Shown: positions 1-64,000 of the stretch, in pieces | How the letters are laid out: the number at the start of each line of letters is the position of its first letter | How positions within the stretch are numbered: the stretch's first letter is position 1 | Assembly (NCBI GenBank): GCA_946414395.1 | Contig: CAMKOE010000003.1 | Coordinates: 1-64,000 of the forward strand | Length of the DNA: 64,000 bases | Reading direction: 5' to 3' | Source: an uncultured Porphyromonadaceae bacterium | GTDB taxonomy: Bacteria; Bacteroidota; Bacteroidia; Bacteroidales; Muribaculaceae | Position numbers and translations under genes: made by a program | Notes under the pieces: generated by a model | The model's input: only the letters and a program-made list of their open reading frames with translations | What the model was told of the DNA's origin: nothing | The model's database searches: none

Positions 1-51
1 AGGACCCCCTGATTAACAGTCAGATGCTCTAACCAACTGAGCTAAAGAAGC
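1..51 (-). tRNA. tRNA-Asn (anticodon GTT), 3' part cut by window edge
   Basis: Reverse complement reads GCTTCTTTAGCTCAGTTGGTTAGAGCATCTGACTGTTAATCAGGGGGTCCT: D-arm and anticodon loop CTGTTAA with GTT. Confidence 0.88.
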
Positions 52-239
52 GTTTTCAGCACCCTTGCGGCATACCCTGCCGAAAAATGCGGTGCAAAGA
101 TAGTACCAAAATTTGAACTGTGCAATAAAAAAATGAAAAATCTTGTTTTTTTTCGTCCTGTAAAGGTTTTTTAGGCCTCAACAAGAGCATCATTTCATGG
201 AATAATAGTATTTTCGCAGTCCAATAACATCTTGAAATA

Positions 240-1970
240 ATGAAAAAGACGCTCAAATATCTCGCTGGCGCCGGCCTGGTACTCGCACTTGCAGCACCCG
301 CCGCTATTGCCGACACCGACAAGGCCGTCAACGACGACGCCGCAGTGGCCCGCAGCCTCGACATCTTCAACACCCTCTACAAGGAGTTGAACACGTTCTA
401 TGTCGATACCATCGATGCCCAGAAGTCCATCGAGAACGCCATCAACGCGATGCTCGACGACATCGACCCCTATACCGAATACATTCCCGCCAAGGAGACC
501 GATGAGTTCATCACCATCAGCACGGGCGAGTATGGCGGCATCGGCAGTTACCTCATGGAACGCACCACTGGCGGACAGAAGGGCGTTTACATCAGCGGCC
601 CCTATGAGGGCAGTCCGGCCGCACGCGCGGGACTGCGGTCGGGCGACCGCATCATCATGATCGACGGCGACAGCACAGCCGACTGGGCCAGCGATCAAGT
701 GAGCAAGCGGCTCAAGGGGCAAGCCAACACCCACTTGACCGTGACCGTCGTGCGCCCCTATGATGAGGACAGTGTCAAGACCTTCTCGTTCAACCGCGAG
801 ACCATCAGCGTCAATCCTGTCCCCTACTATGGCGTGACACGCGGCAATATCGGCTATATCGACCTGACGACATTCAACGAGAAGTCGGCCCAGCAGGTGC
901 GCGACGCCGTCATCGAGTTGAAGAAGGATCCCAGGGTCAAGAATATCGTCCTGGACCTGCGCAGCAACGGTGGCGGCATCGTCGAGGGCGCTATCCAGAT
1001 CGTCGGCTGCTTCGTCCCCAAGGGCACCCAGGTGCTGCAGATGCGCGGGCGCGACAAGTCCAGCGAGCGCACCTACAAGACGACCGTCGATCCCGTTGAC
1101 ACCGAGATTCCCCTGGCCGTGCTCATCGACGGCGGCTCGGCCAGTGCCAGCGAGATCACTGCCGGGGCCCTGCAGGACCTCGACCGCGCCGTGATCATCG
1201 GCTCACGCTCCTTCGGCAAGGGACTGGTGCAGTCCACGCGCTCGCTGCCCTACGACGGCATCCTCAAGGTCACCATCGCCAAGTATTACATCCCCAGCGG
1301 GCGCCTCATCCAGGAAGTCGATTACGGCAACCGCAATGCCGATGGCACCTTCAAGAAGACCACCACCGACAGTACCGCGCGCGTCTTCCACACGGCCCAT
1401 GGCCGCGAGGTGCGCGAGGGCGGCGGCATCGACCCCGACCTCAAGGTTGAGCCCCGCGAGTTAAAGCGCATTGTCTATAACATCATGCGCGACCACTGGG
1501 ACTTTGACTTCGCCACACGCTATGTCGCCCAGCACACCGACATTCCCGCCCCGGCCGATTTCCAGATTACCGACACCATCTTCAACGAGTTCAAGGCCTT
1601 TATCAACCCTGACAAGTTTGAGTATGACAAGGTGTGCGAGCAGCAACTCGCCACATTGCGCAAGACCGCCACGGCCGAGGGCTACATGAACGACTCGACC
1701 AAGGCCCAGTTTGACCGCCTCGAGGCACTGCTCAAGCACGACCTGGATCACGACCTGGACCTGCACCGACGCGACATCGCCTACCTGCTCGGACAGGAAA
1801 TCATGGACCGCCTCTACTATCAGCGCGGACAGGTCGAGCACTCGATCAAGGTCGACGAGTTCTTGGACAAAGCCAAGGAAATGTTTGACAAGCCCGGCGA
1901 ATATACCCGCCTGCTCAACCTCAAGGCCAAGCCCGCCAAGAAATCCACCTCCAAAAAGAAGAAGAAATAA
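240..1970 (+). CDS. S41 family C-terminal-processing peptidase (CtpA/Prc-like, PDZ domain)
   Basis: Signal peptide, PDZ-like GSPAARAGLRSGDRI, catalytic-region motif DGGSASASEITAGALQD, GSRSFGKGLVQ. Confidence 0.93.
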   Translation: MKKTLKYLAGAGLVLALAAPAAIADTDKAVNDDAAVARSLDIFNTLYKELNTFYVDTIDAQKSIENAINAMLDDIDPYTEYIPAKETDEFITISTGEYGGIGSYLMERTTGGQKGVYISGPYEGSPAARAGLRSGDRIIMIDGDSTADWASDQVSKRLKGQANTHLTVTVVRPYDEDSVKTFSFNRETISVNPVPYYGVTRGNIGYIDLTTFNEKSAQQVRDAVIELKKDPRVKNIVLDLRSNGGGIVEGAIQIVGCFVPKGTQVLQMRGRDKSSERTYKTTVDPVDTEIPLAVLIDGGSASASEITAGALQDLDRAVIIGSRSFGKGLVQSTRSLPYDGILKVTIAKYYIPSGRLIQEVDYGNRNADGTFKKTTTDSTARVFHTAHGREVREGGGIDPDLKVEPRELKRIVYNIMRDHWDFDFATRYVAQHTDIPAPADFQITDTIFNEFKAFINPDKFEYDKVCEQQLATLRKTATAEGYMNDSTKAQFDRLEALLKHDLDHDLDLHRRDIAYLLGQEIMDRLYYQRGQVEHSIKVDEFLDKAKEMFDKPGEYTRLLNLKAKPAKKSTSKKKKK

Positions 1971-2163
1971 CTTTCTACAGGAAGAACAAGAGCCATCAGG
2001 CGAGATGTGACCGAACGCATCCCGCCTGCTTTGTGTTCTCGTGTTCTGTGCTTCGTGGCAATGCCACGAAATACCCGACAACCGGGAGGGCCATCAGGCG
2101 TGGTGGTCGGCTTTCGGCCGTCATTGGAGGTGTATTTTGGGAAAATTGAGTAACTTTGCAGCC

Positions 2164-5100
2164 ATGGAGATACGGGAACTGTGTTCACTTTTTAACGGGA
2201 AGGCGAGGCTGGCGGCGGTCAAGAAACTGCTGGCCGGCAAGGGTAATGCCGTAATCGACGGTCTGGCGGGGTCTAGCGCCGCCATGCTGCTGGCGGGACT
2301 GCCTGAGCGCTCTTGCCCTTACCTGATCGTGGTCAATGACCTGGACGAGGCGGGCTACATGTACAACGACCTGTGCCAACTGACCGATGACAAGCAGGTG
2401 CTGATTTTCCCGTCGGGCTACAAGCGGGACATCAAGTACGGACAGGTGGATGCGCCCAACCAGATCCTGCGCACCGAGGTGCTCAACCGCTGGTATGACG
2501 ACAAGCAGGTGCGCTGGGTGGTTACCTACCCCGACGCGCTGGCCGAGCGGGTGCGCCGCCGCGAGGACGTGGAGGCAAGCACGGTGCAACTGCGCACGGG
2601 TGGCACGGCCGACCTGACCCAGGTGGCGGCACGCCTGCGCGAACTGGGCTTCACGGCGACCGACTATGTGTATGAACCGGGGCAGTACAGCGTGCGCGGT
2701 TCCATCCTTGACGTGTTCTCCTACAGCAACGAACTTCCCTACCGCATCGACTTCTGGGGCGATGACATCGACTCGATACGCACCTTCAACGTCGAGACCC
2801 AGTTGAGCGAGGAGCGGCTGGATCAGGTGAGCATCTTGAACAATGACCCATCGGGCGGCGGACGTGAGGACAACGTGTCGCTGCTGGATTATATAGGTGA
2901 CGACACCATCGTGCTGTGCCGCAGCCAGCAGTGGCTATCGACACGCATCCGCGAGATTGCCCAGGAAGGCATGTCGGCCAGCGCCATCATTGCCGACGAG
3001 GGTGACACCCAGGCCATTCACAAGGTGGTCGATGCCGACCTGTTTGCCAAGCGGTTGAACATGTTGCGGCTCATCACCCTGGCCAATGGCGAGGCCGCTG
3101 CCGATAAAGGCACCAAGCGCCTCACGCTGCACTGCAAGCCCCAGGGCATCTACCACAAGAACTTTGACCTCATCGGGCAGTCATTCACCGAATTTCTCAA
3201 GCAGGGCTACAAGATTCTCATCCTGAGCGACAGCGCCAAGCAGATCGAGAGACTTCACAACATCTTTGAGGACCGTGGCGACAACATCACCTTTGAACCG
3301 GTGCTGCGGACGCTGCACGAGGGATTTGTAGATGATGACCTCAAGTTGTGCGTCTTTACCGACCACCAGATTTTTGACCGATTCCACAAGTACAACCTCA
3401 AGAGCGACCGAGCCCGATCGGGCAAACTGGCCCTTTCCATCAAGGAACTGAACCAGATCGAGAAGGGTGACTACATCGTCCACGAGGACCTGGGTGTGGG
3501 CAAGTTTGGCGGCCTCATCCGCACATCGATGAACGGCACCCCGCAGGAGATGATCAAACTCACCTACCAGAACGGCGACGAGGCCTATGTGTCCATACAC
3601 TCGCTGCACAAACTCTCCAAGTACCGCAGCAAGGAGGGCGAGGCGCCAAGGCTCAACCGCCTGGGGTCCAACACCTGGGCCAAGATCAAGTCGCGCACCA
3701 AGAGCCGCCTCAAGGACATCGCCCGCGAACTCATCCGCCTGTATGCCGCCCGACGCGAACAGAAGGGATTTGCCTACACGCCCGACGGCTACCTGCAGCA
3801 GGAACTGGAAGCGTCGTTCATCTATGAGGATACCCCCGACCAGTTGACCGCGACCCAGGCCGTCAAGGCCGACATGGAGAGCGACAAGCCGATGGACCGC
3901 CTCATCTGCGGCGACGTGGGCTTCGGCAAGACCGAGATTGCCGTGCGCGCCGCCTTCAAGGCCGCTACCGACGGCAAGCAGACAGCCGTGCTGGTGCCCA
4001 CGACGGTGCTGGCCTTCCAGCACTACCGCACCTTCAGCGAGCGTCTGCGGGACTTCCCCGTCAGGGTTGATTACCTGAGCCGCGCCCGCAAACCCAAGGA
4101 AGTCAAGCAACTGCTGGCCGACCTCAAGGAGGGCAAGATTGATATCCTGATCGGCACGCACAAACTCATCGGCAAGACCGTGCAGTTCCACGACCTGGGA
4201 CTGCTGGTGGTGGACGAGGAGCAGAAGTTTGGCGTCGCCGTCAAGGACAAACTCAAGCAGATGAAACTCAACGTCGACACCCTGACGATGAGCGCGACAC
4301 CCATCCCGCGCACGCTGCAGTTCTCGCTCATGGGAGCCCGCGACCTGAGCACGCTGACCACGCCGCCGGCCAACCGCTATCCCATTCTCACCACGGTGGG
4401 CGCCCTGGACGACGACATTGTTGCCGAGGCCATCAACTTTGAACTCTCGCGCAACGGGCAGGTCTTCTTTGTCAACCACCGCATCGAGCAACTGGAGCAG
4501 TTGGAGAACATGATTCGCCGCGTGGTCCCCGATGCCCGCGTGGTGGTGGGTCACGGACAGATGCCGCCCGAGAAGTTGGAGCAGATCATCATCGACTTTG
4601 GCAACCATGACTATGACGTGCTGCTATCGACAACCATTATCGAGAATGGCATCGACATGCCCAACGTCAACACCATTATCATCAACAACGCCGACCGCTA
4701 TGGTCTGAGCGACCTGCACCAGTTGCGCGGCCGCGTGGGACGCAGCAACCGCAAGGCCTTCTGCTACCTGCTCGTGCCGCCCGGCAAACCGCTGGCCACC
4801 GATGCTCGCCGCAGGTTGCAGGCCATCGAGAGTTTCAGCGACCTGGGCTCGGGCATCCAGATTGCCATGCAGGACTTGGACATCCGCGGTGCGGGCAACC
4901 TGCTGGGGGCCGAGCAGAGCGGCTTCATCGCCGACCTGGGCTATGAAACCTACCAGCGCGTCCTCAAGGAGGCCGTCACCGAACTGAGAACCGAGGAGTT
5001 CGCCTCTACGTTCGCCGCCACAGGTGGTGACCATGATGACATGCAGGAACAAGGTTCAGAGTTTGTCACCGACTGCGTGGTCGATACCGACTTGGAACTG

Positions 5101-5529
5101 ATGTTCCCGGCCAGTTATGTGCCGCAGGAGAACGAGCGCATCACCCTCTACCGCGAACTTGACAACATGGAGACCGACGAGCAGGTTGAGGCATTCGAGC
5201 AACGCATGGTGGACCGCTTCGGCAAGATTCCCGAGATGGCCAGCGAACTCATCCGCATCGTGCCCCTGCGCCGCACCGCGCGCCGCCTGGGCATTGAGAA
5301 ACTCGTCATCCGCCAGCGCAGCATGCACCTGTTCCTCGTCGGCGAGGAGAACAAGGCCTATTACCAGTCACCCGCCTTTGGGCGCATCATCAACTACGTC
5401 TATAGCAACCCCAAGCGGTGTGACTTGCGGCAGAAGAATGGCCGGCGCAGCGTCGTCATCGGCAACATCACCAGTGTGAGCACCGCCCTGAGTGTCCTGC
5501 GCACCATCACCCACCTGGACAGCATTTAA
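2164..5529 (+). CDS. mfd: Transcription-repair coupling factor Mfd
   Basis: Full-length SF2 helicase with CarD-like domain, GDVGFGKTEIAVRAAFKA, DEEQKFGV, SATPIPRTL, QLRGRVGRS. Start set to ATG 2164 (MEIRELCSLF) rather than upstream 2041. Confidence 0.95.
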   Translation: MEIRELCSLFNGKARLAAVKKLLAGKGNAVIDGLAGSSAAMLLAGLPERSCPYLIVVNDLDEAGYMYNDLCQLTDDKQVLIFPSGYKRDIKYGQVDAPNQILRTEVLNRWYDDKQVRWVVTYPDALAERVRRREDVEASTVQLRTGGTADLTQVAARLRELGFTATDYVYEPGQYSVRGSILDVFSYSNELPYRIDFWGDDIDSIRTFNVETQLSEERLDQVSILNNDPSGGGREDNVSLLDYIGDDTIVLCRSQQWLSTRIREIAQEGMSASAIIADEGDTQAIHKVVDADLFAKRLNMLRLITLANGEAAADKGTKRLTLHCKPQGIYHKNFDLIGQSFTEFLKQGYKILILSDSAKQIERLHNIFEDRGDNITFEPVLRTLHEGFVDDDLKLCVFTDHQIFDRFHKYNLKSDRARSGKLALSIKELNQIEKGDYIVHEDLGVGKFGGLIRTSMNGTPQEMIKLTYQNGDEAYVSIHSLHKLSKYRSKEGEAPRLNRLGSNTWAKIKSRTKSRLKDIARELIRLYAARREQKGFAYTPDGYLQQELEASFIYEDTPDQLTATQAVKADMESDKPMDRLICGDVGFGKTEIAVRAAFKAATDGKQTAVLVPTTVLAFQHYRTFSERLRDFPVRVDYLSRARKPKEVKQLLADLKEGKIDILIGTHKLIGKTVQFHDLGLLVVDEEQKFGVAVKDKLKQMKLNVDTLTMSATPIPRTLQFSLMGARDLSTLTTPPANRYPILTTVGALDDDIVAEAINFELSRNGQVFFVNHRIEQLEQLENMIRRVVPDARVVVGHGQMPPEKLEQIIIDFGNHDYDVLLSTTIIENGIDMPNVNTIIINNADRYGLSDLHQLRGRVGRSNRKAFCYLLVPPGKPLATDARRRLQAIESFSDLGSGIQIAMQDLDIRGAGNLLGAEQSGFIADLGYETYQRVLKEAVTELRTEEFASTFAATGGDHDDMQEQGSEFVTDCVVDTDLELMFPASYVPQENERITLYRELDNMETDEQVEAFEQRMVDRFGKIPEMASELIRIVPLRRTARRLGIEKLVIRQRSMHLFLVGEENKAYYQSPAFGRIINYVYSNPKRCDLRQKNGRRSVVIGNITSVSTALSVLRTITHLDSI

Positions 5530-5559
5530 CCTAATCAATATCGGGTATAACCAACTATA

Positions 5560-5595
5560 ATGGGCACAACCATCATGACCGATGATTGTGCCCAT
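5560..5595 (+). terminator. Hairpin downstream of mfd
   Basis: ATGGGCACAA ... TTGTGCCCAT, 10-bp stem just after the mfd stop. Confidence 0.5.
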
Positions 5596-5623
5596 CTCTG
5601 AGTCTCTTAATTGCTTGAAGCGA

Positions 5624-5894
5624 TTACTTCTTCAACACCTTGGCCACACTGCCATTGGCGTTCTTGACAATGATGATACCCGAGTGCGAAGTGACGTCGT
5701 CGAGTTTGCGTCCCTGCAGGTCATAATATTCAACCGACTGGGTCGCCAAATGTAATCGTAAAACTCTGCAAACTCGTCACGGTACCCTCGGCAGGCGTGA
5801 TTTCCATCACATCAAGTGGATCAACAGCCGCGACGCATGGCGTGCAGTAAAAAATAGCCATGAGTATGGCCAACAAGTGTACTGTCTGTTTCAT
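5624..5894 (-). pseudogene. Remnant of a T9SS-secreted protein: signal peptide/N-terminus and frame-shifted C-terminal sorting domain, interior missing
   Basis: MKQTVHLLAILMAIFYCTPCVAAVDPLDVMEITPAEGTVTSLQSFTITFGDPVG* followed in another frame by VEYYDLQGRKLDDVTSHSGIIIVKNANGSVAKVLKK*. Confidence 0.7.
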
Positions 5895-6171
5895 CTGCAA
5901 TTCTTTAGAGGTTAATAATAAAACTTGAATTTTAGTTATACTTTGTGACAAAAGTACATTTTTTTAGACAATCTTACAGTCGGCCTCACCGATTTGATGT
6001 TATTTCACTGATTTCGGAATTTTTTTCATTGGTTTCGGCAATCATTACCGTCCATAGATGCCCTTTTGCCCGATTGCAGGCCGAGCGATGCCGGATTCAG
6101 AAATTTACTAACGATTATTCACAATTTCACCGAATTTATCACGGGATTGGTTGAAAAGGGGCCGATGGGCA

Positions 6172-6203
6172 TTTGCAATTATAAGGAATGATGCTTAGTT
6201 TTG
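6172..6203 (+). promoter_or_regulatory. Bacteroidetes-type promoter (TTTG-N20-TAGTTTTG)
   Basis: TTTG at 6172-6175 and TAGTTTTG at 6196-6203, 53 nt upstream of the 6257 CDS. Confidence 0.6.
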
Positions 6204-6256
6204 CAAGATATAATCATGTTTAATTTATTCAAAACACTACAAAATTCATCACATTT

Positions 6257-8716
6257 ATGAAAAAAAGATTCCTTTTGGCAACTTTGGTTGCAATGGCGGG
6301 TGTTTTGGCTCATGCGCAGCAGACCATGTGGATCCACACGGGTCATGTGCACTGGGCCTACAACACCGAGGCGGTGGGCCAGATGCCGTACAGTTCGGCC
6401 AGTCTGCTCACCGTGCTTGAGAAGGGGTTCACGCTGGCCGATGTGGACAGTGTGACCGTCACTGGTGAGACATTTGCCGACGACAATATCCTTGTCAAGT
6501 ACAACAACACGATCGCCGACGTCTATGTGGCCGGCAACATTGCCAACCACATTACCGCCCAGGTGAACGGCGCACGCGTCGCCGTGATGCAGGACGACGC
6601 GGTAGCCACCGAGTACACCTACACCCTGCAGGGCTCCAGCAACAGCGGCTGCTTCTACCACGCGGGCAAATACAAGATGACGCTTGCGCTGAACGGCGTC
6701 AACCTGGTTAACCCCGACAGCGCCGCCATCAACATCCAGAACAGCAAGCGCATCGCCGTGCAACTCGTTGACGGCACGACCAACACGCTTGCCGACGGGG
6801 CTAACAACACCAAGAAGGCCGCCTTCCTGGTGAAGGGACATGCCGAGTTTGCCAAGGGCGGCTCGCTGACCATCACGGGTAACAAGAAGCACGCCCTGGC
6901 CTGCAACGAGTACATGGAGGTCAAGAAGACCGTGGGCAACATCACCATCACCAGTGCCGTTGCCGACGCCATCAACGTGTCGCAATACTTCCAGATGAAC
7001 GGTGGTACCGTCAACATCCAGAGTTGCGGTGACGACGGCATCCAGGTGGATGCCGAGGACACTGCCGACCCGACGCTCGACGGACACGTCCTGATTCAGG
7101 GCGGCTCGCTCACCATTAATGGCAGCGCCGATGCCACCAAGTGCATCAAGGCCGAGGGTGACGTGAACATCACTGGCGGCACATTGACGCTCAACCACAG
7201 CGGCACCGCCACCTGGGATGCCACCGACCTCAAGATCAAGGAGGCCACGGGCATCAGCAGCGACCGCAACATCACCATCAATGGTGACGCCGCCGTGGTC
7301 AACATCAAGATGACGGGCAACGGCACGCGCGGCATCAAGTGTGACAGCACCTTGACCGCCACCGCCGGCACCATCGACATCAACTGCTCGGGCGAGCCCT
7401 GGGCCTACGGCACAACCGACACGACCAACGTCAAGTGCGCCAAGGCCGACTATGCCTTTATCCTCAATGGCGCCAGCATGAAGTGCACCACCGTCAAGGA
7501 TGAGGCCGAGGGCATCCACAGCGAGGGCAAGGCCCTCATCAGTGGTGGCACGTTGACGCTCAACACCTATGACCACGGCATCAAGACCGACGGTGACATG
7601 GAAATCACTGGCGGTACCATCAACTTCACGATTACCGGTGCGGCCAGCAAGGCCATAAAGCCCACCGGCAACCTGCACATCACCGGCGGTAACATCAGTG
7701 GCACCGTGAGCGGCGGTGGCGAGACCTATGACGACAACACCGTTTCGGGCTCGGCCTGCATCAAGGGCAAAGCCAATGCAGTGATCGACGGCGGCACGTT
7801 AGACCTCAAAGCGACAGGTGCCGGCGGCAAGGGCATGAACTTTGACGGCACGCTGACCATCAACGACGGTAACATCAAGGCGAGCACCTCGGGTAGCAAA
7901 TACGGCACCAGCAGTGGCGGCGGCCAGGATCCTGGCGGCGGTTTTGGTCCCGGCGGTGGCGGCTGGGGAGGCCAAGAGGACAGCAATGCCGACACCAGTT
8001 CATCGCCCAAGGGCATCCGTGCCGAGGGTAACATTACCATCAACGGCGGCACCATCACCGTGAGCGCCACGGGTGGTGAGGGTGCCGAGGGCATTGAGTC
8101 CAAGTCCATCATGTACATCAAGGGCGGCTACATCGAGGTCACCAGTTATGATGACGCATTGAACAGCACCTCGCACATGTACTTCACTGGCGGCTACACC
8201 TATGCCGTGGCAACCGGCAACGATGCCATCGATTCCAACGGCAACATGTACCTGAGCGGCGGTTACGTCTTCTGCTGCGGCAGCGAGGAAGGTCTCGATG
8301 CCAACAGCGAGGGAGGCTACACCGTCTATATCCAGAACGGGGCCAACCTGATGGCCATCGGTGGCAACATGGGTGCCATCGAGAGCGGTGCCTCCTTGAG
8401 CCAGACGTGCTACTCCTGCACGGCCAGTGCCAACACCCGCTACTCGCTGAGCAGCAGCAACAGCGTCGTGATGGCAGTCCTCACTCCCACCTTCTCGTCA
8501 CAAGGCGGCCAGGGCGGCTGGGGCCCCGGCGGAGGTTCGTCATCGGGCTCCAGGACCATGGTAGTTTCGGCTCCGTCGTCACCGGCAGTCAAGTCGGGTG
8601 TCACCTTTGCCGGCACCACCATCTGGAACGGTATGGGTGCAACCAGCGCCACGGGCGGATCGACAGTCTCACTCAGCAACTACTCTGGTGGCGGTGGATA
8701 CGGTCCTGGCTTCTAA
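6257..8716 (+). CDS. Secreted carbohydrate-binding domain (Cthe_2159-like) beta-helix protein
   Basis: Signal peptide; repeated ITGGTLTL/NITINGG/KGIKCD rungs; DGTTNTLADGANNTKKAAFLVKGHAEF motif; Gly-rich linkers. Confidence 0.82.
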   Translation: MKKRFLLATLVAMAGVLAHAQQTMWIHTGHVHWAYNTEAVGQMPYSSASLLTVLEKGFTLADVDSVTVTGETFADDNILVKYNNTIADVYVAGNIANHITAQVNGARVAVMQDDAVATEYTYTLQGSSNSGCFYHAGKYKMTLALNGVNLVNPDSAAINIQNSKRIAVQLVDGTTNTLADGANNTKKAAFLVKGHAEFAKGGSLTITGNKKHALACNEYMEVKKTVGNITITSAVADAINVSQYFQMNGGTVNIQSCGDDGIQVDAEDTADPTLDGHVLIQGGSLTINGSADATKCIKAEGDVNITGGTLTLNHSGTATWDATDLKIKEATGISSDRNITINGDAAVVNIKMTGNGTRGIKCDSTLTATAGTIDINCSGEPWAYGTTDTTNVKCAKADYAFILNGASMKCTTVKDEAEGIHSEGKALISGGTLTLNTYDHGIKTDGDMEITGGTINFTITGAASKAIKPTGNLHITGGNISGTVSGGGETYDDNTVSGSACIKGKANAVIDGGTLDLKATGAGGKGMNFDGTLTINDGNIKASTSGSKYGTSSGGGQDPGGGFGPGGGGWGGQEDSNADTSSSPKGIRAEGNITINGGTITVSATGGEGAEGIESKSIMYIKGGYIEVTSYDDALNSTSHMYFTGGYTYAVATGNDAIDSNGNMYLSGGYVFCCGSEEGLDANSEGGYTVYIQNGANLMAIGGNMGAIESGASLSQTCYSCTASANTRYSLSSSNSVVMAVLTPTFSSQGGQGGWGPGGGSSSGSRTMVVSAPSSPAVKSGVTFAGTTIWNGMGATSATGGSTVSLSNYSGGGGYGPGF

Positions 8717-8770
8717 TTCCTCATGTAGTTATAATCAATGACATCATTATTAAAAAAGACTCTACAGATT

Positions 8771-9202
8771 ATGAAGAAGACTATTATAACGATGCTTATC
8801 GCCATGGTGGCCATGGTTGCCAGCGCCGAGACCTATAGTTACTTGAAGTTCACCAAGTCCAATGGCACGACCGTGACCTGCTCGGTAGAGGGCATCAAGA
8901 TTACTTATGACAACAGCAACATCACTGTCACCAACGATGAGGGCACGACAACCATAGCCCTAGCCGACGTGCAGGACATGTACTTCAGCAACGAGGCTGG
9001 CACTACCCCCTCCTACAAGGTGGGTGATGTGAATGGTGATGGCAATGTGAACATCAGCGACGTTACTGCTTTGATCGACTACCTGCTGAGCGGCGATGCC
9101 AGCAGCATCAACACTGATGCCGCCAATCTCAACGGCGACGGCCTCGTGAACATCAGCGATGTGACCGCTCTCATCGACCTGATCTTGAGCGGCAACGCAT
9201 AG
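8771..9202 (+). CDS. Small secreted protein with C-terminal type I dockerin repeats
   Basis: MKKTIITMLIAMVAMVASAE signal peptide; GDVNGDGNVNISDVTALIDYLLSG ... NLNGDGLVNISDVTALIDLILSG duplicated Ca-binding dockerin motif. Confidence 0.87.
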   Translation: MKKTIITMLIAMVAMVASAETYSYLKFTKSNGTTVTCSVEGIKITYDNSNITVTNDEGTTTIALADVQDMYFSNEAGTTPSYKVGDVNGDGNVNISDVTALIDYLLSGDASSINTDAANLNGDGLVNISDVTALIDLILSGNA

Positions 9203-9237
9203 CAGCAAGTACACCTATTACCCATTCTCTCTCATGA

Positions 9238-9275
9238 TGAGGGTGCGCCCAGAACCGAGGCGCACCCTCATTTTC
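9238..9275 (+). terminator. Rho-independent-like terminator
   Basis: TGAGGGTGCGCC-cagaaccga-GGCGCACCCTCA followed by TTTTC. Confidence 0.75.
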
Positions 9276-9366
9276 ATGCCCACCTGAATATATTAGCGGC
9301 TTGGCGTGAGTTCAGGTCGCTGAATAGATGCTGCCAGAAGAAAAATTCTTAAAATATGTTAAATAA

Positions 9367-9399
9367 TTTGGTGGATTCAAATCTATTGTTATACCTTTG
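9367..9399 (+). promoter_or_regulatory. Promoter of the ABC/GntR operon
   Basis: TTTG (9367-9370) - 21 nt - TACCTTTG (9392-9399). Confidence 0.65.
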
Positions 9400-9400
9400 C

Positions 9401-9424
9401 AGTGTACTAGTTAAGTAGTACACT
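9401..9424. promoter_or_regulatory. Putative GntR/YtrA-type operator
   Basis: AGTGTACTA-GTTAAG-TAGTACACT, perfect 9-bp arms abutting the -7 box. Confidence 0.7.
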
Positions 9425-9464
9425 AGATAAGCATTTTATTAACCCGCTAAAATATCTGTCTATT

Positions 9465-10307
9465 ATGTTTAATTTCAATCAAATCAGTTTTGGCTACAAC
9501 AAGCGCACTGGAAATCTATTTCAGGATTTCTCGCTTGAATTGAATGCCGGTAACGTGTATGGCCTGCTGGGCAAGAACGGAGCCGGCAAGTCCACGCTCA
9601 TCTACCTGATGACGGGCCTGCTCACGCCTCAGGAGGGTGAGGTCACCATGGACGGCGTGAACGTGCGCCGCCGCCTGCCCCAGACGATGAGCGACATCTT
9701 CCTGGTTCCCGAGGAGTTTGAGTTGCCTCGCCTGAGCATCAAGCAGTATGTGAGCATCAACTCCCCGTTTTACCCTCGCTTCAGCATGGAAGACATGCAG
9801 CGTTACCTGGACATCTTTGAGATGGGCAGTGACATGGATCTGAAACTCCATTCACTGTCAATGGGCCAGAAGAAGAAAGTGTTCATGGCATTTGCCTTTG
9901 CCACCAACACCCGCGCCCTGATCATGGACGAGCCGACCAACGGCCTGGACATTCCCAGCAAAAGCCAATTCCGCAAACTCGTCACCACCGGCATGAACGA
10001 TGACAAACTGATGCTCATCTCGACCCATCAGGTGCGCGATATCAGTGACATTCTGGATCATGTGACCATCATCGACCAGAGCCGTGTGCTGCTCAACACC
10101 AGTTTTGCCGATGTGATGAGCAAGATTGCCTTCCGTCCGCTGAAAGAAGGCGACCAGCCGCTGTTCGTACTACAAAGCCCCTTCGGCCCGCTTGGCGCAA
10201 TCCGTGCCCAAGAAGGCGAAGAGACCAAAGTTGACCTGGAGATGCTGTTCAACGCCGCACTCCAGAACCCCGAGGCTATCAACCAATTATTCACCACCCA
10301 AAAATGA
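9465..10307 (+). CDS. ABC transporter ATP-binding protein
   Basis: Walker A GLLGKNGAGKSTL, LSMGQKKKV signature, ALIMDEPTNGLD Walker B. Confidence 0.93.
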   Translation: MFNFNQISFGYNKRTGNLFQDFSLELNAGNVYGLLGKNGAGKSTLIYLMTGLLTPQEGEVTMDGVNVRRRLPQTMSDIFLVPEEFELPRLSIKQYVSINSPFYPRFSMEDMQRYLDIFEMGSDMDLKLHSLSMGQKKKVFMAFAFATNTRALIMDEPTNGLDIPSKSQFRKLVTTGMNDDKLMLISTHQVRDISDILDHVTIIDQSRVLLNTSFADVMSKIAFRPLKEGDQPLFVLQSPFGPLGAIRAQEGEETKVDLEMLFNAALQNPEAINQLFTTQK

Positions 10308-11161
10308 ACACCACTATGAATACCTCAGTTAATCAAACATTCGACTGGAGCCGTTTCACGGCCGCCTTGCGCAAAGAAGTCATAGAGAACAAGCGCGCTT
10401 TACTGTTCACCGTCATCTGCATCTATGGCGTGCTCACACTGTTGATGATTCTTGGTAATCTGGTGACTGGCCTGAGTCCCGAATCTGCCATCGCAGCACT
10501 GGACGGCAAAATGCCTCAAGTATTCGTTGGCTCCATCTTCTCGCTGGCAGTTTGTGTTTCGGCATCAATGGCATTCAAGAACCTGACCACAAAGGCTGGC
10601 CGCACAACCATGATGACCTCGCCCTCGTCGACTCTGGAGAAGTTCCTGCTCAACATCCTGATCTATATAGTGGGAGTTTTTGTGGTGTACTTTGTTTGTG
10701 CCCAGTTGGCCGACCTTACCCGCATCGCCGCATTGTGGCTCTTCAGGAGCGAGGATTTCATTGTTCCTGGTCCCATCAATTTCCTGACCTGTTATTCGGA
10801 TATGAACAGCCATTACCCTGAATGGGCTGAAAATAGATTCGGTTGGTGTGTTTTCCTAGGCTTGATTTCCAATGCAGGATTGTATCTGCTGGGCAGTGTC
10901 ATCTGGCCCCGTCTGTCACTGCTCAAGACATTTGCCGCTGTCTATGCGATCGAGTTCACCCTGTTCATCATCGCAGCGCCCCTGTTCTACTTCTTCGGTG
11001 ACGGGGAGGCTTTGGCCGAGTGGTTTATCGGCTTCATCACGGGTGGCAAGTTCTCAATCAGCATGATTTGCATCACGGCCATCCAGGCGGTACTGTACTT
11101 CTCGCTCGCCTGGTACCTGTTCAAGCGCAAAGACGTCATTTCAATCAAGTGGTGGAAGTAA
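10304..11161 (+). CDS. ABC-2-like membrane permease
   Basis: Overlaps the ATPase by 4 nt; six predicted TM segments. Confidence 0.78.
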   Translation: MNTTMNTSVNQTFDWSRFTAALRKEVIENKRALLFTVICIYGVLTLLMILGNLVTGLSPESAIAALDGKMPQVFVGSIFSLAVCVSASMAFKNLTTKAGRTTMMTSPSSTLEKFLLNILIYIVGVFVVYFVCAQLADLTRIAALWLFRSEDFIVPGPINFLTCYSDMNSHYPEWAENRFGWCVFLGLISNAGLYLLGSVIWPRLSLLKTFAAVYAIEFTLFIIAAPLFYFFGDGEALAEWFIGFITGGKFSISMICITAIQAVLYFSLAWYLFKRKDVISIKWWK

Positions 11162-11185
11162 CACATTATAAAACAGAATAGAATC

Positions 11186-11548
11186 ATGAATTTCAAGGAT
11201 AATAAAGCGATTTATCTGCAGATTGCAGACCGCATTGGTGATCAGATTCTCGCGGGGTCACTGCCCCCCGACGGCAAGGTGCCCAGCGTGCGTGAACTCG
11301 CCGCCGAGATTGAGGTCAACGCCAACACCGTAGCGCGCACCTACGACCACCTGCAGCACATCGGCGTCATCTATACCAAGCGAGGACTTGGATACTTCGT
11401 CAGCCCTGACGCCAGGGATACCATCGTCAGCCGCCGCCGCGAGCAACTGATGCAGGGCGAGATGGACTACTACCTGGGCCAACTCAAGGCCGTGGGTATC
11501 ACCCCCAGCGAACTCCATCAGATCTACAGCGATTACCTCGCCAAGTAA
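11186..11548 (+). CDS. GntR family transcriptional regulator (YtrA-like)
   Basis: IYLQIADRIGDQILAGSLPPDGKVPSVRELAAEIEVNANTVARTYDHLQHIGVIYTKRGLGYFV. Confidence 0.93.
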   Translation: MNFKDNKAIYLQIADRIGDQILAGSLPPDGKVPSVRELAAEIEVNANTVARTYDHLQHIGVIYTKRGLGYFVSPDARDTIVSRRREQLMQGEMDYYLGQLKAVGITPSELHQIYSDYLAK

Positions 11549-11549
11549 T

Positions 11550-11670
11550 CATCCGCCCTCAAGCCGAATAGCCAACTGATTATAATAGCCTACGAATTAA
11601 TCGAATGAAACGAATTTCTGAAAATCATGAGGGCGGATGCCAATTCGATGAATTCGGTTAATTCGTAGGC
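11550..11670. repeat. Interlocked pair of inverted repeats (A-B-A'-B')
   Basis: A CATCCGCCCTCA 11550-11561 / A' TGAGGGCGGATG 11628-11639; B GCCTACGAATTAATCGAAT 11588-11606 / B' ATTCGGTTAATTCGTAGGC 11652-11670 (one mismatch). Confidence 0.75.
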
Positions 11671-11688
11671 ATTAAAAAATGTAAGATT

Positions 11689-11775
11689 ATGGAACAGCAA
11701 GCACTTGTAGCAACGGCGACTGTGGCCATCATCGCCATTGTCTCGCTCATTACCCGCATTATCATCTCTCATTGA
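11689..11775 (+). CDS. Putative 28-aa single-TM microprotein (paralogue of 12645-12737)
   Basis: MEQQALVATATVAIIAIVSLITRIIISH; same pattern as the second microORF; both preceded by AAGATT. Confidence 0.62.
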   Translation: MEQQALVATATVAIIAIVSLITRIIISH

Positions 11776-11797
11776 AACCTCTAAAAAAACCGGTACA

Positions 11798-12445
11798 ATG
11801 AAAAAGCAATCATTATACCTCACAATCATGACGCTTGTTGCCGCCATCACGTTGTCATCTTGCAGCAAGCAGCAAGACAAGAGCGAAACTGAGGTTCCCC
11901 TAAAGGTCACTTACACCCTGGACTGCTCAAGGGACCTGCTTAACCTGTGCGACCTTGTTGTCACCTATAAAGGCGACGATGGCGCCAATGCCATCGACAC
12001 CATCACAGCCACACCCGGCGACACGACCGAGGTACAGACGTGGACCACGGTGGTCGAGACTCACCAGATTCCTGTAAAAATCGGCTTCGATTACAACCTT
12101 GTACCGAAGACCGACTCTCTGGTTATCAGCCAGCCCACCGCGACGCTCCATGCCTTATGCACCATCATTGCCGAAAAAATCGGTGTCAGGAAGAGAACAC
12201 CCCTGCCCAGTGAAAAAGTCATCAACAGCAAGTACATCTTCTTTACATCCCACAACATGATGGATGCCAAGGTCCGCAACACCCCCCGCAACCTAGCCAA
12301 CTTCATCAAGAACCATAACGACAGCCTGGCCACCAGCCGCGAGGTGGCCGATGACGTCAGCAACACTTGCTTTGTCGTCAGGAAGCATCCCTATGGCAGC
12401 GGCCTGCTGGTCCAGAAAGCCCGCTGGAACGACAATGCCAAGTGA
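11798..12445 (+). CDS. Hypothetical lipoprotein
   Basis: Lipobox ITLSSCSKQ; start MKKQSLYLTIMTLVAA. Confidence 0.7.
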   Translation: MKKQSLYLTIMTLVAAITLSSCSKQQDKSETEVPLKVTYTLDCSRDLLNLCDLVVTYKGDDGANAIDTITATPGDTTEVQTWTTVVETHQIPVKIGFDYNLVPKTDSLVISQPTATLHALCTIIAEKIGVRKRTPLPSEKVINSKYIFFTSHNMMDAKVRNTPRNLANFIKNHNDSLATSREVADDVSNTCFVVRKHPYGSGLLVQKARWNDNAK

Positions 12446-12473
12446 GATCCCAGCCCGTCGTGGGGTGAGAAGT

Positions 12474-12513
12474 TGTCTAAAAAATAGACAGTGTTCTGTC
12501 TAAAATTTAGACA
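12474..12513. promoter_or_regulatory. Two tandem dyad operators
   Basis: TGTCTA-AAAAA-TAGACA (12474-12490) and TGTCTAAA-A-TTTAGACA (12497-12513), centres 23 bp apart, upstream of TACTTTTG at 12562-12569. Confidence 0.7.
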
Positions 12514-12644
12514 ATTTCTCATATTGGATGAAAAATAATTGGAGGGAAACTTGCGACAGACTACTTTTGCAGTGAAACAAGGAGGCCATCGGCCTCTTGA
12601 AGAATTAATTAAGGAAAAATTAACCACAATAAAAAAGCAAGATT

Positions 12645-12737
12645 ATGAAACCTCAAGCATTTATCGCCTCGGCCACCGTGATTGCTGTCGCCATCTTCAC
12701 CCTGCTGAACATCATCATCACGCATGGCAGCCTGTGA
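12645..12737 (+). CDS. Putative 30-aa single-TM microprotein (paralogue of 11689-11775)
   Basis: MKPQAFIASATVIAVAIFTLLNIIITHGSL; promoter box TACTTTTG upstream. Confidence 0.65.
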   Translation: MKPQAFIASATVIAVAIFTLLNIIITHGSL

Positions 12738-12788
12738 AGACAGCCGCTCGACAATAACGACATCCAGTAACTCCAATATTTATCTATT

Positions 12789-13196
12789 ATGATTACAGAC
12801 AACAAAACATTGATCCTGGCCCTCAAAATCATGGGAGGAATCATGATGACCGCCACAGTGGGCACGTGGATATGCCTATTTGCCGGCAAAGCGCTGGGAA
12901 CAACCCTTGTCTCAAACGTAGCGTGGACCAGGGCCTGCGGCATCTGTGGTCTGGCACTCTGGGAAATTGGCACCGTCATGAACAAGATGGGGGTGCACGG
13001 CAATGGCATCTCGCGCCGTCGTGGCATGATCAGCACTGCGCTGATGGCACTTGGCGCTATCCTGTCGGCCATCGCCATCCTGGCAGTCTCGTTCAATTGG
13101 CTATTCTGGCTGGCAACGGGACTTTTCTTCATTGGCCTTATCATCGGTCAAGCCGACGATTTCGCATCGTCATCAGCAAGTAATAACAACTCTTGA
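12789..13196 (+). CDS. Hypothetical integral membrane protein
   Basis: Several hydrophobic segments; ATG at 12789; colinear with neighbours. Confidence 0.7.
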   Translation: MITDNKTLILALKIMGGIMMTATVGTWICLFAGKALGTTLVSNVAWTRACGICGLALWEIGTVMNKMGVHGNGISRRRGMISTALMALGAILSAIAILAVSFNWLFWLATGLFFIGLIIGQADDFASSSASNNNS

Positions 13197-13227
13197 CAAT
13201 CAAATAACCCATAAAAACTTAATAGCA

Positions 13228-14610
13228 ATGAAAAAACCAAGTTTTAAATCGATGATTGGCCTTGCCATCATGATGGTGGCAAGCCTCAGCAACGTAACTC
13301 ACGGCCAGGACTTCAACGGCACGTGGGAGGGCACCGTGGAGGCAGGCGTTTATTCACTGACACTGGTGTTCCACATTGAGCAGACCGACCAAGGCGTCAC
13401 CTTCACGTGGGATTCACCCGACCAGGACGCATTCAACTTGCCGGCAACTGCCACCATCACAGGCAACGAACTGGATGTGGACATTCCAGACGCCTATGCC
13501 AAGTACAAGGGTACGTTGGAAGGCAACACGCTGGACGGTGTATTCACCCAAATGGGGACCAACTTTCCCCTGCGCTTGACCCGCAAGGTGGGCAAGGACG
13601 ACAACAACCGTCGTCCCCAGGAAGCCGCCATCGAGGCCGACAACAACAAGCCCTATCATGCCGAGGAGGTGACCTTCACCAACGACGGCATCACCTTTGC
13701 CGGCACACTGACCTTGCCCAACAGCGGCAACCATTTCCCGGCTGTGGTGCTGATTGCCGGATCTGGTCCACATGACCGCAATGAGGAAGTCTTTGGCCAC
13801 AAGCCGTTCCTGCTGCTGGCCGATGCGTTGAGCCGCAACGGATTTGCCGTGCTGCGCTATGACGAGCGTGGCGTGGGTGCCACGGTCGGCGGCAACCCGC
13901 TTGCTCCCACCGAACCGCTGGCTACCGACGCCATGGCTGCCCTGCGATACCTCAAGACCCGTCCCGAGGTGGATGCCACACGCGCGGGCCTGATGGGCCA
14001 CAGCGAGGGCGGCATGATCGCCATCATGAACGCAGCCAAGCACCCTGACGAAGTCCCCTTCATCGTGTCGCTGGCAGGAACTGGCGTTGATGGCGTTGAA
14101 CTGGGCATGCAGCAAGTCAGGCTGATGAATAAAGCCATGGGCAAGGATCCCGATTCAGCAGTTCTGCGATTGAATGAGGAACTGTTCAAGATCATCGCTG
14201 CCGAGAAAGATTCTGTCACGTTGCGCAACAAGATGATTGCCTTTTATCAGAGCCATCCCGAACAACTGGAAGAATTAGGAGACAAGATGACCATCGACCA
14301 ACTTGTGGACATGACACTCATCACGAGTTGCATCTTCCAGTATGACCCCACCGAGAACCTCAAGCGCGTCAAGTGTCCCATGCTCGCCATCAACGGCACG
14401 CTGGATGCCCAAGTGGCCTGTGAGGAGAACCTGGGCGCCATCAAGCGGCTCGTGCCGCACGCCACGGTCAAGCCCTATGAGGGACTGAACCACTTCTTCC
14501 AGACGTGCAGCGGATGGGTGGGCAGCACACAGTATGCCGTCATCCGCGAGACAATGGCGCCCCAGGTGCTGGAGGATATCGTCAACTGGCTGCAAGACGT
14601 CACCCGCTAA
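13228..14610 (+). CDS. Secreted alpha/beta hydrolase
   Basis: Start MKKPSFKSMIGL; GSGPHDRNE, nucleophile elbow GLMGHSEGGMIA, C-terminal GLNHFFQ. Confidence 0.88.
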   Translation: MKKPSFKSMIGLAIMMVASLSNVTHGQDFNGTWEGTVEAGVYSLTLVFHIEQTDQGVTFTWDSPDQDAFNLPATATITGNELDVDIPDAYAKYKGTLEGNTLDGVFTQMGTNFPLRLTRKVGKDDNNRRPQEAAIEADNNKPYHAEEVTFTNDGITFAGTLTLPNSGNHFPAVVLIAGSGPHDRNEEVFGHKPFLLLADALSRNGFAVLRYDERGVGATVGGNPLAPTEPLATDAMAALRYLKTRPEVDATRAGLMGHSEGGMIAIMNAAKHPDEVPFIVSLAGTGVDGVELGMQQVRLMNKAMGKDPDSAVLRLNEELFKIIAAEKDSVTLRNKMIAFYQSHPEQLEELGDKMTIDQLVDMTLITSCIFQYDPTENLKRVKCPMLAINGTLDAQVACEENLGAIKRLVPHATVKPYEGLNHFFQTCSGWVGSTQYAVIRETMAPQVLEDIVNWLQDVTR

Positions 14611-14644
14611 TCAATGAAAACCATTTAATCATAACTTCCTAGTC

Positions 14645-16285
14645 ATGACAACTCTTAAATCCATCTTTTCCAAGAACTTGTCGGTTCTCACACTGGCACT
14701 GGCGATTGCTGCCAATTGTGCCAATGCCCAAATACCCAACGACTCGATTGTGGCCGACTTTAACGAGTTTGTCAGGCTGCTCGAGGAGACGCACCCCGAT
14801 CCCTACTCCAACTACGGGGGCAGGCCGTTCTTCCGCAAGGCGGCCATGGAGACCCGCTTCGGGCTCGCGATGGACTCGGTGACGACCGCCGATGAACTGG
14901 CAAATCGCATCCGCGAATTCCTTGCCCCGTTGCAGGACGGACACACGGGCGTCCGCAGCCAGCAGGGCCCCGATCACAAGTTTCTGGCTCCCATCATGTT
15001 TGAGGCCATCAATGACGGCATTATCATCTCGCGCCTGCCCGACGAATACAAGGACTACATCGGCAGTCGCCTGCTGGCCATCGAGAATGTGCCTGTCAAG
15101 GAGGTCTGCGACGGTCTGGCCAAGCATTACACTGCCGAGAACGAGATTGGCAAGATGCTCCTGGTGTGCTATCGCGGCATGCAGCCCGTCACACTGCGCA
15201 AGGTGATTCCCAGCGTGGGGGATGAATACATCACCTACCAGGTGGAGACTCCCAAGGGCAAGCGCACGGACCTGAAGTTGCCGCTCATGCCGGTCGAGCA
15301 AGCGCGCCAATGGTATGCCGCCCAGCAGCACACGGTGACCAAGGCCAATTTCCCCGACAAGGACTTGACCTATGACTTCGTGGGCAAGGGCAAGAACACA
15401 ATGTACCTGAAACTGCAGAGCATCATGGCCCGCGACTGCTTTGAGTACATGCAGTCCAACGGATGGAACTATCAGGAACAACTCCAGCGGATGTATAATG
15501 CCCGGGGCGAAGAAATGCCCGCCGACCCCAAGCAGGCCATCGCCCAGATACCATCCTTCAGCGAGGAATTTGAGAAAATGCTCCAGTTGATGAAGCAGAA
15601 CCGCAGCAAGAACCTGATTATCGACCTGCGCGGCAATGACGGTGGCTTCACGCCCATCACCCTGCCCACGCTGTACCAGATGTGGGGTGACAGGTATATT
15701 AAGGAAATGGGCGGTTTTGAGACCGAGTTCTACACGATGATCTCACCGCTGCTGGCAAAGAAATACAATGCAAGCCTGGAAGATATCAACCGGGAGTCTC
15801 CCGTGCCCATCCTCTATGGTGACTACCAGTACTCAAACAAGCGACAGGAAGTGCCCGAGGTTACCGAGCAGTACCGCAACAGGGTCATCAGCCAGATGAT
15901 GAGCAGCGTCAAGGACAAACTCATGGCGCAGAACGGCCAGCCCGTCTATACGCCCGAGCATGTGTATGTGCTGACCGACCCAGGCACCTTCAGTGCAGCC
16001 TTCCATTACGCGTTCTACCTGTCCAAGATGGGTGCCACCATCGTGGGCGTCACCTGCAGCCAGGCTCCCAACACATACATGGAAATGACACCGTTTGAAC
16101 TGCCACGCACTGGGCTGAAAGGCTCCATCTCCAACTCGCTGCAGTTGTTCCTGCCGGTGGATGACCCAAGGGCCCACGATTTCACGCCCGACCTGATGCC
16201 CACCTATGAGGACTACAAGCGCTACAACTTTGACGACAACACCATCCCCATGTACCTGATGGACGTCATCGATGGCAAGCGATAG
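14645..16285 (+). CDS. S41-family peptidase-like protein
   Basis: Signal peptide; LIIDLRGNDGG; VYVLTDPGTFSAAFHYAFYLSKMGATIVGV. Confidence 0.75.
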   Translation: MTTLKSIFSKNLSVLTLALAIAANCANAQIPNDSIVADFNEFVRLLEETHPDPYSNYGGRPFFRKAAMETRFGLAMDSVTTADELANRIREFLAPLQDGHTGVRSQQGPDHKFLAPIMFEAINDGIIISRLPDEYKDYIGSRLLAIENVPVKEVCDGLAKHYTAENEIGKMLLVCYRGMQPVTLRKVIPSVGDEYITYQVETPKGKRTDLKLPLMPVEQARQWYAAQQHTVTKANFPDKDLTYDFVGKGKNTMYLKLQSIMARDCFEYMQSNGWNYQEQLQRMYNARGEEMPADPKQAIAQIPSFSEEFEKMLQLMKQNRSKNLIIDLRGNDGGFTPITLPTLYQMWGDRYIKEMGGFETEFYTMISPLLAKKYNASLEDINRESPVPILYGDYQYSNKRQEVPEVTEQYRNRVISQMMSSVKDKLMAQNGQPVYTPEHVYVLTDPGTFSAAFHYAFYLSKMGATIVGVTCSQAPNTYMEMTPFELPRTGLKGSISNSLQLFLPVDDPRAHDFTPDLMPTYEDYKRYNFDDNTIPMYLMDVIDGKR

Positions 16286-16310
16286 ATCGCGGCAACCGGG
16301 GCCACGACAT

Positions 16311-16356
16311 CATCGGGAGCGAGAGTACTGGCAATCTTATCGCTCCCGATTGTTTT
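16311..16356 (+). terminator. Hairpin after the S41-like gene
   Basis: ATCGGGAGCGA ... TCGCTCCCGAT followed by TGTTTTA. Confidence 0.65.
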
Positions 16357-16358
16357 AT

Positions 16359-16570
16359 GGGGAACGATATAGCAGTTGGGTATCTATTCTGCGACTTTGC
16401 GTGATTTGCAGTCAAGGCGTTTTGGGAGAATAGCGACGAAATGGGCCCTAAAAGTTTTTTTAATGCTCATTTCGCTAATGAAAACGTATTTCACGAAAAA
16501 TATTAAAACTAATTGGTGAAATTCGCATTAGCCCCGCAGGGTTCAAGCCAACATCTATTTCATTATCTTA
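16359..16570. repeat. Dispersed intergenic repeat, copy 1
   Basis: Shares GGCCCTAAAAGTT.TTTTAATGCTC, AAAACGTATTTCAC, ATTAGCCCCGCAGGGTTC..GCCAACATCTAT.TCATT with copy at 45440-45607. Confidence 0.75.
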
Positions 16571-16752
16571 TTTTTTCTCTCACATGGGACCATTACATGA
16601 TGAAAAAATGTGTTTTTTCGGTCAAAACACCTTGAAATTGTGCAAAAATTGTATTTTTGCGTAGTTTTTGCGACATGGGATGCGTCAAATGAATAGAAAT
16701 CAATAAAACAACAATACAATATACTTTTTATCACCATTAAATCTTGAAGATT

Positions 16753-19587
16753 ATGAACATGAAGAAAATCTTTTCACTCTTGTTACTGATGCTGATAGCA
16801 TTCAGTTTCAACGTGTTGACGGCTCAGGAGATGCCGCCCATCCCCGTGGACGATGCCGTGCGCATCGGTAAACTGGACTGCGGATTGACCTACTACATCC
16901 GCCACAACGACTATCCCGAGCACCGTGTGAACTTCTACATCGCCCAGCGCGTGGGCTCCATCCAGGAGGAGGAGAGCCAGCGCGGCCTGGCCCACTTCCT
17001 GGAGCACATGGCCTTTAACGGCAGTGAGCACTTCAACGGCGAGGGCAAGAGCATTATCGACTACACCCGTTCGCTGGGTGTGAACTTCGGTGGTGACTTG
17101 AATGCCTACACCAGCATTGCCGAGACCGTCTATAACATCAACGACGTGCCCAGCACCCGCCAGAGCGCTATCGACTCCTGTCTGCTCATCCTCAAGGACT
17201 GGAGCAACGGCCTGCTGCTCACCGACGAGGAGATCGACAAGGAGCGCGGCGTCATCCACGAGGAGTGGCGACTGGGCCAGAGTGCGCAGATGCGCATGCT
17301 GGAGCGCCAGTTGGAGACGCTGTTCCCCGACTCGAAGTTCGGCAAGCGTCTTCCCATCGGCCTGATGAGCGTGGTGGACCACTTCCCCTATCAGGTGCTG
17401 CGCGACTACTACCACAAGTGGTACCGCCCCGACAACCAGGCCCTGGTCATCGTGGGTGACGTGGATGTTGACCACATCGAGGCCCAGATCAAGGAGATGT
17501 ACAAGGGTTACACCCTCGATCCCAACGCTGCCCAGGTAACCCCCGAGGCCGTTCCCGACAATGAGCAGCCCATCATCGTCGTTGACAAGGACAAGGAGCA
17601 GCAATATAGCGAGGTGAGCGTGATGTTCAAGCACGAGGCAGCGACCCGCGAGGAGAAGCAGGACATCAGTTACCTCATGTTTGACTACATGAAGGACATG
17701 GTCGTGAGCATGTTTGACCAGCGCCTGAGCGACATTGCCCAGGAGCCCGAGTGCCCCTTCGACATGGCCTACAGTTATGATGGTCCCTACATCCTGGCCA
17801 ACACCATGGACGCCTTTACCATCGATGTCATGCCCAAGGAGGGCAAGGCCGAGGCCGCTACCCAGGCCGTGCTCGTCGAGGCCCAGCGCGCCGCCAAGTA
17901 TGGCTTCACCGAGAGCGAGTATGACCGCGCCCGCGACGAGTACCTGAGCCGCCTGGAGAAGCGCTACAACGAGCGTGACAAGGTCTCTAACGAGAACTAT
18001 GGCCGCCAGTACTGCAGCAATTACCTGGACGGTGAGCCCATCCCCTCGGTCGAGCAACTCTACCAGATGATGGCAATGGTCGCCCCGCAGGTACCCGTTG
18101 ACATCATCAACCAGATGCTGCTGCCCGAACTCATCAGCACCGACGGCAAGAACCTGGTGATTACCAACTTCAACCAGGAGAAGGAAGGCGCCGTCTATCC
18201 CACCGTCGAGGCACTGCAAGCCGCGCTTGACGCTGCCAACAACACCCCCATCGAGGCCTATGTGGACAACGCTATCACCGAGCCCCTGATGACCAAGATG
18301 CCCAAGAAGGGCAAGATTGTCAAGGAGAGCGAGAACGCTACCCTGGGCTACAAGGTGCTGGAACTGAGCAACGGCGCACGCGTCGTGCTCAAGAAGACCG
18401 ACTTCAAGCAGGACGAGATCCGCATGAGCGCCTTCCAGCGCGGCGGCCAGTCGCTCTATAGCGAGAAGGACTGGGCCAACCTGCAGATGCTCTCCTCGAT
18501 CAACTCGATCACCGGTCTGGGCAACTTCTCCAACTCTGACCTGCAGAAGGCCCTCGCAGGCAAGCAGACCAACGTCTATCTGAACATCGGCACACACACC
18601 GACGAACTGAGCGGCAACAGCACCGTCAAGGACCTGGAGACCATGTTCCAACTCATCTACCTCAAGTTCACCGCCATGAACAAGGATGAGAAGAAGTTCA
18701 ACCAGACCATGAGCCTGATGGAGACCCAACTCAAGAACAAGGACCTCATGCCCGAGAGCGCACTGAGCGACTCGCTGCAGTACATCATGACCAACTACAA
18801 CTGGCGCAACAAGCCCTTCAGCGTCGAGGATCTCAAGCAGGTGAACCTGGACCGCATCCTCGCCATTGCCAAGGAGCGCACGGCCAATGCCGCCAACTAT
18901 ACCTTCACCTTTGTGGGCGCTATCGACGAGGCCACCATCCGCCCGTTCATTGAGCAGTACATCGCCAGCCTGCCCGCCAAGAAGGGCAAGAAGAGCAACT
19001 GGGTCAACGATACCGACATGCCCAAGGGACAGAAGATCTGCCACTTCACCAAGAAGATGGAGTCTCCCAAGGAGTATGAGGTAGTCATCTGGCACAACAA
19101 CGACCTGCCCCGCACCCTCGAGAACGAGGTGAAGGTCGACATGCTGGGACAGGCGCTGAGCCGCGTCTATCTCCAGAAGATCCGTGAGGATGCCGGAGCG
19201 GCCTACTCCACCCAGGCCATGGGTCAGGCCGACATGGCCGGTGACAAGCCCATGACGATGGTGCTCGCCGTGTGCCCCGTCAATCCCGAGTTTGAGGAAC
19301 TGGCGCTGAACATCATCAACGACGAGATGAAGAATGCCTGCACCACCATCGATGCCACCGCCCTGAACGAGGCCATGGAGCAGATGCTAAAGGACTATGC
19401 CACCAACAGCAAGGAGAACTGGTTCTGGCTGAGCGCCATCCAGGACTACCTGATGCATGGTTATGACGGCGTGACTGGCTATGAGCAGATCGTCAAGGCA
19501 CAGACGCCCGCCACCATCGCCGAGTTTGCCCGCCAACTCTACGGCGCCGGCAACAAGATCGAGATCGTCATGGGTCCCGAGAAGTAA
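16753..19587 (+). CDS. M16 family zinc metallopeptidase (two-repeat, pitrilysin-like)
   Basis: HFLEHMAFNGSEHF (HxxEH), GVNFGGDLNAYTSIAETVYNI, second inactive-like half. Confidence 0.95.
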   Translation: MNMKKIFSLLLLMLIAFSFNVLTAQEMPPIPVDDAVRIGKLDCGLTYYIRHNDYPEHRVNFYIAQRVGSIQEEESQRGLAHFLEHMAFNGSEHFNGEGKSIIDYTRSLGVNFGGDLNAYTSIAETVYNINDVPSTRQSAIDSCLLILKDWSNGLLLTDEEIDKERGVIHEEWRLGQSAQMRMLERQLETLFPDSKFGKRLPIGLMSVVDHFPYQVLRDYYHKWYRPDNQALVIVGDVDVDHIEAQIKEMYKGYTLDPNAAQVTPEAVPDNEQPIIVVDKDKEQQYSEVSVMFKHEAATREEKQDISYLMFDYMKDMVVSMFDQRLSDIAQEPECPFDMAYSYDGPYILANTMDAFTIDVMPKEGKAEAATQAVLVEAQRAAKYGFTESEYDRARDEYLSRLEKRYNERDKVSNENYGRQYCSNYLDGEPIPSVEQLYQMMAMVAPQVPVDIINQMLLPELISTDGKNLVITNFNQEKEGAVYPTVEALQAALDAANNTPIEAYVDNAITEPLMTKMPKKGKIVKESENATLGYKVLELSNGARVVLKKTDFKQDEIRMSAFQRGGQSLYSEKDWANLQMLSSINSITGLGNFSNSDLQKALAGKQTNVYLNIGTHTDELSGNSTVKDLETMFQLIYLKFTAMNKDEKKFNQTMSLMETQLKNKDLMPESALSDSLQYIMTNYNWRNKPFSVEDLKQVNLDRILAIAKERTANAANYTFTFVGAIDEATIRPFIEQYIASLPAKKGKKSNWVNDTDMPKGQKICHFTKKMESPKEYEVVIWHNNDLPRTLENEVKVDMLGQALSRVYLQKIREDAGAAYSTQAMGQADMAGDKPMTMVLAVCPVNPEFEELALNIINDEMKNACTTIDATALNEAMEQMLKDYATNSKENWFWLSAIQDYLMHGYDGVTGYEQIVKAQTPATIAEFARQLYGAGNKIEIVMGPEK

Positions 19588-19615
19588 GCCGCGCACACTC
19601 CCCTAGATAATACTT

Positions 19616-19645
19616 GAGCCGGGAACCCCATCGGGCCCCCGGCTC
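19616..19645 (+). terminator. Hairpin after M16 peptidase
   Basis: GAGCCGGG ... CCCGGCTC. Confidence 0.6.
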
Positions 19646-19848
19646 ACTTTATTGCACCCTGCCGACAAAAGGCCCATAACGGGAACAGACGACAATCAGA
19701 CGTCTATTTTCCGCTAATAGGCCGCCAATAGAATGCCATTCCAGCGTTTTTTCAAAAAAAACCAAGAAAAATTATAAAAAATGTATTTACTTTGCATTTA
19801 TTTTTTAATAGGTTTTGGTTAATAATTATCAATGAGGATATTATCATT

Positions 19849-21021
19849 ATGAATAGGAACACTATCTGGAAATGGACGTGTCTAATCGCGGTATTATTTT
19901 TTGTGAGTTCTTGTGGCGCCGATATGCCCAAGGAAAAGCAGTCATCTTATGAAACGCTGACTGTAAAGAAATCAAATATCGAGGTGCCCGTGAAATTCAG
20001 CGCCAAGATGAAAGGCCAGGCCGATGTGACCATCATGCCGCAGGTGAGCGGTCAATTGATGAAGATTTATGTGACCGAGGGCCAGCAAGTACGCAAGGGC
20101 CAGACCCTCTTTGTCATCGACTCCCGCAATGCCCAGCATGAATTGGAATCGGCGAGAGCCAATCTACAAGCCGCCAATGCTAATCTCCAGGCCGCCATCT
20201 CCCAGGCCAACAGCGCCAAACTGGAGTATGAGAGCAACAAGAATCTGTACGATAAAAAGATTGTGAGCAGTTACATGCTGGAAAGTTCCTTGAACACCTA
20301 CAAGCAAGCACAGGCCACCGTCAGCCAGGCAAAGGCATCTGTCAGTCAGGCAAAGGCCGCTGTAAATTACGCCAAGGTGAACCTCGGTTTCTGCACGATC
20401 ACGTCGCCCGTGTCTGGCGTTATCGGCGAGATTTCGGTCTCTGCCGGCGATCAGGTGACACCGATGACTCAACTGACTATCGTCAGCGGCAACAGGCAGA
20501 TGGAGGCAGAATTCTCTGTTCCTGAGTCCATTATCGAGGAGATGGCTTCATCGGGTGTGTCTCAAAGTGAAAAGGCTAAACTGATTGCCCAAATACCTGA
20601 TGTGACTTTTATCATGAAGAATGGCACCGAGTATCAGCACAAGGGCCGCGTGTCCACCTTGACCGGTATGGTCAATGCCACCACGGGCTCCCTGGCTTGT
20701 AAAGCCACTTTCCCCAACCCCGAGGGGCATCTGTTCTCGGGCATCCAGGGTACAGTGGTCTTGCCCTATAGCGTCCAGGACGTGATGGTGATTCCCCAAG
20801 TAGCAGTGGTGCGCCTGCAAGACAAGTCACTGGTATATAAAGTGAAGGCCGACAGCACCGTGACAGCCGTTACCGTCACGACAACCGATACCGGCAATGG
20901 CAAGGATGTCATCGTGACCGAGGGCCTGCATGTTGGAGACCGCATCGTGACCGTCGGGGCCAACAACGTCCAGGAAGGCCAGCGCGTCCTGTTCCCCACT
21001 GAACCTAAAAAAGAGAAATAA
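19849..21021 (+). CDS. RND efflux periplasmic adaptor (membrane fusion protein)
   Basis: Lipobox SSCGA; VSGQLMKIYVTEGQQVRKGQTLFVID; GFCTITSPVSGVIG; upstream of RND pump. Confidence 0.92.
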   Translation: MNRNTIWKWTCLIAVLFFVSSCGADMPKEKQSSYETLTVKKSNIEVPVKFSAKMKGQADVTIMPQVSGQLMKIYVTEGQQVRKGQTLFVIDSRNAQHELESARANLQAANANLQAAISQANSAKLEYESNKNLYDKKIVSSYMLESSLNTYKQAQATVSQAKASVSQAKAAVNYAKVNLGFCTITSPVSGVIGEISVSAGDQVTPMTQLTIVSGNRQMEAEFSVPESIIEEMASSGVSQSEKAKLIAQIPDVTFIMKNGTEYQHKGRVSTLTGMVNATTGSLACKATFPNPEGHLFSGIQGTVVLPYSVQDVMVIPQVAVVRLQDKSLVYKVKADSTVTAVTVTTTDTGNGKDVIVTEGLHVGDRIVTVGANNVQEGQRVLFPTEPKKEK

Positions 21022-21026
21022 GGATT

Positions 21027-24000
21027 ATGAAGAACAATATCTTCATCAACCGTTATGTGATGGCATGTGCGATATCGATTGTCATCACCCTCGTGGGCGC
21101 CATCTGCATAGCCACACTGCCCATCGAACAGTACCCCAACATTGCACCCCCGACCGTGCAGGTCACCACTTCATACACTGGTGCTGACGCCAACACGATC
21201 ATGAAGTCGGTGATCCAACCCCTCGAAGAAAACATCAACGGTGTGCCGGGCATGACCTATATCACCAGTTCGGCATCATCATCGGGTGATGTGACAATTC
21301 AAGTCTATTTCAAACAGGGTACCGACCCAGACCTGGCTGCCGTGAACGTCCAGAACCGTGTGAGCCGCGCAACCGCCCTGCTGCCCGCTGAGGTAGCACA
21401 GGTGGGTGTGCAGGTGATGAAACAGCAGAATAACATCCTGCACATCGGTTCATTGAAGAGTGTTGACGGCAAGTATGATGCTGACTTCATCGCCAACTAC
21501 ATCGATATCAACGTGCGCCCCCGATTGATGCGCATCACCGGCGTGGGCGACGTGATGTCGCTGGGTAACACCTATGCCCTGCGCATCTGGCTCAAGCCCG
21601 ACGTAATGGCGCAGTACGGATTGGAGCCTAACGACGTGTTTGCCGCCATCGGTGGCCAGAGTTTTGTTGCCGCCACGGGTTCGCTGGGCGAGCAGTCCGA
21701 GAACGCCTACCAGTACTCAATGGAGTACAAGGGCACATTGAAGACCGTCGAGGAGTTCAACGGGATTGTGTTGCGCTCCAGCGAGGGCGGTCACCTGCTG
21801 CACCTGAGTGATGTGGCCGATGTCGAGATTGGTGCCGTGAGTTACAATTTCACATCTAGCATTGACGGCCAGCCAGGCACCATCTACATGGTGTTCCAGG
21901 CGCCGGGTGCCAATGCCACCGAGGTAAATGCCCGCATCAATCAACTCTACGAGGAATTGAAGCCGACGATGCCGGCCGGCCTGGAATTTGAGATTCTGGA
22001 AACCAGCGACGACTTCCTCTTTGCCGCAATCCACAATGTGGTGGAAACGCTCGTCATTGCCATCATCCTGGTCATCCTCGTGGTCTATTTCTTCTTGCAG
22101 AACTTCAAGGCGACGGTTATTCCCTCGTTGTCGATCATCGTGTCATTGCTGGGAACGTTTGCCATTGTAAAACTCGCAGGTTTCTCTCTCAATATCCTCA
22201 CGCTATTCGCTCTGGTGCTGGCTATCGGTACTGTGGTGGATGATGCCATCGTGGTCGTCGAGGCGGTCATGGCCAAAATGGAGGGAGGCATCACCGATGC
22301 CCGCCGCGCCACCCGCGAGGCCATGAGCGACGTGTCCGTTGCCGTGATCTCGTGTACCCTGGTGTTTATGGCGGTGTTCATCCCCGTGGCCTTCATGCCA
22401 GGCACATCAGGTTCGTTCTTCACCCAGTTTGGCGTCACGCTGGCATCGTCTGTGGGCCTGTCATGCGTGTCGGCCTTGACGCTGTGTCCTGCCTTGTGCG
22501 CCATTATGATGCGCTACTCCAAGGACAACAAGGAGAAGAAAAACCTGAACTACTACGTCACCATGGCCTATAACGCCAGTTATAACGCCATCCTCAAGAA
22601 GTACAAGAAGAGCGTGGGCGGCTTCATCAAGCGCCCCAAACTGGCTTGGGCGCTGCTTGCCGTCGCTGCCGTGCTGCTTGTCATCTTCATGCGTGGCCTG
22701 CCGTCGGGCCTTGTGCCCGAAGAGGACCAGGGCGTCTTCTTTGCCGAGGTGCGTGCCCCCGAGGGCTGCACCCTGCACGAGACCCAAGAGATTGTCAAGA
22801 AGGTGGAAGAGAAGGTGAAGAAGATTCCCGAACTCGAGAGTTATGCCGTGGTCAGTGGCTACGGCATGATGGCCGGACGCACCAGCAGTTGCTATGCCAC
22901 GTTCATCATCCGCCTGAAGAACTGGGGAGACCGCCCAGGCATTAACCACAACATCATGCTGGTCTATGGGCGCTTCGCCATGGACTGCAGCGATATCAAG
23001 AATGCGATTGTCATCCCCTTCCAGATGCCTCAGGTACCAGGCTACGGCTCTAACAGCGGTGTGAATCTGGTGCTGCAAGACATTCAGGACCGCCCGATGT
23101 CGGAATTTAATGCCGACGCCACCAGGTTCCTTGCCAAACTCAATGAGCGGCCTGAAATCATGATGGCCATGTCGGCCTACTCCGAGCGCTTCCCCAAGTA
23201 TGAAGTCAATATTGATGCGACACAGTGCGACCGCGCCGGTGTGACACCCGCCACTGTGCTTAACACACTGGGAGCCTACTGCGGCGGAGCCTATGTGGGC
23301 AATTTCAACCAGTTTGGTAAGGTGTACCGCATCATGGCCAACGCGGCACCCGAGTACCGCCTCGACCCCTCGTCGCTCAACAACATCTTTGTGCGCGTTC
23401 AGGGAGGCAAGATGGCGCCAATATCCGAGTTTGTCACCTTGACCGAGGTCGTGGGTTCGGCATCGGTCGAGCACTTCAACCTGTTCCAGAGCATCACCTG
23501 TGGCGTGATGCCCGCCAGTGGATTCTCGGAGGGTGACGCCCACAAGGCCATTGCCGAGGTCTTCAAGAATGAGATGCCCAGCGGATACACCTATGAGTAC
23601 GGCGGCATGTCCCGTGAGGTGGAGGAGACCTCTGGCTCTAATGCCACGGCCCTGATCTATGTCATCTGCGTCATTCTCATCTTCCTCATCCTGGCTTCAC
23701 TGTACAACTCGTGGTTTACTCCGTGGGCTGTCCTGTTCAGCGTGCCTTTCGGCTTGATGGGATCGTTTGGTGCCATTTGGCTGGTATCGCGATTCCAACT
23801 GCCTGGCATGGAGAACAACATCTACTTGCAGACGGGTGTCATCATGCTCATCGGTCTGCTGGCCAAGACGGCCATCCTGATTACCGAGTATGCCTCGGAG
23901 CGACGTGCTCAGGGTCTGAGCATCCGTGATGCGGCATTTGCCGCCTGTGAGGAGCGTCTGCGCCCCGTCTTGATGACCGTCGTCTCGATGATTGCGGGTA

Positions 24001-24197
24001 TGATTCCGCTCATCATAGCCGGTGGCGCCGGTGCCAACGGTAACCGCGTGCTCGCTCTGGGCGTTACCGCTGGTATGGCAGTGGGCACGCTCGCACTGCT
24101 CTATGTGGTACCTGTGTTCTTCATATTCTTCCAGCGGTTACATGAGAAGTATCAAGGCGGGAAAATTGAGGAGTTAGAAGTGAAAAATGAGGAATGA
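21027..24197 (+). CDS. RND (HAE-1) efflux transporter permease
   Basis: IEQYPNIAPPTVQVTTSYTGA, GTVVDDAIVVVEAV, PFGLMGSFGAI, GLLAKTAILI. Confidence 0.96.
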   Translation: MKNNIFINRYVMACAISIVITLVGAICIATLPIEQYPNIAPPTVQVTTSYTGADANTIMKSVIQPLEENINGVPGMTYITSSASSSGDVTIQVYFKQGTDPDLAAVNVQNRVSRATALLPAEVAQVGVQVMKQQNNILHIGSLKSVDGKYDADFIANYIDINVRPRLMRITGVGDVMSLGNTYALRIWLKPDVMAQYGLEPNDVFAAIGGQSFVAATGSLGEQSENAYQYSMEYKGTLKTVEEFNGIVLRSSEGGHLLHLSDVADVEIGAVSYNFTSSIDGQPGTIYMVFQAPGANATEVNARINQLYEELKPTMPAGLEFEILETSDDFLFAAIHNVVETLVIAIILVILVVYFFLQNFKATVIPSLSIIVSLLGTFAIVKLAGFSLNILTLFALVLAIGTVVDDAIVVVEAVMAKMEGGITDARRATREAMSDVSVAVISCTLVFMAVFIPVAFMPGTSGSFFTQFGVTLASSVGLSCVSALTLCPALCAIMMRYSKDNKEKKNLNYYVTMAYNASYNAILKKYKKSVGGFIKRPKLAWALLAVAAVLLVIFMRGLPSGLVPEEDQGVFFAEVRAPEGCTLHETQEIVKKVEEKVKKIPELESYAVVSGYGMMAGRTSSCYATFIIRLKNWGDRPGINHNIMLVYGRFAMDCSDIKNAIVIPFQMPQVPGYGSNSGVNLVLQDIQDRPMSEFNADATRFLAKLNERPEIMMAMSAYSERFPKYEVNIDATQCDRAGVTPATVLNTLGAYCGGAYVGNFNQFGKVYRIMANAAPEYRLDPSSLNNIFVRVQGGKMAPISEFVTLTEVVGSASVEHFNLFQSITCGVMPASGFSEGDAHKAIAEVFKNEMPSGYTYEYGGMSREVEETSGSNATALIYVICVILIFLILASLYNSWFTPWAVLFSVPFGLMGSFGAIWLVSRFQLPGMENNIYLQTGVIMLIGLLAKTAILITEYASERRAQGLSIRDAAFAACEERLRPVLMTVVSMIAGMIPLIIAGGAGANGNRVLALGVTAGMAVGTLALLYVVPVFFIFFQRLHEKYQGGKIEELEVKNEE

Positions 24198-24225
24198 TTA
24201 TATATAAGAATATGAGAATTGGAAT

Positions 24226-25614
24226 ATGAAGAAATCATTCAATAATATCATCATCTTGTGTGTTGCGGCCTTATCACTCGCGGGCTGCAACACCCTCAAG
24301 AGTTTGCACAGTGAGTATAAGTCCCAAGCGACAGTGCCTGCCGACGTGTTCGGTGAGAATGTCACCTTGACGGGAGACAGCACCTCGATGGCTCAGTTGT
24401 CCTGGCGCGAATTTTTCACCGACCCGCTACTGCAACGGCTCATCGACACGGCCCTGATACGCAACACCGACATCAACTCGGCGCGTATCGCAATTCAGCA
24501 GTCCGAAGCATCGCTCGCCGCTGCCAAGCAAGCCTTTTTCCCGTCGGTGTTTTTCTCACCCTCTGGCGCCATCTCGTCATACGGTGGCAGCGCGGCGGCC
24601 AAGACTTACAACCTGCCGCTGCAGGTCAACTGGGATATTGACGCCTTCGGCTCAATCAAGAGCAACAAGCGCAAGTCCGAGGTAATGCTCTTGCAAGCCA
24701 AGACTGCCGAACAGGCAGTCAAGGCCAACATCATATCGGCTGTAGCACAACAGTACTGCACATTGCTGCTTCTCGATCAGCAACTGGAAATCCTCATGGC
24801 CACCGACAGCCTGTGGAACATCTCGCTCGAGACCCAGAAGACACTGTGGGAGAACGGCAAGTCTTACTCCACGGCTGTTAACCAGATGGAGGCGTCATAC
24901 CTGAACGTGAAAACGTCGATCGTGGACACGCGGCGCAATATCCGTCAAGTAGAGAACGCCATCTGCAGCCTGCTGGCAATCACGCCGCAACACATCGAAC
25001 GCAGCCACCTGGGCACCTACACCTTGCCGCAACAGTTCAAAACGGGCGTGCCGGCCATGCTGCTGCAATACCGCCCCGACATCAAGTTGGCCGACTATGC
25101 CATGGCCACTGCCTACTACGACACCCAAGCCGCCCGAGCAGCATTCTATCCCTCTATCAGTCTGCAAGGACTAGCCGGATGGACCAATGACGCTGGCGGC
25201 GCAATTGTCAACCCCGGGAAGATTCTGCTCAATGCCATGGCATCGCTCACCCAGCCCATCTATGCTCAGGGCAAGTTGAAGGCTAACCTGAAGATCAACC
25301 AATTGGCACAAGAGGACATGATGAACAAGTATGTGCAGACGGTCATCGATGCGGGCAATGAGGTGAATGAAGCACTGGCCGACTGCCAAGCCGCTATCGA
25401 GAAGCATGACTACTATCATCGCCAAGTGCAGGTATTGAAAGATGCCTACCGGGGAACACATGAACTCATGGACAACGGCAAGGCAATCTACCTGGAGGTG
25501 CTCACTGCCCAGGAAACCCTCCTGAATGCGCAACTCAACGAGGCCATCAACATGTACAATGGTGCCCAAGGCATTATCGCACTCTACATCGCCCTGGGTG
25601 GCGCCACGCGTTAA
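24226..25614 (+). CDS. TolC-family outer membrane efflux lipoprotein (NodT-like)
   Basis: Lipobox LAGCNT; coiled-coil; WRxFFTDPLLQRLIDTAL; VPAMLLQYRPDIKLAD. Confidence 0.93.
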   Translation: MKKSFNNIIILCVAALSLAGCNTLKSLHSEYKSQATVPADVFGENVTLTGDSTSMAQLSWREFFTDPLLQRLIDTALIRNTDINSARIAIQQSEASLAAAKQAFFPSVFFSPSGAISSYGGSAAAKTYNLPLQVNWDIDAFGSIKSNKRKSEVMLLQAKTAEQAVKANIISAVAQQYCTLLLLDQQLEILMATDSLWNISLETQKTLWENGKSYSTAVNQMEASYLNVKTSIVDTRRNIRQVENAICSLLAITPQHIERSHLGTYTLPQQFKTGVPAMLLQYRPDIKLADYAMATAYYDTQAARAAFYPSISLQGLAGWTNDAGGAIVNPGKILLNAMASLTQPIYAQGKLKANLKINQLAQEDMMNKYVQTVIDAGNEVNEALADCQAAIEKHDYYHRQVQVLKDAYRGTHELMDNGKAIYLEVLTAQETLLNAQLNEAINMYNGAQGIIALYIALGGATR

Positions 25615-25659
25615 ATATTCAAGTTTCAATATAGACCACACTAATAAACCAACAAATAT

Positions 25660-26880
25660 ATGAGACGAAACATTACCGTTATTGTTTGGGCCCTCATGGC
25701 TGCGGCAATGATCAGCAGTTGTGACGACCCTGAAACCGCCTTCAACGAGGAGACGCTCAACATCCCGTTCCTCTTCTCTGAGGGTTATCAGGACACAATC
25801 CAGCACCCCTACGACCTCAGCACACCGTTATCCGATTGGCTATCAATGATTAAGGATAACACCAAGGTGTGCAAACTCAGCATTCCTGGCACGCATGACT
25901 CGATGACCGGAATGGGATTCTACCAGCCCTGGCTGAAGAGCGTCTCAAACATGACCGCAATCAGCCAACTGTGCACCTTTGACGAGCAGATGAACAACGG
26001 CATCCGGTTCTTTGACCTGCGCCCTGTGGTGTCGATCGACACGCTCGCCACCACCCCCGCCGAGCGCCAAGTCCTAAGACTCGCACACGGATTTACCGAG
26101 ATCAATGTGAAGTTTGAGGAGTCGCTCGACTGGATGAAGGAATTCCTTGTCAAGCACCCCACAGAGTTCTTTATCATCAAGATCCAGGCCGATAACGGTA
26201 TGGAAAGCCAGCACAACTGGACGGTACTCCTGCATCAACTCCTGGACAAGCCCAAGTATGACGGCCTCTTTGTCAACAATTGGCGGCCCGACATCACCGT
26301 GGGTGAAATGCGCGGAAAGGTGCTGATCCTCAGCCGGTACAACCTTGTCCCGCTCAACGCGGCATTCCACTACCCCATCGCCTACTGCGACTGGCCCGAC
26401 GAGGACCCCGATGTCAACGAGGAAATCGACCCGGTGGCTCAACGCTCTTGCGCCATCTATAATATGGAAGACACCACTATCAAGGCCAGGCTCTACAAGC
26501 AGGACTACTACAAGACGACCTCCGAGAAGCGCATGGAGACCAAGAAGCAAACTGTCATCAACATGATGCACAGTGCGCGCGAGGCAACGGCAAGCGACCA
26601 GAACATCTGGATCGTGAACCACTGCTCGGCCTACACCGAGGTGTCGCCCCGCGGCTACGTCACCAATGCAACCAACGTTCATCCGCTGGTGATTGACGAC
26701 CTGCTGGCCAACGAGGGCACCGTCGGTATCATGCCGATGGACATGGCCTGCCATGACTATGTTCACGCCATCGTCAACGGCGGCACCCCCTACACGAGCG
26801 ACTACCTCTACGGTTTCCGCCCCCTCACCCAGTCGCTCACCAACCTCCTCGTTAAATCAAATAAAAAATTCTTCAAATAG
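25660..26880 (+). CDS. Phosphatidylinositol-specific phospholipase C-like lipoprotein
   Basis: Lipobox ISSCDD; KLSIPGTHDSMTG, QMNNGIRFFDLRPV, RGKVLILSRYN. Confidence 0.85.
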   Translation: MRRNITVIVWALMAAAMISSCDDPETAFNEETLNIPFLFSEGYQDTIQHPYDLSTPLSDWLSMIKDNTKVCKLSIPGTHDSMTGMGFYQPWLKSVSNMTAISQLCTFDEQMNNGIRFFDLRPVVSIDTLATTPAERQVLRLAHGFTEINVKFEESLDWMKEFLVKHPTEFFIIKIQADNGMESQHNWTVLLHQLLDKPKYDGLFVNNWRPDITVGEMRGKVLILSRYNLVPLNAAFHYPIAYCDWPDEDPDVNEEIDPVAQRSCAIYNMEDTTIKARLYKQDYYKTTSEKRMETKKQTVINMMHSAREATASDQNIWIVNHCSAYTEVSPRGYVTNATNVHPLVIDDLLANEGTVGIMPMDMACHDYVHAIVNGGTPYTSDYLYGFRPLTQSLTNLLVKSNKKFFK

Positions 26881-26891
26881 GACTCCCTCTC

Positions 26892-27740
26892 ATGAAAATC
26901 AAGATATTCACCCTCGCGATTCTCGCTGCCCTCCTTGGCGCGATGAACGCCTCCGCTCAAAGCGAAACCGATATAGACAATAAACTTTACTCCCCCGACG
27001 GATTGTTCAACCATCTGTCCATCGGCATCCACACCGGGCTCGCGGGCTCGGGCATCGATGTCACCATGCCCGTGCACCGGCTCGTTACCGTGCGCACCGG
27101 TTACTCGGGAGTCCACTTTGGTGAAATCAAGTTCAAAGCCATCAACACGGCCGAGGACTATGCAGGTTATGCACTGGTCGAGGACGACGCCGTGCGCAGG
27201 GCTCAGATGGCCGACAAGATTGAACTCGCCGCCAAGCCCAACTTCTGGAACGTGTTCCTGCTCGCCGAGGTGCATCCCTTCACCAACGACAGTTTCCACT
27301 TCACTGCCGGTTTCTACGTTGGTAGTAAGAACTTCATTCACTTCCGCAACACCAACGAGGGAGCCCTCGATTTCCTCTACGATGCCAACAACAAGATTTC
27401 AGACTACAACAACGCCTTCGACACCCGGTTCAGCCCTATCGGTCTCAAGTTCGGCGACTACGTCTTTACCGCCGATGAGCATGGTAACATCGACGTGAGA
27501 ATGAAGACCAACGTTTTTAAGCCCTATCTGGGAGTCGGTGTGGGCAAGCACATCGCCCAGAAGCACCGCCTCAGTTTCGCCCTCGACCTGGGACTCATCT
27601 TCTGGGGTGCCCCAAAGTTTGTGCTCAACAACGGCAAGGAAATCAAGTCGTCCGGCAAAGAGGCAGGCGTCACCCAAGTCTTGTCGTGGCTCAATGCCTG
27701 GCCCAACCTGCAGGTGAAAGTCGCCTACAAGATATTCTAA
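26892..27740 (+). CDS. Hypothetical outer-membrane beta-barrel-like protein
   Basis: Signal peptide; alternating pattern; C-terminal LQVKVAYKIF. Confidence 0.6.
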   Translation: MKIKIFTLAILAALLGAMNASAQSETDIDNKLYSPDGLFNHLSIGIHTGLAGSGIDVTMPVHRLVTVRTGYSGVHFGEIKFKAINTAEDYAGYALVEDDAVRRAQMADKIELAAKPNFWNVFLLAEVHPFTNDSFHFTAGFYVGSKNFIHFRNTNEGALDFLYDANNKISDYNNAFDTRFSPIGLKFGDYVFTADEHGNIDVRMKTNVFKPYLGVGVGKHIAQKHRLSFALDLGLIFWGAPKFVLNNGKEIKSSGKEAGVTQVLSWLNAWPNLQVKVAYKIF

Positions 27741-27761
27741 ATCCTCTGTCCACAAGGATAT

Positions 27762-27930
27762 AGACGCATATTCATCAGCGCCACCAGCATGAAATAAGGC
27801 GGAATGCTCAATCGAGTATTTCGCCTTACTGGTACTGTAAGCCCTGTCCTCCAACGGCTGCCGCATGACCTCCAAAACGGAGCGATTGAACTCGGGCAGT
27901 TCATCCAAGTGGAAAGACTTGCCCCATTGC
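27762..27930 (-). pseudogene. Degraded comM/yifB fragment 1
   Basis: [27 protein letters not shown]... matches comM at 31.8-32.0 kb, decayed afterwards. Confidence 0.8.
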
Positions 27931-28071
27931 AACAGCCTCATGGTCAACCACAAAGCCCCCAAAACGACCAAATTATGTACCATATAACCATTTACAACCA
28001 CAAAGATACTCGTTTTTCATAATACAATGGCAATTGAACAAATGAAATAATTGAAAATTTTCTATGATTTA

Positions 28072-28103
28072 TTTGGCAGATAATAGAAAAATTTCTATCT
28101 TTG
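28072..28103 (+). promoter_or_regulatory. hicAB promoter with overlapping operator
   Basis: TTTG 28072-28075, TATCTTTG 28096-28103; palindrome ATAGAAA-AA-TTTCTAT at 28083-28098 overlaps the -7 box. Confidence 0.7.
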
Positions 28104-28136
28104 CAGGGTGAACATGATTTAAACAAGACTACAATT

Positions 28137-28316
28137 ATGAAATATAAAGAATTTCACCGCAAGATTGTCGCTGCTGGATGGAAGTTTGATCATGCCGAAG
28201 GCAGCCACTATTTCTACATCAAGGACGGGCAATTATCAGTACCTGTTCCCTACCATGGCTCGAAGGAAATTCCTGAGCCACTAAGAAAGAAAATAGCGAA
28301 ACAGATGGGAATTTAA
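28137..28316 (+). CDS. hicA: HicA-type mRNA interferase toxin
   Basis: MKYKEFHRKIVAAGWKFDHAEGSHYFYIKDGQ...VPYHGSKEIPEPLRKKIAKQMGI. Confidence 0.9.
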   Translation: MKYKEFHRKIVAAGWKFDHAEGSHYFYIKDGQLSVPVPYHGSKEIPEPLRKKIAKQMGI

Positions 28317-28368
28317 CCCCCTTTCGCTACCTGCCAAAACAAAGAACAACTAACAATAACCAATAACC

Positions 28369-28782
28369 ATGTCTATGAAAAAGAAAATCATTATTAACAT
28401 CTGCGCAAGCCAAGACCACTTTGGAGCCTATAGCGTCAATTGTGAGGGCATCTATGGAGCTGGTGATACCATCGACGAGGTTAAAGCCGATGTAGAAGCC
28501 GCCATTGCACTAATCAAAAAGAATCTACCCGAAGATCGCTGGCCCGAAGAGATTAAGGGCGAATATGAATTAGAATGGCACTACGATACCCAGAGCCTAT
28601 TGTTACACTACGGCACATTGATGTCACTTGCAGGACTTGAACGCATTACGGGCGTGCATCAAAAACAGTTGTGGGCCTATATGCATGGCCGCAGCAAACC
28701 CCGCCGCCCCCAAGCTGACAGAATTGAAGCCGGCCTACACCGCTTTGGCCAAGAATTGTCATCCCTGTCAGTCTTCTGCTAA
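28369..28782 (+). CDS. hicB: HicB-type antitoxin with C-terminal HTH
   Basis: DHFGAYSVNCEGIYGAGDTIDEVKADVEAAI; RITGVHQKQLWAYMHGRSKPRRPQADRIEAGLHRFG. Confidence 0.9.
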   Translation: MSMKKKIIINICASQDHFGAYSVNCEGIYGAGDTIDEVKADVEAAIALIKKNLPEDRWPEEIKGEYELEWHYDTQSLLLHYGTLMSLAGLERITGVHQKQLWAYMHGRSKPRRPQADRIEAGLHRFGQELSSLSVFC

Positions 28783-28805
28783 AACACAAATTTTAAGGTA
28801 CTCAT

Positions 28806-28845
28806 GTCCCGTGTTTCCTTTTCAGCACGGGACTCTTTGTTTTTA
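28806..28845 (+). terminator. Terminator after hicB
   Basis: GTCCCGTG-tttccttttcag-CACGGGAC then TCTTTGTTTTT. Confidence 0.8.
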
Positions 28846-28978
28846 CTGCTTATTTGGGTGTTTTAAGGGATTGAATCACCTTCGTTTAAATCAAATAATT
28901 ACACTAGAAAAACCATAGTTTATTGTCTATTCGTGTGCCAAAAGTATAGGAAATCACACTGATTTGGCACTCGAAAAT

Positions 28979-29210
28979 GTAGTGGGTGCATTGGTATTCG
29001 TTGCAGACGCACTTCTTCTTGGGGTGCCCATAGTACCCGCAAGGACACGGATTCATCGACGCCACAAGCATGAACGACGCCGGGTACTCTGTAGAATATT
29101 TTGCCCTACTAATACTGATAATCCGGTCCTCCAACGGCTGCCGCATCACCTCTAAAACGGAGCGATTGAACTCGGGTAGTTCGTCCAAGTGGAAAGACTT
29201 GCCCCATTTC
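28979..29210 (-). pseudogene. comM/yifB fragment 2
   Basis: [72 protein letters not shown], near-identical to the intact comM segment. Confidence 0.85.
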
Positions 29211-29212
29211 AA

Positions 29213-30415
29213 CTACTTCTCTTTGTCCAGGAAATCGTTGCGGTCGATGTTTTCCATCAGGTAATTGCGTATCTCGTCCTCAGAGGGGAGTTGCATGCGG
29301 TATTTGCTCACGAACAGGTTTTGGGACAGCCCTTCGGTGGCATACTTGACCGTGGTTTCACCATAGTCGGTACATAGCAGCAGGCCGATAGGGGGATTAT
29401 CGTCGGGCTGCATGACCTCATGGCGGTAATAGTTGAGGTAGAGATTCAACTGTGACGCATACTCGTGGCGGAAGCGGTCAATCTTCAGGTCAACGATGAC
29501 ATGGCATTTCAAGATGCGGTGATAAAAGATGAGGTCTGCCTTGAAGTAGTCTTGATCCACCAGGATGCGGCGTTGCCGGGCTTCAAAGCAGAACCCCTTG
29601 CCCATCTCGAGCAAGAAGTGTTGCAGGTGGTTCAGTATCTCGTTCTCCAGTCTGCTCTCAGTGAAAATGTCCTGATGCTGCAACCCGAGAAATTCCAACG
29701 TCACGGGGTCGTGGATAGCATGTTGGGGCTGCAATGTATCGGCCCCCGCTTCAACATACTGCCTCAACGCCAGTTTATCCTTAGACAGCCCCATGCGCTC
29801 AAAATAGAGCGATGACACCTGGCGGTCGAGCTCCCTTGTGGTCCAGCAGCCTGCGATAGCTTCTTGCTCATAAAAGGCACGCTTGAGGTCATCTTCTATT
29901 GATGAGAGGTAAAGCAGACTTGTGAAATTAAGCCGTTGAAACAATCTGGAGGGCGGAGTTTGGTATTGTTCTAATTTGGCGGGCGCTGACCGCCAAATTT
30001 CATCATTTTGATTTTCAGCGATTTGCAATTTGGCGGGCGCTGACCGCCAAATCTCGGGAACAGATGTAATCTGGTTTTCTCTCAGTAATTTGCCGACAAA
30101 GGTAATGACTTCGGTTCCCAATTGCGGATAGCAACAATAAAACAGCCTGCATTCCCTCAATCGACGAGCATTGAGGCCACGTCGATTAATTTTGGCTGCA
30201 AGTTTGTTGAGCAGTTGAGCGCCATACTGGGCACGATCCTCGCCATGCTGCTCATATTCGACGATATAGTGCCCAATGAGCCAGTTGCGTGCCGTGAGCG
30301 ATAGGTTGACCGCATGCGCAGCCTGCACCTGCATCACGTCCTGCACCTGTACAATCTGCTGTGAGAGCCGGTCAATCGTCATGCCAGCTTGATGGTCTGA
30401 AATCTTGTTTTCCAT
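29213..30415 (-). CDS. DUF1016 / YhcG-family PDDEXK nuclease-like protein
   Basis: LSLTARNWLIGHYIVEYEQHGEDRAQYGAQLL; HVIVDLKIDRFRHEYASQLNLYLNYY; start MENKISDHQ. Confidence 0.9.
   Translation of the reverse strand: MENKISDHQAGMTIDRLSQQIVQVQDVMQVQAAHAVNLSLTARNWLIGHYIVEYEQHGEDRAQYGAQLLNKLAAKINRRGLNARRLRECRLFYCCYPQLGTEVITFVGKLLRENQITSVPEIWRSAPAKLQIAENQNDEIWRSAPAKLEQYQTPPSRLFQRLNFTSLLYLSSIEDDLKRAFYEQEAIAGCWTTRELDRQVSSLYFERMGLSKDKLALRQYVEAGADTLQPQHAIHDPVTLEFLGLQHQDIFTESRLENEILNHLQHFLLEMGKGFCFEARQRRILVDQDYFKADLIFYHRILKCHVIVDLKIDRFRHEYASQLNLYLNYYRHEVMQPDDNPPIGLLLCTDYGETTVKYATEGLSQNLFVSKYRMQLPSEDEIRNYLMENIDRNDFLDKEK
29973..30052. repeat. Two copies of a palindromic 27-bp unit inside the DUF1016 gene
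   Basis: AATTTGGCGG-GCGCTGA-CCGCCAAATT at 29973-29999 and 30027-30052 (54-bp period). Confidence 0.85.
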
Positions 30416-30629
30416 AACCGCAAAGATACACAACAAAAATGTATTTCCCATGCCGCTCAAGTAAAAAAACACAAGCAATATGGGACGCGATTGTGAAATA
30501 ATGACTATATTTGCAGTTGTTCTTTGACAGAAGCCAGCCTACGGATGGTGGCGGATTTTACATCAAAAAAGCCGTCCCTATTTTCCTTCTTTAGTCATAT
30601 AAAAACAAGGAAACTTAACTCGATTCATC

Positions 30630-31223
30630 ATGAAACATCTATTATATCTGATTGCCATAGCAGTTTGCTTGACCGGATGCCATTCTGAGAAGACTGAATT
30701 GGCAAAAGGTTCGTTTGACGTTGATTTGTATGAGTTTGTCGACAGCAATTTAGCGATGTCGTTGGACAGTATAGTTGCAAATATGCCTGATTCTGGAATG
30801 ATAGACTGCAATGCCTATCTTATTAGATATACCGATATCCCTGATACGGTTTTCTATCATCAAAATTGGCCTGTGTTCAGTGAGATGCCTGAAACCCTTC
30901 TGTATTGTGATGAGCCCTTCATGTCCAATCTGAGCATACAAAGTTACAATTATGAATACTATGGCTGGGATTATAAGCCTAAGAGGGCAGTGGGAGCATG
31001 CAAACTTAATGACAAACTATGCTACATCATCGAGCTCCAAACGGCACAACGACTATTCAAGAAGACAAACCAGACGGACTCAGTGATCTGGGAAACCGAT
31101 GGCTCAATCTGTCCATGTTCTGAACAGGAGTATTTTTTCAATATCGACAAGAGGAACCGATGCCAGATGCTTAACTACATGTGGAATGAGATTCATCCGT
31201 TTTCCACGGTCTCTGATTTTTGA
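30630..31223 (+). CDS. Hypothetical lipoprotein
   Basis: Lipobox CLTGCHS; MKHLLYLIAIAV start. Confidence 0.7.
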   Translation: MKHLLYLIAIAVCLTGCHSEKTELAKGSFDVDLYEFVDSNLAMSLDSIVANMPDSGMIDCNAYLIRYTDIPDTVFYHQNWPVFSEMPETLLYCDEPFMSNLSIQSYNYEYYGWDYKPKRAVGACKLNDKLCYIIELQTAQRLFKKTNQTDSVIWETDGSICPCSEQEYFFNIDKRNRCQMLNYMWNEIHPFSTVSDF

Positions 31224-31379
31224 AAAAATGGGGCCTCAGGAAAATAGGGACGGTTCGTTTGATGAAATTTTGTATGCAGTTGTTAAGAAATACTTAACAA
31301 CTTAGCATTTTATCAGTACATTAGTTATCAACGAATTGTGCTTCCCCGTTTGGCTTTATTACGATAAGGTGGCAAAAAA

Positions 31380-32927
31380 CTACAATGCACTGCCGAGGTA
31401 GGTGGAGCGGTCGAGGTTGCGGTAGGCGATGGCTTCCATGATGTGGTGGTCGAGGACGTCGGCGGTGCCTTCGAGGTCGGCGATGGTGCGGGCGACTTTG
31501 AGGATGCGGTCGTAGGCGCGGGCGGACATGTTCATGCGCTCCATGGCGTCGCGAAGCTTTTCCAGGCCGGCGGCGTTGGGCTCGGCGTATTTGTGGAGCA
31601 GGGACGGGGTCATCTGGGCGTTGCAGTGGATGCCGGGTTCGTCCTTGAAGCGGCGCTCCTGCAGCATCCTGGCGGCGATGACGCGCTGGCGGATGGCAGC
31701 GCTGGGTTCGCCTGGGGCCTTGCTTGACATCTGCTCGAAATCAACAGGTTGGACCTCGATTTGCAGGTCGATGCGGTCGAGTAGCGGCCCCGAAATCTTA
31801 CTCATGTAGTGCGTGCGCTGGTACTCGTTGCAGACGCACTTCTTCTTGGGGTGCCCATAGTACCCGCACGGGCACGGATTCATCGACGCCACGAGCATGA
31901 ACGACGCCGGGTACTCTGTAGAATATTTTGCCCTACTAATACTGATAATCCTGTCCTCCAACGGCTGCCTCATCACCTCCAAAACGGAGCGATTAAATTC
32001 AGGCAGTTCATCGAGAAAGAGGATACCATTGTGGGCGAGGCTTATTTCACCAGGCATGGGGTAACTGCCGCCACCGACGAGGGCGACTGGCGAGATGGTG
32101 TGGTGCGGACTGCGGAAGGGACGCACGGTCATCAACGTGGTGCCCTGCGGGAGTTTTCCCGCCACGCTGTGTATCTTGGTCGTCTCGAGGGCCTCACTGA
32201 GCGTGAGCGGCGGCATGATGGACGGCAAGCGCTTGGCCATCATCGATTTGCCAGAGCCAGGACTACCCACGAGCAGGATGTTGTGTCCTCCAGCGCAGGC
32301 TACCTCAAAGGCGCGCTTGACGTTTTCCTGGCCCTTGACGTCGGCAAAGTCATAGGGGAAGATGCCCTGGGCCTTGGCGAACTCGGCGCGGGTGTCCACG
32401 ACGGTGGGCTGCAACTCGATTTCGCCATTGAGGAACTGCACGACCTCGATGAGGTTGTCCACACCGTAGATGTTGAGTTTGTTGACCACGGCCGCTTCGA
32501 GGGCATTGGCCCGCGGCACGATGAAACCGTCCAGGTGGAGTTCACGCGCCAGTATCGCCATGGGCAAGGCACCCTTAATGGGCCTCAGGGTGCCATCAAG
32601 CGAGAGTTCGCCCATGAGCATGAATCGGTCGAGCCGGTTGGGGGCTATTTTCTCGTCGCCAGCCAGGATGCCGATGGCGAGCGGCAGGTCATAGGCAGAG
32701 CCTTCCTTCTTGATGTCGGCAGGCGTCATATTGATCATCACCTTCTTGCCCGGGAAGTCAAATCCAGCCTGCTGAATGGCGCATCTCACACGCTCGGCAC
32801 TCTCCTTGACGGCCGTGTCGGGCAGGCCGATAATCATGAAGCCTGAACCCCAATCGACCGTGACTTCGACCTCCACCTTGATGGCATCAATGCCATGAAC
32901 CGCTGCTGCAATCGTTCTCGCTAACAT
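31380..32927 (-). CDS. comM: YifB/ComM family Mg-chelatase-like AAA ATPase
   Basis: [48 protein letters not shown]. Confidence 0.95.
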   Translation of the reverse strand: MLARTIAAAVHGIDAIKVEVEVTVDWGSGFMIIGLPDTAVKESAERVRCAIQQAGFDFPGKKVMINMTPADIKKEGSAYDLPLAIGILAGDEKIAPNRLDRFMLMGELSLDGTLRPIKGALPMAILARELHLDGFIVPRANALEAAVVNKLNIYGVDNLIEVVQFLNGEIELQPTVVDTRAEFAKAQGIFPYDFADVKGQENVKRAFEVACAGGHNILLVGSPGSGKSMMAKRLPSIMPPLTLSEALETTKIHSVAGKLPQGTTLMTVRPFRSPHHTISPVALVGGGSYPMPGEISLAHNGILFLDELPEFNRSVLEVMRQPLEDRIISISRAKYSTEYPASFMLVASMNPCPCGYYGHPKKKCVCNEYQRTHYMSKISGPLLDRIDLQIEVQPVDFEQMSSKAPGEPSAAIRQRVIAARMLQERRFKDEPGIHCNAQMTPSLLHKYAEPNAAGLEKLRDAMERMNMSARAYDRILKVARTIADLEGTADVLDHHIMEAIAYRNLDRSTYLGSAL

Positions 32928-33127
32928 AACCTTGCCATTTTATTAGTTTTGGGCAAAGATACAGAATTATTCCGGCCTGTGCAAATCGCAGTAAATCGGC
33001 CTCAGGGCCACCAATGCCCGTGGAGGCACGCCAGAACAGGGTGCAAAGGCATATAACACGACGGCGGCCTCAAGATCAACTTGAAACCGCCATCGTGATG
33101 ATGATTCAGAATGATGGGGCTGGGGGA

Positions 33128-33862
33128 TTACTCCTCCTCGCCGCCCTCACCCTCGGCCATGGTGGTGAAGACGTTCTGCACGTCGTCATCCTCCTCGAGC
33201 ACCTCGATCAGGGCCTCTACCTCGGCACGCTGGGCCTCGTTGAGGTCCTTGTAGTCGGCAGGCTCATAGACGAACTCACTGCTCTTGATTTCAAAGCCGT
33301 TGTCCTCAAGGTACTTCATGATGTCGCCATTAGCAGCGAAGTCGCCCGAAACGAGCATTTCCTCCTCGTCGATGGCAAACTCCTCGGCGCCGCAGTCGAT
33401 GAGTTCCAACTCGAGTTCATCGGGGTCAACGCCGTCCTTGGGTGCCACATGGAAGTAGCACTTGTGGCTGAACATAAAGGCTACACTGCCCGAGTTGCCC
33501 AGGCTGCCGCCCTTCTTGTTGAAGTAGTTGCGCAGGTTGGCAACGGTGCGGGTTGTATTGTCGGTTGCGGTCTCGACCAGCACAGCAATGCCATGAGGGG
33601 CAAATCCCTCATAGATCACCTCCTTGTAGTCGCCAGCATCCTTCTCGCTGGCACGCTTGATGGCGCGCTCGATGTTCTCCTTGGGCATATTGGCGGCCTT
33701 GGCATTGGCGATCAACGCGCGCAGGCGGGAGTTACCTTCGGGGTCGGGGCCACCAGCCTTGACAGCGATGGTGATTTCCTTGCCGATTCTGGTAAAGGTG
33801 CGGGACATGCTGCCCCAGCGTTTCATCTTTCTTGCTTTGCGGTATTCAAATGCTCTTCCCAT
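33128..33862 (-). CDS. YebC/PmpR family transcriptional/translation regulator
   Basis: MGRAFEYRKARKMKRW, KANMPKENIERAIKRA, YEGFAPHGIAVLVETATDNTTRTVANLRNYFNK. Confidence 0.95.
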   Translation of the reverse strand: MGRAFEYRKARKMKRWGSMSRTFTRIGKEITIAVKAGGPDPEGNSRLRALIANAKAANMPKENIERAIKRASEKDAGDYKEVIYEGFAPHGIAVLVETATDNTTRTVANLRNYFNKKGGSLGNSGSVAFMFSHKCYFHVAPKDGVDPDELELELIDCGAEEFAIDEEEMLVSGDFAANGDIMKYLEDNGFEIKSSEFVYEPADYKDLNEAQRAEVEALIEVLEEDDDVQNVFTTMAEGEGGEEE

Positions 33863-33930
33863 TGTTTTGTATTATTAAGTTTTAAGTTGTGAGTTTTAAG
33901 TTTTTTATTACCGTCGCCTGTCAGGATTGA

Positions 33931-36396
33931 TCACCTGAGTTTTGCGCCCAACTGGGTCTCGAGATTCTTGATGATCTTGTTCATGATGGCATCGATCTGC
34001 TTGTCGTTGAGGGTCTTCTCGTTGTCCTGCAGAATCATGCTGATGGCATAGGACTTCTTGCCAGCCTCCAGTTTGTTGCTCTCATAGACGTCGAACAGCG
34101 TCATCGACTTCAAGAGTTTCTTCTCGCTGGCCTCGACCACGCGGCGGATGTCGTCATAGGTCACCTCGCGGTCAACCAGCAACGCCAGGTCGCGGCGCAG
34201 GGGCAGCGTCTTGGGCAGGTCGCTGTACTTGATGTCCTTCTTCATGGCCATCTTGCAAGCGAGGTTCCAGTTCACCTGAGCGTAATAGACCGGTTGATCC
34301 ACATCAAAGCGCTTGGCCAGCGCCTCGTCCACAACGCCCATCACAGCCACGGTCTTGCCGCCACGGTTGCTGTAGCGCAGGGCCGGGTTCACCGTGTCGT
34401 CCTCATACTGCTCCACCGTCAAGTCGGCCAGGTTCACGCCCAGGTTCACGAGCATGTTCTCCAAGTCGGCCTTCAAGTCATAGACGTTGAGTGCCCTCAC
34501 CTTGTCGGCCCAGGACTCGTCATGATTGTTACCGGTGAGCCACATGGCCATCTGGGTGCTCTCGCTGTAGGGTGCAAGGGCCTTCTCCTCCTGGCTGATG
34601 CTGCCGTCATGGCTATAGACGTTGCCAAACTCATAGAGCCGCAGGTTGGGATTCTTGTGGTTGATATTACGAGCGATGCTCTCCAGACCGCCAAACAGCA
34701 GCGTCTGGCGCATGACGTTCAAGTCGCTGCTCAGCGGGTTCATGATCTTGACGCAAAGGTCGGCAGGATAGGTCGTCAAGCCCTCATAGTAGGCCCCCAC
34801 CGTGAGCGAGTTGTTCATGATCTCGTGATAGCCCACACTGGTCAACTGGTTGCTCACAATTTCCTGCTTGTCGTCACGGAAGTCCACGTCGGTCTTGTTC
34901 GACAGGCTGCTGTGCACCTCGCTGGTGAACTCGACATTGTTGTAGCCATACACGCGCAGGATGTCCTCCACGACGTCACAGGGGCGCTGCACGTCCACGC
35001 GATAGGGGGGCACTACAAGTTGCATCTTCTCCTCGTCCTCGGCCGTGATTTCCATCTCCAGGCTCTTGACGATGTTGCGGATCTCGTTATGGGGGATTTC
35101 CTTGCCGATGAGGCGCTTCACATAGTCATAGTGCAACTCAACGGGGAAACCGGGGAAATCGTGCTCCTTGACATCGATGATGTCGCCACAGATCTCTCCA
35201 CCGGCCAACTCCTTGACGAGCATGGCGGCCAGTTTCAGGTTATAGATGACACTATTGGGGTCAATGCCACGCTCAAAGCGGAACGACGCATCGGTGTTCA
35301 GGCCAAAGCGGCGAGCCGTCTTGCGTATCCACGTGGGATGGAAATAGGCCGACTCCAGGAAGACGTCGGTCGTGGCCTCGGTCACACCCGAGTCAAGACC
35401 GCCGAACACGCCACCGATGCACATCGGCTCCTCGCCGTTGCAGATCATCAGGTCGCGGTCGGTGAGCGTGCGCTCCACGCCATCCAGCGTGACAAACTTG
35501 GTGCCCGGCTCCACGGTCCTTACCACGATGCGGTCTCCCTTGACCTTGTTCAGGTCAAAGCAGTGCATGGGTTGTCCAGTGCCCAGCAGTATATAGTTGG
35601 TGATATCCACGATGTTGTTGATGGGACGCTGTCCCACAGCCAGCAACAGGTCACGCAGCCACTTGGGGCTCTCCTGCACCTTCACGCCGCGCACCGTCAG
35701 ACCCGCATAGCGCGGGCAGGCCTCGGCATTCTCGACAGTGACGGGGATACCGCCATCCTTGCGGTCGATGGCAAACTCCTCGACGCTGGGGCGATGCAGA
35801 TTGCCGTCCATGCCGTGACGCTTCATCCAGGCTGCCAGGTCGCGTGCCACACCATAGTGCGAGCCGCCGTCGATGCGGTTGGGGGTTAGGTCAACCTCGA
35901 TGAGGTAATCATCCTCGATGCCATAATACTCGGCAGCAGGGGTACCCACGACAGCGTCCTCGGGCAGGACGATAATACCGTCGTGGCTGGTGCCCACGCC
36001 GATCTCGTCCTCGGCACAGATCATGCCCAGGGACTCCTCGCCGCGCATCTTGGAACGCTTGATGGTGAATTCCTTGTCGCCGTCATAGAGTTTGGTGCCG
36101 ATGGTGGCCACAATGACCTTCTGGCCGGCGGCCACATTGGGCGCGCCGCAGACGATCTGCACGGGTTCGCCACCGTCACCCAGGTTGACGGTAGTGATGT
36201 GCAGGTGGTCGCTGTTGGGATGGTCGATACAGGTAACTACCTGACCAACAACCAGTCCACGCAGGCCGCCCTTGATGGTTTCCACTTGTTCCACTGCTCC
36301 CACTTCCAGACCCAGCGAGGTCAGCGCCTCGGCCACCTGATCAGGTGTCAGGTCGGTATCAATATAGCGTTTGAGCCATTTATAGGAAATATTCAT
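33931..36396 (-). CDS. pheT: Phenylalanine--tRNA ligase beta subunit
   Basis: MNISYKWLKRYIDTDLTPDQVAEALTSLGLEV, VVGQVVTCIDHPNSDHL, FERGIDPN, C-terminal FDX-ACB. Confidence 0.96.
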   Translation of the reverse strand: MNISYKWLKRYIDTDLTPDQVAEALTSLGLEVGAVEQVETIKGGLRGLVVGQVVTCIDHPNSDHLHITTVNLGDGGEPVQIVCGAPNVAAGQKVIVATIGTKLYDGDKEFTIKRSKMRGEESLGMICAEDEIGVGTSHDGIIVLPEDAVVGTPAAEYYGIEDDYLIEVDLTPNRIDGGSHYGVARDLAAWMKRHGMDGNLHRPSVEEFAIDRKDGGIPVTVENAEACPRYAGLTVRGVKVQESPKWLRDLLLAVGQRPINNIVDITNYILLGTGQPMHCFDLNKVKGDRIVVRTVEPGTKFVTLDGVERTLTDRDLMICNGEEPMCIGGVFGGLDSGVTEATTDVFLESAYFHPTWIRKTARRFGLNTDASFRFERGIDPNSVIYNLKLAAMLVKELAGGEICGDIIDVKEHDFPGFPVELHYDYVKRLIGKEIPHNEIRNIVKSLEMEITAEDEEKMQLVVPPYRVDVQRPCDVVEDILRVYGYNNVEFTSEVHSSLSNKTDVDFRDDKQEIVSNQLTSVGYHEIMNNSLTVGAYYEGLTTYPADLCVKIMNPLSSDLNVMRQTLLFGGLESIARNINHKNPNLRLYEFGNVYSHDGSISQEEKALAPYSESTQMAMWLTGNNHDESWADKVRALNVYDLKADLENMLVNLGVNLADLTVEQYEDDTVNPALRYSNRGGKTVAVMGVVDEALAKRFDVDQPVYYAQVNWNLACKMAMKKDIKYSDLPKTLPLRRDLALLVDREVTYDDIRRVVEASEKKLLKSMTLFDVYESNKLEAGKKSYAISMILQDNEKTLNDKQIDAIMNKIIKNLETQLGAKLR

Positions 36397-36540
36397 AGTC
36401 TTGAATAAGAAATTATAATCGCTTAAAAACGTGCAAAATTACAAAAAATCTCTCTATCTGACAACGACATGACAATAAATATTGCCTCCCCGCGGTTTCG
36501 GCGAGATTCGGGCATGGTTTTCGGCTTGCCATTGACGGCA

Positions 36541-36580
36541 AAAAAAGGGGTGGCTGTGCGCATCACGCGTTAGCCACCCT
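36541..36580 (-). terminator. Rho-independent terminator (minus strand)
   Basis: Minus: AGGGTGGCT...AGCCACCCCTTTTTT. Confidence 0.8.
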
Positions 36581-36628
36581 GGAAAAGCTATGAGAAAAAA
36601 TATAATTACTTTTTGCAGATAATCGTCG

Positions 36629-37375
36629 TCACTTGGAGAGCATCTTCTTGCTCAGGTAGTTCATGAAGGTGTCCTTGTAGTTGTCACCGATGGGCAGGGA
36701 GACTCCATCCTCAAGAACGATATGGTTTTTCTTCACCTCACTGATCTTGTCCAGGTTGATGATGAATGACCGATGAATGCGCATAAACAGATTAGACGGC
36801 AGATGCTCCTCAATTTTCTTCATGCTGAAGAGGATGATTACCGGTTTCTCCTTGTCGTCACATGATATCCTCAAGTACTCGCTCATGGCCTCGATATAGC
36901 GGATGTGGCTGATGCCGATGCGCACAATCTTGTAGTCACTCTTGACAAAGATGATGCCGTCATCATTGACCTGGGTGGTGACATCGGTCATGGCCTGCTG
37001 TCTGATTTCACACACGTCGCGCACCTTCATGGCCACGGCCTCAAACTCATCGAAGCCGTAGGGCTTGAGCAGATAGCCGACGGCATTGGCCTTATAGCCC
37101 TCGATGGCATACTCGCTATAGGCGGTTGTGAACACCATGACTGGCCCCTTGCTCCCATGTGGATTCAAGGATTTGGCGAAATCAAGGCCGTTGAGGTCAG
37201 GCATGTTGATGTCCAGGAAGAGGGCATCTACCTCAACTTCACTGACAACCTTCTGGGCCTCGATGGCACTGTGGCACTGCGCGACAAGTTCCAGATAAGG
37301 AATCTTGTTGATATAGGTAACAAGTTTCTTGAGCGCTAGGGGCTCATCATCGATTGCAATACACTTTACACTCAT
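36629..37375 (-). CDS. LytTR-family response regulator
   Basis: Receiver domain ALFLDINMPDLNGLDF; C-terminal LytTR RIHRSFIINLDKISEVKKNHIVL. Confidence 0.94.
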   Translation of the reverse strand: MSVKCIAIDDEPLALKKLVTYINKIPYLELVAQCHSAIEAQKVVSEVEVDALFLDINMPDLNGLDFAKSLNPHGSKGPVMVFTTAYSEYAIEGYKANAVGYLLKPYGFDEFEAVAMKVRDVCEIRQQAMTDVTTQVNDDGIIFVKSDYKIVRIGISHIRYIEAMSEYLRISCDDKEKPVIILFSMKKIEEHLPSNLFMRIHRSFIINLDKISEVKKNHIVLEDGVSLPIGDNYKDTFMNYLSKKMLSK

Positions 37376-37424
37376 AGCCTTTCTCTGTTTTTTTAATTAT
37401 TAATGCTTTCTTGCAGGTTCATTG

Positions 37425-38543
37425 CTAGGGCGTCTCCTGCCTGGCCTTAAAGTCATCGGCCCGGCGAACAGGCAAGTTGAGCAACACGTCATAGGAATCA
37501 TCCATGTCATTGATATCCAGGGAATAGTCGTTGCCGTAGATGAGTTCCAGACGCTTGGTCACGTTGTTCAAGCCCACGCCCCCATATTCATGCTTGGCGT
37601 TGCTCTTGGTGTTGTGGCAATGGAAGAGCAGACGGCCATCCTTTTTCTCGATATCCACATCAATGCTCGAAGGCTTGTCATAGGACACGCCATGCTTGAA
37701 GGCGTTCTCCACAAAGGGGATAAACACCAGCGGCGCTATCACGATATCATCGGGGCCGTTATCGGGCACATCCAGATTGACGTTCACCTGATCGGTGTAG
37801 CGCAGTTTCATCAGGTTGAGATACTTCTTGAGAAACGTCAGGGCATTGTTGAGGGTGACATAACTGCTGTCGCTGTCATAGAGCAGGTAGCGCATCATGC
37901 GGGACATGTCCACGATGCTGTCCTTAGCCTGCTCGGGGTCAATATCCACCAGGGCATGGATATTATTGAGGGTGTTCATGATAAAGTGAGGATTGATCTG
38001 ATAGCGCAGGTAGTCCAGTTCCTGCTTGAGGCTCTGTTCCTTGAGTTTGGCCAGGTTTTTCTTCTCCTCCTCGCTGCGGTAGTAAATCTTCACACCCAGG
38101 TTGGCGCCAATCATCATGATGACGATGGTGAACATCGTCAAGTCGTGCCTGTTGATGGGCGGGCGCCCATGAGTGGGCTGGTCTGGAGGCGGAGGCATCA
38201 TGCTCGTGGGCTTGTCGGCCTTGTCGAGCGGGCGCGGGCCATCAGGGTGATGGACACAATGCACCATCTGGAACAGGGAGACAACGACAACAACCCCTGC
38301 AAGGTAATGATACACCTTGCGGTGGTTCAATAGCATGGGTGCCAGCACGTGATTGTGGATAAGAAAGACGACCAGAAATAGCAGCAGACTGTTGAAAGAC
38401 TCCATCAGACCCCACTTCACCCAGATAGGGTGGGCCGAGTCATAGTTAAATATCAACATGACGACAGGGGCCAGAAAGAGGATAATCCACACCGTGGTGT
38501 AGATGATGGTCTCCTGCTTGGTCTGCTTGCTGAAAATAGTCAT
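37425..38543 (-). CDS. LytS-type sensor histidine kinase
   Basis: LRYQINPHFIMNTLNNIHALVDIDPEQA; PLVFIPFVENAFKHGVSY. Confidence 0.93.
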   Translation of the reverse strand: MTIFSKQTKQETIIYTTVWIILFLAPVVMLIFNYDSAHPIWVKWGLMESFNSLLLFLVVFLIHNHVLAPMLLNHRKVYHYLAGVVVVVSLFQMVHCVHHPDGPRPLDKADKPTSMMPPPPDQPTHGRPPINRHDLTMFTIVIMMIGANLGVKIYYRSEEEKKNLAKLKEQSLKQELDYLRYQINPHFIMNTLNNIHALVDIDPEQAKDSIVDMSRMMRYLLYDSDSSYVTLNNALTFLKKYLNLMKLRYTDQVNVNLDVPDNGPDDIVIAPLVFIPFVENAFKHGVSYDKPSSIDVDIEKKDGRLLFHCHNTKSNAKHEYGGVGLNNVTKRLELIYGNDYSLDINDMDDSYDVLLNLPVRRADDFKARQETP

Positions 38544-38731
38544 ATCGTCTCCTCGGAATAATGCTTTAACAAAGGTAATGGCAATCTGCTAGATTCCAAA
38601 ATTTTTTCAACAATATGCCTCGACAATTCAATGAAGGGGCACGAAAAGCCGATTATGGTCCTGATGAAAATGCCAATGGACGCCCCGTTGCGGAACGTCC
38701 ATCGTTACAAGTGCGGCATGATTCATGACGA

Positions 38732-39622
38732 TCAATGCCAGATGTAGGTAACCGTGCCGATGCCCTCGGTCATGGTGTTCTTGGGTACCGAGAAACGCGA
38801 CTTGAGGGCCGCCTGCTCACAGGCACGGCGCACCTCGGGATGCGACGCAAGGTCGCCGGTAGCGCTCACGGCACTGGCCTTGGTAACCTGTCCGCGGGGA
38901 TTGACCGTGACGCGGACGACCACACGGCCCGACCACTTGCTGTTGGGCACCGGTTTGGCCCAGTAGTCGAGGGTATAACCCACCAGTCCGCCGATGCCAG
39001 GCTTGCCGGCAAGGACTCCCTGATTGGAGTTACCGCTTGCCGAGCCCTGATGGCCACCGCCATTGCCGCCGCCGTTACCGAAGGCGTTCTTCACCCTGTT
39101 GTTGGTGGCATTGCTGGCTGTGGTCTTTTGCTCGCTGGTATTCTTGGCCTTGGTCTCCTGGGCCTCGGCGTTCTTGTTCTTGGCCTTGGGTTTCTCGACC
39201 ACCTTGTCATTCTGCTTGGTGGGGCCGGACTTCTTGGGTTCGGCCTCCTTGGGTTGCTCTTTCACCTTGTGTGGCGACTCGGTCTTCTGGGTAATGAGCG
39301 GCGGGGTCTTGTGGTTCACCTCACCGGCATCTTCCATGTCATCGGCCTCAATGTCGGGGTCGTCACCTTCCTCGGGCGAAGCGCTGGGGTCGGCTGTCTC
39401 CTGGTCCATGAGGTCGTTCTGGATATTGTCCATGGTGTTACCCAGCATCACATAGTCACCGCCAAACAAGATGGAGTCCTGCGCCAGTTGCGTGACGTCG
39501 AGCATGTTGGGATCCTGCTCATACCGCAAGGTGAAGCGCAGCAACAACGCCAGCGTGCCCACCGTGATGAGCAAGGTGAGCAAGAGAGCCCATAGGCTAT
39601 ATTTGCGGCGATCTTCTTCCAT
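38732..39622 (-). CDS. TonB family energy transducer
   Basis: N-terminal TM, Lys/Glu/Pro-rich linker, C-terminal RVVVRVTVNPRGQVTKASAVSATGDLASHPEVRRACEQAALKSRF. Confidence 0.88.
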   Translation of the reverse strand: MEEDRRKYSLWALLLTLLITVGTLALLLRFTLRYEQDPNMLDVTQLAQDSILFGGDYVMLGNTMDNIQNDLMDQETADPSASPEEGDDPDIEADDMEDAGEVNHKTPPLITQKTESPHKVKEQPKEAEPKKSGPTKQNDKVVEKPKAKNKNAEAQETKAKNTSEQKTTASNATNNRVKNAFGNGGGNGGGHQGSASGNSNQGVLAGKPGIGGLVGYTLDYWAKPVPNSKWSGRVVVRVTVNPRGQVTKASAVSATGDLASHPEVRRACEQAALKSRFSVPKNTMTEGIGTVTYIWH

Positions 39623-39634
39623 CGTAGTGATGCG

Positions 39635-40123
39635 TTACTGGTTGCTGATTTCGGCTGGCGACGGTTGGGCGGCGGGGGCGGCGTTTTGCGGGCCGAAAGT
39701 CGCCTCGCTGGGCTTGGTGGCCAGGACGATTTTCACGCCTTGCTTGGACCCCTTGTCCAGGATCTCGACGATCTTGCCGTAATTGACTTCCTCGTCGGCA
39801 TAGACGGCTACAAACTCATTGGGGTTGCCGGCCTTCAGGGCCTGCATGAAGCCTTCGAGTTGCTCGGGAGCGATGGGCAAGAGGTCGCTCTCGCCGGTAT
39901 CACTCGTCTGGGTCGCATACATGTTCAGGTTCTTGTCAACATAGATGCGTGTCGAGGGCTTGATGGCCGTCTGCTCGCTGCTCTGCGGCAGATTCACTTC
40001 CAACGCCGATGGGAATACAAACGTCGAAGTGACCATGAAAAAGATGAGCAGCAGGAAGATGACGTCGGTCATCGATGCCATGCTGAACATCGACAGGGTT
40101 TTGTGTTGCCTCTTGAGTGCCAT
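39635..40123 (-). CDS. ExbD/TolR biopolymer transporter
   Basis: SMASMTDVIFLLLIFFMVTSTFVFPSALEVNLPQS. Confidence 0.94.
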   Translation of the reverse strand: MALKRQHKTLSMFSMASMTDVIFLLLIFFMVTSTFVFPSALEVNLPQSSEQTAIKPSTRIYVDKNLNMYATQTSDTGESDLLPIAPEQLEGFMQALKAGNPNEFVAVYADEEVNYGKIVEILDKGSKQGVKIVLATKPSEATFGPQNAAPAAQPSPAEISNQ

Positions 40124-40149
40124 AAAGCGCAGATAGTGTGATGTGGTGA

Positions 40150-40941
40150 TTACTTAGCCGGCTCGTTGAGCAGGTCCATGAATTCCATCGTCTTGCCCTC
40201 GAGTTTGTTCATCACCTTGTTGACACGCGAGGTGAGGTAGTTGTAGGCAAACAGGGCGATAATGCCGACAATCAGACCCGCAACCGTGGTCACCAGGGCC
40301 TGATAGATGCCGCTGGCCAGGATGGTCACATTGCTGTTATTGCCGGCACTGGCCAACTGGAAGAAGGCCTGTACCATACCTAACACCGTACCCAAGAAAC
40401 CGATCATCGGGGCACCGGCAGCCGTGGTGGCCAGCCAGTTGAAGCCCTTCTCGAGTTTGGCAATCTCCATATTGCCCACGTTCTCGATAGAGACGAGCAC
40501 GTCGTTCATCGGGCGGCCGATGCGGGTCACGCCCTTCTCAATCATGCGCGAGTAGGGGGTGTTGGTGTCCTGACACAGTTTCAGGGCCTGGTCCACGTCA
40601 CCGCGGTGGATGTACTCCTTGATGCGTTCCATGAAGGATTTATCCTGACGGTTGGCGCGGTTGATGGCAAACAGGCGCTCAAAGAAGATGTAGATGCTCA
40701 CGATGGCCAGCAGTGCCAGCGGAATCATGAGCCATCCGCCTGCCATGGTCAGATCCCAAACCGAGAGTTCCTTGACAACGGGTTCGGCAGCAACGGGGGC
40801 TGTAGCGGCTGCAACAGCAGCAGCGCTATCGGTAACAACCTGAGCGGCGCTGTCCATGGCCTGCTGCAGGGTGTCGGCGGCCTGCTGAATCATCGTGTCG
40901 GCAGGCGTAACTTGGGCGAGAATCATGTTGAGAATTGACAT
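40150..40941 (-). CDS. MotA/TolQ/ExbB proton channel family protein
   Basis: GFLGTVLGMVQAFFQLAS, IYQALVTTVAGLIVGIIALFAYNYL. Confidence 0.94.
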   Translation of the reverse strand: MSILNMILAQVTPADTMIQQAADTLQQAMDSAAQVVTDSAAAVAAATAPVAAEPVVKELSVWDLTMAGGWLMIPLALLAIVSIYIFFERLFAINRANRQDKSFMERIKEYIHRGDVDQALKLCQDTNTPYSRMIEKGVTRIGRPMNDVLVSIENVGNMEIAKLEKGFNWLATTAAGAPMIGFLGTVLGMVQAFFQLASAGNNSNVTILASGIYQALVTTVAGLIVGIIALFAYNYLTSRVNKVMNKLEGKTMEFMDLLNEPAK

Positions 40942-41003
40942 GTCGATTCGTTAGTTGGTTATTTGGTTATTTCTTTATAATTAACAACGTGAAAACACGG
41001 GTT

Positions 41004-41717
41004 TTATTTTAAACAGTCCTTGTAAGCCTTGATTGTCGCCTCAAGACCCAGGTACAGGGCATCGCTGATGAGGGCATGACCGATCGAGACTTCCATGAGG
41101 TGCGGAACGTGCTGCTGGAAGAACTTGAGGTTGTGCAGATTCAGGTCATGACCGGCGTTCAGGCCCATGCCGACACTGTGGGCCGCAACGGCAGCAGCGG
41201 CAAACGGGGCGACAGCGCCCTCGGGGTCGTTGTCAAACTCCTCGGCAAAGGGGCCAGTGAATAACTCGACACGGTCGGCGCCAGTGCTTGCCGCGGCGCG
41301 GATGTTGTCCAGGTCGGTGCCCACAAAGATGCTGGTGCGGATGCCTGCCTCCTTGAGCCTGTCAACGATGCCGGTGAGAAACTCCATGTTGGGGGCCACA
41401 TCCCAGCCTGCCGACGAGGTGAGCACGTTGGGGGCGTCGGGAACGAGCGTCGCCTGGGTGGGCTTTACCGAGAGGACCAGTTCCATGAACTGCTCGCTGG
41501 GATAGCCCTCGATATTAAACTCGGTGCGCACCGCGGGGCGCAAGTCAAACACGTCGCTGCGGCGGATGTGACGCTCATCAGGACGGGGGTGCACAGTGAT
41601 GCCGTCAGCGCCAAAGCGCTCACAATCCATCGCTACCTGCAACACATTGGGTATGTTACCGCCACGCGCATTGCGCAGTGTGGCAATCTTATTCACATTT
41701 ACACTTAGGTTAATCAT
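41004..41717 (-). CDS. pdxJ: Pyridoxine 5'-phosphate synthase
   Basis: [62 protein letters not shown]. Confidence 0.95.
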
Positions 41718-42210
41718 AGATTCAAAATAAAGTTTAGGTAGTACCGCTTACTACACAAGTTGCAAAAGTAACTATTATTTTTCACATAGGCGTGATAAGG
41801 AATGTGATTCTTTCAAAAAAACTATTAACAAGGCGTCCTCGCCGTGTAACTATTCAGCGACCTCAAGTCACACAATGTCGCGAAGCGCTAAGACATTATT
41901 TATAAGGTGTTTACATTGCGTTCTCCTGATATTCATTTATTTCGTGATTCTGATAGGCAATTCTCCGATCCCGGTTGACAGCAAATGATAAATCCTTAAT
42001 ATGAAAGACTTAGCGGTCACGCGACTTAGGGCGAGAATTTGTGATTATGCGTTTTGGGTGAACAGTTACCGCGCCATGAGGCTGGAACCACACGGTTAAT
42101 AGCGGAAACATCACCCGCCCTGGAATGCTACCGGAATCCATAGTAAAAATCAAAAAAAAAGTCGTTGAAATGGGACTTTTTTGAAAAATTTCGCCCCGAT
42201 AGGCCGGGGT

Positions 42211-42252
42211 AAAAAAATAACTGCCCGCCATGGATGGTGGCAGGTAGTTATT
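42211..42252 (-). terminator. Hairpin terminator of the 42322 gene
   Basis: Minus strand stem ending GGCGGGCAGTTATTTTTTT. Confidence 0.5.
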
Positions 42253-42321
42253 TGGATGATGATGTGTGTTTTTCCTTAAATCTAAGGATTACTAATTATT
42301 ATAAAATCTAAACATTTTTCT

Positions 42322-42777
42322 CTACATAGTTTCGAACAATCGGTCCAATGCGCTGTTGCCCACAACCGATTTGGGTTGAATGATGGGCCCCAGGCCACTG
42401 GGTTGCAGGTCAGATTCGGTGCCTTTCCTGAAGGTCCATACAAAGGACGTGCCGACAGGTGTTGACACTGTCATCGTATAAACGCCGTCCAGCAAGCCCA
42501 TTACGCTTATCTCATCGTTGGGCCCGTAGGCCGTGACAACCCAAACGAAATCGGTCGTTTGGGAGTTAAAAAACACGTTGTAATACTCCGCAGAGCCTGA
42601 TATTTCAATCACCTTCCTATCGGAATCGTAGTACACAACTGGTCTTTCACTGTAACCAAATTGCTTTTTATAACGATCCTCTCCCGTAGTCTGGTGAGCA
42701 ATGTCTGGTCTATTTTGAGCCATCGCTGCCATACAGCAGACGATGGATAGTGTCAGTATGATGTAAATCCGTTTCAT
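42322..42777 (-). CDS. Small secreted protein, DUF3244-like
   Basis: Signal peptide MKRIYIILTLSIVCCMAAMA; beta-sandwich-like GLLDGVYTMTVSTPVGTSFVWTFRK. Confidence 0.6.
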   Translation of the reverse strand: MKRIYIILTLSIVCCMAAMAQNRPDIAHQTTGEDRYKKQFGYSERPVVYYDSDRKVIEISGSAEYYNVFFNSQTTDFVWVVTAYGPNDEISVMGLLDGVYTMTVSTPVGTSFVWTFRKGTESDLQPSGLGPIIQPKSVVGNSALDRLFETM

Positions 42778-42787
42778 AATTGATGCA

Positions 42788-42821
42788 ATGTTTAGATTTT
42801 GACAAAATATGTTTAGATTTT
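42788..42821. repeat. Paired 13-bp direct repeats in the 5' leader of the 42322 gene
   Basis: ATGTTTAGATTTT at 42788-42800 and 42809-42821 (21-bp period); inverted copy AAAATCTAAACAT at 42303-42315. Confidence 0.8.
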
Positions 42822-42983
42822 CTGTTGCAAAGTTACAGTCAAAAGTCGAATTGACCAAATTTTTTCGTAATACAATGCAATTTTAATTACTTGAATATCA
42901 ACGATGTATCAAAATATTTATAATACACTTTTTCAGGTCACGTTTTTACCCCCCGAAAAAGGGGATTTCTTGCGGTTATGCTA

Positions 42984-44687
42984 TCATTTCTGGGTGCTGT
43001 ACCGGTCGATATACTCATTGAGCGAGCAATCGAGATTCATCTTCCGGGCCAGTCGCTGCTTGAGGACGCTCACGCTGGTGGCATTGGAGTAGCCCATGAC
43101 GATCGCCGTCTGGATGTAGGAGTACCCCATGCAGGTGAGGGCGAGCAACAGCAGGTCGCGGTCGTTGAGTTGGGGATAATTCTCACGGGTGAGCGTCATG
43201 ATGTTGTTGTGCTCAAGGTCGATGTAGTCGTAGAGTTTCTCCCAATTCTCGCGGTTGCTATCCTGGAACTTGACGATGCGCTTCACATTCTCGGTAATGC
43301 GGTTGTTGGGCTCATGGTAGCAGGCCTCAATCATGTCGCGCATCATGCTGGTGTGGGACAAGATGAATCCCTTGAGACGTTCGTCGTTGATTTTCATCTC
43401 GCTGATGTTGTTCTGCAGGTCGGTCAAGTTGTTCATCTGGTTCTGGGACTGGTCCTTGAGTTCGATGACCAACTGGTCGTAGCGGTGGGAACGCCTGTAG
43501 AGCAGGAAGGCCAGCAGGAGCAACGACAGGATAACGAATGCCACGATGCTGAAGAGGATGTAATTGCGCACGCGGCGGGCATGTTCCAACTCACTCTGAT
43601 GCTTCTGGTCAAAACTGAGTTCAGAGTACATGATGTTGACAATGTCAGAATTCCTGATTGCCGAGAAGGAATTGCTGTCACACTCGTGGCTCAGCCTGAA
43701 GTAGTCCAGCAGGTTACCCCTAGCCTTAGCCACCTGGCTCAACGATTCAAGATAGACATTGGAATGACGCAGTGCCGAGTCATTATTCTGCTGTTGGCGT
43801 GCCAGTTGGAGAAACCACTCGGCCGAGTCGGGCTTGCCCAGGTTGGCATACACCGAGGCGAATGTCGTATATACCCCCACGTTTAAGCCATCGAGTTTCA
43901 ACGCCTTGATGCGCTGCAACTGCTCGTAGGCCTTGTAATTATAGGATTTATCCTTCTCGCCTTGCATGAAGTAGAGATAGGCCAGCGTGTTGAGGCACGA
44001 AATGAGATTGGAGGGCGACTCCTCCTTCTCGGCCAGCGCAATGGCCTCATTCAACGTCTCTTCGGCCAACTCGGCCTTCCTGTAACGGTATTGCGCGCCC
44101 AGGTCCTTGAGGCTCATCATGAGGTAATGGTTATCCCCGGCCTCGCGGAAACTTGCCACTGCCGCTTCCAGTTTCTCAATCTCGCGTCCGTCGTAGGCTT
44201 GATTATTGGTATAGAGTTTGCCCATCCGGTACTGCGCGTAGCCCCGGTTAAACGGGTCGTCCTGTCCAGCCGATGCCTCGGCACTCTTGTAATAATAGAT
44301 TGCCGAGTCGGGCCTGCCCAGGTCCTCCATGACGGTGCCCTTATAGAGATAGGAGCGGGTAAGTTTCTCTGTATCACCGCTACGGTGCTTGAAGAAATCT
44401 ACCGCTATATTGATGACGCTGTCGTCGGCGGCAGTAAAACGGATATAATTCAAGTACCGGGCCTGAGTGACGAGCAGTGAATGATAAGCCTTGTCGGCAT
44501 CACTGGTCAAGGTCTGAGCAGTGATGGCGGTCAAGGAATCCAGGGCCACGGGGCGTGTCCCGCTATCGCGCAACAGGCTGTCGGCCTCCATCAGACGCTC
44601 ATCATGACTGACAGAATCGTTGCAACCAGCGAAAACCATCGCCAGCACACTGATAATGAGCCCTATAAACGTCAGTTTTTTAATCAT
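42984..44687 (-). CDS. TPR-repeat membrane protein with C-terminal helix-turn-helix-like regulator domain
   Basis: Lipobox FAGCND; TPR-like repeats; single TM YILFSIVAFVILSLLLLAFLLY; C-terminal DRDLLLLALTCMGYSYIQTAIVMGYSNATSVSVLKQRL. Confidence 0.8.
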   Translation of the reverse strand: MIKKLTFIGLIISVLAMVFAGCNDSVSHDERLMEADSLLRDSGTRPVALDSLTAITAQTLTSDADKAYHSLLVTQARYLNYIRFTAADDSVINIAVDFFKHRSGDTEKLTRSYLYKGTVMEDLGRPDSAIYYYKSAEASAGQDDPFNRGYAQYRMGKLYTNNQAYDGREIEKLEAAVASFREAGDNHYLMMSLKDLGAQYRYRKAELAEETLNEAIALAEKEESPSNLISCLNTLAYLYFMQGEKDKSYNYKAYEQLQRIKALKLDGLNVGVYTTFASVYANLGKPDSAEWFLQLARQQQNNDSALRHSNVYLESLSQVAKARGNLLDYFRLSHECDSNSFSAIRNSDIVNIMYSELSFDQKHQSELEHARRVRNYILFSIVAFVILSLLLLAFLLYRRSHRYDQLVIELKDQSQNQMNNLTDLQNNISEMKINDERLKGFILSHTSMMRDMIEACYHEPNNRITENVKRIVKFQDSNRENWEKLYDYIDLEHNNIMTLTRENYPQLNDRDLLLLALTCMGYSYIQTAIVMGYSNATSVSVLKQRLARKMNLDCSLNEYIDRYSTQK

Positions 44688-44892
44688 CCGAATTGCAAAG
44701 ATAATATTTTTTTTTAATACTTGTATTCATTCACATTTTTTTAATCATTCTGTCATTTATAATTTAATAATGTGTTGGGGCCATAGATCTGGTAATCGGT
44801 AATGATGGTTATAACGGCGGCGATGGGCCAAAAAGTGGCGAATTCAACGACTTTTTTTTGTGATAATCGGCAAGAAATGCCATGAACGGCAA

Positions 44893-44928
44893 AGTAGTGC
44901 AAACCCCGAGGAGGGGGTTTGCACTACT
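44893..44928. terminator. Strong hairpin, probable terminator of dtd
   Basis: AGTAGTGCAAACCCC-gaggag-GGGGTTTGCACTACT, 15-bp perfect stem. Confidence 0.65.
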
Positions 44929-44969
44929 CGCTGGCGTGGGGACATCAGGACGCGATCGGGTGGGTCCCC

Positions 44970-45422
44970 TTATTCCTTGAGGCGGCTGTCGATGATGATG
45001 GTTACCGGACCGTCGTTGACGAGCGCCACCTGCATTTCAGCACCGAAGACGCCGCGTTGCGTGGGCTTGCCCAGCAGTTGAGCCAGTTCGTCGCAGTAGG
45101 CATCATAGAGGGGCACTGCCAGATCATGCCCTGCCGCATGGATATAACTCGGGCGGTTACCCTTCTTGGTCGAGGCGTTGAGGGTGAACTGGCTGACGGC
45201 CAGCACCTCGCCGCCGACATCGAGGATACTGCGGTTCATCACACCCTGCTCGTCGTCAAAGATGCGCAGGTTGACAGTCTTCTGGGCCAGCCAGCGCATG
45301 TCGTCGAGGGTATCGCCCTCGCGCACGCCCACCAGCACCATCATGCCGTGACCGATGGCACTGTGCATTTTGCCATCGATGGTGACCGACGCTTGGGTCA
45401 CCCGTTGTATTACAATTCTCAT
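44970..45422 (-). CDS. dtd: D-aminoacyl-tRNA deacylase
   Basis: MRIVIQRVTQASVTIDGK, GEVLAVSQFTLNASTKKGNRPSY. Confidence 0.95.
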   Translation of the reverse strand: MRIVIQRVTQASVTIDGKMHSAIGHGMMVLVGVREGDTLDDMRWLAQKTVNLRIFDDEQGVMNRSILDVGGEVLAVSQFTLNASTKKGNRPSYIHAAGHDLAVPLYDAYCDELAQLLGKPTQRGVFGAEMQVALVNDGPVTIIIDSRLKE

Positions 45423-45439
45423 GTTATCAACAATTTTTT

Positions 45440-45607
45440 AGGGATTGATATGGCAGTTGGCCCTAAAAGTTATTTTAATGCTCTAATTTCGCTAAGAAAA
45501 CGTATTTCACTAAATATTTATTTAAAACTATTCGTGATTAATACAATTAATTCGTGAAATCAGGATTAGCCCCGCAGGGTTCGGGCCAACATCTATATCA
45601 TTGCCAT
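45440..45607. repeat. Dispersed intergenic repeat, copy 2
   Basis: See copy at 16359-16570. Confidence 0.75.
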
Positions 45608-45619
45608 TATTTATTGCGG

Positions 45620-46930
45620 TTACTTGATCCACTTGAACAGGTCGAGGAAAGAGACCTTCTTGCCATAGTGGAGAATGCCACGGCGGTAGATGCGTGCGGC
45701 GACCCACACGATGGCCAGGGCTGTGCCAAACAGCAGCACATGGCTCAACACCATCTGCCACAGCGGAATGTCATAGGGCAACCTAATCATCATCACAATG
45801 GGTGACGTGAACGGTATGATCGAGCACCAGAAGGCCATGGGACCATTGGGGTTGGTCATACAGCCCATCGCGGCATAGATGGCGATGATGACGAGAATCA
45901 TCACGGGCCACAACAGTTGGGATGCGTCGCTCGCCTGGTCCACAGCCGAGCCTAGCGCGGCAAAGATGGCGCTGTAGAGCAAGTATCCACCGATGAAGTA
46001 GAGCACAAAGTTGATGACGATGGGGGTGTAGTTGATGGACAGCGCCTGGCGCACCACCTGGGACATGGCGCCATCAACCATCTCGGGATCCACCCCTGCG
46101 GCGGCCACATCGGGCGTCATGGCGGCACCCGAGAGTCCCAGGGCACTGCCAGCCACCGTGCCCACAACAGAGAGGAGCACAATCCAGATGGCCATCTGGG
46201 TCAATCCGGCAAGGCCCACGCCAATGATCTTGCCCAGCATCAGGTGGAACGGGCGGCAACTGCTCACGACCACCTCGACAATGCGGTTGGTCTTCTCCTC
46301 AATCACGTTGTTCATGATCATCTGGCCATAGAAGATGACAAACATGTAGATGATAAAGGCCAGTATCATGCCCAGGGCCATCGCGGCATCGGTCGAGGCT
46401 TCCTGCTCGTTGCCGTCCTGCTGCCACGTGACATTGCGCACATTCAGGTTGATGTGGGTCTCGTCGATGATCTGCTGCAGGTTAGGGATGCCTGCAGCGG
46501 CGAGGCGCGCCTTCTGGATCGTGTCGGTCAAGGCGTTGTCCACGCTCATGACCAGCGCCGGCGGAATGGTGCCCTCGCTATAGATGTTGACCTGGGCACT
46601 CGTCTCCACATCCCGCGGGATGACGATGATGGCTGTGATGCTGCCGTTGGCCTTGTCATAGAACTCACGCGCGTCGGTCACCGTGTCGCCCTTGATGGCG
46701 ACAAAATTGTACAGGTTATCGCTCTGCAGGGCCGAGGCATACTTCCCCGTCTCGTCGATAACGGCGATCTGCTGCGTCTGGTTGCCGCTGTTGTTCAGAT
46801 ACTCCATCAGGATGGGAATCGCACCGATAAAGACGATGAGGAACGGCAGCAACAAGGTCAGGATGATGAATGACTTGCGCCCGACAATCGACATGTATTC
46901 ACGGGCGATGATGAGGCGAAGTTTATCCAT
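45620..46930 (-). CDS. ABC transporter permease (NatB-like)
   Basis: MDKLRLIIAREYMSIVGRKSFIILTLLLPFLIVF; NNVIEEKTNRIVEVVVSSCRPFHLMLGKIIGVG. Confidence 0.92.
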   Translation of the reverse strand: MDKLRLIIAREYMSIVGRKSFIILTLLLPFLIVFIGAIPILMEYLNNSGNQTQQIAVIDETGKYASALQSDNLYNFVAIKGDTVTDAREFYDKANGSITAIIVIPRDVETSAQVNIYSEGTIPPALVMSVDNALTDTIQKARLAAAGIPNLQQIIDETHINLNVRNVTWQQDGNEQEASTDAAMALGMILAFIIYMFVIFYGQMIMNNVIEEKTNRIVEVVVSSCRPFHLMLGKIIGVGLAGLTQMAIWIVLLSVVGTVAGSALGLSGAAMTPDVAAAGVDPEMVDGAMSQVVRQALSINYTPIVINFVLYFIGGYLLYSAIFAALGSAVDQASDASQLLWPVMILVIIAIYAAMGCMTNPNGPMAFWCSIIPFTSPIVMMIRLPYDIPLWQMVLSHVLLFGTALAIVWVAARIYRRGILHYGKKVSFLDLFKWIK

Positions 46931-47837
46931 TGTTCTCGTTGTTTTTAGATTTGACAGTCTCGATAAATATTTCATTCATGCTGGGCAACACCTCGGTGAA
47001 GCCGGTCAGCCTGTAGTGCTCATTGAGCCATGAGATGGCGTCGCGCACCTGCACGCCCTGGGCGAGTTTGATGCGGGTGTCATGCTTGACGGGATCGGGG
47101 GGCAACAAGGTGAACAGGGCGGCGTTGGGCTCGATTGTGTCGGGCGACTGCACGGCAATGATGTTCTTCTTGTGCTGCTGCTTCACCTCGTCCACGCTGC
47201 CGGTGAGGACCACATGGGAGTGGTTGAGCAGGGTAATCTGCTGGCAGACCTCCTCGACCGACGCCATGTTGTGGGTCGAGAACAGGATGGTGCTGCCCTG
47301 GTCGCGCAGGGCCAGGATCTCGACCTTCAACTGCTCGGCATTCACGGGGTCAAATCCCGAGAACGGCTCATCAAAGATGAGCAACGGCGGGCGGTGGATG
47401 ACGGTCGCGATGAACTGAACCTTCTGCTGCATGCCCTTGGACAGGGCCTCCACCTTCTTGTTTTCCCACTCCTTGAGGTCAAAGCGGTCGAGCCACCAGT
47501 GCATCGAGGCCACTGCATCGGCCTTGGTCATGCCCTTGAGGCGACCCAGATAGACGATGTGGTCGCCCACCTTCATCTTCTTGTACAGTCCCCGTTCCTC
47601 GGGCAGATAGCCGATGTGGACAATGTCATCATCGGTCATCGCCTTGCCATTGAGGGTGACAGTGCCCTCGTCGGCAGCGATAATGCGGTTTATGATGCGT
47701 ATGAGCGTGCTCTTGCCGGCACCGTTGGGCCCCAGCAGGCCATAGATGCACCCTTGGGGCACCTGCATGGAAACGCCAGCCAGGGCGGTATGGCCCTCAT
47801 ACCGTTTCACTACATTATTTATATCCAAAAATGCCAT
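46923..47837 (-). CDS. ABC transporter ATP-binding protein (NatA-like)
   Basis: GLLGPNGAGKSTLIRIINRI, LSKGMQQKVQFIATVIHRPPLLIFDEPFSGFDP. Confidence 0.94.
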   Translation of the reverse strand: MAFLDINNVVKRYEGHTALAGVSMQVPQGCIYGLLGPNGAGKSTLIRIINRIIAADEGTVTLNGKAMTDDDIVHIGYLPEERGLYKKMKVGDHIVYLGRLKGMTKADAVASMHWWLDRFDLKEWENKKVEALSKGMQQKVQFIATVIHRPPLLIFDEPFSGFDPVNAEQLKVEILALRDQGSTILFSTHNMASVEEVCQQITLLNHSHVVLTGSVDEVKQQHKKNIIAVQSPDTIEPNAALFTLLPPDPVKHDTRIKLAQGVQVRDAISWLNEHYRLTGFTEVLPSMNEIFIETVKSKNNENNG

Positions 47838-48081
47838 AAACAAATAATTTTGTTAGTCAATTCCTGCAATCGGTTACCGCATGAAGCGGTCCATTGCAAA
47901 GGTAATCCTTCTTTAACATATAGACGCACCACAATGGCAAAAAACTACACCACAGTCTCTTTTTATTCACCTTTTTCATCAGGCGATGAGTAAAAAAAAC
48001 AATTATTTGGCCCAAATGCCACACTTTTATTATATATTTGCGGCAAACAGCAACGAATTCTTATCAATAAAAACTGAAGAA

Positions 48082-48780
48082 ATGATGAAAAAACTACTAT
48101 GCATGATGTTGACAGCGGTGATGCTGTTGTGTTCAGGTTGCACGACCGGTCTGCTGGGCGGACTGGGCGGAGAGAATACTGGCAACGGGGGTGTGAGCAG
48201 CGGGGGCGGACTGGGAGACATCCTGGGAGGCGTCCTGGGAGGTGTACTCGGCACGCTGGGCTCGCAGAACACGGTTGACGGCCTGCTGGGACTCGTCATC
48301 GGCAGTATCAAGATCCAGGAGAGCGAACTCTACGGCACCTGGTATTACACCCAGCCCACCTGTGCCTTCACCAGCGAGAACCTGCTGGCCAAGGCTGGCG
48401 GCGCCATCGCCGCCGAGAACTGCAAGGAAAAACTGCAGCCCGTCTATAACGCCGTGGGCATCAGTTCCCAGAACACCCAATTCCAGTTTACCCAGGATCA
48501 CCAGTTTGCCGGCAAGGTCAAGGGTATCCCCCTGAGCGGCACCTACACCTATGACGCCTCGACAGGCACCCTCAGGCTCAAGACCATGCTCTTCTCGACC
48601 AATGCCTACGTCACCCGCACGACCCACGGGCTGGGACTCACCTTCGAGAGCAAGAACCTCTTGAAGGTGCTTCAAGTGGCTGCTGCCATGAGCGGCAACA
48701 GCACGCTCCAGACGGTGGGTGACCTGAGCAAGCAGTATGACGGCGTGCGCCTCGGCTTTGACATTGCCCGGGCCAACTGA
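48082..48780 (+). CDS. DUF4923 family lipoprotein
   Basis: Lipobox LCSGCT; Gly-rich N-terminus; LYGTWYYTQPTCAFTSENLLAKAGGAIAA. Confidence 0.83.
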   Translation: MMKKLLCMMLTAVMLLCSGCTTGLLGGLGGENTGNGGVSSGGGLGDILGGVLGGVLGTLGSQNTVDGLLGLVIGSIKIQESELYGTWYYTQPTCAFTSENLLAKAGGAIAAENCKEKLQPVYNAVGISSQNTQFQFTQDHQFAGKVKGIPLSGTYTYDASTGTLRLKTMLFSTNAYVTRTTHGLGLTFESKNLLKVLQVAAAMSGNSTLQTVGDLSKQYDGVRLGFDIARAN

Positions 48781-48889
48781 GCAGAGTAACACCGCCCAGC
48801 CTCACGCCACGGCGCCAGGACACGCAGGTTTTTCTAACAACTAATCAATCTTGATTGCCCTGATTGGCGTCCGCTGCCGAACTGTAACA

Positions 48890-49813
48890 TTATTTCTTAA
48901 TGGAGAAATCGAAGCGCAGTCCGCCCCCCTCGGCGGGTTGCGCCTTGATTGTTCCGCCATGCAGGACAATGGCGTTCTTGACGATGGCAAGTCCCAGTCC
49001 AGTCCCGCCCAGGGAACGGCTGCGACCCTTGTCGAGCCGGTAAAAGCGCTCAAAGATGCGGGAGAGGTGTTCTTCCCCCACCCCATTGCCGTTGTCGGCA
49101 AACGTGAAATGCCACTCGTCAACACCTTCTTGAGCCCTGATCTCGATGGATTTGTGCATTCCGGCATAGTTGATCGCATTATCCATCAGGTTGCGGAAGA
49201 CACTATATATCAACGACTTGTTTCCATCGACGATAATACCTTGGGGCAGATGATTATACACCGTCATGTGCCTGCGCTCAGCCGACAGGGCTGTCTCCTG
49301 GACGATGTCGGCCACGATGCGTGACACATCCACGCGCTCCATCGTTATCATGTCGGCGGCATAGTCCATGCGGTTCAGTGTCGAGAGGTCTTGCAGCAGG
49401 GCCGTGAGGCGCCGGGCCTGGGACTGTGCCCGTTCCAGGAACTGCCGCTGCACGCCGGAGTCCATGTCGGGGTGCTCGAGCATTGTGTCGGTGTAGCCCA
49501 GGATGCTGGCCACGGGAGTCTTGAGTTCGTGGGCGATGTTCTGGGTGAGTTCACGGCGCATCTGGTTTTCCTTATCGGCCTGCTCGCGGCTGATGCGGTC
49601 GTCCATGCGCCGGGCATAGCGGTGGAGCATCACTCCCAGGACGGCCATCATCACGGCAGAGAACAGCAGCAGGTGCCAGTCGCTGGTTTCCTCCAGCGGG
49701 CGGATGAAATAGCGGTCATAGTCCTCAAACAGGACAAAGATACCAGCGTAGATGATGAAAATCACCATCACGCTGATAAACATCTTGTTGCCTTCGGACA
49801 ATTTTCTCATCAC
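48890..49813 (-). CDS. Sensor histidine kinase (PhoR-like)
   Basis: NIAHELKTPVASILGYTDT, NLMDNAINYAG, RFYRLDKGRSRSLGGTGLGLAIVK. Confidence 0.93.
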   Translation of the reverse strand: MMRKLSEGNKMFISVMVIFIIYAGIFVLFEDYDRYFIRPLEETSDWHLLLFSAVMMAVLGVMLHRYARRMDDRISREQADKENQMRRELTQNIAHELKTPVASILGYTDTMLEHPDMDSGVQRQFLERAQSQARRLTALLQDLSTLNRMDYAADMITMERVDVSRIVADIVQETALSAERRHMTVYNHLPQGIIVDGNKSLIYSVFRNLMDNAINYAGMHKSIEIRAQEGVDEWHFTFADNGNGVGEEHLSRIFERFYRLDKGRSRSLGGTGLGLAIVKNAIVLHGGTIKAQPAEGGGLRFDFSIKK

Positions 49814-50493
49814 ACGACAAACAAGTAGCCAAACCCATGACGGGTGACGATACAGGACGAGTAGCGCCCGATCTTCTTGCGCATGCGGGTGATGTTCACG
49901 TCCACCGTGCGGTCGGTGACAACGACCTCACGCGGCCACACCCTGTCGAGCACATCCTGGCGTGAGAACACCTGCCCGCGGTTGCCCAGCAACAGGTGCA
50001 GCAGGTCAAACTCGGTCCTGGTCAGCGACACGGGTTCGCCATCGACGGTCACCGTCATCTTGCTCAGGTCCATCACCAGTCCCTCATAACTCAATCGCGT
50101 GGCCTCGTTGCCGGCATCAGGGCTAGTGCGGGCCAGCACCGCCTTGACCCTGGCCATCACCTCGCGCACCGAGAAGGGCTTGGAGATGTAATCATCGGCT
50201 CCCAGGTCAAAGCCATGCAACTTGTCCTTCTCGTCGCCCAGGGCGGTGAGAAAAATGATGGGGATGGAGGCCGTGTCGTCACTGTTCCTGAGGCGGTCGG
50301 CGAGTTCAAAGCCCGACATGCCAGGCATCATCACGTCGAGCAGGAGCAGGTCATAGCGTGACACGCCCTTCTCGAGGGCTTCCTGGCCCGAATAGGCGAC
50401 ATCGGCCTGATAACCAGCCGCCGAGAGGTTGAACTGCAGGATCTCGCACAGGTCGCGCTCGTCATCTACTACTAATATCCTTTGCTTCATCAT
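49810..50493 (-). CDS. OmpR/PhoB family response regulator
   Basis: Receiver LLLLDVMMPGMSGFEL; winged helix RTEFDLLHLLLGNRGQVFSRQDVLDRVWP. Confidence 0.94.
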   Translation of the reverse strand: MMKQRILVVDDERDLCEILQFNLSAAGYQADVAYSGQEALEKGVSRYDLLLLDVMMPGMSGFELADRLRNSDDTASIPIIFLTALGDEKDKLHGFDLGADDYISKPFSVREVMARVKAVLARTSPDAGNEATRLSYEGLVMDLSKMTVTVDGEPVSLTRTEFDLLHLLLGNRGQVFSRQDVLDRVWPREVVVTDRTVDVNITRMRKKIGRYSSCIVTRHGFGYLFVV

Positions 50494-50543
50494 AACAGGT
50501 GCAAATATACAAAAGATTCACTAATTGGCAATCACAAACCTGA

Positions 50544-52235
50544 TTACATCTGTCCAAAACGGGCCTCGACCACGTTGATGACATAGTCGCCGAGTTTTTC
50601 CAGTTCACCGACCAGGTCACTGTAGGCGGTGCCCAGGGCGTAGTCATACTTGCGCTCATTGACGGCCCGGGTGTTGTCGCTCTTCAACTGGTCACGCATG
50701 CTGTTGATGTTGTTCTCGTAGTAGTAGGACTGTCCCAGGTCGTGAGAGTCAAGAGGCTCGCCCAGCACGAGGTTCATCTGGGTCAAGGCATTGTTGCACA
50801 TGCCGACCATCTCGCCCAGGTGCCGCTGCTGCTCCTCGTCAAATTGCCTGCCCTGCTGCTCGCGCCGCTGTATCGTGCGTGCCATGCGGTAGCACGAGTC
50901 GCCGATGCTCTCGATTTCACCTATCTCACGCAGCATCTGCCTGACCTTCATCTTGGAGTCATCGCTCAAGTGGCCGTCGCTCACCTGCTCGAGAAAGCGG
51001 GCGATGGAAATCTCGGCCTGGTCGGTGACGTCCTCCTCACGCTCGAGGTCCTGGTGCAACTGTTCGATGCGATCGGCATCCCGCTCGTTGATCATGTCCT
51101 GCACCTTGGCAAACATGTCCTGCACGCGCTTGCCATAGTGGGCAATCTCCTTCTGGGCCTGCATGACGGCAATCTCGGGCGTCTGTATCAGGTTGGACTT
51201 GATGTACAGCAACTTGAATTCCTCGTTGCTATCACTCTCCTTGCCTGGCAATATCCAGCGCACGACTTTCTCCATCTGGGGGATAAAACCGATGAGCAGG
51301 GCGGTGTTGGCCACATTGAAGCAAGTGTGGAACATGGCCAGCACTACCGGCAGGCGCTCACGCTGTCCGCCAACCTCGGGGTCATACCCGACAAAACCGC
51401 ACACCATGTCGACAAACGGATAGAAGACGCACAGCACCCATATCACGCCGAAGACGTTGAACAACAGATGGGCGAGAGCGGCACGACGCGCTTCAGTGTT
51501 GGCCCCCAATGCAGCAAGATTGGCTGTAGCGGTCGTGCCTATGTTCTCTCCCATCACCAGGGCGATGCCCAGATAGATGGGCAACACACCTGTTGAGCAT
51601 AGCAATATCGTTATCGCCATCACGGCTGCCGACGACTGCACGATGCAGGTGATGACGGTGCCGATGGCCAGAAAAGCGAGGATGGACAAGTGGCTGCTTG
51701 TGTCAAAGGACGAGAAGAACCTCATCACCGCCTCGTTGTGCTCCAGGTCCAGTTCCTTGCCAGCGCTGCTGAGCAACACCAGCGAGAAGAACATGAAGGC
51801 GATGCCAAACAGGAAGTCGCCCTTGTAGCGGTGGCGCTTGTGATAGATGAGCAGGATGCCCACCAGGAAGGCCGGAAACACAAAGTTGGTCAAGTCCACA
51901 TTGTAACCCAGCGACATGATCCATGCCGTGAGCGTGGTGCCGATGTTGGCACCCATGATGACGCTGATGGCTTGTCCGAGGGTCAGCAGTCCTGCCGAGA
52001 CAAACGATACGGTCATTACCGTCGTTGCCGATGACGACTGCACGGCACAGGTCACCCCGGCACCAGTGAGCATGCCGGTGAAGCGGTTGGTGGTCATGCG
52101 CCCCAACACGTGGCGCAGTTGGGGACCAGCCATCTTCTGCAACGCGGTACTCATCATGCGCATACCAAAGATCAGTAACCCCAGTGTACCCAATATCTTG
52201 AGTGTAATATTCAGATAATCATGTGTCATGTTCAT
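50544..52235 (-). CDS. Na/Pi cotransporter family protein with PhoU-like C-terminus
   Basis: AVQSSSATTVMTVSFVSAGLLTLGQAISVIMGANIGTTLTAWI; IVQSSAAVMAITI; GENIGTTATANLA. Confidence 0.94.
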   Translation of the reverse strand: MNMTHDYLNITLKILGTLGLLIFGMRMMSTALQKMAGPQLRHVLGRMTTNRFTGMLTGAGVTCAVQSSSATTVMTVSFVSAGLLTLGQAISVIMGANIGTTLTAWIMSLGYNVDLTNFVFPAFLVGILLIYHKRHRYKGDFLFGIAFMFFSLVLLSSAGKELDLEHNEAVMRFFSSFDTSSHLSILAFLAIGTVITCIVQSSAAVMAITILLCSTGVLPIYLGIALVMGENIGTTATANLAALGANTEARRAALAHLLFNVFGVIWVLCVFYPFVDMVCGFVGYDPEVGGQRERLPVVLAMFHTCFNVANTALLIGFIPQMEKVVRWILPGKESDSNEEFKLLYIKSNLIQTPEIAVMQAQKEIAHYGKRVQDMFAKVQDMINERDADRIEQLHQDLEREEDVTDQAEISIARFLEQVSDGHLSDDSKMKVRQMLREIGEIESIGDSCYRMARTIQRREQQGRQFDEEQQRHLGEMVGMCNNALTQMNLVLGEPLDSHDLGQSYYYENNINSMRDQLKSDNTRAVNERKYDYALGTAYSDLVGELEKLGDYVINVVEARFGQM

Positions 52236-52451
52236 TAATAATGTTAATTAACCATTTCAAGAATACTGCAAAGTTACAAACTACATGTCGGCCTACCGTT
52301 TGCGATATCATTACAAAGCGGTTACTATTCTGTTACAATGACATCGGCATTATCATTTTGGTTGAACAATAATAATAATTGGTTGATTTTTGGTTTAAAA
52401 AACACAATTCACATATCCAATTTGCGTTAAATATTATATATTTGCGCTTTG

Positions 52452-53252
52452 ATGGACAGCATAATCAGGACATATGACCCTATCACCCTCGACGAGATGA
52501 GTGGCATCAAGTTGATGAACCGTACCGACACCAAGTTTGTCACGACGGTTGACCGGTTGCGCCTGCTTTTAACGCTTGCCCACGACGCTTACCGCGCCCA
52601 AGATATTGACGGACAGCGAATTGCATCCTATTACACGGCCTACTTTGACACGCCGGACAACAACATGTACATCGTGCACCAGAACGGGCACGCCGGACGT
52701 CAGAAACTGCGCATCCGCTCCTATGTGGATTCAGGGCTGAATTTCCTGGAAGTCAAGACCAAGAACAACCATGGACGCACCAAGAAGAAACGGGTCGACA
52801 TGGTCGGTTTTGACCCCGCCCGGCCCGACCACGGCATCCGCTTCCTGCGCCAGGACGAGCAGTACAGGCGCTATGACGAGTTCCTGCGCAAGCACTTGCG
52901 CTATGACCCCACGGTGCTCACCGAGCATCTTGAGAACAACTTCAACCGCATTACCCTGGTCAACAAGGCCAAGACCGAGCGGCTGACCATCGACATGAAC
53001 CTGAAGTTCCACAACCTCAAGACCGATAACCGCGCCGACCTCACTGGGCTGGTCATCATCGAGTTGAAGCGCGATGGCCTGCAGCCGTCACCCATCCTGC
53101 ACATGCTGCGCGACCTGCGCATCAAGCCCAGCGGCTTCAGCAAGTACTGCATGGGGACAGCCCTGACCAATCCCACACTCAAGCGCAACAACTTCAAGGA
53201 ACGTCTTCACATGATAGACCGCTTAATGGCACAATACAACAATAATAATTAA
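52452..53252 (+). CDS. VTC-domain polyphosphate polymerase-like protein
   Basis: MNRTDTKFVT, YFDTPDNNMY, GRQKLRIRSYVDSGLNFLEVKTKNNHGRTKKKR, LVIIELKRDG, FSKYCMG. Start ATG 52452. Confidence 0.88.
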   Translation: MDSIIRTYDPITLDEMSGIKLMNRTDTKFVTTVDRLRLLLTLAHDAYRAQDIDGQRIASYYTAYFDTPDNNMYIVHQNGHAGRQKLRIRSYVDSGLNFLEVKTKNNHGRTKKKRVDMVGFDPARPDHGIRFLRQDEQYRRYDEFLRKHLRYDPTVLTEHLENNFNRITLVNKAKTERLTIDMNLKFHNLKTDNRADLTGLVIIELKRDGLQPSPILHMLRDLRIKPSGFSKYCMGTALTNPTLKRNNFKERLHMIDRLMAQYNNNN

Positions 53253-53285
53253 ACACATACACGGCTTATTTAATCAGATATAATC

Positions 53286-54026
53286 ATGATGATGCTACTA
53301 CTTCAAGACCTAGGACTAGAGAACGGCGTTGATGCTGTTCAAGAGATTGCCAAGAGTGGCATGAACTTCAGGTGGATTGATCCCGCCGGCGTCACCGAGA
53401 TGCTGGCGCGCTTCGGCTTTTTCTTGCTGGTAGTGTGGTTTATCGTGTATTTCCTCTACTACCGCAAGACCCACCGCCGCGACTACTTTTTCACTCTCGT
53501 ACTGCTCAGTGTGAGCATCTTTTTCCTGATCTACCTGCTGGGAAGCGTTAAGGTCAAGATCGGCTTTGCACTGGGACTGTTTGCCATCTTCGGCGTGCTG
53601 CGTTATCGCACCGAGACGATACCCGTGCGCGAGATGTCATATATGTTTGGCGTGATCAGCCTTTCGGTCATCAACGCGCTGGCCGACTCGCTGAGTTTTG
53701 TCGAGTTGCTGCTGCCCAATGTGGCGATAGCCGCTCTCATCTGGTTGTTTGAGCGGTTTGTCCTGCGAGCCAACCTGTCGAGCAAGTTGGTGCTCTATGA
53801 CCGCATCGAACTCATCACCCCCGACCGCCGCGAGGAACTGCTCGAAGACCTGCGCAAGCGCACGGGCCTGAATATAACCAAGGTCAACGTGGGGTCGGTC
53901 GATTTTCTCAAGGATACCGCTATACTCAAGATTGAATATGAACACGATGGCGGCGATCGCAGTCACATCAATGACACATTAAAAATACCGAAATACGAAT
54001 GGCAAGACGTAAAAGAAAACAACTAG
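53286..54026 (+). CDS. DUF4956 membrane protein
   Basis: Multi-TM; GLFAIFGVLRYRTETIPVREMSYMFGVISLSVINAL. Confidence 0.88.
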   Translation: MMMLLLQDLGLENGVDAVQEIAKSGMNFRWIDPAGVTEMLARFGFFLLVVWFIVYFLYYRKTHRRDYFFTLVLLSVSIFFLIYLLGSVKVKIGFALGLFAIFGVLRYRTETIPVREMSYMFGVISLSVINALADSLSFVELLLPNVAIAALIWLFERFVLRANLSSKLVLYDRIELITPDRREELLEDLRKRTGLNITKVNVGSVDFLKDTAILKIEYEHDGGDRSHINDTLKIPKYEWQDVKENN

Positions 54027-54757
54027 CCATCGCGCTGCTGGCATTGTGCGCCGCATTCATCCCGACACCGTCCCATGCCGACGATGCCGGGCTTGTGCTT
54101 AGTGCCGAGGCTTCACACAAGTTTAACAAGAAACTGAGTATGGGCATCGAGGCCGAATTCCGCTCCCGCAACAACTTCCGCACCGCCGACCGTGTCAGCC
54201 TGGGAGCCGACGTGAGTTACAAGGTGCTGCCGTGGCTCAAGGCCAGCGGCGGCTACTGCCTGCTCATCGACAACAACCGCGAGGACCTCACCTACCAGGA
54301 TGATGGCGTGTCCTACAATAACTGGCGTCCCAGTTACTGGGGCGTGAGGCACCGCTTCAACGTGTCGCTCACGGGCAGTTACAAGATCCAGCGCGTGGAG
54401 GTGAGCCTGCGCGAGCGTTGGCAATACACTTATCGCCGCACAAGGGTTATCGACAACTTCGACTTTGACGAGGGCGTGTGGGAAGACCACAACGTCCGCG
54501 GCAAGGGCAAGAACGTGCTGCGCAGCCGCCTGCAGGCCGAGTGGGACATCCCCAAGTGCAAGTTTGACCCGTTTGCCAGCGTGGAGTTCCACACGACCGA
54601 CATGCTCGAGAAGACGCGCTTCATCGCCGGTGTGGCACACAGCATCAAGAAGACACATGAGTTCAAACTCTATTACCGCTTCCAGTTGACCAACAGACAT
54701 GCCAGCGATGAGCCCAACATCCACATGCTGGGCATGGGATACACTTACAAGTTCTAA
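53999..54757 (+). CDS. DUF2490-like outer membrane protein
   Basis: Overlaps DUF4956 by 28 nt; signal peptide; beta-barrel pattern; ends MLGMGYTYKF. Confidence 0.82.
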   Translation: MARRKRKQLAIALLALCAAFIPTPSHADDAGLVLSAEASHKFNKKLSMGIEAEFRSRNNFRTADRVSLGADVSYKVLPWLKASGGYCLLIDNNREDLTYQDDGVSYNNWRPSYWGVRHRFNVSLTGSYKIQRVEVSLRERWQYTYRRTRVIDNFDFDEGVWEDHNVRGKGKNVLRSRLQAEWDIPKCKFDPFASVEFHTTDMLEKTRFIAGVAHSIKKTHEFKLYYRFQLTNRHASDEPNIHMLGMGYTYKF

Positions 54758-54760
54758 AAG

Positions 54761-55993
54761 ATGATGGAGAGCAACAAGATGAGAAAAATATTGTTTGGAT
54801 TGCTGATTGCTGCAATGGGAGGCGGACTGGCGTCCTGTGTGAACGACGACACCGACATGGACGACATCATCGCCCAGTACCAGATTGAGCCGGCCAGCAT
54901 CGAGTTGGACTTCTCGGACCTCGCCGAGGCGGCCGATGTCCCCGTTACCGACGAGAACGACTCGGCCTATAACGACTATGTCGAGAACACCGCCTGGACA
55001 AGGGTGATCGAGATTGAGTACAGCAATGATGGCGCCACGGTGACGGGAACTGTCCCCGGGGTCACTGTATCGACCGATGGCGCACATGTCACAGTGTTGA
55101 ACATGTCGTCGGGGCCCGTCAAGTTTGTCCTCAACGGATCGACAGCCGACGGGTCATTGAAGTTCTATGGAGACAAGCGCATCCAGGTGCTGCTCAATAA
55201 CGTTGACATGACCAATCCCCACGGCGCAGCCATCAACAACCAGGGCGGCAAGTCGATGTATGTCGTTGTGGCCGATGGCACGACCAACAGCCTGAAGGAT
55301 GGCCCCGAATACACGATGGTTGACGAGGAGGACCAGAAGGCGGCCCTATTCAGCGAGGGACAGATCATCTTCAGCGGCAAGGGACGGCTCAACGTCACGG
55401 CCAACGGACGCGGCGGCATCCGCAGTGATGACTACATCCGCATCCGCCCGGGAGCGGACATTTATATCCAGAGCAATGCCCAGGACGGGCTGCGGTCCAA
55501 CGACGGCATCATCCTGGATGGCGGACGCATCAATATCCAGACCACGGGAAGCGGCGCCAAGGGTGTGCGCAGCGAGGGCCCCATGACCGTCAACGGAGGG
55601 CGCCTAGTGGCCATCAGCGACGGTGACACCCGCATCACCACCACCGACGGCATCGCCGACACGACCGCCTGTGCCGCCTTGCACTGCGACACCTTGCTCA
55701 CGGTCAATGCTGGCGTGATCAGGCTCAAGGCCACCGGCGACGGCGGCAAGGGAGTGAACGCCAAGCAGGACGTGAAGGTGGCGGGCGGCAGGTTCCAGGC
55801 TGTGGCCACCGGCACGCGTAAGATCAAGAAGCCCAAGGGCGTGAAGATTGACGGCAACTTTGCCATCTCGGGGGGCTACTTCTACAGTTACAGCCGCCGC
55901 AGCGACCCGATGGACGTCTCGGGACAGACATCGGTTGCCACGGGCTACAAGACCTATGAATTGACGCCCAAGGTCATCACGATAGAATATTAA
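54761..55993 (+). CDS. Cthe_2159-like carbohydrate-binding beta-helix lipoprotein
   Basis: Lipobox LASCVNDDTDMDD; NPHGAAINNQGGKSMYVVVADGTTNSLKDGPEYTMVDEEDQKAALFSEGQIIFSGKG. Confidence 0.88.
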   Translation: MMESNKMRKILFGLLIAAMGGGLASCVNDDTDMDDIIAQYQIEPASIELDFSDLAEAADVPVTDENDSAYNDYVENTAWTRVIEIEYSNDGATVTGTVPGVTVSTDGAHVTVLNMSSGPVKFVLNGSTADGSLKFYGDKRIQVLLNNVDMTNPHGAAINNQGGKSMYVVVADGTTNSLKDGPEYTMVDEEDQKAALFSEGQIIFSGKGRLNVTANGRGGIRSDDYIRIRPGADIYIQSNAQDGLRSNDGIILDGGRINIQTTGSGAKGVRSEGPMTVNGGRLVAISDGDTRITTTDGIADTTACAALHCDTLLTVNAGVIRLKATGDGGKGVNAKQDVKVAGGRFQAVATGTRKIKKPKGVKIDGNFAISGGYFYSYSRRSDPMDVSGQTSVATGYKTYELTPKVITIEY

Positions 55994-56011
55994 TCTCGAA
56001 GATATCACAAC

Positions 56012-57361
56012 ATGAAGAAATTATTGCTTGCTTTATTCACGATGTTACTGTGCCTGACCGCCAGCGCAACGACGGGTGACGTCAACCATGATGGCGAGGT
56101 GAACATCAGCGATGTGAGCGTGGCCATCAACGCCATTCTGGGCGGTAGCGATGACGGCAGCATCGACGTCAATGGCGATGGTGAGTTGAACATCAGCGAC
56201 ATCAATGTCATCATCAACATCATCCTGGGAGGCGGCACCGATGACAAGATCACGCCCAAGGAAATCGAACTGGACTTCAGCACCCTGGACGAGGGCACCG
56301 AGAGGATCCAGCAGGATGAGGACGCTGTGGACTATGGTGACTATGTCGAGAACACCACCTGGTCCACGACAGTGAGAATCAACTTTGACGGCGAGACGGC
56401 CACGGTGACAGGCCAGCCCAGTTCGGTCGCTGTGAGCATCGATGGAGCCCACGTGACAGTCAGCAGCGCGGCCAAGCGCGTGCGTTACATCGTCAGCGGC
56501 ACCACCACCGACGGTTCGATCAAGTTCTACAGCGACAAGAAGTTCCAACTGCAACTCAATGGCGCTGACATCACCAATCCCCACGGCGCCGCCATCAACA
56601 ACCAGTGCGGCAAGTCGTTGTATCTTGTCCTGAACGAGGGGACCAGCAACACACTGCGCGACGGCACCGACTATACCATGGTCGATGGCGAGGACCAGAA
56701 AGCGGCCCTCTTCAGCGAGGGACAGATTCTGGTGAGCGGCAAGGGCCAACTGAGCATCTACAGCACGGGCCGTCACTGCATGGCCAGTGATGACTACGTG
56801 TTTGTGCGCCCCGGTTGCCAACTGTACCTCAACAGCAGCAGCGGCCACGGCATCAAGGCCAAGGACTATGTCCACATCAAGGGCGGTGTAATCAACATGG
56901 AAATCAATAGCGACGGCTCTAAGGGCATCAACTGTGACAGCCTCGTGTATATCACCGGTGGGCGCACCACCATCATCAACAACGGCACCTCCAAGGTGGA
57001 GACCGATGCCGACGGCTTGGCCATTTCGACGGGCGCTGCAGGCGTCAAGGCCGACTATAACATGACGATGACCGGCGGAACGCTCAACATCAAGTGTACG
57101 GGCAATGACGCCAAGGGCATCAACGTAGCCCAGCCGTTCCTGTTCGGCGGCGGCACGCTCAACGTGGTCGTCACGGGCAATCAGACGACGGTCGCCCCCA
57201 AGGGAGTGAAATGTGACACCGATTGCAACATCGGCGGCGGCTCGTTCTACAGTTGCGCCCCCAACGGCAAGGCCCTTGACGTGGACGGAACGCTTACCAT
57301 TGCCAGCGGCTACACGTCGATCAACAACAGCGACGCCCGCCTGGTCGAGGTCATCTATTGA
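56012..57361 (+). CDS. Dockerin-Cthe_2159-like carbohydrate-binding beta-helix protein
   Basis: GDVNHDGEVNISDVSVAINAILGG ... DVNGDGELNISDINVIINIILGG followed by NPHGAAINNQCGKSLYLVLNEGTSNTLRDG.... Confidence 0.9.
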   Translation: MKKLLLALFTMLLCLTASATTGDVNHDGEVNISDVSVAINAILGGSDDGSIDVNGDGELNISDINVIINIILGGGTDDKITPKEIELDFSTLDEGTERIQQDEDAVDYGDYVENTTWSTTVRINFDGETATVTGQPSSVAVSIDGAHVTVSSAAKRVRYIVSGTTTDGSIKFYSDKKFQLQLNGADITNPHGAAINNQCGKSLYLVLNEGTSNTLRDGTDYTMVDGEDQKAALFSEGQILVSGKGQLSIYSTGRHCMASDDYVFVRPGCQLYLNSSSGHGIKAKDYVHIKGGVINMEINSDGSKGINCDSLVYITGGRTTIINNGTSKVETDADGLAISTGAAGVKADYNMTMTGGTLNIKCTGNDAKGINVAQPFLFGGGTLNVVVTGNQTTVAPKGVKCDTDCNIGGGSFYSCAPNGKALDVDGTLTIASGYTSINNSDARLVEVIY

Positions 57362-57433
57362 TTTGATCTCGCGGCAGTGATCGACAGGCGCCACCATCAG
57401 GCGGCCCTAACTCCTGCCGTGTTAACAGCAAAT

Positions 57434-57477
57434 TTCGCTCTTGACGCCAATTTAACGACTTTGGCGTCAAGAGCGAA
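57434..57477. terminator. Bidirectional hairpin between convergent genes
   Basis: TTCGCTCTTGACGCCAA-tttaacgact-TTGGCGTCAAGAGCGAA, 17-bp perfect stem. Confidence 0.65.
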
Positions 57478-57550
57478 TTTAGCGTTTAAATCAACTATAA
57501 AAAGAATGGCTTAGTTTTGCGGCTCGGTGCCGTAGCGGGAAACACCGGGA

Positions 57551-58147
57551 CTACACGGCGGGCTCGATGTTCAAGCCTGCGATGATAATCCACACGAGAA
57601 TGGCCAGCAAGATGAAGATTGCGGCATAGGCGATCAACTTGAACCGGGGACTCGGCATGGTACCGTGCTGATGCAGGCGCGGGTGCATGCTGGTGTAGGG
57701 GCGGTTCATCGTGCGCAGTTTGTCCTCCATGAGGTTGGCCTGCTCCTGCCTGCTGACTGCGGGCTTGGGTTCCCGGGGGACGACGGGCTCGGGCTGCTTT
57801 TTCTTTTCAACCGGCTTTTCCACAATGGGCTTGGGGTTGTCGTCGGGCTTGGGGCCGTCGAGCGACACTTTCAGGTCTGCGCCGCAATAGGGGCAGAAAC
57901 TGATGCCACTGGGCAGTTGCTTGCCACAACTGTGGCAGAACTTTGCCTGGGTGTGATGGCTTGGGGCACCCACATTGGCCGTGCGGCGCGACGTGGTCTC
58001 TGAATCGATGCCGCCGACTACCAGGGCACCATTCTCATACTGGCACACCGCCAAGCACTGTGGACACACCACCTGGCAGTCATGTATCACAAGTTCCTCT
58101 TGTGACACCTCCATCCATTTTCCGCACTGTGGGCACTTTAGTTCCAT
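57551..58147 (-). CDS. Zinc-ribbon protein with C-terminal TM anchor
   Basis: MELKCPQCGKWMEV, CQVVCPQC, FCHSCGKQLPSGISFCPYCGADL; C-terminal hydrophobic helix. Confidence 0.8.
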   Translation of the reverse strand: MELKCPQCGKWMEVSQEELVIHDCQVVCPQCLAVCQYENGALVVGGIDSETTSRRTANVGAPSHHTQAKFCHSCGKQLPSGISFCPYCGADLKVSLDGPKPDDNPKPIVEKPVEKKKQPEPVVPREPKPAVSRQEQANLMEDKLRTMNRPYTSMHPRLHQHGTMPSPRFKLIAYAAIFILLAILVWIIIAGLNIEPAV

Positions 58148-58368
58148 AATTTCTAGTTCATTAATGTCGTCACGTGGCCACAAAGGTACTGCTTTAGTGT
58201 CAATGTTGCAAATTAAATTTTTAACAAAAGTGGGCCATGCTACCCGTTTTTGGGAGCCAAAAAGGCCAAAAAACAAAAATTGTTGCCTTTTTGCTTTTAC
58301 ATTTTAAGAATAACTATTACTTTTGCACCCGCTAAACTGTCGAAATCACTAAAATTAACGCAATAGAA

Positions 58369-59049
58369 ATGGCAAAAAAACAAGATCAAGGTGCCCGCAC
58401 GACCCTGGAAGAGGTGAATGACTCCCTCTCGAGTGCAGCACAACGCATTGAAGACAACAAGAAGTACATCAATTGGGCCCTCATCGCTATCGCAGTCCTT
58501 GTACTGCTGGCAGTGGGCTACATCTATGGAATCCGCAACCCGAATCTCCAGAAGGCTAAGGATCAGATCGGCAAGGCCGACCTCGAGTTGATGCAGGGCA
58601 ATCAGGATGAAGCATTGAAGGACTACGAGAAGGTGGCCAGTGAGTTTGGCAACAAGCCCGCCGAGCGCGCCCACCTCAACGCCGCCATCATTCTCTACCA
58701 GAAGGGTGAGTATGAGAAGGCTGCCAAGCATCTCGAGGATTATTCTCCCGCCGGTAACCTCATCGGTCCCGCTAGCCAGTCGCTGCTGGGTGACTGCTAT
58801 GTGAACCTCAAGAAGTATGACCAGGCCATCGCTGCCTTTGACAAGGCTATCAGCATGGCTGGCGACAACGAGGCCTATGCTCCTGTCTTCATGATGAAGA
58901 AGGCTACCGTGCTCCACGCGCAGAAGAAGTATGCCGACGAGGCCGCCATCTTCCAGACCATCAAGGATAACTATCCCGTGTTCGGCCAGAGCAACGGTAT
59001 CAATATCGACAAGTATCTCGAGCGTGCTAACGCACTTGCTGGCAAGTAA
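58369..59049 (+). CDS. Tetratricopeptide repeat protein (YfgM-like topology)
   Basis: N-terminal TM INWALIAIAVLVLLAVGYIYG, TPR repeats. Confidence 0.85.
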   Translation: MAKKQDQGARTTLEEVNDSLSSAAQRIEDNKKYINWALIAIAVLVLLAVGYIYGIRNPNLQKAKDQIGKADLELMQGNQDEALKDYEKVASEFGNKPAERAHLNAAIILYQKGEYEKAAKHLEDYSPAGNLIGPASQSLLGDCYVNLKKYDQAIAAFDKAISMAGDNEAYAPVFMMKKATVLHAQKKYADEAAIFQTIKDNYPVFGQSNGINIDKYLERANALAGK

Positions 59050-59070
59050 ATCATGACTTGATACAAGATA

Positions 59071-59112
59071 GAGGGTTGGACAAAACTTAGTTTTGTACCA
59101 ACTCTTTTTTTA
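59071..59112 (+). terminator. Rho-independent terminator
   Basis: GAGGGTTGGACAAAAC-tta-GTTTTGTACCAACTCTTTTTTT. Confidence 0.75.
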
Positions 59113-59140
59113 ACATTAACCACAATACAATCTTTAAATT

Positions 59141-59854
59141 ATGAAACCAATCTATCATCGCATATTGCTCAAACTCAGCGGCGAGTCACTGGCTGCCGAG
59201 CAGAGTAGTGGCATCGACCCGCAGCGCGTGGCCGACTATGCCACCCAGATCAAGGAAATCGTCGATGCCGGCGTGCAGGTCGCCATCGTCGTGGGCGGCG
59301 GTAACATCTTCCGCGGCCTCAAGGGCGCCGCCCAGGGCTTTGACCGCGTCAAGGGTGACCAGATGGGTATGCTCGCCACCGTGATCAACGCGCTGGCGCT
59401 CTCATCGGCACTCGAGGCCATCGGCCAACCTGCCCAGGTGTTCACCGCCATCGGCATGTTCCCCATCGGTGAGCACTACAGCAAGTGGCGCGCCATCGAG
59501 GCCATGCAGGCCGGCAAGGTCGCCATCTGCTCCTGCGGCACGGGCAGTCCCTTCTTCACCACCGACACGGGCAGCACGCTGCGTGCCATCGAGGTCGAGG
59601 CCGACGTCATGCTCAAGGGCACCCGCGTGGACGGCATCTACACCGCCGACCCCGAGAAGGATCCCACGGCCACCCGGTTTGACCGCATCACCTATGACGA
59701 GATCTACAACCGCGGCCTCAAGGTCATGGACATGACTGCCACCGTCATGGCCCGTGACAACAAGTTGCCCATCCACGTGTTCAACATGGATGTGTACGGC
59801 AACCTCAAGAAGGTGATGAGCGGCGAGCCCATCGGCACCGTCGTTACCTTGTAA
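59141..59854 (+). CDS. pyrH: UMP kinase
   Basis: YHRILLKLSGESLA, VVGGGNIFRG, GTGSPFFTTDT, KGTRVDGIYTADPEKDPTA. Confidence 0.97.
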   Translation: MKPIYHRILLKLSGESLAAEQSSGIDPQRVADYATQIKEIVDAGVQVAIVVGGGNIFRGLKGAAQGFDRVKGDQMGMLATVINALALSSALEAIGQPAQVFTAIGMFPIGEHYSKWRAIEAMQAGKVAICSCGTGSPFFTTDTGSTLRAIEVEADVMLKGTRVDGIYTADPEKDPTATRFDRITYDEIYNRGLKVMDMTATVMARDNKLPIHVFNMDVYGNLKKVMSGEPIGTVVTL

Positions 59855-59898
59855 CCGACGTACCGAGTACCCACAAGCCGTCAAGGACACAAAACAAC

Positions 59899-59963
59899 AA
59901 CAATAAGTACAATAAATACAAAGTCTTAATCAACAGGCAATTGTATTTGTTGTACTTATTGTT
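59899..59963. terminator. Long AT-rich inverted repeat between convergent genes
   Basis: AACAATAAGTACAATAAATACAA / TTGTATTTGTTGTACTTATTGTT, 23-bp arms, one mismatch. Confidence 0.6.
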
Positions 59964-59988
59964 TTCCTTTTCTCGTTGACGATGTTTT

Positions 59989-60411
59989 CTAGAAGAGTCC
60001 TGATAGCCATCGGGCCAGCAGCCCGTCGAGGTGCAGTGGTACGACAAGGAACTTGATTGTCAGTATCATCGAGCAGATCACGTAGATGATTTCCAGCGGC
60101 AGAATGATAGCCCATGCCAGTGTGGTCATGGACATCTTGTTGAGTGCCTTATAACGTTGTGGCGGGCGATAATGCTTTGAGGTCTGCTTGATGTGATGCT
60201 CAACAGCCAGTGTCAGGGCAAAGTAAATCACACCTGCTATAATCAAGGTGAAAGTATTATAATCGAGGATTGACATGATCAGTATTCCTACGGGCGTGAA
60301 GAGAAACATGATCAACCCGTAATAGAATCTGCTCCACTGCAGGTCAATCTTGTTCTCTCGCTTGCCTTTCTCGTGATGCTTGCAACACCGGTAATAGATG
60401 TATCGTAGCAT
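59989..60411 (-). CDS. Hypothetical membrane protein
   Basis: Three or four hydrophobic segments; non-shadow ORF. Confidence 0.65.
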   Translation of the reverse strand: MLRYIYYRCCKHHEKGKRENKIDLQWSRFYYGLIMFLFTPVGILIMSILDYNTFTLIIAGVIYFALTLAVEHHIKQTSKHYRPPQRYKALNKMSMTTLAWAIILPLEIIYVICSMILTIKFLVVPLHLDGLLARWLSGLF

Positions 60412-60478
60412 AATACCTTGTCATTGGCTTCAATAAAGAACTCTCCAGCAACAACTGTGCCAATTGGTGGGGAGGGTC

Positions 60479-61438
60479 TTATTGGTCTTGCTGACGGCTG
60501 AACTGTTGCAGGATGTCGACGGCTTCGTCGATGTCGTCGGTGAGGGTGAGCAGCAGGTTCTTGTATTTGCCTGTTGCCATGAGGTGCTGTAGCAGGGGAT
60601 AGACCGGTATCTCCTCGGTCCAGAAGCGCTTGCCCAGGAAAATCATGGGGCTGGCATAGCCGTAGGACAGGTAGTGGTCCTGTACCGCTTCCTGGAATAT
60701 CTCTTGCAGGGTGCCCGCGCTGCCAGGAGCGTAGATGGTGCCGCCAAAGGCTAGAGTGAGAATGTTGTCCTCGCGGATGCTGTTCTCAAAGAATTTGGCA
60801 ATGTGAGTGGCAAACGGCGTTGAAGGCTCGTGCCCATATAGCCACGTGGGGATGCCCAGGCTCACGTATTCGCCCTGCGGATATTGCTTCATTACCTGGA
60901 ATGCGGTGCGCAACCAGCCGTCATCCCGATAGGATGGCGCAATCGTCATCGCCTGGATGGCATCATCCAGTTCACTGGGGGTGCGACCGGCCATCCAGGC
61001 TCCCAGGTGGGCCGCCTCCATGGCCCCGGGACCGCCACCGCTCAGCATGACAAAGCCTTCCCGGGTGAGCCGCTGGCACAATAGCGCTACCTCGCTAAAC
61101 ATCTTGTCGGTCCTGAGCAGGGCATGGCCGCCCAGGATGCCCACGCAACGACGATGGTCATACTCCTTAAAGAATCGGGCGAGTGCCGCATGGATGCAGT
61201 GGTCGTGCAGGGTGCGTGCCAGCAGTTCCTTCACGTTGCGGGCATGCTGCCCCAGTGAGCGATAGCGCTGATACACCTTGTGGTCATAGCAGGAGTCATA
61301 ACTGCTCTCATCGTCGGGGCAGTAGCCCTCGTAGAGTTCGGCCGACGAATACAGCGACTTGCGGGTCACGTCAAATGGGGCCTGCTCCAGGTAGGCCATC
61401 ACGTCCTTCAGTTCTTCATATCCCGTGGCGGTAATCAT
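60479..61438 (-). CDS. LOG-family (lysine decarboxylase-like Rossmann) protein
   Basis: GFVMLSGGGPGAMEAAHLGAWMAG; FGGTIYAPGSAGTLQEIFQEAVQ. Confidence 0.88.
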   Translation of the reverse strand: MITATGYEELKDVMAYLEQAPFDVTRKSLYSSAELYEGYCPDDESSYDSCYDHKVYQRYRSLGQHARNVKELLARTLHDHCIHAALARFFKEYDHRRCVGILGGHALLRTDKMFSEVALLCQRLTREGFVMLSGGGPGAMEAAHLGAWMAGRTPSELDDAIQAMTIAPSYRDDGWLRTAFQVMKQYPQGEYVSLGIPTWLYGHEPSTPFATHIAKFFENSIREDNILTLAFGGTIYAPGSAGTLQEIFQEAVQDHYLSYGYASPMIFLGKRFWTEEIPVYPLLQHLMATGKYKNLLLTLTDDIDEAVDILQQFSRQQDQ

Positions 61439-61675
61439 CTGACAAGTCTTTTAAGGAGATTAAGTTCATGAATGACAAAATTACTAATAATTTGGCTTGA
61501 AAACCAGCGATTTTAACAGTTTGGGACTGTTAAAAAGTGTAACAAAGTGGTGATATGGGGCAAAATGTCCATTTTTTGTGACTTTTTGCCCATTTAATTA
61601 TCGTCATGGTTGTAATTTTGTCGAACGAAAAAATCTCCACTTCAGGTTTGGTTACTACTAATTAATGTGATAGCA

Positions 61676-63124
61676 ATGAAAAGAATTACAACATTAGCCC
61701 TCTTGCTGACCATCGTCAGCATGACCGCCCTGGCAGGTGGTCTCCTCCACAACACCAATCAGCACATCGCATTCATGCGCATGATGGCCCGTGGTGCCAG
61801 CCATGAGATCGATGCCGTCTATACCAACCCCGCTGGTCTGGCCTTTATGGACCATGACGGCTGGACCCTGTCGCTCAATATCCAGAGCGCTTCTCAACGT
61901 CGTGACGTGCTCACCACGTTTGCCCTCTTCCCCGAGGCCGACCACACCCGCCTGTACAAGGGCAAGGCCGAGGCTCCGGTTCTCCCGTCACTCTACGGTG
62001 CCTACAAGAAGAACCGCTGGACGTTCTCTGGTTTCTTTGGCATCACTGGTGGCGGCGGCAAGTGTGACTTTGACAGCGGCCTGCCCATGTTTGACGCCGC
62101 TGTGATGGCCGGTGTAGCCGCACAGACCAAGCCGCTCATCGCCAAGTTCCCCCAGGCAGCCCCCTTGTTCCCCCAGGGCTATGTGGATCCGTCATTCTAT
62201 GACATCGAGTCGGCAATGAAAGGCCGTCAGTATATCTTCGGACTGCAATTGGGTGGTACCTACAAGATCCTTGACTGGATGAGTGCCTATGCCGGTTTCC
62301 GCATGAACTATTTTAACGGCAACTATTCCGGCCACATCACAGCAAGTGCCAATGACAAATTGAAGAGCGCGGTCGGTCAGATAATGCCCCTGGTGCAACA
62401 GTATGCACCCGAGTATGTGCCCGTGCTCTCAAGTATGTCAGGTGAAGGCGGATTGGCCAAGGTCGCACTCGACTGCTCCCAGACCGGTTGGGGAGTGACA
62501 CCCATCATCGGTGTAGATCTGGTATGGAAAGGCTTTACCCTGGCTGCCAAGTATGAGTTCAAGACCAACTTGAACATCGAGAACGATAACAAGACGTTTG
62601 AGACCGATGTACCTGATGCGTTCAAGGAGAAGATGGCCGACTACAAGCACGGTGTGAACACGCCCAGCGACCTGCCCGCAGTGTTCTATGCCGCTCTGGG
62701 CTATGAGTTCATCCCCAACAAGTTGCGCGCCACTGTCGAGTATCACTACTATGACGACAAGCACGCCGAGATGGCCCATGACAAGCAGAAACACCTGCGC
62801 CACGGCACCCACGAGGTGCTCGCCGGCGTGGAGTGGGACATCAACAAGACGTTCACCGTGAGCGCCGGTGCCCAGAACACCGACTACGGCCTGAGCGACG
62901 CTTACCAGACCCACACCTCGTTCTCCTGCGACAGTTACTCGATCGGCCTGGGTGGCGCTGTCAACCTGAGCGAGAAGGTGAAACTCAACGTGGGCTACTT
63001 CTGGACAACCTACAAGGACTATGACCGCAGCGAGACCGACTACTTCGGCACCACGCTGCCCGGCAAGGACACCTACAGCCGCACCAACAAGGTATTCGGT
63101 GCCGGTATCGACTTCAAGTTCTAA
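61676..63124 (+). CDS. OmpP1/FadL-like outer membrane transport protein
   Basis: Signal peptide; DAVYTNPAGLAFM; C-terminal VFGAGIDFKF. Confidence 0.85.
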   Translation: MKRITTLALLLTIVSMTALAGGLLHNTNQHIAFMRMMARGASHEIDAVYTNPAGLAFMDHDGWTLSLNIQSASQRRDVLTTFALFPEADHTRLYKGKAEAPVLPSLYGAYKKNRWTFSGFFGITGGGGKCDFDSGLPMFDAAVMAGVAAQTKPLIAKFPQAAPLFPQGYVDPSFYDIESAMKGRQYIFGLQLGGTYKILDWMSAYAGFRMNYFNGNYSGHITASANDKLKSAVGQIMPLVQQYAPEYVPVLSSMSGEGGLAKVALDCSQTGWGVTPIIGVDLVWKGFTLAAKYEFKTNLNIENDNKTFETDVPDAFKEKMADYKHGVNTPSDLPAVFYAALGYEFIPNKLRATVEYHYYDDKHAEMAHDKQKHLRHGTHEVLAGVEWDINKTFTVSAGAQNTDYGLSDAYQTHTSFSCDSYSIGLGGAVNLSEKVKLNVGYFWTTYKDYDRSETDYFGTTLPGKDTYSRTNKVFGAGIDFKF

Positions 63125-63163
63125 AGAAAAAAACGATATATAAAAATCTTTATCCTATGGGCA

Positions 63164-63198
63164 ACACCGCCGTCCGATATCATGTCGGGCGGCGGTGT
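63164..63198. terminator. Bidirectional hairpin
   Basis: ACACCGCCGTCCGA-tatcatg-TCGGGCGGCGGTGT. Confidence 0.65.
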
Positions 63199-63220
63199 CG
63201 TATCAATAAGTGTCAAACTG

Positions 63221-63769
63221 TTAATTCTCCCTCAGCAGGTTGGTCATCATGGTGTTCCAGTCCTGGGCATCCGAGATGCTGCCCAGCATGCCCTGGTGGA
63301 CAGGGAAGGCCAGGCTGTCGTTGAGCGTGTAGGTCACCTGCGGGATTTTGACATACAGTCCCAGCGTGTTCAGCGTCTGGCCCGACTGGTACTGCTGACC
63401 CAGTTGCTTGAAGTCCTCGGCATTGATGTAGTACAGGCGGTCACCCTTGTTACACAGATAGATGCGCGAGAAATCGCGATTTTCCAGTTCCTGGGCACAC
63501 TGCAGCAGGCAACGGGTGACGTCAAAGCGGTCAAAGTTGCGCTCATCGGCCTCGCCCACGTTAAAGGACAGTTCCTTCCTGGGGTTGTACCACGGCTGTG
63601 TCACCTCGATGTTGATGCCATTGTTGGCGGGGTCCAGGTTCTTGAGTTCGACCCTAGAAATGACCTTCTTGCCGCCTCGAACGACGTTGCCCGACACCAC
63701 CGCATGAACGCCGACAAGGGCCAGCACCGCGATAATGGCCACCAGTAGCAGTTTATCGTTGCGTGTCAT
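63221..63769 (-). CDS. Hypothetical protein with N-terminal TM
   Basis: MTRNDKLLLVAIIAVLALVGVHAVVSG; overlaps the upstream peptidase stop by 4 nt. Confidence 0.65.
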   Translation of the reverse strand: MTRNDKLLLVAIIAVLALVGVHAVVSGNVVRGGKKVISRVELKNLDPANNGINIEVTQPWYNPRKELSFNVGEADERNFDRFDVTRCLLQCAQELENRDFSRIYLCNKGDRLYYINAEDFKQLGQQYQSGQTLNTLGLYVKIPQVTYTLNDSLAFPVHQGMLGSISDAQDWNTMMTNLLREN

Positions 63770-64000
63770 TGTTTCTCAAATGTCAAGGTCACACCCTCGG
63801 GGGCGACGGTGAGCATGGCGGGACAGCCTTCGATCATGGGATAATTCCAGTCCTCGTCATGGCTGGCGGGGAAGTCATAGCACACCGGGATGTTGTAGCC
63901 GTTCAGTGTCTCGGCCAGCATCTCGTTCATGTCGGTGTAGTCATGGCTGGGCTCATACTCGGTGAATCGGCCCACGATGATGCCCTTCACATGCTTGAGC
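63766..64000 (-). CDS. S66 family LD-carboxypeptidase-like protein, C-terminal part (N-terminus outside window)
   Basis: LKGIIVGRFTEYEPSHDYTDMNEMLAETLNGYNIPVCYDFPASHDEDWNYPMIEG. Confidence 0.78.
   Translation of the reverse strand, partial: LKHVKGIIVGRFTEYEPSHDYTDMNEMLAETLNGYNIPVCYDFPASHDEDWNYPMIEGCPAMLTVAPEGVTLTFEKQ

Follow-up and report, generated by a model that had tools for sequence, protein, structure and literature searches.

A genus-restricted family of predicted single-helix microproteins beside a YtrA-type ABC transporter operon in uncultured Bacteroidales

Introduction

YtrA-type ABC operons are common. In Bacillus subtilis, the YtrA operator has the form AGTGTA-13bp-TACACT, and the ytr operon encodes, upstream of ytrA, a small membrane protein of 45 residues, YtrG, to which no function has been assigned (PMC8060467, PMC12772383). 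Operons consisting of an ABC ATPase, a permease, a GntR regulator and a membrane-anchored Toastrack protein have also been reported (PMC11237479). In the Pmt system of Staphylococcus aureus, phenol-soluble modulins (PSMs) release the YtrA-subfamily regulator PmtR from DNA (PMC5080381). Short single-helix proteins that act on a transporter include AcrZ, MgtS and LucB (review PMC10710835).

In this study, we analyzed a locus in which two microprotein ORFs, here called class A and class B, lie downstream of an ABC-GntR operon. YtrG is the nearest precedent, although class A has 28 residues and follows GntR, whereas YtrG has 45 residues and its gene is upstream of ytrA; the likeness rests on size and gene context taken from the papers rather than on sequence. 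Toastrack (DUF2807-type) operons have the same ATPase, permease and GntR with a membrane-anchored partner, an arrangement seen in other Bacteroidales. In those systems the partner has an extracytoplasmic domain, whereas here it is a helix without one: neither peptide matched DUF2807 in Pfam, and both are too short for the domain. AcrZ, MgtS and LucB share the short single-helix form, which is here predicted from the genes, but act on different transporters and have different sequences.

Results

The window is the whole stretch of DNA analyzed, 64,000 nucleotides from an uncultured Muribaculaceae bacterium (GCA_946414395.1, contig CAMKOE010000003.1, positions 1 to 64,000). A sequence-only reading had proposed two paralogous membrane microproteins of 28 and 30 aa, ending 22 nt before a lipoprotein gene and 51 nt before a multi-TM gene, respectively. 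The ORFs, their coordinates and lengths, and both gaps (to the ATG at 11798 and the ATG at 12789) were confirmed in the sequence. The features of the locus are as follows.

9367-9400, + strand: promoter of the ABC operon, TTTGG (-33) and TATACCTTTGC (-7, from 9390); consensus match, also conserved upstream of the ATPase gene in the relatives compared
9401-9424, + strand: palindrome AGTGTACTAGTTAAGTAGTACACT, proposed GntR operator, directly after the -7 box
9465-10307, + strand: ABC transporter ATPase (Pfam ABC_tran, E 2e-26)
10304-11161, + strand: ABC permease, conserved cluster c4 in relatives
11186-11548, + strand: GntR regulator, 120 aa, YtrA-like in size and match (Pfam GntR, E 2e-13)
11588-11670, no strand assigned: dispersed hairpin repeat between GntR and class A, 29-nt arms, 86% complementary
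11689-11775, + strand: class A microprotein MEQQALVATATVAIIAIVSLITRIIISH, 28 aa, member of the same-genus family
11798-12445, + strand: lipoprotein of cluster c3, neighbour only, lipobox-like start MKKQSLYLTIMTLVAAITLSSC
12474-12490, + strand: putative operator 1, TGTCTAAAAAATAGACA, from sequence
12497-12513, + strand: putative operator 2, TGTCTAAAATTTAGACA, from sequence
12562-12570, + strand: -7 box TACTTTTGC of the class B promoter, consensus match
12580-12598, + strand: short 5'-leader hairpin (GGAGGCCATCGGCCTC), predicted fold, leader z-score -2.1
12645-12737, + strand: class B microprotein MKPQAFIASATVIAVAIFTLLNIIITHGSL, 30 aa, found by the family profile, predicted helix 3-28
12789-13196, + strand: 135-aa multi-helix membrane protein, neighbour only; no Pfam match, and in relatives not always next to the family

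The two peptides were 52% identical, with E = 0.146 in a search of their own genome. By itself the pair appeared marginal, and the relatives removed the doubt. A profile built from both peptides found intact homologues in same-genus genomes with E values down to 2e-12, and a single-sequence search agreed. The claimed paralogy is therefore borne out, as is the expectation of homologues in other genomes. Searches of Pfam, NCBIfam, PHROGs, PADLOC and PDB profiles gave no relative of either peptide, and the two ORFs were indeed unannotated and below the usual ORF cut-offs. They were the only family copies found in the source genome (2.63 Mb, 78 contigs, 81% complete). An AAGATT-ATG context had also been pointed out. 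It does precede both ORFs, and T occupied position -1 in 29/29 and position -2 in 25/29 of the family copies examined. However, AAGATT-ATG was rejected as a special signal because TT before ATG is ordinary locally, being the commonest dinucleotide there in the surrounding conserved genes (135/387).

Further subclasses, class C (METQ.CIVTITMIAIAIIT) and class D (MKQQAFLFSLTVIAIIVFT), emerged from refined profiles. Of the 101 same-genus genomes, about 37 carried one or more credible copies; the profile search gives 38 genomes at E <= 0.05, a few being doubtful, and does not catch all class D copies. The class A records that bear a name were metagenome-assembled genomes (MAGs) with the labels Muribaculaceae, Prevotellaceae or Bacteroidales, and several came from ruminants. 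Several paralogues occurred in some genomes. An order-wide profile search of 394 genomes gave no convincing match outside the genus. The best out-of-genus match (L109) was put down to chance on an informal reading of the sequence around it. As far as these searches reach, the microprotein family is real, conserved and confined to one genus of bacteria from the ruminant gut.

The coding evidence came from about 30 distinct strong copies, for which pN/pS was about 0.5 and the JC-corrected median dN/dS about 0.38. Differences at codon positions 1, 2 and 3 were 0.38, 0.15 and 0.46, respectively; codons for hydrophobic residues have T in the middle, so part of the constraint at position 2 reflects only that the helix stays hydrophobic. 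These values indicate that the family is under moderate purifying selection. Frameshifts between strains had been named as evidence against the proposal. One class B copy (G086, L060:10756) was frameshifted and for that reason looks dispensable in that genome.

Family members have 26-36 residues and are predicted to be single-helix membrane proteins, each with one transmembrane (TM) helix in fewer than about 50 residues, which supports the earlier membrane-protein claim. AlphaFold2 modelled the class B peptide as a single helix at 3-28 with a mean pLDDT of 93. Both helices were uniformly hydrophobic (hydrophobic moment 0.17 and 0.19, mean hydrophobicity about 0.76), and by hydrophobic moment neither peptide forms an amphipathic helix.

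Class A follows GntR in nearly every genome that has class A, which agrees with the proposed linkage to the GntR/ABC operon. The order in relatives was ATPase, permease, GntR and class A, the last mostly about 100 nt past GntR (range 20-177 nt); in a few genomes a lipoprotein gene lay between GntR and class A. Among ORFs picked mechanically in the relatives, the gene after strong class A or B copies was a lipoprotein in 12 cases, an M16 peptidase in 8 and a hydrolase in 4, with others in the rest. The cluster c3 lipoprotein was missing after class A in many relatives. Because the upstream order is constant and the downstream gene varies, class A is best seen, on gene order, as the tail of the ABC-GntR operon. 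Thus the proposal that each microprotein heads a two-gene unit did not hold for class A, and held for class B, which has its own promoter and operators. Cluster c3 itself (L040-L079) comprises lipoproteins of about 200 aa that match no Pfam family and are encoded by tandem duplicates. A protein with a Cthe_2159-type carbohydrate-binding domain lies upstream of the ABC operon (6257-8716 in the window) and occurs in many relatives.

The hairpin at 11588-11670 had a fold z-score of -4.4. It belongs to a REP-like repeat (TACGAATTACGCGAATT ... AATTCGCGTAATTCGTA) with 0-4 copies per genome by a strict pattern, also present in some loci that lack the class A peptide. Similar copies lie elsewhere, and the hairpin was set aside as a specific regulatory element of class A. 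An Rfam scan of 9000-14700 gave no family above the gathering score; one sub-threshold miRNA match was treated as chance.

The operon encodes a short (120-aa) GntR beside an ABC ATPase and permease, and its promoter carries a long palindromic candidate operator. This palindrome, AGTGTA-N12-TACACT, was the sole match within the window, was conserved across the genus, and has a spacer one base shorter than that of the B. subtilis YtrA site, AGTGTA-13bp-TACACT (PMC8060467). Since a YtrA-type palindrome sits at the operon promoter, the operon is probably repressed by its own GntR protein. Of the 101 same-genus genomes, 73 have the GntR gene. The NCBIfam matches of GntR include the YtrA-subfamily regulator PmtR, and those of the ATPase include PmtA, both below cut-off; the library matches of these two proteins are to broad families, from which the substrate is not identifiable. 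The permease had no Pfam match. Its AlphaFold2 model (pLDDT 78) showed a weak resemblance to ABC-2 permeases such as NosY, the top PDB match having E = 0.09 and a TM-score of about 0.45.

We then compared what occupies the position after GntR. A stand-alone TM ORF of 18-40 aa was found at 36 of 73 same-genus GntR positions versus 24 of 607 control 3' ends, the controls being drawn from the other genes of those loci, with some matches that are themselves family members. Fisher's test gave p = 8e-24, a value that ignores relatedness, overstates the case, and is inflated because the ORF criteria (length, hydrophobicity cut-off and search range) were set after the pattern was seen. The useful part of this comparison is the size of the difference, not the p-value. 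These ORFs include sequences unlike class A, e.g., MFVPVILATLVAMACAAAAC. Five genomes without a post-GntR ORF had 21-26-aa TM ORFs of the type MV[IT]VS between the permease and GntR (L163, L171, L172, L173 and L192). A detectable microprotein was missing from many genomes that have the ABC-GntR operon; the genomes compared were mostly MAGs, in which an absent copy may reflect assembly loss. In two loci (L158, L160) the post-GntR spot was occupied by the signal peptide of a hydrolase, and in two others (L165, L185) by a similar stand-alone ORF of 26 aa.

Among 69 loci from other genera, about half, by our own count, had a longer protein bearing an N-terminal membrane anchor at this position; DUF2807 was above cut-off in two of 12 such proteins and weak or absent in the rest (Pfam). 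Ten of the 69 had a stand-alone TM microprotein of 27-34 aa after GntR, in six families. Comparison with shuffled sequences gave no similarity between class A and the microproteins of other families beyond composition, except for L183, which is within the genus. The equivalence between them is positional.

Class B, as far as its sequence tells, starts a unit under its own promoter and operators. By our own count, and allowing up to 3 mismatches, eighteen family copies had one or two upstream 17-bp operators of the form TGTnnAAAAnTTAGACA. Two operators with starts 23 nt apart were present in 14 copies, and 13 of these 14 had a recognised -7 box, TAnnTTTG, whose start lay 65 or 66 nt past the second operator. 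In the window, the class B -7 box lies 65-66 nt from operator 2, the same distance as in relatives. Among the eighteen is a copy about 210 nt downstream of GntR (G061, L059). The remaining copies at the post-GntR position had no 17-bp operator, nor had several copies elsewhere. Twin sites in other parts of the genomes lie before M16 and S41 peptidase genes, before genes that encode other secreted proteins, and before small membrane-protein genes, and several lack a clear target gene. These twin TTAGACA operators recur (e.g., G000:C17:32814-32843) as an unnamed regulon, for which the literature searched named no regulator.

A NatAB-like ABC transporter follows the class C copies (L042:11476, L062:17035 and similar), and a MacB-like transporter follows those of class D (L066, L070 and L073), in each case 100-400 nt away. 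The link to these transporters is one of proximity only.

Discussion

We believed that the microproteins have about an even chance of being small accessory or regulatory partners of the YtrA-type transporter. The earlier suggestion that they may regulate it is plausible. This reading draws on the intact ORFs across the genus, the dN/dS, and the confident, non-amphipathic helix. It draws also on the constant place after ATPase, permease and GntR, the YtrA-type operator, and the excess of TM ORFs after GntR. The six other families with a TM microprotein there, the precedent of YtrG, and the paralogues near NatAB-type and MacB-type transporters point the same way. It is weakened by the absence of similarity to other families' microproteins beyond composition, by the many ABC-GntR genomes with no detectable microprotein, by the frameshifted class B copy, and by the 100-400 nt that separate classes C and D from the next transporter gene.

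Under the partner reading, the family would consist of single-pass inner-membrane microproteins. Class A would be the last gene of an operon of ATPase, permease, GntR and microprotein, repressed by its own GntR. It would act on the transporter of that operon and fill the place of the membrane-anchored protein in many other Bacteroidales. Class B and similar copies would be duplicates that have a promoter of their own and answer to a separate control by twin operators, common to some envelope and secreted-peptidase genes, so that the helper could be made under another signal. The sequence analysis itself establishes the family with its coding signature, its gene position, the two operator arrangements and the repeated occurrence of TM microproteins after GntR. 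We infer that the peptides are translated and located in the membrane, that GntR binds its site, and that the microprotein contacts the permease and may affect it.

The strongest rival, in view of the fast divergence of the sequences and the frameshift in one class B copy, is that the ORFs are the leftover membrane anchor of the protein found after GntR in other genera, or proto-genes that arose from signal-peptide-like sequence, and in either case have little function or none. The proteins with an N-terminal anchor at this position elsewhere, the hydrolase signal peptides in L158 and L160, and the similar stand-alone ORFs in L165 and L185 also favour it. However, the family is under purifying selection, and it is duplicated, with dedicated promoters and rigid operator spacing that a relic should not need. 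We regard this explanation as rather unlikely.

An exported or effector peptide is improbable. The microproteins would then be leaderless substrates of the transporter, or GntR ligands that relieve repression as PSMs do with PmtR. The S. aureus system likewise combines a YtrA-subfamily GntR, an ABC transporter and short leaderless peptides (PMC5080381); the below-cut-off PmtR and PmtA matches and the M16 peptidase genes nearby agree with this. In contrast to PSMs, the helices here are uniformly hydrophobic rather than amphipathic, one class is encoded within the operon, and the position elsewhere holds membrane-anchored proteins.

Leader ORFs that act in cis on the following gene, through translation coupling or attenuation, would fit the short gaps of 22 and 51 nt in the window. 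We consider them very improbable, since the next gene and the gap vary among genomes and the peptide is conserved over its full length, with synonymous codon changes. The small membrane toxin of a toxin-antitoxin pair, suggested by the size, the single hydrophobic helix and the several paralogues in some genomes, has the slightest probability of all, given no PHROGs or PADLOC match, no Rfam family above the gathering score in 9000-14700, and the stable position in a chromosomal transporter operon.

A wider version of the partner reading is possible, though doubtful: a TM microprotein may be a general, fast-evolving part of YtrA-type ABC operons across Bacteroidales, in which a bare anchor helix works, the extracytoplasmic domain is optional, and this genus has copied the helper into a second regulon. 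If a bare TM helix does recur at this operon position, it would be a candidate minimal partner of such transporters. If true, hydrophobic ORFs of 20-34 residues beside such GntR genes would give a simple rule for finding missed genes, and in the copies with their own promoter the helper would be naturally uncoupled from its operon.
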